Below are positions 1 to 46,862 of a stretch of DNA of 46,862 bases, one piece after another (positions within the stretch are counted from its first letter, which is position 1; the number at the start of each line of letters is the position of its first letter). The translations under genes and the position numbers were made by a program. This stretch comes from Bacteroidales bacterium (lineage in GTDB: Bacteria > Bacteroidota > Bacteroidia > Bacteroidales > UBA12077). The notes beneath the pieces are model-generated. The model searched no databases and was not told the origin of the DNA. It saw nothing but the letters and a program-made list of their open reading frames with translations. Location of the stretch: assembly GCA_030611105.1 (NCBI GenBank), contig JAUWQL010000007.1, positions 1 to 46,862 of the forward strand. The letters run 5' to 3'.

Positions 1-1
1 T

Positions 2-253
2 AAATCTGCAGAGAAAATTGTGAAGACGGTTAAATCCACCGGAGCTGTAGTTAGTGGACCAATCCCCCTACCTACACACAAAAGAGTGTTTACGGTATTA
101 CGTTCTCCTTTCGTTAACAAGAAATCGAGAGAACAATTTCAACTTTCTTCTTATAAAAGATTATTAGACATTTATAGTTCAACACCAAAAACTATAGATG
201 CTTTAATGAAGTTGGAATTACCTAGTGGAGTTGAAGTAGAAATAAAAGTGTAA
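2..253 (+). CDS. rpsJ: 30S ribosomal protein S10 (uS10), 5' end cut off by the window
   Basis: The reading frame is already open at base 2 and gives 83 residues that match the body and C-terminus of S10, including the [10 protein letters not shown] loop. Full bacterial S10 has about 101-103 residues, so roughly 18 N-terminal residues lie outside the window. The GTG at base 20 is an internal valine codon, not a start. S10 sits in the head of the 30S subunit and, as NusE, also joins NusB in transcription antitermination (family knowledge). It is the first gene of the S10 operon and is followed 21 bases later by rplC. Identity is clear; only the start is missing. Confidence 0.97.
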
Positions 254-274
254 TAAAAGTTAAAAAGGAAAAAC

Positions 275-895
275 ATGCCAGGATTAATTGGAAAAAAGAT
301 CGGAATGACTTCCATCTTCAGTGCCGAGGGGAAAAATATCCCATGCACTGTTATTGAGGCTGGGCCATGCGTCGTAACTCAGGTTAAAATGCTTGAAAAT
401 GACGGTTATAACGCATACCAATTGGCTTTTGATGAAAAAAAGGATAAAAATACCAGCGGTCCTTTAAAAGGACATTTTAAGAAAGCCGGTACAACACCTA
501 GAAGGATTTTACACGAATTTAAAAATTTCGCTAAGGAGTATGAGCTTGGTGATGATGTAACTATCGATATCTTTAATGAAGATATGTGGGTTGACGTGGC
601 TGGTTATAGTAAAGGTAAGGGATTTCAAGGTGTAGTTAAACGTCATGGTTTCCATGGTGTAGGCGGACAAACTCATGGTCAGCATAACAGGCTTCGTGCT
701 CCAGGTTCTTTAGGAGCATCTTCATACCCTTCAAGAGTGTTTAAAGGTATGAGAATGGCTGGTCAGACTGGAAATAAAAAGGTTAAAGTAATAAACCTTA
801 AAGTTATCAAGGTTATTAAAGAGAATAATTTATTAGTTGTAAAAGGATCTGTTCCTGGCGCAAAAGGTTCATATTTAATTATTCAGAAGTTTTAA
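275..895 (+). CDS. rplC: 50S ribosomal protein L3 (uL3)
   Basis: A 206-residue protein of normal L3 length beginning [12 protein letters not shown], the conserved L3 N-terminus. Residues around 125-150 form the Gly/His-rich extended loop ([19 protein letters not shown]) that reaches toward the peptidyl-transferase centre, followed by the conserved [12 protein letters not shown] segment. L3 is one of the early-assembly proteins that nucleate the 50S subunit. A purine-rich AAAAAGGAAAAA tract precedes the ATG, a modest ribosome-binding sequence. It lies between rpsJ and rplD as in other S10 operons. Confidence 0.98.
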
Positions 896-908
896 TTATT
901 CAGAAGTA

Positions 909-1538
909 ATGGAATTATCTATAGTTAATATAACAGGAAAAGATACTGGTAAAAAGGTTACCTTGAACGATTCAATTTTTAAGATTGAACCAAACGATCA
1001 TGCTATATATCTTGATGTTAAGCAATATATGGCTAATAAACGTCAGGGTACACACAAAGCAAAAGAAAGATCGGAAATTGCCGGTAGCACAAGAAAGATT
1101 AAGAGACAAAAAGGAACTGGTACGGCTAGAGCAGGTAGTATAAAATCTCCTATTTTGAGAGGTGGAGGAAGAGTCTTTGGCCCGAAACCAAGAGATTACT
1201 CTTTCAAGTTAAATAAAAAAGTAAAACAGCTAGCTCGTAAATCAGCGTTAGCTTATAAAGCTAACGATAACAATATTAAGATTCTGGAAGACTTTAATTT
1301 TGAGGCTCCAAAAACAAAAGAGTTTGTTGAGCTTAGAAATAATCTTGAAGTAGCAGATAAAAAAGTACTTTTAGTTTTATCTGAACAAAATAAAAATATA
1401 TATTTGTCATCCAGAAATTTACGGGATATTAAAGTAGTAAATGTTTCTGAGATAACTACTTATGATATAATGAATGCGTCAGTTGTATTCTTTGTTGAGA
1501 ATTCGATTGAGCCATTACATAAAATGTTTAGAATTTAG
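909..1538 (+). CDS. rplD: 50S ribosomal protein L4 (uL4)
   Basis: A 209-residue L4 that starts with [10 protein letters not shown]. The basic Gly-rich stretch at about residues 58-105 ([27 protein letters not shown]) is the extended loop that lines the nascent peptide tunnel near L22. In gammaproteobacteria L4 also represses its own operon by attenuation, but I see no leader here to judge that because the operon start is outside the window. It begins 13 bases after rplC, without a Shine-Dalgarno sequence. Confidence 0.98.
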
Positions 1539-1552
1539 TAAAAATTGATACG

Positions 1553-1843
1553 ATGGATATTTTATTGAAGCCAATAGTGACCGAAAAAATGACCATGCAA
1601 AGTGAAGACTTAAACAGGTATGGTTTTATAGTGGATACAAGGGCGAATAAGCTTCAGATTAAAAAAGCTGTTGAAGAAATGTATGATGTTTCAGTTGAAT
1701 CTGTTAACACTATGCGCTATTTAGGCAAAAAGAAATCTCGTAATACGAAGTCAGGTATAATCGAAGGACGAGCAAAGTCTTTTAAAAAGGCAATTGTTAC
1801 TTTAACAGAAGGTGAAAAAATAGATTTTTATAGCAATATTTAA
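1553..1843 (+). CDS. rplW: 50S ribosomal protein L23 (uL23)
   Basis: A 96-residue protein starting [13 protein letters not shown], the typical L23 opening with the PIVTEK motif. L23 lies at the exit of the peptide tunnel and is the docking point for trigger factor and the signal recognition particle. Two features of the family are visible: the N-terminal alpha/beta fold with the [14 protein letters not shown] segment, and a basic hairpin ([10 protein letters not shown]). It sits 14 bases after rplD and 5 bases before rplB, so translation is probably coupled. Confidence 0.97.
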
Positions 1844-1848
1844 TTGAT

Positions 1849-2673
1849 ATGGCAGTACGTAAATTAAAACCTGTTACACCAGGACAAAGACATAAGGTTA
1901 TAGGTGCTTTTGATACAATTACAAAAAGCACGCCGGAAAAATCTTTGTTGGCTCCTATGAAGAGATCAGGGGGAAGGAATAATGACGGAAAAATGACCAT
2001 GAGATATGTAGGTGGTGGTCATAAGAAAAGATACAGAATTATTGATTTCCTTCGCAACAAAGATGGAATGGAAGCAACTGTTAAAAGTATTGAGTATGAT
2101 CCAAATAGAACAGCTCGTATTGCATTAGTTGTATATAAAGATGGTGAAAAAAGATATATTATCGCTCCTAACGGATTAAAAGTTGATCAGATTATTATGT
2201 CTGGTAAAGATGTAGCTCCGGAAATTGGAAATACATTATTCTTATCAGATATTCCATTAGGAACAATTATACATAATATTGAATTACAACCAGAAAGAGG
2301 AGCAACTTTAGCAAGAAGTGCTGGCTCTTATGCTCAGCTAACTTCACGTGATGGAAAATACGCTATTGTTAAATTACCATCAGGTGAATCTAGAATGATA
2401 TTAGTTACTTGCCGTGCAACAATTGGAACTGTTTCCAATGCGGATCACTTTTTAGAAGTTTCCGGTAAGGCTGGTAGAAGTAGATGGTTAGGTAGAAGAC
2501 CTAGAGTTCGTGGTGTTGTTATGAATCCGGTTGATCACCCAATGGGTGGTGGCGAAGGCAGATCTTCGGGAGGTCACCCAAGATCAAGAAACGGCATGCC
2601 TGCTAAAGGATATAAAACACGAGCTAAGAAAAAGGCTTCTAATAAGTATATTGTAGAAAAACGTAAGAAATAA
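1849..2673 (+). CDS. rplB: 50S ribosomal protein L2 (uL2)
   Basis: A 274-residue L2 of usual length with the central RNA-binding OB-fold and SH3-like domain, and the C-terminal [17 protein letters not shown] loop that approaches the peptidyl-transferase centre. In Escherichia coli the loop reads HPHGGG with His229; here the second His is Met, a substitution I recall as usual in Bacteroidota. The tail is rich in Lys/Arg and contacts 23S rRNA. The ATG lies 5 bases after rplW. Confidence 0.98.
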
Positions 2674-2685
2674 ATATAGAGTACT

Positions 2686-2955
2686 ATGAGTCGATCATTG
2701 AAAAAAGGCCCATTTATTGATTTTAAATTAGAGAAGAGAGTTCTTGACATGAATGAATCAGGTAAAAAATCTGTGATTAAAACCTGGTCAAGAAGATCAA
2801 TGGTATCTCCGGATTTCGTTGGGCATACTATTGCAGTTCACAACGGAAATAAATTTATCCCGGTTTATGTTACCGAAAATATGGTTGGACATAAATTAGG
2901 TGAATTTGCTCCTACCAGAACTTATAGAGGACATGGCGGTGCCAGAAAAGGTTAA
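2686..2955 (+). CDS. rpsS: 30S ribosomal protein S19 (uS19)
   Basis: An 89-residue S19 beginning [12 protein letters not shown], with the conserved KTWSRRS and [16 protein letters not shown] segments. S19 forms a complex with S13 in the 30S head and contacts the A-site finger and tRNA region. Length is ordinary. The gap to rplV is 40 bases, one of the longer ones in this part of the operon, but it shows no hairpin or promoter that I can recognise. Confidence 0.98.
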
Positions 2956-2995
2956 CAACCGACAATAGTATATGACATTAAAATATTAGACTATA

Positions 2996-3415
2996 ATGGG
3001 TGCAAGAAAAAGAATAAGAGCGAACCAGGTAAAAGAAAGCAAAAAAAATCAATATTTTGCTATATTACGTAATTGCCCTACCTCACCTAGAAAAATGAGG
3101 TTAGTAGCCGATATGGTTAGAGGGATGGATGTAAATAAAGCTCTTGATGTATTAAAATATAGTTCGAAAGAAGCTTCAAATCGCATGGAAAAATTGCTAT
3201 TATCAGCTATTTCTAACTGGCAAGGTAAAAACGAAGGTGTTCGAATTGAAGATAGTAAGTTAATAGTGAAAGAAGTTTTTGTTGATGGTGGAAGAATGCT
3301 TAAAAGAATTCAACCAGCACCACAAGGAAGGGCACATCGAATTAGAAAAAGATCAAATCACGTGACTTTAGTGCTTGATAATTTAAATAACAACGATACT
3401 CAAATAGAACAATAG
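2996..3415 (+). CDS. rplV: 50S ribosomal protein L22 (uL22)
   Basis: A 139-residue L22. The conserved core ([18 protein letters not shown]) starts at about residue 27, so there is an N-terminal basic extension ([11 protein letters not shown]) relative to the 110-residue E. coli protein. The C-terminal beta-hairpin [20 protein letters not shown] lines the peptide tunnel and is the site of macrolide-resistance mutations in other species. A Gln/Asn-rich tail follows. The stop codon directly abuts the rpsC start with no spacer. Confidence 0.97.
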
Positions 3416-4126
3416 ATGGGACAAAAAGTAAATCCGATAGCAAATCGATTAGGAATCATTAAAGGTTGGGATTCTAATTGGTACGGTGGAAGAAAATATG
3501 CTGACAAACTGATTGAGGATAATAAAATAAGAAAATATCTTGAAGCTCGATTAGCAAAAGCTAGTATTTCTAAGATTGTTATTGAAAGAACTTTGAAACT
3601 AATAACCGTTACTGTAAATACCGCACGTCCAGGAATTATTATTGGTAAAGGTGGACAGGAAGTAGATAAGTTAAAAGAAGAGTTAAAAAAAATAACCCGA
3701 AAAGAAGTTCAAATAAACATATTTGAAATTAAAAGACCAGAACTTGATGCTACTATCGTTGGTAACTCAATTGCTCGTCAAATCGAGGGCAAAGTGTCAT
3801 ACCGTCGTGCGATAAAAATGACAATTGCATCAACAATGCGAATGGGTGCACAGGGTATTAAAGTTCAAATATCAGGACGTTTGGGTGGTGCTGAAATGGC
3901 TCGTACAGAAGTTTATAAAGAAGGACGTACACCATTACACACTTTTCGTGCCGATATCGATTATACACTGAGCGAAGCTTTAACTAAAGTTGGTTTAGTT
4001 GGAATCAAAGTTTGGATTTGTAAAGGTGAAGTATTCGGAAAAAGAGATTTATCTCCAAACTTGGGTGCTTCTAGAAGCCAAAAACCAGGTAATAAAGGTG
4101 GCTTCCATAAGAGAAAAAGAAAATAA
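3416..4126 (+). CDS. rpsC: 30S ribosomal protein S3 (uS3)
   Basis: A 236-residue S3 starting [15 protein letters not shown] type II KH domain is visible at about residues 60-110 with its GxxG loop in IIIGKGGQE, and the C-terminal S3 domain carries [13 protein letters not shown]3 helps form the mRNA entry channel and has unwinding activity with S4 and S5. The ATG follows the rplV stop without a gap, so the two genes are probably translationally coupled. The extreme C-terminus is very basic (GGFHKRKRK). Confidence 0.98.
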
Positions 4127-4155
4127 GGCGATAATTTTAAAGATTATTAGGAATA

Positions 4156-4584
4156 ATGTTACAGCCAAAGAAAACTAAATACAGAAGAGTCCAAAAGGGC
4201 AAGATGAAAGGAAATGCCCAAAGAGGGAATCAACTTGCTTTTGGTTCTTTCGGAATCAAAGCACTTGGTGAGTGTTGGATGACTGGACGACAAATTGAAG
4301 CAGCTCGACAAGCTGTGACAAGATATATGAAACGTGAAGGGCAAATCTGGATCAGAGTTTTTCCGGATAAACCAATTACTAAGAAACCTGCTGAGGTTCG
4401 TATGGGTAAAGGTCGTGGAGCACCAGAAGGATTTGTTGCTCCTGTTAAACCGGGGAAAATTATTATCGAAGCTGAAGGGGTACCATTTAAAGTTGCTAAG
4501 GAAGCATTGCGTCTTGCAGCACAAAAATTACCTATACCTATGAAGTTCGTCGTTAGACGTGATTATGTTGAAAAAACAAATTAG
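4156..4584 (+). CDS. rplP: 50S ribosomal protein L16 (uL16)
   Basis: A 142-residue L16 with the usual [15 protein letters not shown] start and the [20 protein letters not shown] loop that contacts tRNA in the A/P region. L16 is a late-assembly protein required for peptidyl-transferase activity and tRNA accommodation. It is preceded by ATTAGGAATAATG, a weak purine-rich start context, and by a 29-base gap after rpsC. Two other reading frames overlap it but show no protein-like content. Confidence 0.98.
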
Positions 4585-4590
4585 TGCGAA

Positions 4591-4797
4591 ATGAAAAGTT
4601 CTGAAATAAGAGAGTTGACAACAAAGGAGTTAGTAGAGAGAATCGATACCGAAAACACTCATCTAATTCGTCTAAAGCTTAATCATGCTGTGTCTCCTTT
4701 AGACAATCCTTTAAAGATCACAGAAACACGCAAAAATATTGCAAGATTAAAAACTGAGTTGCGAAAAAGAGAATTAAACGAAAATTCGAACAGTTAA
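4591..4797 (+). CDS. rpmC: 50S ribosomal protein L29 (uL29)
   Basis: A 68-residue two-helix protein starting MKSSEIRELTTKEL, with the conserved second helix (ITETRKNIARLKTELRKREL) that identifies L29. It binds beside L23 at the tunnel exit and contributes to the trigger-factor docking region. It begins 6 bases after rplP and ends 9 bases before rpsQ. Confidence 0.96.
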   Translation: MKSSEIRELTTKELVERIDTENTHLIRLKLNHAVSPLDNPLKITETRKNIARLKTELRKRELNENSNS

Positions 4798-4806
4798 TTT
4801 TTTAAA

Positions 4807-5067
4807 ATGGAAACATCAAGGAAACTAAGAAAAGAACGTTCTGGTGTTGTTGTGAGCAACAAAATGGACAAAACCATTGTAATTGCTGTAGAACGAAAAG
4901 TAAAACACAAAAAATACGGTAAATTCATCAAACGTAGAAGCAAATTTACTGCGCATGATGAAGAGAATACTTGCAATATAGGGGATACTGTTAGGATTAT
5001 GGAAACCAGACCTTTGAGCAAGAATAAATGTTGGAGATTAGTAGAAATCATAGAAAGAGTTAAATAG
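4807..5067 (+). CDS. rpsQ: 30S ribosomal protein S17 (uS17)
   Basis: An 86-residue OB-fold protein with the S17 signature [20 protein letters not shown] and the loop [22 protein letters not shown] (split here across strands 4-5). S17 is a primary 16S rRNA binder in the 30S body. The spacing is very tight on both sides (9 bases from rpmC, 2 bases to rplN), typical of the spc operon core. Confidence 0.97.
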
Positions 5068-5069
5068 TC

Positions 5070-5435
5070 ATGATACAACAAGAAAGTAGACTAACAGTAG
5101 CTGATAACAGCGGAGCCAAGGAGGTATTATGTATCCGTGTGCTCGGAGGTACTCGTAAAAGATATGCTTCTATTGGTGATCAAATAGTTGTTACTGTTAA
5201 AAGTGCTTTACCATCAGGAGAAGTAAAAAAAGGAACAGTAACTCGTGCTGTTGTGGTTAGAACTAGAAAAGAAGTTCGTAGACCAGATGGTTCGTATGTT
5301 CGTTTCGACAACAATGCTGTTGTATTGTTAAATGAGGCAGGTGAAATTCGTGGAACTCGTATTTTTGGTCCAATACCAAGAGAATTACGTGAAAATTACA
5401 TGAAAATTATCTCATTAGCTCCAGAAGTATTATAA
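5070..5435 (+). CDS. rplN: 50S ribosomal protein L14 (uL14)
   Basis: A 121-residue L14 with the diagnostic opening [20 protein letters not shown] and the [13 protein letters not shown] motif. L14 forms intersubunit bridges with 16S rRNA and is the binding site of the silencing factor RsfS. Length matches the 120-123 residues usual in the family. It starts 2 bases after rpsQ. Confidence 0.98.
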
Positions 5436-5452
5436 TTAAAAACAATTGCTGC

Positions 5453-5776
5453 ATGCGAAAGAAATTACACATTAAGAAAGGCGATACTGTTTACGTAAAT
5501 GCAGGTGAATATAAAGGACAACAAGGAAAAGTCCTTGAAATAATTTACGACAAAGAGAAAGCTATTGTTGAGGGTGTTAATATGGTTTCAAAACATACTA
5601 AGCCTAATGCTAATAACCCACAAGGTGGTATCGTTAAAAAGGAAGCCCCGGTTCATATTTCGAATTTGATGGTGGTTGATCCTTCTACCGGAAATCCAAC
5701 AAGGATTGGTAGAAAATTAAATGATAAAAATAAATTAGTGCGATATTCAAAAAAATCAGGAGAGGAAATCAAGTAA
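5453..5776 (+). CDS. rplX: 50S ribosomal protein L24 (uL24)
   Basis: A 107-residue protein with an N-terminal KOW motif ([19 protein letters not shown]) and the [19 protein letters not shown] loop conserved in L24. L24 is one of the two assembly initiators that bind the 5' end of 23S rRNA. Its TAA stop shares one base with the ATG of rplE (TAATG), so the two are translationally coupled. Confidence 0.97.
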
Positions 5777-6333
5777 TGGAATATACGCCTGCTTTACAGA
5801 CCAAATATAGAAAAGAGATTATTCCGGTATTAAAAAAGGAATTTAAGTATAAAAGTGTTATGCAAGTTCCTAAACTGGAAAAAATCATCATTAATCAGGG
5901 AGTTGGTCAGGCAGTTGCCGATAAGAAACTTATTGAAACTGCTCAAGAAGAAATAACGCTTATTGCTGGACAAAAAGCTGTTAAGACATATTCAAAGAAA
6001 GACATATCCAATTTCAAATTAAGAAAAGGGATGCCTATTGGAGTAAAAGTTACGTTACGTAGAAGTAAAATGTATGAATTTTTAGAGAGATTAATTAGTG
6101 TTTCTATTCCTCGAATTCGTGACTTCAATGGTGTAAGTTCTAAATTTGATGGACGTGGTAATTATACTATGGGTATTCAGGAACAAATTATTTTCCCTGA
6201 GATTGATCTTGATAAGATCAACAAAATCTTAGGATTGGAAATAACTTTTGTTACATCAGCCCAAACTGACGAAGAAGGATTTGCATTATTACGCAAATTT
6301 GGTATTCCATTTAAAAATATTAAAAAGAATTAG
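5776..6333 (+). CDS. rplE: 50S ribosomal protein L5 (uL5)
   Basis: A 185-residue L5 with the conserved [11 protein letters not shown] segment, the P-site tRNA-contacting loop and the C-terminal [21 protein letters not shown]5 joins L18 and 5S rRNA in the central protuberance. Its start overlaps the rplX stop by one base. The length is slightly above the 179 residues of E. coli because of a short N-terminal extension. Confidence 0.98.
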
Positions 6334-6339
6334 ATAGTT

Positions 6340-6609
6340 ATGGCTAAAGAATCAATGAAAGCCCGTGAAAAGAGGCGTCAAAAATTGGTCGAAAAGTATG
6401 CTGAAAAAAGAGCAAAACTTAAAGCAGAAGGTGATTATGTAGGATTAAGCAGATTGCCAAAGAATTCTAATCCGATTAGACTTCATAACAGATGTTTAAT
6501 CACTGGAAGACCAAAAGGTTATATGAGACAGTTTGGTATTAGTAGAATTACCTTTAGAGAAATGGCATCAAAAGGTTTAATACCTGGTGTAAAGAAAGCA
6601 AGTTGGTAG
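6340..6609 (+). CDS. rpsN: 30S ribosomal protein S14 (uS14), zinc-free form
   Basis: An 89-residue S14 starting [16 protein letters not shown] and ending in the conserved [21 protein letters not shown] region. It is the long form: the short zinc-binding form has about 61 residues and two CxxC pairs, whereas this protein has a single Cys (NRCLITGRP). S14 sits in the 30S head near the decoding site. Zinc independence fits the S4 and L36 forms in the same operon. Confidence 0.97.
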
Positions 6610-6634
6610 ATTGTAATTTAAATTAAGAAGAGAT

Positions 6635-7033
6635 ATGATCACAGATCCGATAGCAGATTATCTTACCTGTTTAAGAAATGCCGTGATGGCAAATCACAGG
6701 GTAGTAGAAATACCTGCTTCAAACTTAAAAAAAGATATAACAAAGTTATTATATGATAAAGGTTATATCTTATCGTATAAATTCGAAGATGACAATAAGC
6801 AGGGAACTATAAAGATAGCTTTAAAATATCACCCTGAAACAAAGTCACCAGCGATTCGCTCGATAAAGAGAGTGAGTAAGCCTGGATTAAGAAAATATGT
6901 AGATACTAACGAAATACCAAGAGTCCTCAACGGTTTAGGTATTGCTATTTTATCAACATCAAAAGGTGTTATTACCGATAAAGAAGCACGTACTTTAAAT
7001 GTTGGTGGCGAGGTAATATGTTATGTACATTAA
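6635..7033 (+). CDS. rpsH: 30S ribosomal protein S8 (uS8)
   Basis: A 132-residue S8 starting [16 protein letters not shown], with the conserved C-terminal [14 protein letters not shown] and GGEVICYV motifs that contact helix 21 of 16S rRNA. In E. coli S8 represses the spc operon by binding an rRNA-like structure in the rplE message; I did not find an obvious equivalent by eye. A strong Shine-Dalgarno sequence for the next gene begins right after its stop. Confidence 0.98.
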
Positions 7034-7034
7034 A

Positions 7035-7041
7035 AAGGAGG
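7035..7041 (+). promoter_or_regulatory. Strong Shine-Dalgarno sequence of rplF
   Basis: The sequence AAGGAGG lies 8 bases before the rplF ATG, directly after the rpsH stop. It would pair fully with the canonical 3' end of 16S rRNA. Most starts in this window lack such a sequence, as expected for Bacteroidota, where the anti-Shine-Dalgarno is reported to be sequestered on the ribosome. Confidence 0.7.
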
Positions 7042-7049
7042 AATTCTAA

Positions 7050-7604
7050 ATGTCACGAATAGGAATATTACCAATTGATTTACCCAGCGGCGTTACAGTG
7101 ACTGTTAGCGAAACAAACGAGGTTAAAGTTAAAGGACCAAAAGGAGAAATTTCGCAACAAGTAGATTCTGATATCAAAGTGGAAGTAAAAGAAAATCGGG
7201 TTATTGTAGAACGACCATCTGATGAAAAAAGACATAAAGCATTACATGGTTTATATCGTTCATTAATAAATAATATGGTTATTGGAGTATCTCAAGGATA
7301 TACTCTTAAACAAGAATTAGTCGGAGTTGGATATAAAGCTGAAGCTAAAGGTCAGGTTTTAGAGCTTAGTTTAGGTTTTTCTCACGATATTCACTTTCAA
7401 ATACCCAACGAAGTGAAGGTTGAAGCAGCTCAAGAAAGAAGACAAAATCCTATTGTCACTTTAACAAGTGTAGATAAACAATTAATAGGTGAAGTAGCTG
7501 CAAAAATTCGTTCTCTTAGACCACCTGAGCCATATAAAGGTAAAGGTATTAAGTTTGTTGGCGAACAATTACGTAGAAAAGCTGGTAAGTCTGCTAGTAT
7601 ATAA
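7050..7604 (+). CDS. rplF: 50S ribosomal protein L6 (uL6)
   Basis: A 184-residue L6 made of two related alpha/beta halves, starting MSRIGILPIDLPSGV and ending with the strongly conserved RPPEPYKGKGIKFVGE segment that binds the sarcin-ricin loop region. L6 lies near the factor-binding site of the 50S. The ATG is fixed by an AAGGAGG sequence at proper distance, the only extended ribosome-binding site I noticed in this operon. Confidence 0.98.
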   Translation: MSRIGILPIDLPSGVTVTVSETNEVKVKGPKGEISQQVDSDIKVEVKENRVIVERPSDEKRHKALHGLYRSLINNMVIGVSQGYTLKQELVGVGYKAEAKGQVLELSLGFSHDIHFQIPNEVKVEAAQERRQNPIVTLTSVDKQLIGEVAAKIRSLRPPEPYKGKGIKFVGEQLRRKAGKSASI

Positions 7605-7625
7605 GGTATTTAAAAAACAAGAGTT

Positions 7626-7985
7626 ATGGCTTTAACAAAGCAAGATAGAAGATTAAGAATAAAAAGGCGTATTCGTAAGCAGATTAGTGGTTCTGCATCA
7701 AGGCCAAGAATGTCTGTTTTTAGAAGCAACAAACAGATATATGTTCAGTTTATTGATGATCTTGAAGGCAAAACATTGCTTTCTGTATGTTCAAAAAATA
7801 AAGAAGTAGCGGAAAAAGGTAATGTTGCAAAAATAGAACAAGCTAAGTTAGTTGGAAATTTAGCAGCTAAAAAAGCTTTGGAAAACGGAATTACCGAAGT
7901 CGTATTTGATAGAAATGGTAGTTTATATCATGGTAGAGTAAAATCATTAGCAGAGGCTGCCAGAGAGGGTGGGCTTAAATTTTAA
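7626..7985 (+). CDS. rplR: 50S ribosomal protein L18 (uL18)
   Basis: A 119-residue protein with a basic N-terminal tail ([15 protein letters not shown]), the [16 protein letters not shown] strand region, and the C-terminal [21 protein letters not shown] helix typical of L18. It binds 5S rRNA together with L5. It follows rplF after 21 bases and precedes rpsE by 12. Confidence 0.97.
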
Positions 7986-7997
7986 GATAAACATATT

Positions 7998-8513
7998 ATG
8001 TCAACAAGTATAAGAAAAGTTAAAACCAGCGATTTAGAATTAAAAGACAAACTCGTTAGTATTCAAAGAGTAACGAAAGTTACAAAAGGGGGGCGTAATT
8101 TTGGTTTTACTGCCATTGTTGTTGTTGGTAACGAAGATGGTATCGTAGGTTACGGTCTTGGAAAAGCAAAAGAAGTTACAACTGCAATTGCAAAAGGAGT
8201 TGAAGCTGCAAAGAAAAATTTAGTGAAAGTACCTATTTATAAAGGTACAATTCCGCACGAACAAGTTTGTAAATTTGGCGGTGCTCATGTTTTTCTTAAG
8301 CCGGCATCTCATGGTACCGGAGTAAAGGCAGGTGGAGCAATGCGTGCTGTTCTTGAGAGTGTTGGAGTAACCGACGTTCTTGCAAAATCTAAAGGATCTA
8401 GTAACCCTCATAACTTAGTAAAAGCAACTATAAATGCATTATTACAATTACGTGATGCTAGAGCTGTTGCCGAACAAAGAGGTATTACCCTTGACAAAGT
8501 ATTTAATGGATAA
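7998..8513 (+). CDS. rpsE: 30S ribosomal protein S5 (uS5)
   Basis: A 171-residue S5. The N-terminal double-stranded-RNA-binding fold contains [20 protein letters not shown], with the loop where spectinomycin and ram mutations arise in other bacteria. The C-terminal half has GAGxxAGG-type motifs seen here as [16 protein letters not shown] and ends GITLDKVF. S5 helps maintain decoding fidelity with S4. Gene order L18-S5-L30-L15 is standard. Confidence 0.98.
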
Positions 8514-8533
8514 TGACCTTTAATTAAAATCTC

Positions 8534-8707
8534 ATGGCGAAGATAAAAGTTACACAAATAAAGAGCGGAATTGGAAGTACCAAACGCCAAAAAAGAACCT
8601 TAGAAGCACTAGGTATTCGTAAAATGCACAATACTATTGAGGTGAAAAACACACCTCAGATTCAAGGAATGATTACTAAGGTAAGACATTTACTTAAGGT
8701 TGAATAA
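8534..8707 (+). CDS. rpmD: 50S ribosomal protein L30 (uL30)
   Basis: A short 57-residue gene. It starts MAKIKVTQIKSGIGSTKRQ and contains LEALGIRKMHNTIEV, both characteristic of L30, and ends HLLKVE. L30 is a small ferredoxin-like protein bound to 23S rRNA near 5S rRNA and is missing from some bacterial groups, so its presence is worth recording. It starts 20 bases after rpsE and ends 30 bases before rplO, precisely where L30 is expected in the spc operon. Confidence 0.96.
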   Translation: MAKIKVTQIKSGIGSTKRQKRTLEALGIRKMHNTIEVKNTPQIQGMITKVRHLLKVE

Positions 8708-8737
8708 AAATAATAACGAATAATTGAAATTATAGAT

Positions 8738-9184
8738 ATGGATTTAAGTAACTTAAAACCAGCTGAAAACTCAACAAAAAATAACAAAAGAGTTGGTAGA
8801 GGACAAGGATCTGGAAGAGGTGGAACTTCTACAAGAGGTCATAAAGGGCAGAAATCAAGATCCGGATATTCTAAAAAGATTGGTTTTGAAGGTGGACAAA
8901 TGCCTTTGCAGCGTCGTGTACCCAAGTATGGTTTCACAAATATTTCTCGTAAGGAATATAAAGGAATTAATATAGAAACTTTAGAAAAATTAGCTGAAAA
9001 GAAAGGTTTAACTACAATTGATATTGAAACTTTAGTTGAGGCTGGATTAGCAAGGAAGAACAGCTTAATTAAAATTCTTGGTGATGGAACATTAACTAAG
9101 AAATTAGAAGTTAAGGCACATGCTTTTTCAAAATCGGCTATTGCAGCAATTGAATCACTTGAAGGAACTATAGTAAAATTATAA
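8738..9184 (+). CDS. rplO: 50S ribosomal protein L15 (uL15)
   Basis: A 148-residue L15. The N-terminal half is an extended Gly/Arg-rich region (RVGRGQGSGRGGTSTRGHKG, then FEGGQMPLQRRVPKYGF) that threads into 23S rRNA, and the C-terminal half is a small globular domain. L15 is needed for late 50S assembly. It ends 4 bases before secY, the usual L15-secY linkage. Confidence 0.98.
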   Translation: MDLSNLKPAENSTKNNKRVGRGQGSGRGGTSTRGHKGQKSRSGYSKKIGFEGGQMPLQRRVPKYGFTNISRKEYKGINIETLEKLAEKKGLTTIDIETLVEAGLARKNSLIKILGDGTLTKKLEVKAHAFSKSAIAAIESLEGTIVKL

Positions 9185-9188
9185 TTTA

Positions 9189-10529
9189 ATGAGAGCTCTA
9201 ATACAGACAATAAGGAATATAATTAAAATTGAAGATCTTAGATATCGTATTATTTATACATTATTTATTTTATTAATTTATAGATTAGGTAGTTTTATTG
9301 TATTGCCAGGTATTGACCCTAGTCAGTTGGCTGCATTGGAACAACAAGCAGCTGACGGTGTTTTGGGTCTATTAAATATGTTTTCGGGTGGTTCTTTTTC
9401 AAGAGCATCCATTTTTGGATTGGGTATTATGCCCTATATTTCTGCTTCAATTGTAATTCAGTTAATGGGAATAGCTATTCCTTATTTCCAGAGATTACAG
9501 CGCGAGGGAGAAAGTGGCAGACGAAAAATTAATCAAATTACCAGATATTTAACTGTAGCTATTTTAATTATGCAGGCACCGGCTTACTTGAAAAACTTAC
9601 AAGTAACGTTGCCTGATACAGCGTTTGTATCAACAGGAACATTTTTCTGGTTCTCATCAGTAATTATACTTACATCAGGAACCATGTTTATTATGTGGTT
9701 AGGTGAGAAAATTACCGATAAAGGTATTGGAAATGGTATATCATTAATTATTATGATTGGTATCATTGCAAGATTACCTTTCTCATTTTTTGCTGAATTT
9801 ATTAACAGATTAGAATCAAAGGGAGGTGGATTAGTTGCTTTCTTGCTCGAAATGATTATTTTGTTCTTTGTATTTGTAGCCACAATTCTGTTAGTTCAGG
9901 GTACTCGTAAGATTCCTGTTCAATATGCAAAAAGAATTATTGGAAATAAACAATACGGAGGTGTTCGACAATATATACCGTTAAAAGTGAACTCTGCTGG
10001 TGTAATGCCAATTATTTTTGCTCAAGCATTAATGTTTATACCATTAACAGTTGTCGGTTTCGCTAATTCTGATGCGTTAACTGGTTTTGCGGCTGCATTT
10101 GCAAATATTACTGGATTCTGGTATAACTTTACATTTGCACTAATGATAATTCTTTTCACATATTTCTATACTGCCATTACTATTAATCCTTCTCAAATGG
10201 CAGAGGATATGAAAAAGAATGGAGGTTTTATTCCTGGAGTTAAACCTGGACGTAAGACAGTTGAGTTTTTAGATATGGTAATGTCAAGAATTACATTGCC
10301 GGGATCAATATTTTTAGCGCTTATTGCTATTTTGCCTGCTTTTGCCCAAATTGGGGGTGTTGATAGTCAATTTGCACAATTTTTTGGTGGTACATCATTA
10401 TTAATTCTTGTAGGTGTTGTTTTAGATACTTTACAACAAATTGAAAGTCATCTATTAATGAGGCATTATGATGGATTAATGAAATCAGGAAGAATTAAAG
10501 GCAGAGCTGGAGGTGCTTCTGCTATTTAA
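9189..10529 (+). CDS. secY: Protein translocase subunit SecY
   Basis: A 446-residue polytopic membrane protein with about ten hydrophobic segments, the architecture of the SecYEG channel. Recognisable parts are the plug region after TM1 (LGLLNMFSGGSFSRASIFGLGIMPYIS split over two segments), the QREGESGRRKINQ cytoplasmic loop and the conserved cytoplasmic loop with YIPLKVNSAGVMPIIFA. It exports signal-peptide proteins together with SecA and inserts membrane proteins. Many proteins encoded further along this window would use it. It starts 4 bases after rplO and is followed by map, with no adk between them. Confidence 0.98.
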   Translation: MRALIQTIRNIIKIEDLRYRIIYTLFILLIYRLGSFIVLPGIDPSQLAALEQQAADGVLGLLNMFSGGSFSRASIFGLGIMPYISASIVIQLMGIAIPYFQRLQREGESGRRKINQITRYLTVAILIMQAPAYLKNLQVTLPDTAFVSTGTFFWFSSVIILTSGTMFIMWLGEKITDKGIGNGISLIIMIGIIARLPFSFFAEFINRLESKGGGLVAFLLEMIILFFVFVATILLVQGTRKIPVQYAKRIIGNKQYGGVRQYIPLKVNSAGVMPIIFAQALMFIPLTVVGFANSDALTGFAAAFANITGFWYNFTFALMIILFTYFYTAITINPSQMAEDMKKNGGFIPGVKPGRKTVEFLDMVMSRITLPGSIFLALIAILPAFAQIGGVDSQFAQFFGGTSLLILVGVVLDTLQQIESHLLMRHYDGLMKSGRIKGRAGGASAI

Positions 10530-10559
10530 GATAATATTTTTTAATTACAACGTTCTTTG

Positions 10560-11339
10560 ATGTTAGTTTATAAGTCAGAAGAGGAAATTGAAATTGTTCG
10601 ACGAAACAATTTGTTAGTTTCAAAAACTCTTGCTGAAATAGCAAAACTTATAAAACCGGGAGTAACAACTCTTGAATTGGATAAGCGAGCTGAAGAATTT
10701 ATTAGAGATAATGGTGCGGTACCGGGATTTCTTGGTTACGGTGGCTTCCCTAATAGCTTATGTACTTCAGTAAATGATCAGGTGGTTCATGGAATACCTT
10801 CTGATTATGTTTTAAAAGACGGAGATATTATTTCGGTTGATTGTGGTACTTATATGGAAGGCTATTATGGCGATACAGCATATACTTTCCCTGTAGGTGA
10901 AGTTAGCGAAGAAGTAATGAATTTGCTTCGAACGACCAAAGAATCCTTATTTAAAGGAATAGAAAATGCTATTGAAGGGAAAAGAGTTGGAGACATTGGG
11001 AATGCCGTTCAGACTCATGCAGAGAATGCAGGTTATTCAGTTGTTCGCGAAATGGTCGGACACGGATTAGGAAAGAATATGCATGAAGCTCCGGAAGTAC
11101 CCAATTATGGAAAAAAAGGCAGAGGTGTTTTGTTAAAAAAAGGATTAGTTTTGTGTATTGAGCCTATGATTAACATGGGAGGCAAACTCATAAAACAAGA
11201 TAATGATGGTTGGACTATTAGAACGACCGATGGTAAACCTTCTGCACATTATGAATTAGCAGTTGTTGTTGATAAAGGTAAAGCTGAAATATTATCAACA
11301 TTTGATTATATAGAAGAAATTACGAAAAATAAGATATAA
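10560..11339 (+). CDS. map: Methionine aminopeptidase, type I
   Basis: This cytosolic metalloprotease removes the initiator Met from new proteins. Counting from the ATG at 10560 gives 259 residues, with the five metal ligands of the family at D94, D105, H168, E201 and E232 (in VDCGTY, GDTAY, VGHGLG, IEPM and HYELAV). A TTG codon immediately precedes this ATG in frame; I prefer the ATG. It has no N-terminal zinc-finger extension, so it is the short type Ia form. It sits between secY and infA as in many Gram-negative alpha/spc operons. Confidence 0.97.
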
Positions 11340-11343
11340 ATTT

Positions 11344-11562
11344 ATGGCAAAACAGCCTTCAATAGAACAAGACGGAACCATAATCGAAGCATTATCAAAT
11401 GCTATGTTCAGAGTAGAGCTCGAGAATGGTCACGTAATAACGGCTCATATCTCAGGTAAAATGAGAATGCATTATATTAAAATTTTACCAGGTGATAAAG
11501 TTAAGGTTGAAATGTCTCCTTATGATCTTACAAAAGGTAGAATAACTTATAGATATAAATAA
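11344..11562 (+). CDS. infA: Translation initiation factor IF-1
   Basis: A 72-residue single S1-type OB-fold protein, starting [30 protein letters not shown] (motifs GTIIEAL and [13 protein letters not shown] are diagnostic). IF-1 blocks the A site during initiation and assists IF-2 and IF-3. The length and C-terminal [13 protein letters not shown] match the family exactly. It lies 4 bases after map and 12 bases before rpmJ. Confidence 0.97.
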
Positions 11563-11574
11563 AAAGATAAAAAA

Positions 11575-11691
11575 ATGAAGGTCAGAGCATCTATAAAGAA
11601 ACGCAGTAGCGATTGTAAAATTGTTAGACGAAAAGGTAGACTATACGTTATTAACAAAAAAAATCCCAAGTTTAAGCAGCGTCAGGGATAA
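11575..11691 (+). CDS. rpmJ: 50S ribosomal protein L36 (bL36), zinc-free form
   Basis: A 38-residue gene starting [20 protein letters not shown] and ending FKQRQG, the exact ends of L36. In zinc-binding L36 the ligands are Cys11, Cys14, Cys27 and His33; here these positions are Ser11, Cys14, Asn27 and Phe33, so the zinc site is lost. The length is the same as the canonical protein. L36 sits in the 50S subunit near the L7/L12 stalk base. It lies between infA and rpsM, the usual place. Confidence 0.95.
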
Positions 11692-11725
11692 ATTATTATT
11701 TTTGTACTTTAATTAAAAGAGATTT

Positions 11726-12103
11726 ATGGCAAGAATTGTTGGAGTAGATTTACCAAAGAATAAAAGAGGTGTTATAGGATTAACCTATATCTACGGGATT
11801 GGTCGTAGTACCGCGGAAGCAATATTAGATGAAGCGGGAATTGATTATGACATTAAAGTAAAAGACTGGAATGACGAGCATATTGCTAAAGTCAGACAAG
11901 TAGTGAACGAAAAGTGCAAGGTAGAAGGTGCATTACGTTCAGAAACTCAAATGAACATTAAGCGATTAATGGATATTGGATGTTACAGAGGTATTCGCCA
12001 TCGTATTGGTCTTCCTGTTAGAGGACAAAGTACAAAGAATAATGCGAGAACCAGAAAAGGGAAAAGAAAAACGATTGCTAATAAAAAGAAAGCAATTAAA
12101 TAA
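11726..12103 (+). CDS. rpsM: 30S ribosomal protein S13 (uS13)
   Basis: A 125-residue S13, starting [26 protein letters not shown], with a helix-two-turn-helix core and the basic C-terminal tail ([17 protein letters not shown]) that reaches the P-site tRNA. The [11 protein letters not shown] motif is diagnostic. It makes bridges B1a and B1b with the 50S. It opens the S13-S11-S4-RpoA-L17 block. Confidence 0.98.
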
Positions 12104-12113
12104 TAGTTAAGAA

Positions 12114-12503
12114 ATGGCAAAAAAGACTGGATCATCTAGAAAAAGAGTTGTAAAGGTTGAAGCTACAGGGCAAGTGCACATTCATGCTTCTTTTAATAAT
12201 ATTATTATTTCGTTAACGAATAATAATGGACAGGTAATTTCTTGGTCTTCATCCGGAAAGATGGGGTTTAGAGGATCAAAGAAAAATACTCCTTATGCAG
12301 CACAAATGGCTGCTGAAGATTGTGCAAAAGTAGCTTACGATCTTGGGTTAAGAAAAGTAAAAGCGTATGTTAAAGGACCAGGTTCTGGTAGAGAATCTGC
12401 TATGCGTACCATCCATAATGCAGGAATTGAGGTTACTGAAATTATTGATGTAACTCCATTACCACATAATGGTTGTCGTCCACCATCACGCAGAAGAGTA
12501 TAA
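12114..12503 (+). CDS. rpsK: 30S ribosomal protein S11 (uS11)
   Basis: A 129-residue S11 with the [15 protein letters not shown] strand, the [19 protein letters not shown] segment and the C-terminal [16 protein letters not shown]. It forms part of the 30S platform and contacts the mRNA exit channel and E site. It starts 10 bases after rpsM. Confidence 0.98.
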
Positions 12504-12555
12504 TACGCATTGATAAGTATTTTGAGGTTGAATAAAAAGTTTAATATTAAGATTC

Positions 12556-13164
12556 ATGGCTAGATATATTGGACCAAAGTCGAAAATAGCGAGAAAATTA
12601 GGAGAACCGATTTACGGACCTGATAAACATTTCGAGAAGAAAAATTATCCTCCCGGACAACAAGGTGGGAATAAGCGTAGAAAAAAAGTTTCTGAATATG
12701 GTGTTCAGTTAATGGAAAAGCAAAAAGCTAAATACACTTATGGTGTTTTGGAAAAGCAATTCTTTAATTTATTTGAACAAGCATCAAGAAAGAAAGGTAT
12801 TACTGGTGAAAACTTATTGCAATTATTAGAATCACGTTTAGATAATGTGGTATTTCGTATGGGTGTTGCTCCTACAAGAGCTGCTGCTAGGCAATTTGTT
12901 ACTCACAAGCACATTACAGTTAATGGACATGTTGTAAATGTTCCATCGTATACTGTTAAGTCTAACGATATTGTTGGTGTAAGAGAAAAATCTAAATCTC
13001 TTGAAGCTATTACCAATAGCTTGGCATCAGCTCGTTACAACAAATATTCTTGGTTAGAATGGGATAACGATCAAATGGTAGGTAAATTTTTAAATATTCC
13101 TGAAAGATCAGAAATTCCTGAGAATATTAAAGAACAGTTAATCGTAGAATTATATTCAAAATAA
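12556..13164 (+). CDS. rpsD: 30S ribosomal protein S4 (uS4), zinc-free form
   Basis: A 202-residue S4 starting [18 protein letters not shown]. The C-terminal half holds an S4 RNA-binding domain ([20 protein letters not shown], then [16 protein letters not shown]). The N-terminal arm contains no Cys, so the zinc finger found in some S4 proteins is absent. S4 is a primary assembly protein for the 30S body and influences decoding fidelity. A 52-base gap separates it from rpsK, with nothing recognisable in it. Confidence 0.98.
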
Positions 13165-13183
13165 TAATAATTACTCATTATTT

Positions 13184-14176
13184 ATGGCAATTTTAGCATT
13201 TCAAAAGCCCGATAAAGTAATAATGGTCGAAGCAAACGAAACCTATGGTAAGTTTGAATTTCGTCCTTTGGAACCTGGATATGGAATTACTGTCGGCAAT
13301 TCTTTGAGAAGGATTCTTTTATCATCATTAGAAGGATACGCCATCACTTTAATAAAAATTGAGGGTGTAGAACATGAATTTTCTACATTAGCTGGTATTG
13401 TTCAAGATGTAAGTGAAATAATCCTGAACTTAAAGCAGGTACGTTTTAAATGTAATGTAGAAGAAGCAGAAGACGAGAAGTTTACTGTTACTATTACAGG
13501 GCAGAATGAATTTAAAGCCGGAGATATTAATAATTTTTCAACCAATTTTAAAGTCTTAAACCCTGATCACGTAATTTGTGAAATGGAATCGGATGTAAAA
13601 CTTCAAATGGAAATCACTATAAATAAAGGTAGAGGTTATGTCCCGGCTGAAGAAAACAAACCGGTTGACGGCGAATTTGGTGTGATAGCAATTGATTCAA
13701 TTTTTACTCCTATCAGAAACGTTAAATACTCAATGGAGAATTATCGTGTGGAGCAAAAAACTGACTTTGAAAAGCTTGTTTTCGAAATCGAAACAGATGG
13801 TTCTATTCATCCAAAGGAAGCATTAAAAGAGGCTGCGAAAATTCTTATTTATCACTTGATGTTATTCTCTGATGAAAAAATTACAATGGATTCAGATGAA
13901 AAATATGAAAATGAAGAGTTTGACGAAGAAGTTTTACACATGCGTCAGCTTCTTAAAACCAGATTAGTTGATATGGATCTTTCAGTAAGAGCATTGAACT
14001 GCTTAAAAGCTGCTGAAGTAGATTCATTAGGAGATTTGGTTAAATATAATAAGAATGATTTATTAAAGTTTAGAAACTTTGGTAAAAAATCATTAACTGA
14101 ATTAGAAGATTTACTTAGCCAAATGAATCTTACATTTGGAATGGATATAACTAAGTATAAATTAGACAAAGAGTAA
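13184..14176 (+). CDS. rpoA: DNA-directed RNA polymerase subunit alpha
   Basis: A 330-residue alpha subunit. The N-terminal dimerisation domain (about 1-235) contains [20 protein letters not shown], the conserved dimer-interface helix, and the C-terminal domain (about 250-320) contains [14 protein letters not shown] and [15 protein letters not shown], which bind UP-element DNA and regulators. It assembles the polymerase core. It is cotranscribed with the ribosomal genes and begins 19 bases after rpsD, a normal alpha-operon position. Confidence 0.98.
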
Positions 14177-14180
14177 AAGG

Positions 14181-14954
14181 ATGAGACATAGAAAATCATT
14201 TAACCACTTAGGGAGAAAGAAAGCACACAGGGAGGCAATGTTGGCAAATATGGCAGCATCGTTGGTTTTACATAAAAGAATTACTACCACAACAGCAAAA
14301 GCAAAAGCTCTTAGAATGTACGTTGAACCATTAATTACAAAGGCAAAAGATGATTCAACTCACTCAAGGAGACTTGTATTCAAACATTTACAAAACAAAG
14401 AAGCTGTAACAGAACTTTTTAGAGAAGTAAGTGGTAAAATTGCTGACAGACCAGGTGGTTATACAAGAATATTGAAAACAGGACATCGTTTAGGTGATAA
14501 TGCGGATATGTGTATTATCGAGTTAGTTGATTATAACGAAAATCTTCTTGCTGCTAAATCTGAAACTAAAGCTAAATCTACACGACGTAGAAGAGGAAGT
14601 AAGAAAACTACTACTCAGGTAACTGAACAAGTTGAAGCTACTGAAGAAGTAGAGACTGAAGAAGTTGAAACGAAAGACGAAGTAAAGGTTGAAGAAACTC
14701 CTGCTACTGAAGATGTTAAAGCGGAGAAAGCTCCTGTTGTTGAAGAAAAAGTAGAAGAAGTTAAGGAGACTGCTAAGAAAGAAACTAAACCTGCCAGCCT
14801 GTCTGCCGATAAGAAAGAAAAAACAGAAAAACCTGTTAAAGCGAAGAAGGAAGAAGTAAAGAAAGCTGATAAGGTTCCTGCAAAAGAGGAAAAAAAGGAA
14901 GAAGACAAGGGCGAAGAGAAACCTGCTCGTCCGACAGGCGAGAAAGAAGAATAG
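14181..14954 (+). CDS. rplQ: 50S ribosomal protein L17 (bL17) with long Lys/Glu-rich C-terminal tail
   Basis: The first 120 or so residues are a normal L17 ([48 protein letters not shown]). About 135 further residues follow that are composed almost wholly of Lys, Glu, Ala, Thr and Val (for example [19 protein letters not shown]) and look disordered. E. coli L17 has 127 residues in all. Extensions of L17 are known in Bacteroidota, but this one doubles the protein. The tail could bind RNA or other ribosomal parts through alternating charge; no domain is visible. It is the last gene of the operon, 4 bases after rpoA, and is followed by a terminator. Confidence 0.95.
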
Positions 14955-14977
14955 AAATTTATTCAAATATATTAGAG

Positions 14978-15003
14978 AAGGGCGGAATTTCCGCCCTTTT
15001 TTT
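14978..15003 (+). terminator. Intrinsic terminator at the end of the ribosomal protein operon
   Basis: An 8-base GC-rich stem (AAGGGCGG paired with CCGCCCTT) with a 5-base loop is followed by a run of T residues. It starts 23 bases after the rplQ stop and separates the translation operon from eno. Confidence 0.92.
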
Positions 15004-15049
15004 ATGCATTTATTAAACCCTACTATACTTTAAAATGTTTAAAATTCAC

Positions 15050-15057
15050 TAACTTTG
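15050..15057 (+). promoter_or_regulatory. Putative -7 promoter element of eno
   Basis: TAACTTTG matches the Bacteroidota -7 consensus TAnnTTTG and lies 49 bases before the eno ATG. The expected upstream TTTG box is weak (CTTT at 15028-15031, at suitable spacing). It lies after the operon terminator, so eno probably has its own promoter. Confidence 0.55.
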
Positions 15058-15093
15058 ATAGCTTATTTGTTTTTTATAAAATTCTAATTTTAA

Positions 15094-16389
<1,296 letters not shown>

Positions 16390-16410
16390 TTTATATTATT
16401 TATTGAATTT

Positions 16411-16469
16411 AAGGGCTGGTCCCGATCCCGATAATTATCGGGACGGGATGTCAGCCTTTTTTATTTTTT
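16411..16469 (+). terminator. Intrinsic terminator of eno, built on an 18-base palindrome
   Basis: A long imperfect stem begins with AAGGGCTGG and ends with CAGCCTT followed by T-rich sequence. At its tip lies a perfect 18-base palindrome, TCCCGATAATTATCGGGA (16426-16443). The same palindrome occurs in the terminator at 34544-34587, and relatives occur in other gaps in this window. Confidence 0.85.
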
Positions 16470-16471
16470 CG

Positions 16472-16479
16472 TATATTTC
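16472..16479 (+). promoter_or_regulatory. Possible -7 element of the ubiD-like gene
   Basis: TATATTTC differs from TAnnTTTG in the last base and is placed 23 bases before the ATG. No good upstream box is visible. This is only a candidate. Confidence 0.25.
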
Positions 16480-16502
16480 ACGATTACTCACAAATCGTTT
16501 TT

Positions 16503-18404
16503 ATGGCTTATAAATCATTACATCAATTTATTCAGAAGCTTGATAATGAAAATGAGCTTATTCGGATAAAAGAGTTTGTAAATCCAGAGTTAGAAATAAC
16601 CGAAATAGTTGATCGTATATCTAAGTCACCTGGAGGAGGTAAAGCCTTGTTATTTGAAAATACGGGAACTAAATTCCCTGTTTTGATAAATGCAATGGGT
16701 TCTGAAAAAAGAATGTGTATGTCTTTAGGTGTTGATAAACTGGATGATATTGGTGAAGAAATAGAAAATATATTTAATGATTTAACAGAACCAAAAGCAA
16801 ATATTTTTGATAAACTAAAGCTTTTACCTAAGCTTTCAAGTATTTCTTCCTGGATGCCCAAAATTGTTTCCGGAAAAGGAAAATGTCAGGATGTTATTTA
16901 TAATGATCCTGATTTAAATATATTGCCAATATTAAAATGTTGGCCTGAAGATGGCGGCCCTTTTGTAACATTGCCAATGGTTATAACTAAAGACCCAAAT
17001 ACAGGTATTAGAAATGTCGGAATGTATCGAATGCAGGTTTTTGAAAAAAACTTAACCGGTATGCATTGGCATAAACATAAAGTAGGAGCACGTCATTTCG
17101 AGGAGTATAAAAAGCTTGGGAAGAAAATGCCTATGGCTGTTGCTTTGGGAGGAGATCCTGCATATACTTATGCCGCAACTGCTCCTGTACCAGATAATGT
17201 TGACGAATTTTTACTGGCAGGATTTTTAAGAAAACAAAAAGTTCAACTTGTTAAATGTATTACACAGGATATTGAAGTGCCGGCTGATGCAGACATTATT
17301 ATCGAAGGTTATGTTGATCCTGATGAACAGTTTATTTGGGAAGGTCCTTTTGGCGATCATACAGGTTTTTATTCTTTAGCAGATTGGTATCCTAAGTTTC
17401 ATGTTACATGCATAACTCATAGAAAAGATGCTGTTTATCCGGCTACTGTTGTTGGTGTTCCTCCAATGGAAGATGCATGGATTGGCAAAGCAACCGAACG
17501 CATATTTCTAGCACCGATTAAACTAGCCCTCTTGCCAGAGATTTTGGATTATGATTTGCCATTTGAAGGAGTGGCTCATAATATTGCCATAATAAAAATA
17601 AATAAAACTTATCCGGGGCAGGCTTTTAAAGTAATGAATGCTTTGTGGGGTGCTGGTCAAATGATGTTTAATAAAATTATGATTGTTGTTGATCAGGATA
17701 TTGATATTCACGATTATAAAATGCTTATTCAGCTTATATATAAAAATGTTGATCCACAAAATGATTTCCATTTTATTAGTGGTCCAATGGATGTCCTTGA
17801 TCATTCTGCTTCCAAATTTACTTATGGAAGTAAAATGGGCATTGATGCAACTATTAAATTTAATGAAGAACTAGACGAAAATGAGAATAAATTTATTCAA
17901 ATCCCGGTAAATATCGACCTGGATAAATTGAAAAAGCAGTTCCCTGAAATTACAGATTGGAACCTAATGCATGATCAGGGGATTATGATAATATCAATAA
18001 AAAAGGAAAGTAAGCATCAAGTTGAAGAAACAATAAAAAGAATATCGGAACAAAGTGCACTAAATTCGGTTAAGTTTGTTGTGTTGGTTGATGATCTTGT
18101 TGATGTTAGTGATTTAAATATGATTACATGGATCGGATCCGGGAATATAGATCCTAAAAGAGATTCAAAGATTTTTAAAGCAAGTAAAAATAGTAATTCC
18201 AAAATCTTTATTGACGCTACAAAAAAAACATTAAAAAAGGATGATTTTAAAAGAGAATGGCCAAATATTGTTGTTTCTGATGACGAAACAATTATTAAAA
18301 TTGACAAGAAATGGGGTGAGCTGAGATTGGGCGATTTTATTAAATCACCTTCGTTAAAATACAGAAAACTAAATATTAATAATGGAGCAATTGCAAAAGA
18401 TTAA
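16503..18404 (+). CDS. UbiD-family prenylated-FMN-dependent decarboxylase
   Basis: A 633-residue UbiD-superfamily protein. Such enzymes decarboxylate aromatic or alpha,beta-unsaturated acids using prenylated FMN made by UbiX, and act in ubiquinone or menaquinone synthesis or other pathways. The family core is visible: VGMYRMQV (Arg of the cofactor pocket) near residue 180, GMHWHKHKVGARHF, and the catalytic Glu loop WEGPFGDHTGFYS near residue 280. It is longer than the 497 residues of E. coli UbiD, with an extra C-terminal portion. Anaerobic-type Bacteroidota use menaquinone, so a menaquinone role is the default guess, but no other quinone gene is nearby and the substrate cannot be told. It appears to be a single-gene unit. 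Confidence 0.85.
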   Translation: MAYKSLHQFIQKLDNENELIRIKEFVNPELEITEIVDRISKSPGGGKALLFENTGTKFPVLINAMGSEKRMCMSLGVDKLDDIGEEIENIFNDLTEPKANIFDKLKLLPKLSSISSWMPKIVSGKGKCQDVIYNDPDLNILPILKCWPEDGGPFVTLPMVITKDPNTGIRNVGMYRMQVFEKNLTGMHWHKHKVGARHFEEYKKLGKKMPMAVALGGDPAYTYAATAPVPDNVDEFLLAGFLRKQKVQLVKCITQDIEVPADADIIIEGYVDPDEQFIWEGPFGDHTGFYSLADWYPKFHVTCITHRKDAVYPATVVGVPPMEDAWIGKATERIFLAPIKLALLPEILDYDLPFEGVAHNIAIIKINKTYPGQAFKVMNALWGAGQMMFNKIMIVVDQDIDIHDYKMLIQLIYKNVDPQNDFHFISGPMDVLDHSASKFTYGSKMGIDATIKFNEELDENENKFIQIPVNIDLDKLKKQFPEITDWNLMHDQGIMIISIKKESKHQVEETIKRISEQSALNSVKFVVLVDDLVDVSDLNMITWIGSGNIDPKRDSKIFKASKNSNSKIFIDATKKTLKKDDFKREWPNIVVSDDETIIKIDKKWGELRLGDFIKSPSLKYRKLNINNGAIAKD

Positions 18405-18478
18405 TAAGCGTAGTTAGTAAGTATCTGAAGTCAATACTTTGCTTTCATATTATTAAATATTAAATTAGCAATATATAA

Positions 18479-21400
18479 ATGAAACTCCGATTATCCATAT
18501 TAACTCTTTTTATTGTAGGGTTTTTCCCTTTTTTGCATATTGCTAATTCTCAAGGACAAATATTAAGTGTTGATCAATTTACTATTGATAATGGTTTATC
18601 TCAAACTAGTATAAATTGTTTAATTCAGGATAGCCGTGGGTTTTTATGGATTGGCACACAGGATGGCCTTAATAAATTCGATGGTTATACTTTTGAGATT
18701 ATTAAAAACGAACATTCAGATTCAAACTCTTTATCTAATAATTTTATTAATTGTATTTATGAAGATGCAGATGGGAATATCTGGATTGGCACCAATTTAG
18801 GACTTAATAAGTATAACATTTATACCGAAAAGTTTACTCATTATTTACGTAATCCTCAGGATATTAATAGTATTAGAGAAGATGAAATATACGATATTTA
18901 TCAGGATAAAAGTGGATATGTATGGATTAAAACCGAGAATTACTTATCAAGATTAAATCCACGAAGCAACAAATTCAGACATTATGAGCATTATAACGAT
19001 GTATTTAATTTTATTTTGGTAAATGCCAAATTTTCAATTTTCGAGGATCATAAGAATCAACTTTGGGTTGGAACAAAAGATGGATTAAATTATTTCGACA
19101 GGAAACTGGAAATTTTTAAAAGATATCGTCATGATCCCGATGATAAATCAAGCTTAAGCAACAATAAGGTCAAAGTTATTTTTGAAGACAGGAATCATAA
19201 TTTATGGATAGGAACAGAAGGGGGTTTAAATAAATTTGATTGGGAAACAGAAACATTTATAAGGTATTATAGCGATTATGACAATCCAAAAAGTTTGAGT
19301 AATAATATTATAAATGATATATATGAAGATAACAAAGGAGACATCTGGATTACTACCGATGATGGATTAAATAAATTCGATAAGGCAACAGAAACCTTTA
19401 CAGTTTATGATAGATTTTTGTCTGATAATAAAATTATACTTACTACTTTAGTTACTGATATCATACAAGATCAAACAAATATAATGTGGGTTGGCACATT
19501 ACAAGGATTACTTAAAATTGAAGATAAAAGAAAAAAGTTTAAATTATATAATGAAACAAAAGATAACGTACCACTTTTTTCTAACAATTATGTAACGTCA
19601 ATTTATAAAAAAGATGATATTGTTTGGATTGGAACATGGGGTACTGGTTTACATTTGTTTAATCCCGAAAACGAAAAAGTAATACGCTATAATACTGGTA
19701 ATAGTGGAATAGTTAATGATTATATACATAAAATATTTGAAGATAAAAAGGGTGGTATCTGGATTGGAACACAGAACGGATTAAGTTTCTTTAATAGTAA
19801 AACCAAACGATTCGAAGAAGTTGATAGAGTGAAAGGCCTTAATACTTTTAAGAATAATAGGATATTTGATATATTGGAGGATGATTACGATAACTTATGG
19901 GTAGGTTCAAAATTTGGTTTGCACCAGATAGGACAAGATACTATTAAAAGTTATTTTCATAATACAGAAGATTCAAGTAGCTTGGGATCTGATATTGTGT
20001 ATGATATTTTACTAGATAAAAATGAGAATTTATGGGTTGCTACTGAAAAAGGCTTGAGTCATATAGATTTATCATCTAATACTCAAAAAAGATATACCCG
20101 ACCGGATTATAGTTGTGATGACTGTTTAAGCAGTAATGATATACTGTGCTTGTACGAAGATACCTTGAATAATTATCTGTGGCTTGGTACTAATGCCGGA
20201 TTAAACAGATTCGATTTAGAAACTGAAAAAATAAAAACGTATACAGAAAAAGATGGTTTGTCAAATAACTTAATATACACGATTTTATCAGATGATTCCG
20301 GTAATTTATGGATGAGTACAAACAAGGGGATTTCTAAGTTTAATCCAAAAACAGAGAAGTTTAGCAACTTTGGTGTAACAGATGGTTTGCAAGACTTTGA
20401 ATTTAATCATGGAGCTTCATATAAGTCAGAATCTGGAGAATTATTTTTTGGAGGTATTGCCGGATACAATTCTTTTTATCCGGATTCAGTTGTGAAAAAT
20501 CAAAAAATACCTAATATTGAGATAACTTCTGTTGAGGTTCTTTCAGATAAAACTTCAAAAAAAATAGCTATTGGAGAAAATAGGCAAATTGAAGTTCCGC
20601 ACACAAATAACCTGATTACCATTGAATTTGCAGTATTGGATTTTACAAATCCCGAAAAAAACAATTATGCCTATAAGCTTGAAGGTGTCGAGGGAGAATG
20701 GATAAATTTAGGAAATAGGCGTTATGCAACGTTTTCTAATTTGCCTTCAGGTAAATATAATTTTAAAGTAAAAGGTTCCAACAGTGATTATATATGGAAT
20801 GAAGAAGGAGCAAGTTTGAAAATTGTTGTTTTGACACCAGTTTGGAAAACAAAGTTTGCAAATATTGTTTATATTATATTATTGGTTGGATTTATAGTTT
20901 GGTTTTTTCAGTATCGAACAAGAAGTTTAAGAAGATCAAACCAGGAATTAAAAGAAAAAGAGCTTATAGCAAAGCAGGTTGCCAGGCAAAAGGAGGAACT
21001 TTCCATAAAAAATAAGAACATTACTGATAGTATTATTTACGCAAAAAGGATTCAGGAAGCCTTAATGCCGACAATGAAACAATTTAAAAAGATTTTGCCC
21101 GAATCCTTCATTTTATATAAACCCAAAGATATTGTAAGTGGTGATTTTTACTGGATAAATGAAAGAAATGATAAAACTTTTCTTGCAGTTGTAGACTGTA
21201 CCGGACATGGTGTTCCGGGTGCTTTTATGTCGATTATTGGATTTGAGTTGTTGAGAAATATTACCGAGGATCAGAAGATTGAAGAAGCAGATAAGATATT
21301 ATGGAATTTAAATAAAGGAGTTGCTAAAACTTTTGGACAAAAAACGGAGAAAGTCAGGATAAGGGATGGAATGGATATTGCATTTTGTGTAATTGATAAA

Positions 21401-21781
21401 AAGAAAGCAGAGATTGAATTTTCCGGTGCTTTTCGTCCGTTGTATTTAATCCGGGATAATAAGATAGAGGAAATTCGTGGTGATCGATTTTCTGTTGGTT
21501 TGTTAGACGAGGGCGAGAATGAAGAAATTACTAAAACCCGAATTAAACTTCAAAAAAACGATGTATTTTATATGTTCTCCGATGGTTATGCAGATCAGTT
21601 TGGTGGATCTGATGGGAAAAAATATAAATATCGTAGATTCAGGCACTTACTTCTTACAATTCATAAATTACCTCTTGAACAACAGCTTACTTATTTTGAC
21701 AGAAGTTTCGAGGACTGGAAAGGTGAGCACGAACAGGTCGATGATGTTCTTATACTTGGTTTTAGACCCGAGCTGGAATAA
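18479..21781 (+). CDS. Membrane signalling protein: two-component-regulator propeller, Y_Y_Y domain and SpoIIE phosphatase
   Basis: An 1100-residue protein. It has an N-terminal signal peptide (about 1-25), then roughly 12-14 propeller repeats of the IWIGTxxGLNKFD type (about 30-690), a Y_Y_Y domain (about 700-790, motifs YAYKLEGVEGEW and LPSGKYNFKVKG), one transmembrane helix (about 793-811), a coiled coil (about 812-860) and a SpoIIE/PP2C phosphatase domain (about 880-1095). Phosphatase motifs look intact: GDFYW, VDCTGHGVPGAFMS and FSDGYADQFGG. In Bacteroidota such periplasmic propellers usually feed a histidine kinase (hybrid two-component system); here the output would be Ser/Thr dephosphorylation, probably of an anti-sigma-antagonist-type protein. 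No such partner is adjacent. The convergent neighbour is a hybrid-kinase-like protein. Confidence 0.9.
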   Translation: MKLRLSILTLFIVGFFPFLHIANSQGQILSVDQFTIDNGLSQTSINCLIQDSRGFLWIGTQDGLNKFDGYTFEIIKNEHSDSNSLSNNFINCIYEDADGNIWIGTNLGLNKYNIYTEKFTHYLRNPQDINSIREDEIYDIYQDKSGYVWIKTENYLSRLNPRSNKFRHYEHYNDVFNFILVNAKFSIFEDHKNQLWVGTKDGLNYFDRKLEIFKRYRHDPDDKSSLSNNKVKVIFEDRNHNLWIGTEGGLNKFDWETETFIRYYSDYDNPKSLSNNIINDIYEDNKGDIWITTDDGLNKFDKATETFTVYDRFLSDNKIILTTLVTDIIQDQTNIMWVGTLQGLLKIEDKRKKFKLYNETKDNVPLFSNNYVTSIYKKDDIVWIGTWGTGLHLFNPENEKVIRYNTGNSGIVNDYIHKIFEDKKGGIWIGTQNGLSFFNSKTKRFEEVDRVKGLNTFKNNRIFDILEDDYDNLWVGSKFGLHQIGQDTIKSYFHNTEDSSSLGSDIVYDILLDKNENLWVATEKGLSHIDLSSNTQKRYTRPDYSCDDCLSSNDILCLYEDTLNNYLWLGTNAGLNRFDLETEKIKTYTEKDGLSNNLIYTILSDDSGNLWMSTNKGISKFNPKTEKFSNFGVTDGLQDFEFNHGASYKSESGELFFGGIAGYNSFYPDSVVKNQKIPNIEITSVEVLSDKTSKKIAIGENRQIEVPHTNNLITIEFAVLDFTNPEKNNYAYKLEGVEGEWINLGNRRYATFSNLPSGKYNFKVKGSNSDYIWNEEGASLKIVVLTPVWKTKFANIVYIILLVGFIVWFFQYRTRSLRRSNQELKEKELIAKQVARQKEELSIKNKNITDSIIYAKRIQEALMPTMKQFKKILPESFILYKPKDIVSGDFYWINERNDKTFLAVVDCTGHGVPGAFMSIIGFELLRNITEDQKIEEADKILWNLNKGVAKTFGQKTEKVRIRDGMDIAFCVIDKKKAEIEFSGAFRPLYLIRDNKIEEIRGDRFSVGLLDEGENEEITKTRIKLQKNDVFYMFSDGYADQFGGSDGKKYKYRRFRHLLLTIHKLPLEQQLTYFDRSFEDWKGEHEQVDDVLILGFRPELE

Positions 21782-21787
21782 TATTAG

Positions 21788-21967
21788 TTAAGCTATATAA
21801 AAGTTGTATTTTTTTTTAGTATTAATACTGTAACAAAAATCAGTAAAAAGAAAAACACTAAAAGTAAATCTATTTTCAATTTTCTTTTGGCCACAAATAT
21901 TATAGTAATTACCTTCGAACTTGTTACCACAATTTTTACATGTAACTACATTTACAGTTTTATCCAA
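21788..21967 (-). pseudogene. Frameshifted remnant of a small zinc-ribbon/transmembrane protein
   Basis: On the minus strand, from a TTG at 21967, 59 codons can be read. The first 28 give TVNVVTCKNCGNKFEG and NICGQK, a CxxCG...CGQK zinc ribbon, although one of the four Cys is Tyr. The rest of that frame is unremarkable. In the +1 frame from about 21878 there is instead a clean transmembrane segment (IDLLLVFFFLLIFVTVLIL) ending at a TAG at 21795-21793. The two halves join if one base is shifted in the A-rich stretch near 21877-21890. This suggests a disabled gene for a zinc-ribbon protein with one C-terminal membrane helix. It lies between two convergent genes. A sequencing error in the homopolymer is possible. 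Confidence 0.5.
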
Positions 21968-21980
21968 ATTTTATAGTGAT

Positions 21981-23726
21981 TTAGGAGTCAATATCTGCTA
22001 GTTGTTGTTTCATTTTATTAACCAATGTCTCAATCTGAAATGGTTTACTAATATAATCGTCCATTCCGGCAGCAAGGCATTCTTCCTTGTCTCCTAACAA
22101 AGCATTTGCAGTTATAGCGATTATTGGAGTATGTGTGTTTGTGCTTTTTTCAATATTTCGAATCTTTTTTGTAGCAACAATTCCATTCATTATTGGCATT
22201 TGAACATCCATTAAAATAAGATCGTATTTTGCCGATCCGAACTTGTCTAGTGCTTCTTTACCATTATTTGCTACATCGACTGTTTTTACAGATTTTTTCA
22301 GGCTTAAAAGCACTATCTTCTGATTGATAAGGTTATCCTCTACTAAAAGCACATTGGCATCTTTAAGTGTAACCTGAATTCCTGTATCGATTTTCGGGAA
22401 AGTACTTTCTTTGGATAATATTCTCTCATCAAGGAATGATTCCCCTTTTTTGAATTTTAATATAAATTTTAATTCAAATTTATCCTGGGTAAAATTAAAC
22501 TCGATTGAACCTCCTAACGATTCAATTATTCGATTCACAATATTAAATTCCAATAATTTTACTATAGCAGCATTTCTCCCTTTCTTAGATTTTTCTGTAT
22601 TTTGAATTTTTGTTATTTCAGAAATCTGCACCAAGTCGTTTGTTGAAATACTAAATAGTATTTCAACAATTTCATTCGATTCACTTAACTTCTTAATTTT
22701 AAGTTCAATTGTTTTTTTACCACTTCTCGATCTTTTCAGAATATTTTCAATCAGATTTAAATAAACCTGTTTGATTTTCACAGGGTCACCAAAAAGCTGA
22801 AAGGTAATATCTTCAGATATTTTTAATGGGAAATAAATATCGTTTGAATCTTCATTTGTAAATAAATTGATTGTGTTTTTAATAGTCGCTTCGAGATTAA
22901 AAATCTGGTTGTAATTTTTGCTTTGCAATAGATCTACATTTGAAATCTCCGCTATGTTATTTACAACATTTACAAGATTATTTGTTGAAGCCTGTATTGT
23001 GTCAATAAGATCCTTTTGTTTTTCGTCTAAATCAAAAGTGTTAACTATGTTTGTTACAACTACCAGGTTATTTAATGGAGTTCTTATTTGATGCGAAATT
23101 TTTGAAATAAATTCTTCTTTAGCACGGGTTTCATGTTTTGCTTTCTGAATCTCTATATTTAATTCTGCCATCCTGATTTCTGTGATATTTTCATAAACAT
23201 TAATAAAAATAAAGCAAACAGCATAAAGCAAAATAAAAAGTACCTGGTTTGATAGTAAAAATTCTATAGAAAAGTTGAAAATTGATGGTAATAATATTGT
23301 AATACCTGACAACACAAAAAATACAAGAGACATCAAATTTCCATGTTTTTTGCCAAGCAGGTAAATTATTATTGCCGGATAAATAGTGTAAAATATAATA
23401 CCTTGATTATTTATAATTCCGGAATATAACATCCAAATTAAAAATAACGAAAATAGAATCGCAAAAACATTTGATGTTAAAGGATAATTGCCTTTTTTCC
23501 TGAATACTAATAAGTTTATTGTGACTACAATAAATAAAGTAGATAAAACATATAACAATATAGTATTATTAAGAATAATGCTTATTACGCTAAAAATTAC
23601 AAGTAGTAATAGCGAAATAAAACTATAAAAGTTGAAAATAGTCGCTTTATGAAAATACTCACTATTTGAATCTATTTTGTCGGTACTTATGGTACAAAGT
23701 TTTATTGTTTTATCGATAAAATTCAT
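21981..23726 (-). CDS. Hybrid histidine-kinase-like membrane protein with degenerate ATPase domain and receiver
   Basis: A 581-residue protein with about six N-terminal membrane helices (about 33-178), a HisKA-type dimerisation domain with the phospho-acceptor His212 in SHQIRTPLNN, an ATPase-like domain (about 305-425) and a C-terminal receiver (about 457-575) with acidic pocket E463/D464, phospho-acceptor D507 (LILMDVQMPIMNG), T539 and K561. The N-box is partly kept (NLIEN, 324-328), but no DxGxG box and no GxGxG box are present; the corresponding stretches read ISTNDLVQISE and KGRNAAIVKLLE. The end of the domain (RIIESLGGSIEF) is kept, so this is not a frameshift. It is probably unable to bind ATP normally and may act as a phosphatase, phospho-transfer scaffold or partner of another kinase. 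The gene is convergent with the SpoIIE protein. Confidence 0.85.
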   Translation of the reverse strand: MNFIDKTIKLCTISTDKIDSNSEYFHKATIFNFYSFISLLLLVIFSVISIILNNTILLYVLSTLFIVVTINLLVFRKKGNYPLTSNVFAILFSLFLIWMLYSGIINNQGIIFYTIYPAIIIYLLGKKHGNLMSLVFFVLSGITILLPSIFNFSIEFLLSNQVLFILLYAVCFIFINVYENITEIRMAELNIEIQKAKHETRAKEEFISKISHQIRTPLNNLVVVTNIVNTFDLDEKQKDLIDTIQASTNNLVNVVNNIAEISNVDLLQSKNYNQIFNLEATIKNTINLFTNEDSNDIYFPLKISEDITFQLFGDPVKIKQVYLNLIENILKRSRSGKKTIELKIKKLSESNEIVEILFSISTNDLVQISEITKIQNTEKSKKGRNAAIVKLLEFNIVNRIIESLGGSIEFNFTQDKFELKFILKFKKGESFLDERILSKESTFPKIDTGIQVTLKDANVLLVEDNLINQKIVLLSLKKSVKTVDVANNGKEALDKFGSAKYDLILMDVQMPIMNGIVATKKIRNIEKSTNTHTPIIAITANALLGDKEECLAAGMDDYISKPFQIETLVNKMKQQLADIDS

Positions 23727-23846
23727 AGAAACTTAAACTTTTAGTTAAAAGAAAAATATATGCTTAATGAAATTACTTTTGTAAATTTACTGAAATATAC
23801 TATATAATGTTCCTTTGCATATTTTAAATATACAAATTTTTTGACA

Positions 23847-23898
23847 AATTCATGATATTCTTTGATAATTACAAGTATTTATGGCACAATTCATGATA
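23847..23898. repeat. Pair of 11-base direct repeats in a divergent promoter region
   Basis: AATTCATGATA occurs at 23847-23857 and again at 23888-23898, with starts 41 bases apart, close to four helical turns. Each contains the palindromic core TCATGA. They lie in the 303-base gap (23727-24029) between the hybrid-kinase-like gene and the secreted-protein gene, which are divergent. Apart from these and AT-rich sequence I see no gene or clear promoter in this gap; a lone TACTTTTG at 23774-23781 fits the -7 consensus. They may be an operator for a dimeric regulator. Confidence 0.4.
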
Positions 23899-24029
23899 CT
23901 TATGCTTTTATTTTATGAACAAAATATCAATATAAATCTAACGGATAATATACATGGATTATTAAAAAGCTTTTAATAAGATTTGTTATATTAGTTGAAT
24001 AATTAAAAAACAATTTAAAAAATAAGCAT

Positions 24030-24887
24030 ATGAGAAAATTAATTTTAGCAATTATTATCGGAATTTCAACTCTTTCATTAAATGCACAAGAGTATCTTCC
24101 TACCGAAGCTGATTTAAACCAGTTTTTGAACTCAAAACTTTATGTTGTTTTAGAAACAAATCCTATAGCCGAATATAATTTTAAAATTCAGGAGGCTGTA
24201 AAAAAAGCATGGACACTTACCGAGTATGAGTTTATTTCCTTAGATCAATTCGAAGAAATGTATAACGATACGGATAAGTCTTTTTTAATGATGACACAGG
24301 TCGTTTTTCAAAATGATAAAACAAAAGTTCGATACAATTTCTTAAGTATCTTTATTGGGAAAGAAGGCTTAGATGGATTTGAAGATTTGCCTGATATTGC
24401 GGCTATTCCATTATCATATACTGAGGTAGACGAAGAGTTTTGGGTTTATAAAATGGAATCGTTGGTTAAATTTATGCAAACTCACGTTCAGACTATGAAA
24501 AATAATCCTGAGATGATAAAGAAAAATATTTTTCAGCATTATAATGAGAATACAAAAGATATTAAGCAAAAAACACTGTATTTAGTAAAAGATGAGGTTG
24601 CTCCAAATATTAATACTGAAGCAAAGATTAAGAAAATATATCCTTATAAAGTAAAGTTTGTTACTCGTGAAGAAGTTGAGGAAGCTATAACAAATCGAGA
24701 TGAAGATGTTGTTTTCTTGCACAAGGTAGGGCCACAGGGTACGCGTTTAAGGGCTCGTTGTTATAAAATTATAATTGGTACAAAAGATGCTAATTTATAT
24801 TATTTCGATTATCACTGGGTTGAAAAAGGTAAAAACTTCGATGGCATACTGGATAAAGATTTTAAACAAATGGCTAAGAAAAAATAA
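24030..24887 (+). CDS. Secreted or periplasmic protein of unknown function
   Basis: A 285-residue protein with a clear Sec signal peptide (MRKLILAIIIGISTLSLNAQ, cleavage probably after LNAQ). I do not recognise a domain. The mature part is mixed alpha/beta, rich in aromatic residues and charged, with no internal repeats, no further membrane helix, and no lipobox Cys. The only Cys is near residue 250 (RARCYKIIIG). The last part looks like beta strands (YKIIIGTKDANLYYFDYHWV), which suggests a soluble periplasmic protein. It is flanked by a kinase-like gene upstream (divergent) and a terminator downstream, so it is probably expressed alone; the direct repeats upstream may control it. Confidence 0.75.
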   Translation: MRKLILAIIIGISTLSLNAQEYLPTEADLNQFLNSKLYVVLETNPIAEYNFKIQEAVKKAWTLTEYEFISLDQFEEMYNDTDKSFLMMTQVVFQNDKTKVRYNFLSIFIGKEGLDGFEDLPDIAAIPLSYTEVDEEFWVYKMESLVKFMQTHVQTMKNNPEMIKKNIFQHYNENTKDIKQKTLYLVKDEVAPNINTEAKIKKIYPYKVKFVTREEVEEAITNRDEDVVFLHKVGPQGTRLRARCYKIIIGTKDANLYYFDYHWVEKGKNFDGILDKDFKQMAKKK

Positions 24888-24911
24888 ATTTATTTGCTTA
24901 CATTGATTATG

Positions 24912-24951
24912 AAAGGATGGCTCCCGATAGTTCGGGAGGCCATCCTTTTTT
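24912..24951 (+). terminator. Intrinsic terminator after the secreted-protein gene
   Basis: A 10-base stem (AAAGGATGGC pairing with GCCATCCTTT) is extended by an inner TCCCGA/TCGGGA stem, and a T run follows. The inner part is related to the palindromes of the eno and MIO-lyase terminators. Confidence 0.9.
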
Positions 24952-25003
24952 ATGTTCTATAGCCATTATCAAGTTTTCATTTTAGATCACTTTAATTTTA
25001 TTC

Positions 25004-25011
25004 TATATTTG
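25004..25011 (+). promoter_or_regulatory. Putative -7 promoter element of hisS
   Basis: TATATTTG matches TAnnTTTG exactly and lies 135 bases before the hisS ATG. It implies a leader of about 130 bases, which contains the GC-rich hairpin at 25091-25119. No convincing TTTG box is seen upstream. Confidence 0.5.
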
Positions 25012-25090
25012 CAGAAAATAAATGAAATTAACCCCAATCAAGCTTTGGATTCATTATTCCATAGCAAGCTTGAAGGTGGTTAGATTATAT

Positions 25091-25119
25091 CTTCTCGTCC
25101 GCCGTAGCGGAACGCGAAG
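25091..25119 (+). repeat. GC-rich hairpin in the hisS leader
   Basis: CTTCTCGTCCGC pairs with GCGGAACGCGAAG around a 4-base loop, with one mismatch and one bulged A. It stands out from the AT-rich surroundings and resembles the short GC-rich palindromic repeats scattered in many Bacteroidota genomes. It is followed by GGAGG, 24 bases before the hisS start, too far for a ribosome-binding site. Confidence 0.5.
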
Positions 25120-25146
25120 GAGGATTAATTTTAATAAAGAACAAAT

Positions 25147-26511
25147 ATGGCTGCACAAAAACCATCTGTTCCAAAAGGTACCCGTGATTTTTTGCCTTCA
25201 GAAATGGTGAAACGGAATTTTATTTTCGATACCATAAAAGAAGTTTTCAAACGATTTGGTTATTTGCCTATTGAAACTCCATCTATGGAGAATCTTTCGA
25301 CTTTACTGGGTAAGTATGGTGAAGAAGGAGATAAACTTCTTTTTAAAATTTTAAATTCGGGCGACTACCTTTCAAAGGTTAAAACTAGTCTGATCGGAGT
25401 TGAATCGGGTAAACTGGCTTCAGAAATTTCAGAAAAAGGATTACGTTACGATTTAACTGTTCCTTTTGCCCGTTTTGTTGTGCAGCATTTAAACGAAATA
25501 ACTTTCCCCTTTAAACGGTACCAGATTCAACCTGTTTGGCGGGCCGACAGACCACAAAAAGGCCGTTATCGTGAGTTTTACCAATGCGATGTAGATGTTA
25601 TTGGCAGCAATTCGATGTTAAACGAGGTTGAACTTGTCCAAATAATTGATCAGGTTTTTCAAAAACTTAACATTAATGCTGTTATTAAAATCAATAATAG
25701 AAAAATTCTTTTAGGTATTGCTGAAACAATTAATGCTAAAGACAAATTTATTGAATTCACAATTGCACTAGATAAATTGGATAAAATAGGTTCCGATGGG
25801 GTTAGAAGTGAACTAATTAAATCAGGATTTTCTGAATCTCAAATTGAAGATGTATTTAGTGTAATAAATGTAATTGATCAAAATAATAAACAAAAGATTA
25901 GTTTTTTAAAGAGAATGTTAATTGATTCTGAAATCGGATTAAAAGGAGTTGAAGAAGTTGAAACAATATTAAATTATTTTGAAACATTATCTTTAAACAC
26001 GGAGCTTGAATTAGATTTAACATTAGCTCGCGGATTAAACTATTATACAGGAGCAATTTTCGAAGTTCAGTCAAAAGATGTTGCTATTGGAAGTCTTTGT
26101 GGTGGTGGTCGCTACGACGACTTAACCGGTGTGTTTGGTTTAAAAGATGTTTCTGGTGTTGGTATTTCATTTGGTGCCGATCGTATTTACGATGTAATGG
26201 AACAACTGGATGTTTTTCCAAAAGAGATTGTCGCTTCAACAAAAGTGATGTTTGTGAATTTTGGCGAAAAAGAAGAAAAATACTGTCTTCCATTACTTCA
26301 AAAACTAAGAGAGAATGGAATAAATTCTGAGATTTATCCGGAATCTGTTAAAATGAAAAAGCAAATGACTTATGCCAATAATAAAAATATTCCTTTTGTT
26401 ATATTGGTAGGTGAAAACGAAATGGGAAAAGGAGTATTGAATGTTAAAGATATGCAAAGTGGAGATCAGTCTGAAATGAAGTTCGAAAAACTGCTTCAAA
26501 AATTATCTTAA
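25147..26511 (+). CDS. hisS: Histidine--tRNA ligase
   Basis: A 454-residue class II aminoacyl-tRNA synthetase that charges tRNA-His. Motif 2 with the HisRS signature is present ([20 protein letters not shown], then [10 protein letters not shown]), and the histidine-binding motif appears as [14 protein letters not shown] and GGGRYDDL. Motif 3 is [15 protein letters not shown]-terminal anticodon-binding domain follows (about 365-454). The start [17 protein letters not shown] places the PKGTRD motif as expected. The gene has its own promoter-like element and a leader hairpin. An overlapping 62-codon frame upstream is not convincing. Confidence 0.97.
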
Positions 26512-26560
26512 AAATGGAATATGAAAATCTAATATTTAGTGAAATTAGTCCCAGACATCC

Positions 26561-26568
26561 TATTTTTG
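26561..26568 (+). promoter_or_regulatory. Putative -7 promoter element of hutH
   Basis: TATTTTTG fits TAnnTTTG and lies about 100 bases before the hutH start, in the 160-base gap after hisS. A weak TTAG lies roughly where the upstream TTTG box would be expected. Confidence 0.45.
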
Positions 26569-26671
26569 TAGCTGGCGGCGATATTCGATTTCCATGAATC
26601 TAATAAATAATATTTCGTTTATTTATTAATTATTTAAAAATTTTAGTTTTCATATTTAATACATATTGGAC

Positions 26672-28177
26672 ATGAAAAAAGTGCATTATATATCTAATGA
26701 TCAATTAACTTTTGACAGAATTGATCAGATTTTAAAAGAAGGATTTACACTGGCTCTTTCTGAGCAATCAAAAAATAATATAATAAAATGCCGTGAATAC
26801 TTAGATCAAAAGATGGATAGTAAGGACGAGACAATTTATGGTATTAATACCGGATTTGGTGCATTGTATGATAAGAGAATTTCTCGTGAAGATTTAGGAA
26901 AGCTCCAACAAAACCTGGTTATGTCACATGCTTGTGGTACTGGTGATGAAATTCCTGTTGAGATTGTAAAGATTATGATTTTATTGAAGATTCAATCATT
27001 GTCATATGGACATTCAGGAGTACAATTATCAACAGTAGAGAGATTAATTGACTTATTTAATAATAATATTTTACCTATTGTATATCAGTATGGTTCTTTA
27101 GGTGCTTCAGGTGACTTGGCTCCACTGGCGCACATGAGTTTGCCAATGCTTGGTTTAGGTGAGGTTATTTTTAAAGGCGAAAGAATGTCTGGTGAAGATT
27201 TACTTAAAAAAATGAAATGGGAGCCGATTGGTTTAAAATCAAAAGAAGGCTTAGCATTATTAAACGGAACTCAGTTTATGAGTGCTCATGGTGTTTATTT
27301 AACATTAAAAGTGTGGAAACTATCTCAATTAGCCGATGTTATTAGCGCAGTTTCTTTGGATGCTTTCGATGGAAGAATTGAACCATTTCATGACTCTGTT
27401 CATCAGATTCGCCATCATTTAGGGCAAATAAAAACTGCACGAAGAATGCGAAGGTTACTTGAGGGAAGTGAACTTATTAATCGACCTAAAGTTCATGTTC
27501 AGGATCCATATTCGTTCCGTTGTATTCCGCAGGTGCATGGAGCCTCGAAAGATTCTATAAACTACGTTTCTTATGTTTTCAATAATGAAATAAATGCAGT
27601 TACTGATAATCCAACTATTTTCCCTGATGAGGATTTAATAATATCAGCTGGAAATTTTCACGGACAACCATTGGCTTTGGCATTAGACAATTTATGTATT
27701 GCAATGGCTGAATTGGGAAGTATTTCAGAACGAAGAACTTATCAATTACTTGCCGGGAAACGCGGATTACCACATTTCTTAGTTGCAAATCCCGGATTGA
27801 ATAGTGGATTTATGATTCCGCAATATACAGCTGCATCTATTGTTAGCAGAAACAAACAATTGTCAACTCCTGCTTCTGTTGATACTATAGAATCATCGCA
27901 AGGACAGGAAGATCATGTGAGCATGGGAGCGAATGCTGCAACAAAAGCTTACCAGGTTGCTCTTAACCTGGAAAGAATTTTAGCCATTGAGTTGTTCAGT
28001 GCAGCTCAGGCATTGGAGTTTCAACGTCCTGCAAAATCATCGCCATTTATAGAAAAATTTGTGAAAGATTACCGTAAAAAGGTGAAGTTTATCAAAAACG
28101 ATAAAACCATGTACGATGATATTGCCCGATCTGTTGAGTATTTACAAGAAGTAGAATTGGATTTATCGGAAGAATAG
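26672..28177 (+). CDS. hutH: Histidine ammonia-lyase (MIO-type)
   Basis: HutH converts histidine to urocanate and ammonia, the first step of histidine degradation. From the ATG at 26672 (a TTG two codons earlier is less likely) the protein has 501 residues. The self-made MIO cofactor comes from A145-S146-G147 in GSLGASGDLAPLAH; the catalytic Tyr is Y56 (IYGINTGFG). Substrate-site marks fit histidase: S85-H86 in NLVMSHACGTG, LLNGTQ, and QEDHVSMG. No hutU, hutI or formiminoglutamate gene is next to it. A second, divergent MIO homologue lies 5 kb downstream. Histidine specificity is likely but inferred from motifs. Confidence 0.88.
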   Translation: MKKVHYISNDQLTFDRIDQILKEGFTLALSEQSKNNIIKCREYLDQKMDSKDETIYGINTGFGALYDKRISREDLGKLQQNLVMSHACGTGDEIPVEIVKIMILLKIQSLSYGHSGVQLSTVERLIDLFNNNILPIVYQYGSLGASGDLAPLAHMSLPMLGLGEVIFKGERMSGEDLLKKMKWEPIGLKSKEGLALLNGTQFMSAHGVYLTLKVWKLSQLADVISAVSLDAFDGRIEPFHDSVHQIRHHLGQIKTARRMRRLLEGSELINRPKVHVQDPYSFRCIPQVHGASKDSINYVSYVFNNEINAVTDNPTIFPDEDLIISAGNFHGQPLALALDNLCIAMAELGSISERRTYQLLAGKRGLPHFLVANPGLNSGFMIPQYTAASIVSRNKQLSTPASVDTIESSQGQEDHVSMGANAATKAYQVALNLERILAIELFSAAQALEFQRPAKSSPFIEKFVKDYRKKVKFIKNDKTMYDDIARSVEYLQEVELDLSEE

Positions 28178-28202
28178 AATTGTAGTATTTTAAATATTAT
28201 AG

Positions 28203-28229
28203 AGCGCCTCAAATTATTGGGGCGCTTTC
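28203..28229 (+). terminator. Terminator-like hairpin after hutH
   Basis: AGCGCC pairs with GGCGCT, extended by a T-G and a C-G pair around an 8-base loop; a short T run (TTTCTT) follows. A 24-base copy with exactly the same sequence, loop included, follows the OmpA-family gene at 30036-30059. Confidence 0.8.
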
Positions 28230-28251
28230 TTAGTTTATAGGACATGTAAAA

Positions 28252-28289
28252 TTTTTAGGAACTTTAATTTGTTTTTATTATATTGTGAA
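28252..28289 (+). repeat. Upstream block shared with the second MIO-lyase gene (copy 1)
   Basis: A 38-base stretch beginning TTTTTAGGAACTTTAATTTG matches a stretch at 32801-32838 with about six differences. Both lie in gaps upstream of plus-strand genes. It could be a promoter or operator region, or a dispersed repeat. Confidence 0.55.
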
Positions 28290-28344
28290 TTCTATTTTTA
28301 AATCAGTGAGACTATGATTTTGTAATCAAAATCATCTAGCCGAA

Positions 28345-28454
28345 CTGATCCCGAGCGATAGTCGAGGAATCTCAAGGGTTATATTCCCCGCATTTTGGTG
28401 CGTATGGAAAATAAATTATTTCATTGAGATACCTCGTCAGCTTGCAGCGAGGTA
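28345..28454. repeat. Remnants of dispersed intergenic palindromes upstream of the OmpA-family gene
   Basis: Within the 334-base gap 28178-28511 there are two GC-rich pieces in AT-rich sequence. At 28345-28367 the stretch CTGATCCCGAGCGATAGTCG and the next three bases resemble the widespread CTTCGACTACGCTCAGG-type intergenic repeat, read from the other strand. At 28430-28454, TACCTCG and CGAGGTA form a 7-base stem with an 11-base loop. A smaller inverted repeat (GATTTTG/CAAAATC) is at 28316-28333. I see no gene in the gap. Confidence 0.5.
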
Positions 28455-28511
28455 GTTTATTTGACAGTAATATTAAAATTATTATTAATTATCATTTAAA
28501 TATAAATTATT

Positions 28512-30008
28512 ATGAGAAAATGTAGTTTACTATTAATCGTAGGATTATTAATTATCATTTCTCCTTCAATGTATGCACAAATTAATGTTTCAGGAGCATT
28601 AAATCGAGCATCAAAAGAGGTTAAGAAATCAAAAAAAGAAAAAGAAGTAAAGGAAAAAGCTCAGAAAGAAGAAACAGAACAAGAAAAAGATTATCCTCTA
28701 TTAAGTCGTTTTGAAGGAGCAGAAAAAGTATATGAAAAAGTTGCCAAATGGGAAAAATATAAACTGCCAGTTAATTCTAACGATAGTTATTTACATTGGG
28801 AAGCTTTCACTAAACTCGAAGGAAAGATAATAAGATATCAATATAAAGTTAGCCCAGATAACAATTCAACTTATTTACTTAAAATGTATAAAACAAAGCT
28901 TGAAAATGCTGGCTTTGAGATTGTTTTAGCTTTGGATGGTGAAGAGTTGGGAATCTCATCACAAACATTTTATAAAAAGTACTATAGTACTTTAGGGAAC
29001 TCTAAATTTGGTTTTGCTTTTGGTACTCAGAGATGTAGAGATCATAGTTTAATTATAGGTAAAATAACTAAGGACGGGAAAACTGTTTTTGCTTCAATAT
29101 ATATGACAGCTTTTGATAATACAACATTAATAACTCAGGATATTATTGAAGCAGAAGAAATAGAAGAACAAGCTGTTATTGCTGTGCCATATCATGGTAG
29201 TACGTTAAGTTATAATGATAAACTTGGATATGGTGAGTTTTATGTAAGTACAGGCAAAACCTCAGAAGGAAAGGCGAAGATTACTAAGATTGAAGGATAT
29301 ATTCATAATAGATTTTTTCGTGCTCCTAAGGGACGTTCTGCTTTAGAAATAATAAAAAATTATGAAAAAGCAGTAGCTGAGTCCGGTGGACAAGTATTAT
29401 TCTCCGGTCAATCGCAAGAAGGCATTAATGCTTTTATGAAAGTGAATGGACATCCTCACCCCGCCATCAACGATTATAATTATAATGTATTTAAAGCTTA
29501 CCAATATTTTTGCGGTATAATTCATTCAGAAGATGTAGATTATTTTGTTGTTGTTGCAGCAGGTAAAGGAGAATACGATATATGTTATCATCTGGTAACT
29601 ATTGAAACTAAACCGATGGATATGGATATGGTATCAGCAGTTAATATTAGCGAAAGTATGATTGCTGAAGGTCATATTGCAATTTACGATATTCTTTTTG
29701 AAACAGGCAAATCTGAAATAAATCCAAGATCAGCAGCTGCTTTGAAAAACATCGCCAATTTTTTAATAGCTAATCCGGAAAAGCAATATTTAATTGTGGG
29801 TCATACAGATAATGTTGGAGACTTTGAAGCGAATATTAAATTGTCAGCTGACAGGGCTAATGTTATAGTGAATGAGTTAGTTGAAAAATATAGTGTCAAT
29901 AAAGATCAATTGAAACCAACCGGGGCCGGTTCTATGTCTCCTGTAGCTACTAACTCAACGGATGAGGGAAAAGCAAAAAACAGACGAGTTGAGATAGTTG
30001 AACAATAA
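28512..30008 (+). CDS. OmpA-family secreted/envelope protein
   Basis: A 498-residue protein with a Sec signal peptide (about 1-23, ending MYAQ), a short Lys/Glu-rich coiled stretch (about 32-58), a middle region of about 300 residues, and a C-terminal OmpA-type peptidoglycan-binding domain (about 390-498). The OmpA domain shows the usual IYDILFETGKSEI start, GHTDNVG and LSADRANVI, and ends NRRVEIV. The middle part starts YPLLSRFEGAEKVYEKV, which recalls DUF4892-type proteins seen with OmpA domains; this is a tentative match. No beta-barrel is obvious. It probably anchors to peptidoglycan in the periplasm. It is a single-gene unit closed by a hairpin terminator. Confidence 0.85.
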   Translation: MRKCSLLLIVGLLIIISPSMYAQINVSGALNRASKEVKKSKKEKEVKEKAQKEETEQEKDYPLLSRFEGAEKVYEKVAKWEKYKLPVNSNDSYLHWEAFTKLEGKIIRYQYKVSPDNNSTYLLKMYKTKLENAGFEIVLALDGEELGISSQTFYKKYYSTLGNSKFGFAFGTQRCRDHSLIIGKITKDGKTVFASIYMTAFDNTTLITQDIIEAEEIEEQAVIAVPYHGSTLSYNDKLGYGEFYVSTGKTSEGKAKITKIEGYIHNRFFRAPKGRSALEIIKNYEKAVAESGGQVLFSGQSQEGINAFMKVNGHPHPAINDYNYNVFKAYQYFCGIIHSEDVDYFVVVAAGKGEYDICYHLVTIETKPMDMDMVSAVNISESMIAEGHIAIYDILFETGKSEINPRSAAALKNIANFLIANPEKQYLIVGHTDNVGDFEANIKLSADRANVIVNELVEKYSVNKDQLKPTGAGSMSPVATNSTDEGKAKNRRVEIVEQ

Positions 30009-30031
30009 TATTTTTTATTAAAGAATATTTC

Positions 30032-30064
30032 AAAAAGCGCCTCAAATTATTGGGGCGCTTTTTT
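30032..30064. terminator. Bidirectional terminator between convergent OmpA-family and LRR genes
   Basis: The hairpin at 30036-30059 has an 8-base stem with A residues before it and a T run after it, so it can terminate transcription from both sides. Its 24 bases are the same as those of the hairpin after hutH at 28203-28226. Confidence 0.85.
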
Positions 30065-30146
30065 GTACATATGAAAACGAATAAAAAAGTCCCGCATTTA
30101 GCCAAACTCAGAAAATATTAGCAAAATAATTTTATTGAATACGCAG

Positions 30147-32723
30147 TTATTTACTAATAATCAATTTTGCAGTTTTAATAATCTTATTATTAATTCCTAT
30201 TTGGAGGTAATAAATACCTCCTGGTTTATCCGAAACATCTATTTGAATAATACTGGAATTGATCAGACCTGTACTTACTTCCAGTTTTCGTCCGAGAGAA
30301 TCAAATAGATTTAACTGAACATCCAGATTATTATTGAATTCAATATTATTTAATTGAATATTAACAAAATCTTTTGCAGGATTAGGATATACTATAAATG
30401 ACACATTGTTTTCCAATTCAGAAATTGAAGTAGGATCTTCAAAATTAGCAACTAGAGTTCTGTCTTCTGTTACTGTAAAACTGTATGTCAAATCAAAAGA
30501 AACTTCTGAACCATCTTCGGTCCAGTTTACAAATCGGCATCCTGTTTCCGGTGTTGCTGCTAATTCAGCAGTTGCACCATACTCGTATATTCCTGCACCA
30601 TTTACTGTTCCATATTCGGTTGGATTTGCACTTGTTATTATATCAAATGTATTATCAAAATTAGCAACAAGAGTTCTGCTTGAATCCACAATAAAACTGT
30701 ATATGGAATTCACGGAAACTATTTTTCCATCTTCAGTCCAGTTTTCAAAATCATATCCGGTATTTGGTGTAGCCGTTAATTCTGCAGTTGCACCATCGTT
30801 ATGTGCTCCATCTCCTGAGAATGTTCCCCAACTTTCTGGATTAACACTCGCTGAAATATCAAATGTAGTAACATCTATTCCAACATATATATTTCTTGAT
30901 TCTAGTGTTAATTCAGCAGCTATGGTATTATTAATTTTACACATATATACTCCGGAATCATTTGTGTTGTTATAATTAGTTATAGAATATGTACTGTTTG
31001 TAGCACCGCTAATTTCTACACTATCTTTAAACCATTGATATGTGTTGACAGTTCCTCCAACAACCACACTTAAATCTAAATTGTCACCAGTATTAGGTGT
31101 GTAATGTTGAACATCACCTACTTTTGCTTGTGGTGAGTAATTAAAAAAAATTGCTACATTAACATTAGGCTCAATATCTTCAAAAGTAAATTTGTTATTA
31201 AAAATTTCCAATCTATACATATTTGTTATGGTGGATAAATCGGGTAATCCATAAAATTGATTGTCATTTAAATGAAGCCATTCTATGCTTGTCAAATTTC
31301 CAATTTCAACAGGAATACTTCCGCTTAATTGATTTGAATGTAAATAAAGATTTGTTAAACTTGTTAAGTTACCGATTTCAGTTGGTATGTTACCAGATAA
31401 TTGATTTTCGTATAAATAAAGTTTTTCTAAACTCGTTAAATTGTCAATTTCAGTAGGAATACTACCACTTATTTGATTATTATGTAAAAAAAGTTCTTTT
31501 AAACCAGTTAAATTACCAATTTCAGCAGGGATACTTCCGCTTAACTGATTATTATTCAAATAAAGATATTCCAAATTCATTAAATTACCCATTTCAGCAG
31601 GAATACTACCACTTAATTGATTATTGTTTAAATAAAAATCTTTTAAACTCGTTAAATTTCCAATTTCAGCTGGGATACTCCCTGTTAATTGATTATGATT
31701 TAATATAAGGTAGTCTAAACTTGCTAAATTGCCTATTTCAGCAGGGATACTTCCGCTTAACTGATTATTATTCAAATAAAGATATTTCAAATTCATTAAA
31801 TTACCTATTTCAGCAGGAATACTGCCGCTTAATTGATTATCACTTAAACGAATCACTTTTACATTCTTTAAATTACCCATTTCAGCAGGAATATTGCCGA
31901 TTAACTGATTACCATCCAAAGTAAGCCAGCTTAAATTCTTTAAATTACCCATTTCAGCAGGAATGATACCGGTTAATTGATTATTATCTAGCGTAAGCGA
32001 TGCTAAACTCGTTAAATTCCAAATTTCTTTAGGGATACTACCGCTCAATTGATTTTTACTTAAACTAAGCACAATTAAACTCATTAAATTACCAATTTCA
32101 GCAGGAATGCTACCGGTTAACTGATTATAATATAAATCAAGCTGTGTTACGCTCGTTAAATTACCTATTTCAGTAGGGATGCTACCGCTTAATTGATTAT
32201 CACCTAAATTAACTTCTATTACATTCGTTAAATTACCAATTTCAACAGGGATACTTCCGGTTAATTGATTATAATCTAAATCAAGCTGTGTTACGCTCGT
32301 TAAATTACCAATTTCAGTAGGGATATTTCCGCTTAATTCATTAGCCATTAAATGAATTTCTGTAACTCTGCCGTTCCCGTCTAAATAAATTCCCCACCAA
32401 TTTGCCACACTGCCAGTGAGCCAATTATTGTTTATATACCAGTTATCTCCGTCTGTAGCATTGTAAAGAGCTACCAAAGCAAGAGAGTCTTGCTCATTTG
32501 CTTTACCCTTATAGTTTGATTTTGAGCTATTCTTTTTATGCTTATGCAAATACTCTTTTTTTCTTTCTAATAACCGTTTTTGCATCATATCATTTTCATG
32601 ATATTGTTTACGTAAACGTTCTTTTGCAAAGTTCTTATGCCGCAGGTTTTCAGGCATATTGGTTTGTGCAAATAATGTTGTTGCAACAAAAAATACAATT
32701 AAAAATGAAAATATATTTTTCAT
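30147..32723 (-). CDS. T9SS-exported leucine-rich repeat protein with Ig-like and InlB-type repeat domains
   Basis: An 858-residue secreted protein. Order of parts: signal peptide (about 1-20, ending LFAQ); charged linker (about 25-75); an N-terminal cap (LVALYNATDGDNWY, about 83-112); about 16 leucine-rich repeats of 24 residues (about 113-500) with the plant-type consensus NLTSLxxLYLxxNQLSGSIPAEIG; an Ig-like domain (about 530-615, YQWFKDS and DSGVYMC); two InlB-B-like repeats (about 618-690 and 692-760, TGYDFENWTEDG and TGCRFVNWTEDG); and a type A T9SS sorting domain (about 772-858, FIVYPNPAKDFVNI to TAKLIISK). It should cross the outer membrane by the type IX system and sit on the cell surface or be released. 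A protein-binding role is inferred. The DNA is strongly repetitive, which makes copy number prone to change. Confidence 0.92.
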   Translation of the reverse strand: MKNIFSFLIVFFVATTLFAQTNMPENLRHKNFAKERLRKQYHENDMMQKRLLERKKEYLHKHKKNSSKSNYKGKANEQDSLALVALYNATDGDNWYINNNWLTGSVANWWGIYLDGNGRVTEIHLMANELSGNIPTEIGNLTSVTQLDLDYNQLTGSIPVEIGNLTNVIEVNLGDNQLSGSIPTEIGNLTSVTQLDLYYNQLTGSIPAEIGNLMSLIVLSLSKNQLSGSIPKEIWNLTSLASLTLDNNQLTGIIPAEMGNLKNLSWLTLDGNQLIGNIPAEMGNLKNVKVIRLSDNQLSGSIPAEIGNLMNLKYLYLNNNQLSGSIPAEIGNLASLDYLILNHNQLTGSIPAEIGNLTSLKDFYLNNNQLSGSIPAEMGNLMNLEYLYLNNNQLSGSIPAEIGNLTGLKELFLHNNQISGSIPTEIDNLTSLEKLYLYENQLSGNIPTEIGNLTSLTNLYLHSNQLSGSIPVEIGNLTSIEWLHLNDNQFYGLPDLSTITNMYRLEIFNNKFTFEDIEPNVNVAIFFNYSPQAKVGDVQHYTPNTGDNLDLSVVVGGTVNTYQWFKDSVEISGATNSTYSITNYNNTNDSGVYMCKINNTIAAELTLESRNIYVGIDVTTFDISASVNPESWGTFSGDGAHNDGATAELTATPNTGYDFENWTEDGKIVSVNSIYSFIVDSSRTLVANFDNTFDIITSANPTEYGTVNGAGIYEYGATAELAATPETGCRFVNWTEDGSEVSFDLTYSFTVTEDRTLVANFEDPTSISELENNVSFIVYPNPAKDFVNIQLNNIEFNNNLDVQLNLFDSLGRKLEVSTGLINSSIIQIDVSDKPGGIYYLQIGINNKIIKTAKLIISK
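31220..32387 (-). repeat. 72-base tandem repeats encoding the leucine-rich repeat array
   Basis: About 16 units of 72 bases in the same frame encode the NQLSGSIPAEIGNL-type repeats of the LRR protein. Units differ mainly at the surface-exposed codons, while the GSIPAEIGNL part is nearly constant. This explains several spurious plus-strand open frames here. Confidence 0.9.
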
Positions 32724-32800
32724 GAATATATGATAAAATATAACTTTAAATTAATTTTTACGAAAGTAGCATTTTTATTTTAAATCTTAAAAAAAGTGAA

Positions 32801-32838
32801 ATTTTAGGAACTTCAATTTGCTTTTCTTAAATTGTGCA
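32801..32838 (+). repeat. Upstream block shared with the OmpA-family gap (copy 2)
   Basis: The second copy of the 38-base block, starting ATTTTAGGAACTTCAATTTG, lies 153 bases before the second MIO-lyase gene, in the 267-base gap between it and the divergent LRR gene. No clear TAnnTTTG promoter was found for the lyase; on the minus strand TACTTTCG near 32760-32767 is a weak candidate for the LRR gene. Confidence 0.55.
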
Positions 32839-32990
32839 ATTAATCTTCAAGATTATGAAACATTGGATTCTTGACTTTCTTATAAAAATTAACAGATCCG
32901 CAATGTTTTAATCCCAAAACAATTCGATTTTCATTTTATTATTTTTTAGCTAACCCTTTTATTTAACAAAATAAATAAATCAAACTTATT

Positions 32991-34517
32991 ATGGACAAAT
33001 TAATTATTAAAGGTAGTGGATTAACTATCGAAAGTGTTGTTGAAGTTGGTCGTAATGGGCGAAAAGTGGAACTTCATCCCGATGCTGTTAAAAGAATTAA
33101 CATATGTCGTGATATGCTCGAGAGAAAAATCGAAGCAAACGAAATTATGTATGGTGTTAATACTGGTATTGGTGAGTTTTCCGAAGTCGTTTTAAATGAT
33201 GACCAGGTAAAAGATTTCCAAAAATATTTAATATACAATCATGCTGCAGGTATTGGCGATCCTGCTCCATTAGAATATGTTCGTGGTGCAATGTTAGGTC
33301 GTATTAATGTTCATGCTCATGGTAATTCCGGTTGTCGCTTAGTTATTACTCAAACCCTGGTTGATATGCTTAATAAAGGTGTTACTCCTTTTGTATGTCA
33401 AAAAGGTTCTGTTGGTGCCAGTGGCGATTTAGCTCCTATGTCGCAAATAGCTTTATTATTAATGGGTGAAGGTGAAGCATATTATAATGGAGAGTTACTT
33501 GACGGGAAAGAGGCAATGGATAAAGCCGGAATACCAATTCCAGGATTAGAAGCTCGTGATGGTCTGGCGGCTATCAATGGATCAAATCTTTTAACTGCGA
33601 TGAGTGCAATTTTATTGTATGATACAAACAGATGGTTAAAACAAGCAGAGATTGCTGCTTCCATGTCGCTTGAAGCTCTTAAAGCTAATATGAAACCTTA
33701 TACTGCAAAATTACACGAAGTACGTGGATTTCAGGGCGCTGTTCGTAGTGCTGTTGCAATAAATAAATTGGTTTCAGGTGGTGATCTGAAAGAAGGTAAG
33801 GTTAAGTGTAAAGTTCAGGATGCATATTCAATGCGTTCAGCTCCTCAGGTTATTGGTGCTGCTCATGATTCAGTGCGCTGGGCTCGTTCTCAGGTCGAAA
33901 TTGAATTGAACGGAGTAGGAGATAACCCGATTTTCTTTCCGGAAGAAAACATGCAATTATCAGGAGCAAATTTCCAGGGATCTCCGGTTTCATTACCAAT
34001 GGATATGATAGGTGCTGCTATTACAATGATTAGTGTTATGTCGGAACGAAGAATGAACAGATTAAATAATCCTGCATTAAGTGTTGGCTTACCTGCATTT
34101 TTAACTAAAGGAGCAGGAATGTTCTCTGGTTTAATGTTAAGTCAGTATACTGCCGATATGCAAATTGTTGAGCAAAGAATTCTTTGTATGCCTGCATCAA
34201 TTCAATCAATCCCTGCTGCCGCTGACCAGGAAGATTTTGTTTCTATGGGTATGAATACAGCAATTAAAAATTTCCAGATTATGGATAATGCTTATGGAAT
34301 TCTTGGAATTGAATTCATGGCCGCTGCTCAGGCATTAGATTTTCGTGAGTATAGTTTTGGTAAAGGAGTTACAAAAGCTAAAGAAGTGATCAGGAAATAT
34401 GTTGATTTCTTGGAGATTGATCGTCCGTTATATCCTGATCATACAGCAATGAAAGAACTGGTTAAATCTTGTGAAATTCTTGAAGAAGTTGAGAAAGTAG
34501 TTGGAAGTCTTGAATAA
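32991..34517 (+). CDS. Divergent MIO-type aromatic amino acid lyase or aminomutase
   Basis: A 508-residue homologue of histidine/phenylalanine/tyrosine ammonia-lyases. The MIO triad A143-S144-G145 (KGSVGASGDLAPM) and catalytic Tyr54 (MYGVNTGIGEF) are kept, so the cofactor should form. The selectivity region differs from the nearby HutH: NHAAGIG (H84) in place of SHACGTG, INGSN in place of LNGTQ, and QEDFVSMG in place of QEDHVSMG. These changes leave the substrate open: histidine, tyrosine or phenylalanine deamination or an aminomutase reaction are all possible. It lies alone between a divergent LRR gene and a bidirectional terminator; no flexirubin, aryl-polyene or histidine-degradation genes are beside it. 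Confidence 0.85.
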   Translation: MDKLIIKGSGLTIESVVEVGRNGRKVELHPDAVKRINICRDMLERKIEANEIMYGVNTGIGEFSEVVLNDDQVKDFQKYLIYNHAAGIGDPAPLEYVRGAMLGRINVHAHGNSGCRLVITQTLVDMLNKGVTPFVCQKGSVGASGDLAPMSQIALLLMGEGEAYYNGELLDGKEAMDKAGIPIPGLEARDGLAAINGSNLLTAMSAILLYDTNRWLKQAEIAASMSLEALKANMKPYTAKLHEVRGFQGAVRSAVAINKLVSGGDLKEGKVKCKVQDAYSMRSAPQVIGAAHDSVRWARSQVEIELNGVGDNPIFFPEENMQLSGANFQGSPVSLPMDMIGAAITMISVMSERRMNRLNNPALSVGLPAFLTKGAGMFSGLMLSQYTADMQIVEQRILCMPASIQSIPAAADQEDFVSMGMNTAIKNFQIMDNAYGILGIEFMAAAQALDFREYSFGKGVTKAKEVIRKYVDFLEIDRPLYPDHTAMKELVKSCEILEEVEKVVGSLE

Positions 34518-34543
34518 GAGGCATCAATATCTTTTTATAAAGC

Positions 34544-34587
34544 AAAAAGTTCCTCCCGATAATTATCGGGATCGGAACTTTTTTTAT
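34544..34587. terminator. Bidirectional terminator with the 18-base palindrome
   Basis: AAAAGTTCC and GGAACTTTT flank the perfect palindrome TCCCGATAATTATCGGGA (34554-34571). A residues precede and T residues follow, so it suits both the plus-strand lyase and the minus-strand sigma-factor operon that converge here. The palindrome is identical to the one in the eno terminator. Confidence 0.88.
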
Positions 34588-34638
34588 TACTCTAAATGAT
34601 TATGAGAAAAAATAAATAGAGCACATAGTGCTAGTCAA

Positions 34639-35109
34639 CTATTTATTATCCTTGCTTTTACCACTTTCTCGAATTTTTTTCAAGAGGTAGGTTTTAAATT
34701 CGTAGTCGGCAAGATATATTTTCATTACTTTATTGATAGGTAAAATCTTCTTAAATTTTTTGTGATATTCATCTAATAATTCTGCCAGCTCTATTTCGTA
34801 ACGAATGTATTGATCGGCATACTTTATCATTTTGTCGTTACTCATATTCTCGCTATGATCGGCAAAATATGTCATCTTTTCTTTACGATCAGCAATTATT
34901 TTGTTTTTCTTAGCCCAGTAATCATTGTAAACAGGCCAAAAAATCTGGGCTTCTTCCGGTGTAAGGCCAATTTTATCGGTGAAGAATGCAATCTTTTGCG
35001 ATTTGAATTCTTGTTCTTTATCCGATTTTGATTGTGTTTCCTGGGCATTTAAAGAAATTGTAAATACCATCAACGAAACAAGTAAAATGAATGATCTTAA
35101 ATATTTCAT
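34639..35109 (-). CDS. Small secreted Spy/CpxP-like protein of an ECF sigma factor operon
   Basis: A 156-residue protein with a Sec signal peptide (about 1-22, ending LNAQ). The mature part is highly charged and predicted all helical, with KIGLTPEEAQIFWPVYNDYW near residues 51-70; this LTPEEA...FWPVY pattern is typical of small periplasmic proteins often labelled as sensors of ECF-type sigma factors in Bacteroidota and somewhat like Spy/CpxP chaperones. It is the last gene of a three-gene unit (sigma factor, membrane protein, this protein), 11 bases after the previous stop. A role in sensing envelope state is inferred from context. Confidence 0.75.
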   Translation of the reverse strand: MKYLRSFILLVSLMVFTISLNAQETQSKSDKEQEFKSQKIAFFTDKIGLTPEEAQIFWPVYNDYWAKKNKIIADRKEKMTYFADHSENMSNDKMIKYADQYIRYEIELAELLDEYHKKFKKILPINKVMKIYLADYEFKTYLLKKIRESGKSKDNK

Positions 35110-35120
35110 TTTATTTATTT

Positions 35121-35567
35121 TTATAATTCATCAATTAAAGTTCCATAATCTATATTTTCATCAACAAGGTAATGAATATAGAAATCCGATTCTTCTTTCT
35201 TATGATCATCAATTTTTTTCTCATCTTCAAGCAAAACATCAATAAAATGTTGCTCAGAAAATTCAGAAGCATCCACCTCAATTATCCTGGTATATAAATC
35301 AGAGTCAATACCAGCGTTTGTCCTGTTCGAAAGAATAAAATTAATTGTTGTAATTGCTATAACTGCAAATCCAATAATTATAAAACCCAAAGCAAATTGA
35401 GGTTTTATAAACCTGAACAGTTTAATAGCCCAAGCATATTCCTTGTTATCGGATATAATTCTTTCCTGTATTTTTGTAGGAAAGTCTTCAAAATATCCTT
35501 TAGGAACAGAAAACGGATTATTATTATTTCCCTTCAATTCTTCCAACTTCTTGTTAAAATTTTCCAT
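35121..35567 (-). CDS. Single-pass membrane protein, probable anti-sigma-type partner
   Basis: A 148-residue protein with one transmembrane helix (about 58-79, FALGFIIIGFAVIAITTINF). The cytoplasmic N-terminus has NPFSVPKGYFEDFP, a motif common in membrane proteins encoded after ECF sigma factors in Bacteroidota. The C-terminal part (about 85-148) is very acidic and would face the periplasm. There is no recognisable zinc anti-sigma (HxxxCxxC) motif. It is placed between the sigma-factor gene (58 bases upstream) and the secreted protein gene. The anti-sigma role is an inference from position and topology. Confidence 0.65.
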   Translation of the reverse strand: MENFNKKLEELKGNNNNPFSVPKGYFEDFPTKIQERIISDNKEYAWAIKLFRFIKPQFALGFIIIGFAVIAITTINFILSNRTNAGIDSDLYTRIIEVDASEFSEQHFIDVLLEDEKKIDDHKKEESDFYIHYLVDENIDYGTLIDEL

Positions 35568-35625
35568 TATTAAATTCCCCTAATTTGTTTCCCCTGTCTT
35601 TTTGACATTCTAATGTTTTAATAGT

Positions 35626-36174
35626 TTAATCTTCTTTAAAATAATTCTCAATTTTCTTTACAGCATGATGATACGATGCTTTTAATGCTCCTACAGATGT
35701 TTTAAGAATTTTTGACATTTCATCGTACTTCATTTCATCAAAATACTTCAAGTTAAAAACAATTCTTTGTTTTTCTGGCAAATCTAAAATTGCCTTTTGA
35801 AGTTTACGTTGTATTTCGTCCCCATTAAAATACTCATCACTTTCAAGGGTTTCTTTCAAGTGATTTTCGTAATCAATAATTGGCAATAAGTATTTTGTTT
35901 TTTGTTGTTTTAAGAATGTTAGCGATTCATTTGTTGCGATCCTGTAGAGCCATGTATATAATTTTGAATCTTCTCTGAACCCTTCCAGCCCCTTCCATAC
36001 TTTAATAAATGTATTTTGTAAAATATCATCTGCATCCTCGTGTTTAATAACTATTTTACGAATATGCCAATACAGCTTCTGCTGATATTTTCTAACTATC
36101 AGGTTAAAAGCATAATTGCGTCTTTCGATGTCTTTAAAGAGTAATAATAACTCCTTATCGCTGTATTCTGACAT
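35626..36174 (-). CDS. ECF-type RNA polymerase sigma factor
   Basis: A 182-residue sigma-70 family protein of the extracytoplasmic-function group. Region 2 has DADDILQNTFIKVWKG (about 42-57), the promoter-melting part; region 4 has DLPEKQRIVFNLKYFDEMKY and SKILKTSVGALKASYHHAVKK, the -35-binding helix-turn-helix. Regions 1.1 and 3 are absent, as expected. It heads a minus-strand operon with a membrane protein and a secreted protein, a common layout for envelope-stress or metabolite-sensing control. A TATCTTTG element in front suggests basal transcription by the housekeeping sigma. Confidence 0.93.
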   Translation of the reverse strand: MSEYSDKELLLLFKDIERRNYAFNLIVRKYQQKLYWHIRKIVIKHEDADDILQNTFIKVWKGLEGFREDSKLYTWLYRIATNESLTFLKQQKTKYLLPIIDYENHLKETLESDEYFNGDEIQRKLQKAILDLPEKQRIVFNLKYFDEMKYDEMSKILKTSVGALKASYHHAVKKIENYFKED

Positions 36175-36214
36175 AATGCAGAGAAAGAGAACTAGATTAA
36201 TTAATAGGCGATTA

Positions 36215-36222
36215 CAAAGATA
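36215..36222 (-). promoter_or_regulatory. Putative -7 element of the ECF sigma factor operon
   Basis: Read on the minus strand, TATCTTTG fits TAnnTTTG and lies 41 bases before the sigma-factor ATG, just after the stop of the transketolase subunit gene. It suggests that the sigma operon is not simply an extension of the transketolase transcript. Confidence 0.5.
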
Positions 36223-36225
36223 ATT

Positions 36226-37179
36226 TTATTTTCTTTTTAGCACTGATTCAACAGCAGAAACTATATTATCAGTATCAATACCATATTTTGTAAGCAACTC
36301 TTCAGGTTTGCCACTTTCACCAAACTTGTCGTCAACAGCAACCATTTCGATTGGAGCAGGTAATTTACGGCTTAATAGCTGAGCAATAGAATCTCCTAAA
36401 CCACCATTCATCATATGTTCTTCTGCTGTAACTACTGCTTTTGTTTTTGAGACAGATGATAAGACAGCTTCTGTGTCTAAAGGTTTAATGGTATGTATAT
36501 TAATTATTTCAGAAGAAATTCCTTTTTGTTCCAATATCTCGGCAGCTTCAATAGCTTTCCAGACTAAATGGCCAGTGGCAATAATTGTTACATCAGATCC
36601 TTCATTTAGTAATACTGCTTTTCCTATTTCGAATTTTTGATCTTCAGGTGTAAAATTAGGTACTTTTGGTCGTCCAAATCGAAGATATACTGGTCCTACG
36701 TAATCAGCTATTGCAATAGTTGCTGCTTTTGTTTGATTATAATCGCAAGGATTAATAACGACCATTCCGGGAAGCATTTTCATTAAACCAATATCTTCCA
36801 TGATTTGGTGAGTAGCTCCATCTTCACCAAGCGTCAGTCCTGCATGTGAAGCGCATATTTTGACATTTTTACCTGAATATGCTACCGATTGTCTTATTTG
36901 GTCGTAAACACGCCCGGTAGCAAAATTTGCAAATGTTCCTGTAAAAGGGATTTTTCCACCAATGGTTAATCCTGCGGCTGTTCCAATCATATTTGCTTCG
37001 GCAATACCACATTGAAGGAATCTTTCGGGAAACTCATCGGCAAACTGATTCATTTTTAATGAGCCAATAAGATCAGCACATAAAGCAACTACATTTTTAT
37101 TTTTCTTTCCCAGTTCATACAATCCGGCACCAAAACCTGATCGTGTATCTTTCTTGTCTTTATAATTGAATTTTCTCAT
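36226..37179 (-). CDS. Transketolase, C-terminal subunit (split transketolase)
   Basis: A 317-residue protein equivalent to the middle and C-terminal thirds of transketolase. It has the pyrimidine-binding domain with the conserved Glu that activates thiamine diphosphate (RFLQCGIAEANMIGTAAGL), SHAGLTLGEDGATHQ, and a C-terminal transketolase domain (ATGHLVWKAIEAAE). It needs the N-terminal subunit, encoded at 39157-40002, for activity. It transfers two-carbon units in the pentose phosphate pathway. It is last in an apparent minus-strand unit with VWA and MgsA-like genes between the two halves. A 120-base gap with a hairpin precedes it. Confidence 0.92.
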   Translation of the reverse strand: MRKFNYKDKKDTRSGFGAGLYELGKKNKNVVALCADLIGSLKMNQFADEFPERFLQCGIAEANMIGTAAGLTIGGKIPFTGTFANFATGRVYDQIRQSVAYSGKNVKICASHAGLTLGEDGATHQIMEDIGLMKMLPGMVVINPCDYNQTKAATIAIADYVGPVYLRFGRPKVPNFTPEDQKFEIGKAVLLNEGSDVTIIATGHLVWKAIEAAEILEQKGISSEIINIHTIKPLDTEAVLSSVSKTKAVVTAEEHMMNGGLGDSIAQLLSRKLPAPIEMVAVDDKFGESGKPEELLTKYGIDTDNIVSAVESVLKRK

Positions 37180-37230
37180 CTTTTGTTGTTGAAGTCTTTT
37201 TTGTTATTTGTATTTTTTAATTTAATATGC

Positions 37231-37267
37231 AGAAATTAGTCCCGGAAATTTTCGGGATGACATTTCT
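37231..37267. repeat. Imperfect palindrome upstream of the transketolase C-subunit gene
   Basis: An imperfect stem with AGAAAT/ATTTCT at its base surrounds TCCCGGAAATTTTCGGGA (37240-37257), a relative of the palindromes in the terminators at 16411 and 34544. No T run follows on the minus strand, so it is not a good terminator. Short direct repeats TTTCAAGTTTCAAG lie beside it at about 37273-37289. Confidence 0.45.
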
Positions 37268-37299
37268 CATAATTTCAAGTTTCAAGTTTCGAATTTTAT

Positions 37300-38679
37300 C
37301 TAATAAAGTACTATTTTTTTTGATGATCCTGATTTTATCGTAAATCGTTTATTAATTGTATATATTGCTTGTTTTGTATTTTTAGGCCTGTACACAACCC
37401 TGTAATTTCCAGGTTGCATAATGATATTTTGATGTAATGTTTTCTGATCAAGATTATAAACCCATTTTAAGGTATCTGCTGTCTCAATATAGATACTCCC
37501 ATATCCACTCGAAGCAAGTGAGAAATTTGCTATACCAGGACGTGGTATCTCAATATTTGTAGTACCGCTTTGTTCAATTTTTACATTTTCAACATAAACT
37601 CTGGGAATAGATAATATTTCCAAATCATATTCACCTACAAGGTATTTTTCTATTGTACTGTTTTTCTGAATATTTAAGGTTTTAGGTTTTTTATCCCGAC
37701 GGACAATTATATCTAAATCCTTGTATTGATTACTTCCGGGACATGAAATCTTCAAAAATCCCTGGGGAGTATTAACTCCGATCATATTATGTTTGCCTTC
37801 TGCCAGGATTATATTACTTTTTCTTACAGCAGGCAAAGTATGAACTACAAGATCGTATGTTATTAAAGGATCGATTATCAGCGTATCGGGATTGCCCATG
37901 TAATTGATCGTATGCACGAAGTTATACTTAACTTTACCCGAAACATGATCAAAGAAAGTCATATTTACGTCTGTTTCGGTTGGCATGCCGTTAATATCAA
38001 GCAGGTTAACCTGTGCTGTTGTTGAATTTAAAGCTCTGGAAATAACTATTCCTAAAACCTCTCGGAATTTTTCCTCGTTCGGCGTATTGTAGAAGTGTCC
38101 TACACATTCAAATGTTTTTTCGAAATTAGGATCTATGCCTATGCCAATTACAAAAGGTTTTAGAATAATTCCTTTCTTTTGTAGATTCAGAGATGCCTGA
38201 CATGGATCACCATCACATGCTTCGATTCCGTCAGTTATTAGTATTAATATATTACGACAGTCTTTGCAGGGAGGAAAATCGTTCGCAGCTAACTCCAGAG
38301 AATTAGCAATAGGGGTTGTCCCTTTGGGTATAAGAGAACGAAGTTTTTGCCTGATTTCTCCGGCATTTCCGGGTTTAAAAGGAACTTCAAGTTTTGTATC
38401 ATTACAATCTTGTGGAGGAACCGGACTTTGATGGCCATATACTCTTAATGCCATTTGTATATTGTCCATTTGTTCCAGGCTATCAATAATATGAATTAAG
38501 TATTTTCGTGCAATGCTAATTTTCCTGCCACTTTCCCATGTTCCATACATGCTTTGAGATGCATCGAATACGAATAAAATTCGAGAAGTGGTGGGTTCAG
38601 ATTTGCTTTTTTGAGCCTGTAAATAAATTGTGCTAAACGCAAAAAATAAAATTGATATGTATTTGATTAGTATTTTCAA
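37300..38679 (-). CDS. Secreted von Willebrand factor type A domain protein
   Basis: A 459-residue protein with a signal peptide (about 1-22, ending LQAQ) and a VWA domain (about 32-215). The metal-ion-dependent adhesion site looks complete: DASQS at about residue 39, the Thr in PKGTTPIA, and ITDGIEACDGD. Three Cys pairs in the domain (DCNDT, PPCKDCRN, ACDGDPC) suggest disulfides. The remaining part (about 225-459) is beta-rich with no domain that I recognise; it resembles repeats of small beta domains. It is likely periplasmic or surface-exposed and binds protein. It lies between the MgsA-like gene and the transketolase C-subunit gene, on the same strand. Confidence 0.85.
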   Translation of the reverse strand: MKILIKYISILFFAFSTIYLQAQKSKSEPTTSRILFVFDASQSMYGTWESGRKISIARKYLIHIIDSLEQMDNIQMALRVYGHQSPVPPQDCNDTKLEVPFKPGNAGEIRQKLRSLIPKGTTPIANSLELAANDFPPCKDCRNILILITDGIEACDGDPCQASLNLQKKGIILKPFVIGIGIDPNFEKTFECVGHFYNTPNEEKFREVLGIVISRALNSTTAQVNLLDINGMPTETDVNMTFFDHVSGKVKYNFVHTINYMGNPDTLIIDPLITYDLVVHTLPAVRKSNIILAEGKHNMIGVNTPQGFLKISCPGSNQYKDLDIIVRRDKKPKTLNIQKNSTIEKYLVGEYDLEILSIPRVYVENVKIEQSGTTNIEIPRPGIANFSLASSGYGSIYIETADTLKWVYNLDQKTLHQNIIMQPGNYRVVYRPKNTKQAIYTINKRFTIKSGSSKKIVLY

Positions 38680-38719
38680 TTGTTGATTTTAATTTATATT
38701 GAAAAATTTTCAGTTCTGA

Positions 38720-39121
38720 TTAGTCTTCCATTGATTTTCTTCGTTCGTAATCTTCCTTTTTTATATGTCCAAGAATTATTAATTCGGCACTGGCATAATT
38801 TGTTGCCAGTGGGATGTTATACATGTTACAAGCTTCTAGTAATAACTGAATATCTTCATGATGTCCTTGTTTAATTAAAGGATCGCGCAAGAATATCACG
38901 ATATCAATTTCATTACGTTTAATTCTATCGGTAATTTCTAGATATCCACCAGATTCACCCGGGCTATAATGTTCTACTTTTATCCCTTGTGATTCAACAT
39001 ATTCTGCAGTTCTTCCTGTTGCAATTAGATTTACACCAAAAATCCAATCTTTGCGGTCATTTAAAAATTGAACCATCTCGGGCTTTTTCACATCATGAGC
39101 AATAATTACAATGTTTTTCAT
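38720..39121 (-). CDS. Methylglyoxal-synthase-like protein lacking the catalytic Asp
   Basis: A 133-residue protein with the MGS-like fold. Methylglyoxal synthase makes methylglyoxal from dihydroxyacetone phosphate. Aligned without gaps to E. coli MgsA, ours keeps H9/D10 (H19/D20), the phosphate loop ATGRTAE (ATGTTGN), D80 (D91), H87 (H98) and D90 (D101). The GGD motif that carries the proposed catalytic base D71 reads GESGGYLE, so Tyr60 replaces Asp71. It may therefore be inactive, have another activity, or bind a phosphorylated metabolite as a sensor. It begins 35 bases after the transketolase N-subunit gene and is 40 bases before the VWA gene, so they may be co-expressed. Confidence 0.8.
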   Translation of the reverse strand: MKNIVIIAHDVKKPEMVQFLNDRKDWIFGVNLIATGRTAEYVESQGIKVEHYSPGESGGYLEITDRIKRNEIDIVIFLRDPLIKQGHHEDIQLLLEACNMYNIPLATNYASAELIILGHIKKEDYERRKSMED

Positions 39122-39156
39122 AATCCTAAATTTTTATTTGTTCAACTTTATATAAT

Positions 39157-40002
39157 TTAATAATCTCCTAAAGATTCTTTTAACTGATTAAGTGCTGTTT
39201 CGAGTTGTGCATCATTTGGTGCTACACCATGCCATTTGTGTGTTCCCATCATGAAGTCGACACCCATACCCATTTCAGTTTTCATTAAAATTATAATAGG
39301 TTTTCCATTACCAGTAATTGTTTTTGCCTGATTAATGGTTTTAACAACATCAGCCATGTCATTACCATTCATTTCTAGCACATGCCAGCCAAAACTTTCC
39401 CATTTAGCTCTTAGGTTTCCCAGAGAAATAATTTCATCAACAGGGCCATCAATTTGTTTGCCATTATAATCGACTGTTGCTATTAAATTATCAATTTTGT
39501 GCTGTGCTGCAAACATTGCTGCTTCCCAAATTTGACCTTCTTGTAATTCTCCATCTCCGTGAAGCGAAAAAACCAATTTAGAATCGTTATTCAGTTTTTT
39601 AGTAATTGCTGCTCCGCAAGCTACCGATAATCCCTGTCCTAAAGAACCTGAAGCAATCCGTATTCCGGGTAATCCTTCTTTTGTGGTTGGATGTCCCTGT
39701 AACCTGGAATTTAATGTTCTGAATGTTGAAAGTTCTTCAAGTTTAAAATACCCGGTACGAGCTAAAACGCTGTACCATAAAGCGGAAAGATGTCCGTTTG
39801 AAAGAAAGAATATATCCTGATCTTTACCATCCATATCAAAATTTATTGGATCATGATCCATAATTTCGAAATAAAGTGCTGTGATAAAATCTGTACATCC
39901 CAATGACCCTCCCGGGTGACCAGAATTTTGTGCATGAACCATTCTTACTATATCTCTGCGTACTTGCGATGCTATTTGTTTTAAGTTTTGAATATCAGAC
40001 AT
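39157..40002 (-). CDS. Transketolase, N-terminal subunit (split transketolase)
   Basis: A 281-residue protein equivalent to the N-terminal thiamine-diphosphate-binding domain of transketolase. Visible marks are SGHPGGSLGCTDFI, SNGHLSALWY, and the ThDP/Mg2+ motif GDGELQEGQIWEA...DYNGKQIDG. The partner half is at 36226-37179. It heads the apparent minus-strand unit transketolase-N, MgsA-like, VWA, transketolase-C. Split transketolases are known in archaea and many bacteria, but the halves are normally next to each other. Confidence 0.93.
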   Translation of the reverse strand: MSDIQNLKQIASQVRRDIVRMVHAQNSGHPGGSLGCTDFITALYFEIMDHDPINFDMDGKDQDIFFLSNGHLSALWYSVLARTGYFKLEELSTFRTLNSRLQGHPTTKEGLPGIRIASGSLGQGLSVACGAAITKKLNNDSKLVFSLHGDGELQEGQIWEAAMFAAQHKIDNLIATVDYNGKQIDGPVDEIISLGNLRAKWESFGWHVLEMNGNDMADVVKTINQAKTITGNGKPIIILMKTEMGMGVDFMMGTHKWHGVAPNDAQLETALNQLKESLGDY

Positions 40003-40180
40003 TTTATAATTAAATATAATTTATAATTGAATTCATAAAATTTATTAAACAAGGTCATAAAAATACGGTTTTTCAAAATAATATTCGAATTATGTTTTTA
40101 ATTTATTATTAACATGTTTTAAATATATTCATGATGTTTGATTTTTATTACTAAGCACTTTTTAGAATGCTGAAAAAGTG

Positions 40181-40188
40181 TAATTTTG
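40181..40188 (+). promoter_or_regulatory. Putative -7 element of ychF
   Basis: TAATTTTG fits TAnnTTTG exactly and is 33 bases before the ychF ATG, within the 219-base divergent gap to the transketolase gene. A T-rich TTTTTAG at 40159-40165 lies at the expected upstream-box distance. No clear promoter was found for the minus strand. Confidence 0.55.
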
Positions 40189-40221
40189 AGCCTTCATTAG
40201 TTTGTATTAAAACTTAATATT

Positions 40222-41319
40222 ATGAGTTTACAGTGTGGTATAATTGGTATAACAAATGTTGGCAAATCAACTCTTTTTAATTGTATGTCGAATTCAAAAG
40301 TTGAAACAACAAACTTTGCCTTTAGTACGAATAAATCAAATATTGGAATTGTTAATGTGCCAGATAATAGATTATTTGAACTTGAAAAACTTCAATCTAC
40401 AGAAAAGCTTATTCCTGCGACTGTTGAGATAGTTGATATTCCTGGTTTAACAAAGGGTGCAAATCAGGGTGAAGGTGTAGGGAATAAATTTTTGGGAGAT
40501 ATCAGAAATACCGATGCTTTAATTCATGTATTAAGATGTTTTGATGATGAAAACCTTCCTCATATTGATGGTTCTGTTGATCCTGTTAGAGATATAGAAA
40601 CCATTAATTTTGAATTACAGATAAAAGATTTGGAATCAGTTGAAAAGAAAATTCAACGATACGAAAAGCTTGTAAAAACAGGAGATAAAGATGCCAAACA
40701 TGGTGTTGAGGTTTTAAATGGCTTCAAAGAGCATTTAGAGTCAATGCAAAATGTACGTGATTATCAGATTTCAGATACGGATAAAAAACATATTGATGAT
40801 ATATTTCTTTTAACTGCAAAACCTGTAATTTACGTTTGTAATGTTGATGATGCTTCGGCAGTTTCAGGGAACGCTTATGTTGATAAAGTTAAAGAAGCTT
40901 TGAAAAATCAGAATACTGAGATACTCGTGATTGCAGGCAAACTGGAAGCAGAAATAGCAGATTTGGAAGATATTGAAGACAGAAATGAATTTTTAACTGA
41001 TGCAGGATTGACAGAGCCAGGTGTAAATAGATTAATTCGTGGTGCATATTCATCATTAAATTTAATGTCGTTTTTTACTGTTGGACCAAAGGAAATAAGG
41101 GCATGGACAATTAAAAAAGGAATGAGTGCACCACAAGCTGCAGGAGCAATTCATAGCGATTTGGAACGTGGCTTTATTCGTGCAGAGGTTATGAAATACA
41201 ATGATTTTATTACAATAGGTTCTGAAACTAAAGTGAAAGAAGCCGGGAAATTTCATGTCGAAGGTAAAAATTATATTGTCGATGATGGCGATATTTTACA
41301 TATCAGGTTTAATGTTTAA
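40222..41319 (+). CDS. ychF: Redox-regulated ATPase/GTPase YchF (Obg family)
   Basis: A 365-residue P-loop protein of the universal OLA1/YchF family, which binds ribosomes and prefers ATP over GTP. Motifs: P-loop GITNVGKSTLFN (residues 7-18), switch II DIPGLTKGANQGEG (about 73-86), and NVDD in place of NKxD (about 213), the substitution that explains the ATP preference in the family. A coiled-coil insert lies at about 130-170 and a TGS domain at the C-terminus (about 280-365, FFTVGPKEIRAWTI and DGDILHIRF). It is usually 363-365 residues long. It is divergent from the transketolase genes. Confidence 0.96.
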   Translation: MSLQCGIIGITNVGKSTLFNCMSNSKVETTNFAFSTNKSNIGIVNVPDNRLFELEKLQSTEKLIPATVEIVDIPGLTKGANQGEGVGNKFLGDIRNTDALIHVLRCFDDENLPHIDGSVDPVRDIETINFELQIKDLESVEKKIQRYEKLVKTGDKDAKHGVEVLNGFKEHLESMQNVRDYQISDTDKKHIDDIFLLTAKPVIYVCNVDDASAVSGNAYVDKVKEALKNQNTEILVIAGKLEAEIADLEDIEDRNEFLTDAGLTEPGVNRLIRGAYSSLNLMSFFTVGPKEIRAWTIKKGMSAPQAAGAIHSDLERGFIRAEVMKYNDFITIGSETKVKEAGKFHVEGKNYIVDDGDILHIRFNV

Positions 41320-41422
41320 ATAGGTATGCGGTATAAGGTTATAAGGTATGCAGGATGCTGTTGAAGAAAGCAGTATGAGTGAATTGAAACATGAAAGTAA
41401 AAACAGAAAGATTTTAGTATCA

Positions 41423-41469
41423 AGTATCAAGAGTAAAAAATCGTACGTTCTTATTTCATTCTTGATACT
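41423..41469. repeat. 10-base inverted repeat between ychF and crcB
   Basis: AGTATCAAGA (41423-41432) and TCTTGATACT (41460-41469) are perfectly complementary with 27 bases between them. The region also has short direct repeats (GGTATAAGGT/GGTATGC, 41323-41355). It is not a fluoride riboswitch by eye. It may be a dispersed intergenic element; GTATCAAG repeats are common in Bacteroidota gaps. Confidence 0.5.
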
Positions 41470-41544
41470 ATGGACTTGTTAAAAAATCAAAATAAAAGAT
41501 ATACTTAATATATCATGCTTTAGTCAAATTTACATAATTAAAAG

Positions 41545-41910
41545 ATGAATACATTATTTGCAATTTTTATTGGTGGTGGATTGGGTAGTGTAACTCGATT
41601 TGGGATATCAAAATTTGTCACTTCAGATTTTAAAGAAATTAATCCTGTAGGAACTTTAACGGCTAATGTTGTAAGTACTTTAATCTTAGGTGTTATACTA
41701 TTTCTAACAACAGAAAAACTTATTATATCGCCAACTATTAAAGCACTTTTAATTGTTGGATTTTGTGGAGGATTTAGTACATTCTCAACATTTAGTTATG
41801 AGACTTTTGAATTATTACGATCAGGAAATTATTACTTTGCCACTGCAAATATATTAGTAAGTATATTCTTAGGTGTTGGAGTTTTGTTTATTTTAGCACG
41901 AAGTATTTAA
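41545..41910 (+). CDS. crcB: Fluoride ion channel CrcB/Fluc
   Basis: A 121-residue membrane protein with four helices. Fluc proteins form antiparallel dimers that export fluoride. The family motifs are present: GGGLGSVTRFGIS near the N-terminus, GTLTANVVST with the conserved Asn in TM2, and GFCGGFSTFSTFSYE with the Phe-box and Na+-binding loop in TM3. The start lies 226 bases after ychF. No fluoride riboswitch consensus (GGNGATGG and the pseudoknot) was seen. It precedes the PafA-like gene by 19 bases and may be cotranscribed with it. Confidence 0.94.
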   Translation: MNTLFAIFIGGGLGSVTRFGISKFVTSDFKEINPVGTLTANVVSTLILGVILFLTTEKLIISPTIKALLIVGFCGGFSTFSTFSYETFELLRSGNYYFATANILVSIFLGVGVLFILARSI

Positions 41911-41929
41911 AAATTTCTAAATTTAAGAA

Positions 41930-43582
41930 ATGCACAAAAGAAAATATTCTACAAAATCAATATTACTTAGTCTTTTTATTTTATTCGGGTTTAGTATATT
42001 GCAAGCTCAGAATCAACTTAATAAACCGCCAAAATTAGTTGTTGGAATTGTAATTGAAGAAATGCGCTATGAAATGCTTCTTCGCTACTGGGATTCATTT
42101 GGAGAAAATGGTTTTAAAAAAATAATAAACCATGGAGCTTTTTGTACTCAAACTCACCACAATTATTTAATTACACAGAATGGTGTAGGTCAGGCAAGTA
42201 TAGTAACAGGAACATATCCTAATTATCACGGAATTATCTCAGATACCTGGTATAATCGATTAACAGGTAAAACTGTTGGTTGTGCCGACGAATCAAAATT
42301 TAATTTAATAAATGGAGAGATTTCAATGGGGAATTTTACTCCTAAAAATATAATAAGCTCTACTATTGGAGATGAATTGAAACTGGCTACCAATGATAGC
42401 TCTAAAGTAATTTCTATTTCTTTGAATCCTGTTTCTGCCGTGATTTCAGGAGGAAGATTAGCAGACTACACATTTTGGTTTAATAATCATGATGGTGGAT
42501 GGATAACAGGGAACTATTATACCGATACTTTGCCGGCATGGGTAAAGGAGTTTAATGCAAAAGGATTTCAGGAGGTATATATGAGAAGGAACTGGGCAAG
42601 TATGTATTCCTTAGAAAATAATTATAAATATAGTTTACCCGACGATAGTGATTTTGAAATAGGTTTTAGAAATTATCGTTATACTTTTCCGTATGATTTA
42701 TCATATTTGAGAAATCGATCCGGAAATTTTAAATATCTAAAATATACTCCGTTTGGAAATACTTACACCAAGGATTTTGCTGTATCGACAATAGTTAACG
42801 AGAATTTAGGGAAAGATAATTTTACAGATTTTCTTACAATCAGTTTTTCTGCAACAAATTACAGTGGAGAATTATTTGGCCCTCGATCTGTTGAAATAGA
42901 AGATTTATTTTTGAGATTAGATAAAGATTTGGAACACCTTATAAGTTTTCTTGATAATGAAATAGGGTTGGAGAATACTTTGATTTATATAACATCCGAC
43001 AGAGGAGTTTCTGATGTTCCTGAATATCTTATTTCTAAAAAACAAAATGCAGGTGTATTTGATGGTGCCAAGGCTGTTACTTTACTTAATAGTTATTTGA
43101 GTATTGTATATCAGGAAGGAGAATGGGTAAAGTCATATCATTCAAGACAGATATATTTTAATCAGCAATTAATAGACAATACCGGTGTTGATTTAAATGA
43201 GATTCAAAACAAAGTGGCCAACTTTATGGTTCAGTTTACCGGTGTGGCAAATGCACTCCCTGCATCAACAATAAATTCAACGAATTTTGGGTCCGGTATT
43301 AATCAAAAAATTCAAAACAGTTTCCATCAAAAACGCTCGGGTGATGTGATAATAAACCTTGAACCCGGCTGGATTGAAAAAAATGGATATGTAACAAAAT
43401 CAGGATCGGGATATGAATACGATACTCATGTTCCTTTAATCTGGTACGGGTGGAAAGTTAAAAGTATTCGAATAGACAGACCCACAGAAGTAATAGATAT
43501 TGCCCCAACAATTGCATGGATACTTAAGATAACTTCGCCAAATGCTTCAGTTGGCAATCCAATTTCTGAAATAATAGAATAA
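41930..43582 (+). CDS. PafA-like alkaline phosphatase superfamily protein with degenerate active site
   Basis: A 550-residue protein with a signal peptide (about 1-27, ending LQAQ) and an overall match to the PafA-type alkaline phosphatases of Bacteroidota (VVGIVIEEMRYEML, TGTYPNYHGI, YEYDTHVPLIWYG). The catalytic positions are mostly changed relative to PafA: metal ligand D38 becomes E43, nucleophile T79 becomes N84 (in YLITQNGVGQAS), N100 becomes D105, K162/R164 become N/V in SLNPV, D305 and H309 become N310 and E314 (SATNYSGELFG), and H353 becomes R358 (TSDRG). Only D357 and H500 of the metal set remain. The fold and surrounding motifs are kept over the full length, so this is a conserved pseudoenzyme rather than a broken gene. 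It may bind phosphate esters or act as an envelope scaffold. Confidence 0.85.
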   Translation: MHKRKYSTKSILLSLFILFGFSILQAQNQLNKPPKLVVGIVIEEMRYEMLLRYWDSFGENGFKKIINHGAFCTQTHHNYLITQNGVGQASIVTGTYPNYHGIISDTWYNRLTGKTVGCADESKFNLINGEISMGNFTPKNIISSTIGDELKLATNDSSKVISISLNPVSAVISGGRLADYTFWFNNHDGGWITGNYYTDTLPAWVKEFNAKGFQEVYMRRNWASMYSLENNYKYSLPDDSDFEIGFRNYRYTFPYDLSYLRNRSGNFKYLKYTPFGNTYTKDFAVSTIVNENLGKDNFTDFLTISFSATNYSGELFGPRSVEIEDLFLRLDKDLEHLISFLDNEIGLENTLIYITSDRGVSDVPEYLISKKQNAGVFDGAKAVTLLNSYLSIVYQEGEWVKSYHSRQIYFNQQLIDNTGVDLNEIQNKVANFMVQFTGVANALPASTINSTNFGSGINQKIQNSFHQKRSGDVIINLEPGWIEKNGYVTKSGSGYEYDTHVPLIWYGWKVKSIRIDRPTEVIDIAPTIAWILKITSPNASVGNPISEIIE

Positions 43583-43680
43583 ACAAATTTTATTTCATAG
43601 AATGTTTTATATAGTTTGAAATTAGATATTTACGTTAAATATACATTGCTAATTAAATTCCGAATATAAAATTTGAATAA

Positions 43681-43708
43681 ATAAAAAACACCAAGTAATA
43701 ACCTGATG
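43681..43708 (-). terminator. Probable intrinsic terminator of the antiporter gene
   Basis: On the minus strand CATCAG and TTGGTG pair (two G-T pairs) around an 8-base loop and are followed by six T residues. It is 29 bases after the antiporter stop. The stem is weak, so this is a moderate call. Confidence 0.5.
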
Positions 43709-43736
43709 CTTTTAGTTTAATAATAAAAATATACAA

Positions 43737-46655
43737 TTATTTTTTAGAGCAAATTAACAATCTGCTATCTCTACTTAATGTTATTGATTTATCATTAATC
43801 AAACAAGGAGCTTCCACATTTTCATTATTAGATTTAATAGCTTTTCCTGTAATGAGGATTGCCAATTTATCTTCTATATCAATATTTTTTACCTTCTTAG
43901 CCAGGACTAATTCTCCTTTTGATAATAGTCGCTGTACTTCTGCGTGTTGCATTTTGTTATAAGGCTCGTGTTCCGAGATTATATTTTCAGCCAAACGTGG
44001 AGCAGCAATTTGCCATAATTTGTCTTCTAAAGTATGATTGTCATGAATCACTTGTTGCATACTTACAGCAGTAAGTCTAAGTACTGTAACAGGCGATTCT
44101 GCTGTTACAGTAGCAGTTCTTGGAACATTAGTAAGGACGGCAATTTCACCAATAACACTTCCTCTTCCTAAAATATCAATAAGCTTCTTATTAATAGTTA
44201 CTTTTACAGATCCACGAGCAATAACATATAATCCATCAACTTGTCCATGTTCTTTTATAATTTTTTCTCCAACAGCATAGTTTCTATGTTGGAACAAGCT
44301 CACAACCTTATTAAAAATTGGTTTATCAAGTTCTTTTAGCCATGATATATCTTGCAATAATTTGGCTTTTTCAGGAGGTACTATTTCAGGAGGCGAGTCA
44401 ATAAGTTTCTTCATTCGTTCTTCAATACTTTCAGTCATTTTATGAGCTTCATCGGAACCTATTTGTCCTTTCTTTTGTAATCTTTCAACAATTTTTAATT
44501 CACTATTTAGGTTTGAACGTATTGCCTGGCGTGTTGCGATAGCATCATAAATTTCAGGGAAAGTATTTTTAAGGTTTCTTAAGAATGTTAAACCATGTAT
44601 TCTGTTCTCATTAATTTCACTTTCTATAGTTGCCAGATCCTGATCTATTGTTAATTCTTCGGTATCAGAACTTATTGCCATGCCTTCTGCCAGTTTCAAT
44701 GTATCATATTGAGCTTCAACAAAACCTCTTGCTGCATCGTAACTGTTAGTTAATCGCTCAAAAAAGAATCTTTGAGAAATTTTATCCAGAATTGGTATAG
44801 ACTGAAGTTTGTTAAGGAACTTTGGTGTTTGCCATAGTTGTTCTAAATCTTTTCTTTCTGATAAGGGAATTTTCCCGTCAGAATCAATAATTTCATTAAT
44901 GGCATCGGTCAAATTACGAACTGCAATTGGACCTAGCAGGCCTTCTTTAAATTGATTCCAGTAACTACTTTTCTCTTTTTCTAGAATCCTTCTTCTGGTC
45001 TCGTACAAATTGGAATGTTTTCCTTCGTCAAGTATAATTTCAATATTTTCAGGTTCTTCCGGTAAATAGGCTTTAACGCTTTCCCAATTTGCTCTGCTTA
45101 AGAACCGGTCTGATTTTAGTTTATCCATTGAATTTTCTGCAGTATTCCGCAGATAACTTTTAGCATTTAAAATCATTTTTTGTTTAGCAGGAGGTATATC
45201 AGTTAATCCTAACCAACTAAGAAGGGCTTTAATAGTTGTAGCGTTAATTACTAAAGTAAGAGTTACAATTCCTGCAGTATAGAATAAGAATTGCTCTCTT
45301 ATTGTTCCATCAATTTTTGATTCACCGACAACAATTAAAGCAAGTGCTAATCCTATTGCTCCGCGTAAAGCTCCCCACCATAAAACATAGGCATTTTTTC
45401 TTGATAAACCATAACCTACTTTCCTCATAACAGGGAAGAAAATTGCAATAACAATGGCTCTAACAATATGAATTCCAACATATAATATTAATAAAATCAA
45501 GAAATCATTAGCGGTAAATACAATGTTATTTGCAATAACAACACCTACAATTAAGAAAATCAATGTATTCGCTATAAATGCAAATAATTCCCAGAACTCG
45601 TGAAGAAAGTGTTCTACTTCAGGACTAATTCTGGTTCGGCCAACACTTGCCATAAATATACCAAATGATACTAAACCAAGAACACCTGATACATGTAAGA
45701 AATGTTCAGCTACAAAGAAAGTCATATAAGCAGCAGCAACAATTACGGTTATTTCAACTAATGCATCATTAAACACTTTTTTAACCCATGCTATAACAAT
45801 ATAACCAATAATAATTCCTACTAAAGTACCACCAACAGCTACTCTGAAAAATTCTATTATTGGCGAAGTATCAGACCCTGCACCTGTAATACCCAAAAGC
45901 AGTACCATGAAAATAACAATTGCAGTACCATCATTTAACATTGATTCGCCTTCAATAAGTGTTCCCAGTTTTTTGCTTGCACCAACATCTTTAAGTATTG
46001 ACACAACAGCAACCGGGTCGGTAGCACTAATAACTGCACCTAGAAGCAAGGCCATTGACCAACTCCATTTATTTAGTCCGATTCCTACCATTTTCATTCC
46101 AACTACGATTAAAGCAGTGAGCACTATAGCAACTATGATTCCGGGAACGGCAAGAATAAATGCATTTGCTGATGTTTTTTTAAATGTATGAACATCCATT
46201 GCAAATGCTGCTTCAAAAATCAAAGTAGGTAAAAAGATATAAAGTATTAGATGCGGATCAATATTTCCTGCCCAACCAATAGCATCACTCATAAAAGTGG
46301 CATCTAGCTTTAATCCGATTATATTCCATTCGCCAAAATATCCCATTCGGGACAGCACTCCTAAAACCAAACCAATCAGCAATAAGGAAACTGTAAAGGG
46401 AAGGGGGCTTTTTTTAAGGAAATGACGTGTTGCGGCTCCAATTATTAATGCAATAATAATAAAGAATAACGGACTCATAGTTCCTGTATGTCCTGATTCT
46501 TCTGCATGAACTTCTTCATGAGTATTTGTCTGATCCTGATGAACTGATATTTCAGTTTCTTCTTTTTCGTGCTCTTGTGCTAAGACATTATTCTGTAGTG
46601 AAAGACTTAATGTAATAATTAACAGAAAGAGCAAATAACGGAATAGATTTTTCAT
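43737..46655 (-). CDS. Na+/H+ antiporter (CPA1 type) with C-terminal cyclic-nucleotide-binding-type domain
   Basis: From the Met at 46655 the protein has 972 residues and a normal signal sequence (MKNLFRYLLFLL...VLAQ); the Met nine codons earlier gives an odd leader and is less likely. A His/Glu-rich linker (about 30-60) follows, then a 12-13-helix Na+/H+ exchanger domain (about 60-490) with ATDPVAVVSILK and GESMLNDGTAIV. A long helical cytoplasmic part (about 500-765) leads to a CNMP-binding fold (about 770-890) with GLYVIARGSVKV and the phosphate-cassette-like GEIAVLTNVPRTATV. This order recalls plant SOS1 and animal SLC9C exchangers. It may let a nucleotide or other ligand control pH or Na+ homeostasis. 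The gene stands alone on the minus strand. Confidence 0.9.
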   Translation of the reverse strand: MKNLFRYLLFLLIITLSLSLQNNVLAQEHEKEETEISVHQDQTNTHEEVHAEESGHTGTMSPLFFIIIALIIGAATRHFLKKSPLPFTVSLLLIGLVLGVLSRMGYFGEWNIIGLKLDATFMSDAIGWAGNIDPHLILYIFLPTLIFEAAFAMDVHTFKKTSANAFILAVPGIIVAIVLTALIVVGMKMVGIGLNKWSWSMALLLGAVISATDPVAVVSILKDVGASKKLGTLIEGESMLNDGTAIVIFMVLLLGITGAGSDTSPIIEFFRVAVGGTLVGIIIGYIVIAWVKKVFNDALVEITVIVAAAYMTFFVAEHFLHVSGVLGLVSFGIFMASVGRTRISPEVEHFLHEFWELFAFIANTLIFLIVGVVIANNIVFTANDFLILLILYVGIHIVRAIVIAIFFPVMRKVGYGLSRKNAYVLWWGALRGAIGLALALIVVGESKIDGTIREQFLFYTAGIVTLTLVINATTIKALLSWLGLTDIPPAKQKMILNAKSYLRNTAENSMDKLKSDRFLSRANWESVKAYLPEEPENIEIILDEGKHSNLYETRRRILEKEKSSYWNQFKEGLLGPIAVRNLTDAINEIIDSDGKIPLSERKDLEQLWQTPKFLNKLQSIPILDKISQRFFFERLTNSYDAARGFVEAQYDTLKLAEGMAISSDTEELTIDQDLATIESEINENRIHGLTFLRNLKNTFPEIYDAIATRQAIRSNLNSELKIVERLQKKGQIGSDEAHKMTESIEERMKKLIDSPPEIVPPEKAKLLQDISWLKELDKPIFNKVVSLFQHRNYAVGEKIIKEHGQVDGLYVIARGSVKVTINKKLIDILGRGSVIGEIAVLTNVPRTATVTAESPVTVLRLTAVSMQQVIHDNHTLEDKLWQIAAPRLAENIISEHEPYNKMQHAEVQRLLSKGELVLAKKVKNIDIEDKLAILITGKAIKSNNENVEAPCLINDKSITLSRDSRLLICSKK

Positions 46656-46862
46656 TGATTTTGGATTAAAATTTAAACCCAAGATACGAAAAATATCTTT
46701 AAAAATTTTAAAAGCTAATTCCTTAATAACCTTCTATGTTGTAATCCAAATTTTATTTAAGCTCTTTATTAATAATCAAATAATTATAAAAAATAGTGTT
46801 TAACTTCGGGCAATACAGAGCTAGAAAGTTTTCTTTACTTGGCAAATATTTACTGGGTTAGA

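Follow-up and report, generated by a model that had tools for sequence, protein, structure and literature searches.

How a protein can keep the fold of a phosphatase while nearly every residue of the active site has been replaced, and what such a protein may be retained for, are the questions raised by one gene of a Bacteroidales contig (JAUWQL010000007.1). The whole stretch of 46,862 nucleotides that was analyzed is referred to here as the window. The relative against which the gene product has to be judged is PafA, the phosphate-irrepressible alkaline phosphatase of Elizabethkingia and a leading model for quantitative enzymology. Ten residues of PafA are established to provide two zinc sites, a Thr nucleophile, and the contacts to the phosphate. 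Specifically, D38, D305, H309, D352, H353, and H486 are zinc ligands, T79 is the nucleophile, and N100, K162, and R164 contact the phosphate, the latter two being responsible for monoesterase specificity.

The window protein has the PafA fold but not the PafA active site

The open reading frame is intact, and its start resembles a signal peptide (Table 1). Pfam assigned a single domain, PF01663, and phmmer returned PafA (5tj3/5too) and PhoK as the top PDB matches, with residues 33 to 549 aligning end to end with 5tj3 (E 1.7e-95). The NCBIfam model alk_phos_PafA (NF042991) matched residues 25 to 550 with 567.6 bits, which is short of its equivalog cut-off of 650 bits. An AlphaFold (AF2) model built from 40 homologues reached a mean pLDDT of 88.7 and a pTM of 0.88, and Foldseek ranked 5tj3 first for this model, with TM scores of 0.88 (query) and 0.93 (target) at 32% identity. 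The model and its match to 5tj3 thus indicate that the PafA fold is retained across the full length. The end-to-end fold signatures that an earlier note on this DNA had read from the sequence were borne out by phmmer, NCBIfam, and Foldseek alike.

In an alignment anchored on T79, in which all ten named positions land on the expected PafA letter, the window protein has lost nine of the ten catalytic and zinc positions, including the nucleophile and five of the six zinc ligands; the equivalent of D352 is the sole survivor. The eight replacements listed in the earlier note (at D38, T79, N100, K162, R164, D305, H309, and H353) were all correct, as was its statement that D352 has an equivalent, which is D357. 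Its claim that H486 is also retained was rejected: Ser491 aligns with H486 in the pairwise as well as in the multiple alignment, and the histidine that had been seen is H500, which corresponds to the noncatalytic H495 of PafA. The observation is real and had been slightly understated, with nine rather than eight positions replaced. The earlier note had named relocated residues as the outcome that would speak against its reading; a catalytic Thr or a metal ligand set elsewhere in the window protein was looked for and is absent. Judged by its residues, the protein fails every defining active-site feature of a phosphatase, so that activity is predicted to be absent, and it would almost certainly be devoid of PafA-type catalysis. 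With these replacements, a protein of the PafA fold would have neither a two-zinc site nor a Thr nucleophile left.

Table 1. Features of the window around the degenerate pafA gene (pafA′)
Feature	Position	Strand	Basis
Gene for YchF-like GTPase, marking the pafA′ locus by upstream synteny	40222..41319	+	Name from sequence reading
CrcB fluoride channel gene, immediately upstream of pafA′	41545..41910	+	Conserved ychF-crcB-pafA′ order
Degenerate PafA homologue, 550 aa	41930..43582	+	Sequence, AF2 model, Foldseek
Signal-peptide-like N-terminus MHKRKYSTKSILLSLFILFGFSILQAQ, without lipobox Cys; predicted periplasmic	41930..42010	+	Read from sequence
E43 = PafA D38 (Zn ligand), replaced	42056..42058	+	Alignment
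N84 = PafA T79 (nucleophile), replaced	42179..42181	+	Alignment
D105 = PafA N100 (phosphate contact), replaced	42242..42244	+	Alignment
N166, V168 = PafA K162, R164 (monoesterase specificity), replaced	42425..42433	+	Alignment
N310, E314 = PafA D305, H309 (Zn ligands), replaced	42857..42871	+	Alignment
D357 = PafA D352, kept; R358 = PafA H353 (Zn ligand), replaced	42998..43003	+	Alignment
Cap segment, residues 366 to 445, conservation rises in degenerate family	43025..43264	+	Conservation comparison
S491 = PafA H486 (Zn ligand), replaced	43400..43402	+	Pairwise and multiple alignment
H500 = PafA H495, retained His, noncatalytic, motif YDxHxPL	43427..43429	+	Alignment

Loss of the catalytic residues is order-wide

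The genus relatives that were recovered (G001 to G019) have an identical or almost identical residue set at the ten positions, ENDNVNEDRS with small variations, and E43, N84, N166, D357, R358, and S491 are fixed within the genus. Across the order, evidently Bacteroidales, a PafA-like protein was found at E ≤ 1e-50 in 232 of 393 genomes, and 147 near-full-length proteins, PafA included, were extracted for scoring of the ten positions. Of these proteins, 124 are degenerate, each with 5 to 10 positions replaced and in many combinations; the other 23, among them nine from other orders and PafA itself, are intact (22 with all ten residues and one with N100D). In a more distant group, with 25 to 29% identity to PafA, all nine full-length members examined are degenerate. 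The alignment with PafA and count of homologues proposed in the earlier note thereby yielded 133 degenerate sequences versus six intact ones in the native lineage of the order. The degenerate homologues span dozens of its families, and different clades hold incompatible residue sets at the ten positions. Two degenerate copies (L125 and L168) have D305, H309, and H486, i.e., a whole zinc site, together with K162, and have lost T79 and D352; going by these residues, a one-metal remnant is possible.

Outside the order, the residues are kept. All 69 homologues sampled from other orders of the same class retain the full set, and the same holds for 23 further outside-order genomes deliberately chosen for the lowest scores (down to 272 bits), one of whose homologues was pieced together from two contig parts. 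Taken together, none of the 92 homologues sampled outside the order has lost any of the ten residues, regardless of divergence. Because even the lowest-scoring ones stay intact, low similarity alone does not explain the loss; membership of the order, not low similarity, predicts it.

In a first tree, nine losses were counted with regain forbidden, a number that falls to six at a support of ≥80 and to one at ≥95. A second tree, for which better outgroups were added and the longest branches left out, gave a single order-specific clade (SH-aLRT 100) of 57 degenerate and six intact rows, with at least three changes. The six intact sequences form short branches near the base of this clade, and seven other intact copies of the order (L096, L132, L139, L141, L142, L143, and L160) group with sequences from other orders. 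Of the seven genomes that carry such a "classical" intact PafA, six have a degenerate copy as well, so that a live PafA does not substitute for the dead one.

Selection acts on the protein, and constraint has moved from the pocket to the cap

Pairwise dN/dS values (Nei-Gojobori) were 0.06 to 0.11 in the window's genus, 0.02 to 0.07 in other degenerate clades, and 0.08 to 0.10 for intact pairs. With values of 0.02 to 0.11 among degenerate pairs, the protein is not decaying. A sequencing or assembly artefact or a frameshift was rejected, because the reading frame is open in every genus member recovered, the genus relatives carry close residue sets, and dN/dS relative to near relatives is low, at 0.06 to 0.10; the earlier note had likewise excluded a frameshift, and its view that selection keeps the protein for a role other than PafA catalysis agrees with the purifying dN/dS values. 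As in conserved pseudoenzymes, the catalytic residues have been lost in many genomes without a pseudogene arising, and constraint has relocated. Within the PafA family, the degenerate homologues constitute a conserved clade of pseudophosphatases, very probably with a noncatalytic role under selection.

The relocation was evident from conservation percentiles. The ten catalytic positions average 0.95 in intact enzymes of other lineages and 0.33 in the degenerate set, where they are among the most variable of the family, and the residues beside the pocket positions go down as well, from 0.72 to 0.52. Residues 366 to 445, the least conserved segment of the intact enzymes at 0.28, reach 0.52 among the degenerate proteins (Mann-Whitney p 2e-17), while the other segments shift by 0.07 at most. 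The cap consensus of the degenerate family comprises F377, L385, Y389, Y394, W399, L410, L414, F432, and G438, and most positions at which conservation was gained hold a hydrophobic or aromatic residue or Gly. When signature positions were defined as those conserved at ≥70% in the degenerate set and at <50% in classical intact enzymes, 43 were obtained, 20 of which fall in residues 366 to 480. The six order-native intact copies match 89% of the signature, compared with 26% for the classical intact enzymes. In the distant degenerate group, F377, L385, W399, L410, L414, and G438 are present in nine of nine members, and Y389, Y394, and F432 in eight of nine.

Being largely hydrophobic or aromatic, the conserved cap residues could reflect core packing instead of an interface. 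Alternatively, they might be a mere marker of shared ancestry, which is less likely because the divergent group has retained them while losing other signature positions. The conservation pattern suggests that the cap is probably the working part of degenerate PafA.

Genomic context of the degenerate pafA genes

The ancestral locus consists of ychF, then crcB or a gene for a T9SS-type M14 peptidase, then pafA′, followed by opposite-strand genes of the GGGP-synthase, phosphopantetheinyl-transferase, gldD, gldE, ssb, and mutY kinds; of these names, GldD and M14 were confirmed and the others assigned by sequence reading. Of the 46 loci with a member of the YchF-like family (c1), 45 have it upstream of and in the same orientation as pafA′, and crcB, which is part of the conserved order ychF-crcB-pafA′, is also found next to the intact copies L092, L097, and L075. 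Orthology in place is supported by the intact copies L050, L092, L097, and L075, which have parts of the ancestral locus. The M14 peptidase, found at 26 loci, was rejected as a partner: the window lacks it, and two intact copies (L050 and L097) have it nearby as well, so that its adjacency is treated as inherited synteny. Dependence on the T9SS, approached by phylogenetic profile, was dropped too, as SprA occurs in 371 of 393 genomes and is thus uninformative.

Overall, the neighbours of pafA′ vary by clade and include crcB, the M14 peptidase gene, an rfbB-like gene, nadC, lnt, and lnb. The window gene follows ychF and crcB and precedes an antiporter-like gene; lnb and secA are not among its neighbours. 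Because neighbours differ between clades and neither lnb nor lnt is near the window gene, operons provide only weak evidence for the clade of this gene. The downstream gene (43737-46682, minus strand), which is conserved in the genus, encodes a sodium/proton-antiporter-like protein of 981 aa whose very long C-terminal part resembles a cyclic-nucleotide-binding domain. Elsewhere in the window, two transketolase-like genes for N- and C-terminal halves are split by a methylglyoxal-synthase-like gene and a gene for a secreted VWA-domain protein (36226-37179, 38720-39121, 37300-38679, and 39157-40002, minus strand), an arrangement conserved across the genus, and an open reading frame of 285 aa (24030-24887, plus strand) remained unmatched in Pfam at E 0.1, in a region whose annotation is otherwise good. 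In rumen members (L060 to L070), a paired histidine kinase and response regulator are encoded next to pafA′, and several of these loci have a BatD-like gene as well.

Two other clades have neighbours of a different kind. In the distant group, lnb is located upstream of pafA′, adjacent or nearly so, in seven of nine loci, six of which also have secA downstream. One member, L185 (G053), still has neighbours known from the ancestral locus (pcrB-like, GldE-like, ssb, mutY, and rng) and is the single genome that may bridge the two loci. In the clade of L034, L071, and L073, lnt (LNT_N plus CN_hydrolase) is immediately upstream. At L073 (4082-5887), the apolipoprotein N-acyltransferase directly upstream of the degenerate pafA is fused to DUF6122. 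Lipoprotein N-acylation in Bacteroides is catalyzed by Lnb (PMC12994826). In P. gingivalis, PGN_1457, a "probable alkaline phosphatase," is situated beside SecA, PGN_1458 (PMC3764172); it probably belongs with the lnb-pafA′-secA proteins, its orthology having been assigned by synteny alone. Counted over family-level representatives (one genome more than the 119 of the search tool), the co-occurrence of Lnb and a PafA-like protein was 46 of 54 versus 22 of 66 genomes (OR 11.5, p 1e-8, kinship uncorrected), and the unrelated control gene crcB gave an OR of 2.9. Lnb and Lnt nearly exclude each other across the order, with 10 genomes having both (p 2e-17). The window genome (G000) has one Lnb and two Lnt genes (contigs C70, C111, and C55), the Lnb gene being on the separate contig C70.

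Because distant members lie between lnb and secA and another clade lies beside lnt, a role in lipoprotein maturation or secretion is proposed. A place for degenerate PafA in this pathway is a tentative suggestion, to be taken as a lead and not as a result. The adjacency of lnb in the seven distant loci, in six of them with secA on the opposite side, the lnt gene next to pafA′ in an unrelated clade, the known activity of Lnb, and the co-occurrence would suit a narrower assignment as well, that of a specific accessory factor of lipoprotein N-acylation acting with Lnb or Lnt. This assignment is unlikely, however, as G006 from the window's own genus has pafA′ and no detectable Lnb, the neighbours of the window gene are unrelated, and the co-occurrence ignores phylogeny. 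It is also improbable that the full scheme holds, i.e., that an order-wide pseudophosphatase, descended from a bifunctional PafA with a prior cap role, serves as a noncatalytic partner of Lnb or Lnt with SecA.

Proposed function

The best explanation, toward which the evidence as a whole tilts slightly, is a periplasmic pseudophosphatase whose cap has a putative noncatalytic binding role, most likely in envelope protein traffic. A few intact native copies already bear the cap signature, which points to a bifunctional ancestor: the ancestral enzyme of the order would already have had a second, cap-based role, catalysis would then have become dispensable and been lost, and the pocket would have drifted afterwards. 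Binding of something else by the cap subdomain (residues ~366 to 445) would be the reason for retention. Most speculatively, the protein may take part in envelope protein traffic as a noncatalytic partner or scaffold, the likeliest processes being lipoprotein maturation or secretion. The scaffold or envelope assembly factor suggested in the earlier note fits better than the phosphate-ester sensor suggested alongside it, in view of the cap constraint and the lnb, lnt, and secA operons of some relatives.

As a sensor, the protein would still bind a phosphoester or another anionic ligand in the old pocket without turnover. The fold and the pocket-forming backbone are retained, and the fixation of the replacement residues in the window's genus makes the pocket locally conserved. 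Family-wide, however, the pocket positions are so variable, together with the residues adjacent to them, that conserved ligand recognition there is unlikely, and the residue sets of different clades are incompatible; the sensor is thus not supported, and we consider it quite unlikely.

A changed enzyme, with different chemistry at a new or single-metal site, is a very unlikely alternative to the cap-binding pseudophosphatase. Some clades do have one complete zinc site, e.g., ESDK[NS]DHxHH with D305, H309, and H486, and several polar residues are invariant (D148, N209, D300, E322, D325, D331, and D472). Yet intact PafA conserves the same polar residues to a similar degree, so that they represent no gain, the positions that were gained are chiefly hydrophobic, aromatic, or Gly, and the window's clade is without any zinc ligand except D352. 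Although 161 of 393 order genomes have no match at E 1e-50, so that the gene can be lost, a partly relaxed relic under folding constraint only, briefly kept after phosphate scavenging was lost in phosphate-rich anoxic habitats, is highly improbable, as neither the genus-level dN/dS, nor the presence in dozens of families and the coexistence with live copies, nor the increase in cap conservation would be expected of it.

Relation to previous work and to known systems

In the one phylum-wide study of PafA diversity that was found, Lidbury et al. (2022) removed open reading frames without the key residues, or with point mutations there, before building their PafA tree (PMC8812569), and degenerate homologues have therefore probably been seen and set aside. 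In the literature searched, mostly outside subscription journals, no paper describing PafA pseudoenzymes as a family was found. Genes annotated as alkaline phosphatase across the order could be miscounted as phosphate-releasing in surveys of gut, rumen, and sediment; most order members so annotated are almost certainly not phosphate-releasing enzymes. A natural family in which the scaffold was kept, catalysis dropped, and the cap constrained would allow a test of why caps exist and also of the origin of pseudoenzymes from bifunctional ancestors. If the link to Lnb, Lnt, and SecA is true, lipoprotein biogenesis in this dominant group of gut bacteria would involve a hitherto unrecognized component.

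Searches of the PDB for a solved pseudo-relative returned just PafA, PhoK, and remoter superfamily matches. The ENPP5, ENPP6, and NPP entries are catalytic enzymes, as is PhoK, and all of them are much remoter in sequence from the window protein (11 to 23% identity); as members of the alkaline phosphatase superfamily, they have the superfamily fold in common with it (TM 0.79/0.83 for PhoK). PafA (5tj3) shares with the window protein the fold over the whole length, 32 to 33% identity, and a signal-peptide-like N-terminus. The window protein differs from it by the nine changed residues and the score below the equivalog cut-off, and the degenerate family as a whole differs in that conservation resides in the cap instead of the pocket. 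The order-native intact copies (L050, L090, L092, L094, L097, and L100) have the cap signature in common with the degenerate proteins and, in the case of L050, L092, and L097, also ychF, crcB, or M14 neighbours, whereas their ten catalytic residues are all present, so that they look like the state before the loss. The lnb-pafA′-secA proteins, finally, resemble the window protein in being degenerate and in having the core cap positions, and are set apart from it by their other locus and their identity of 25 to 29% to PafA.
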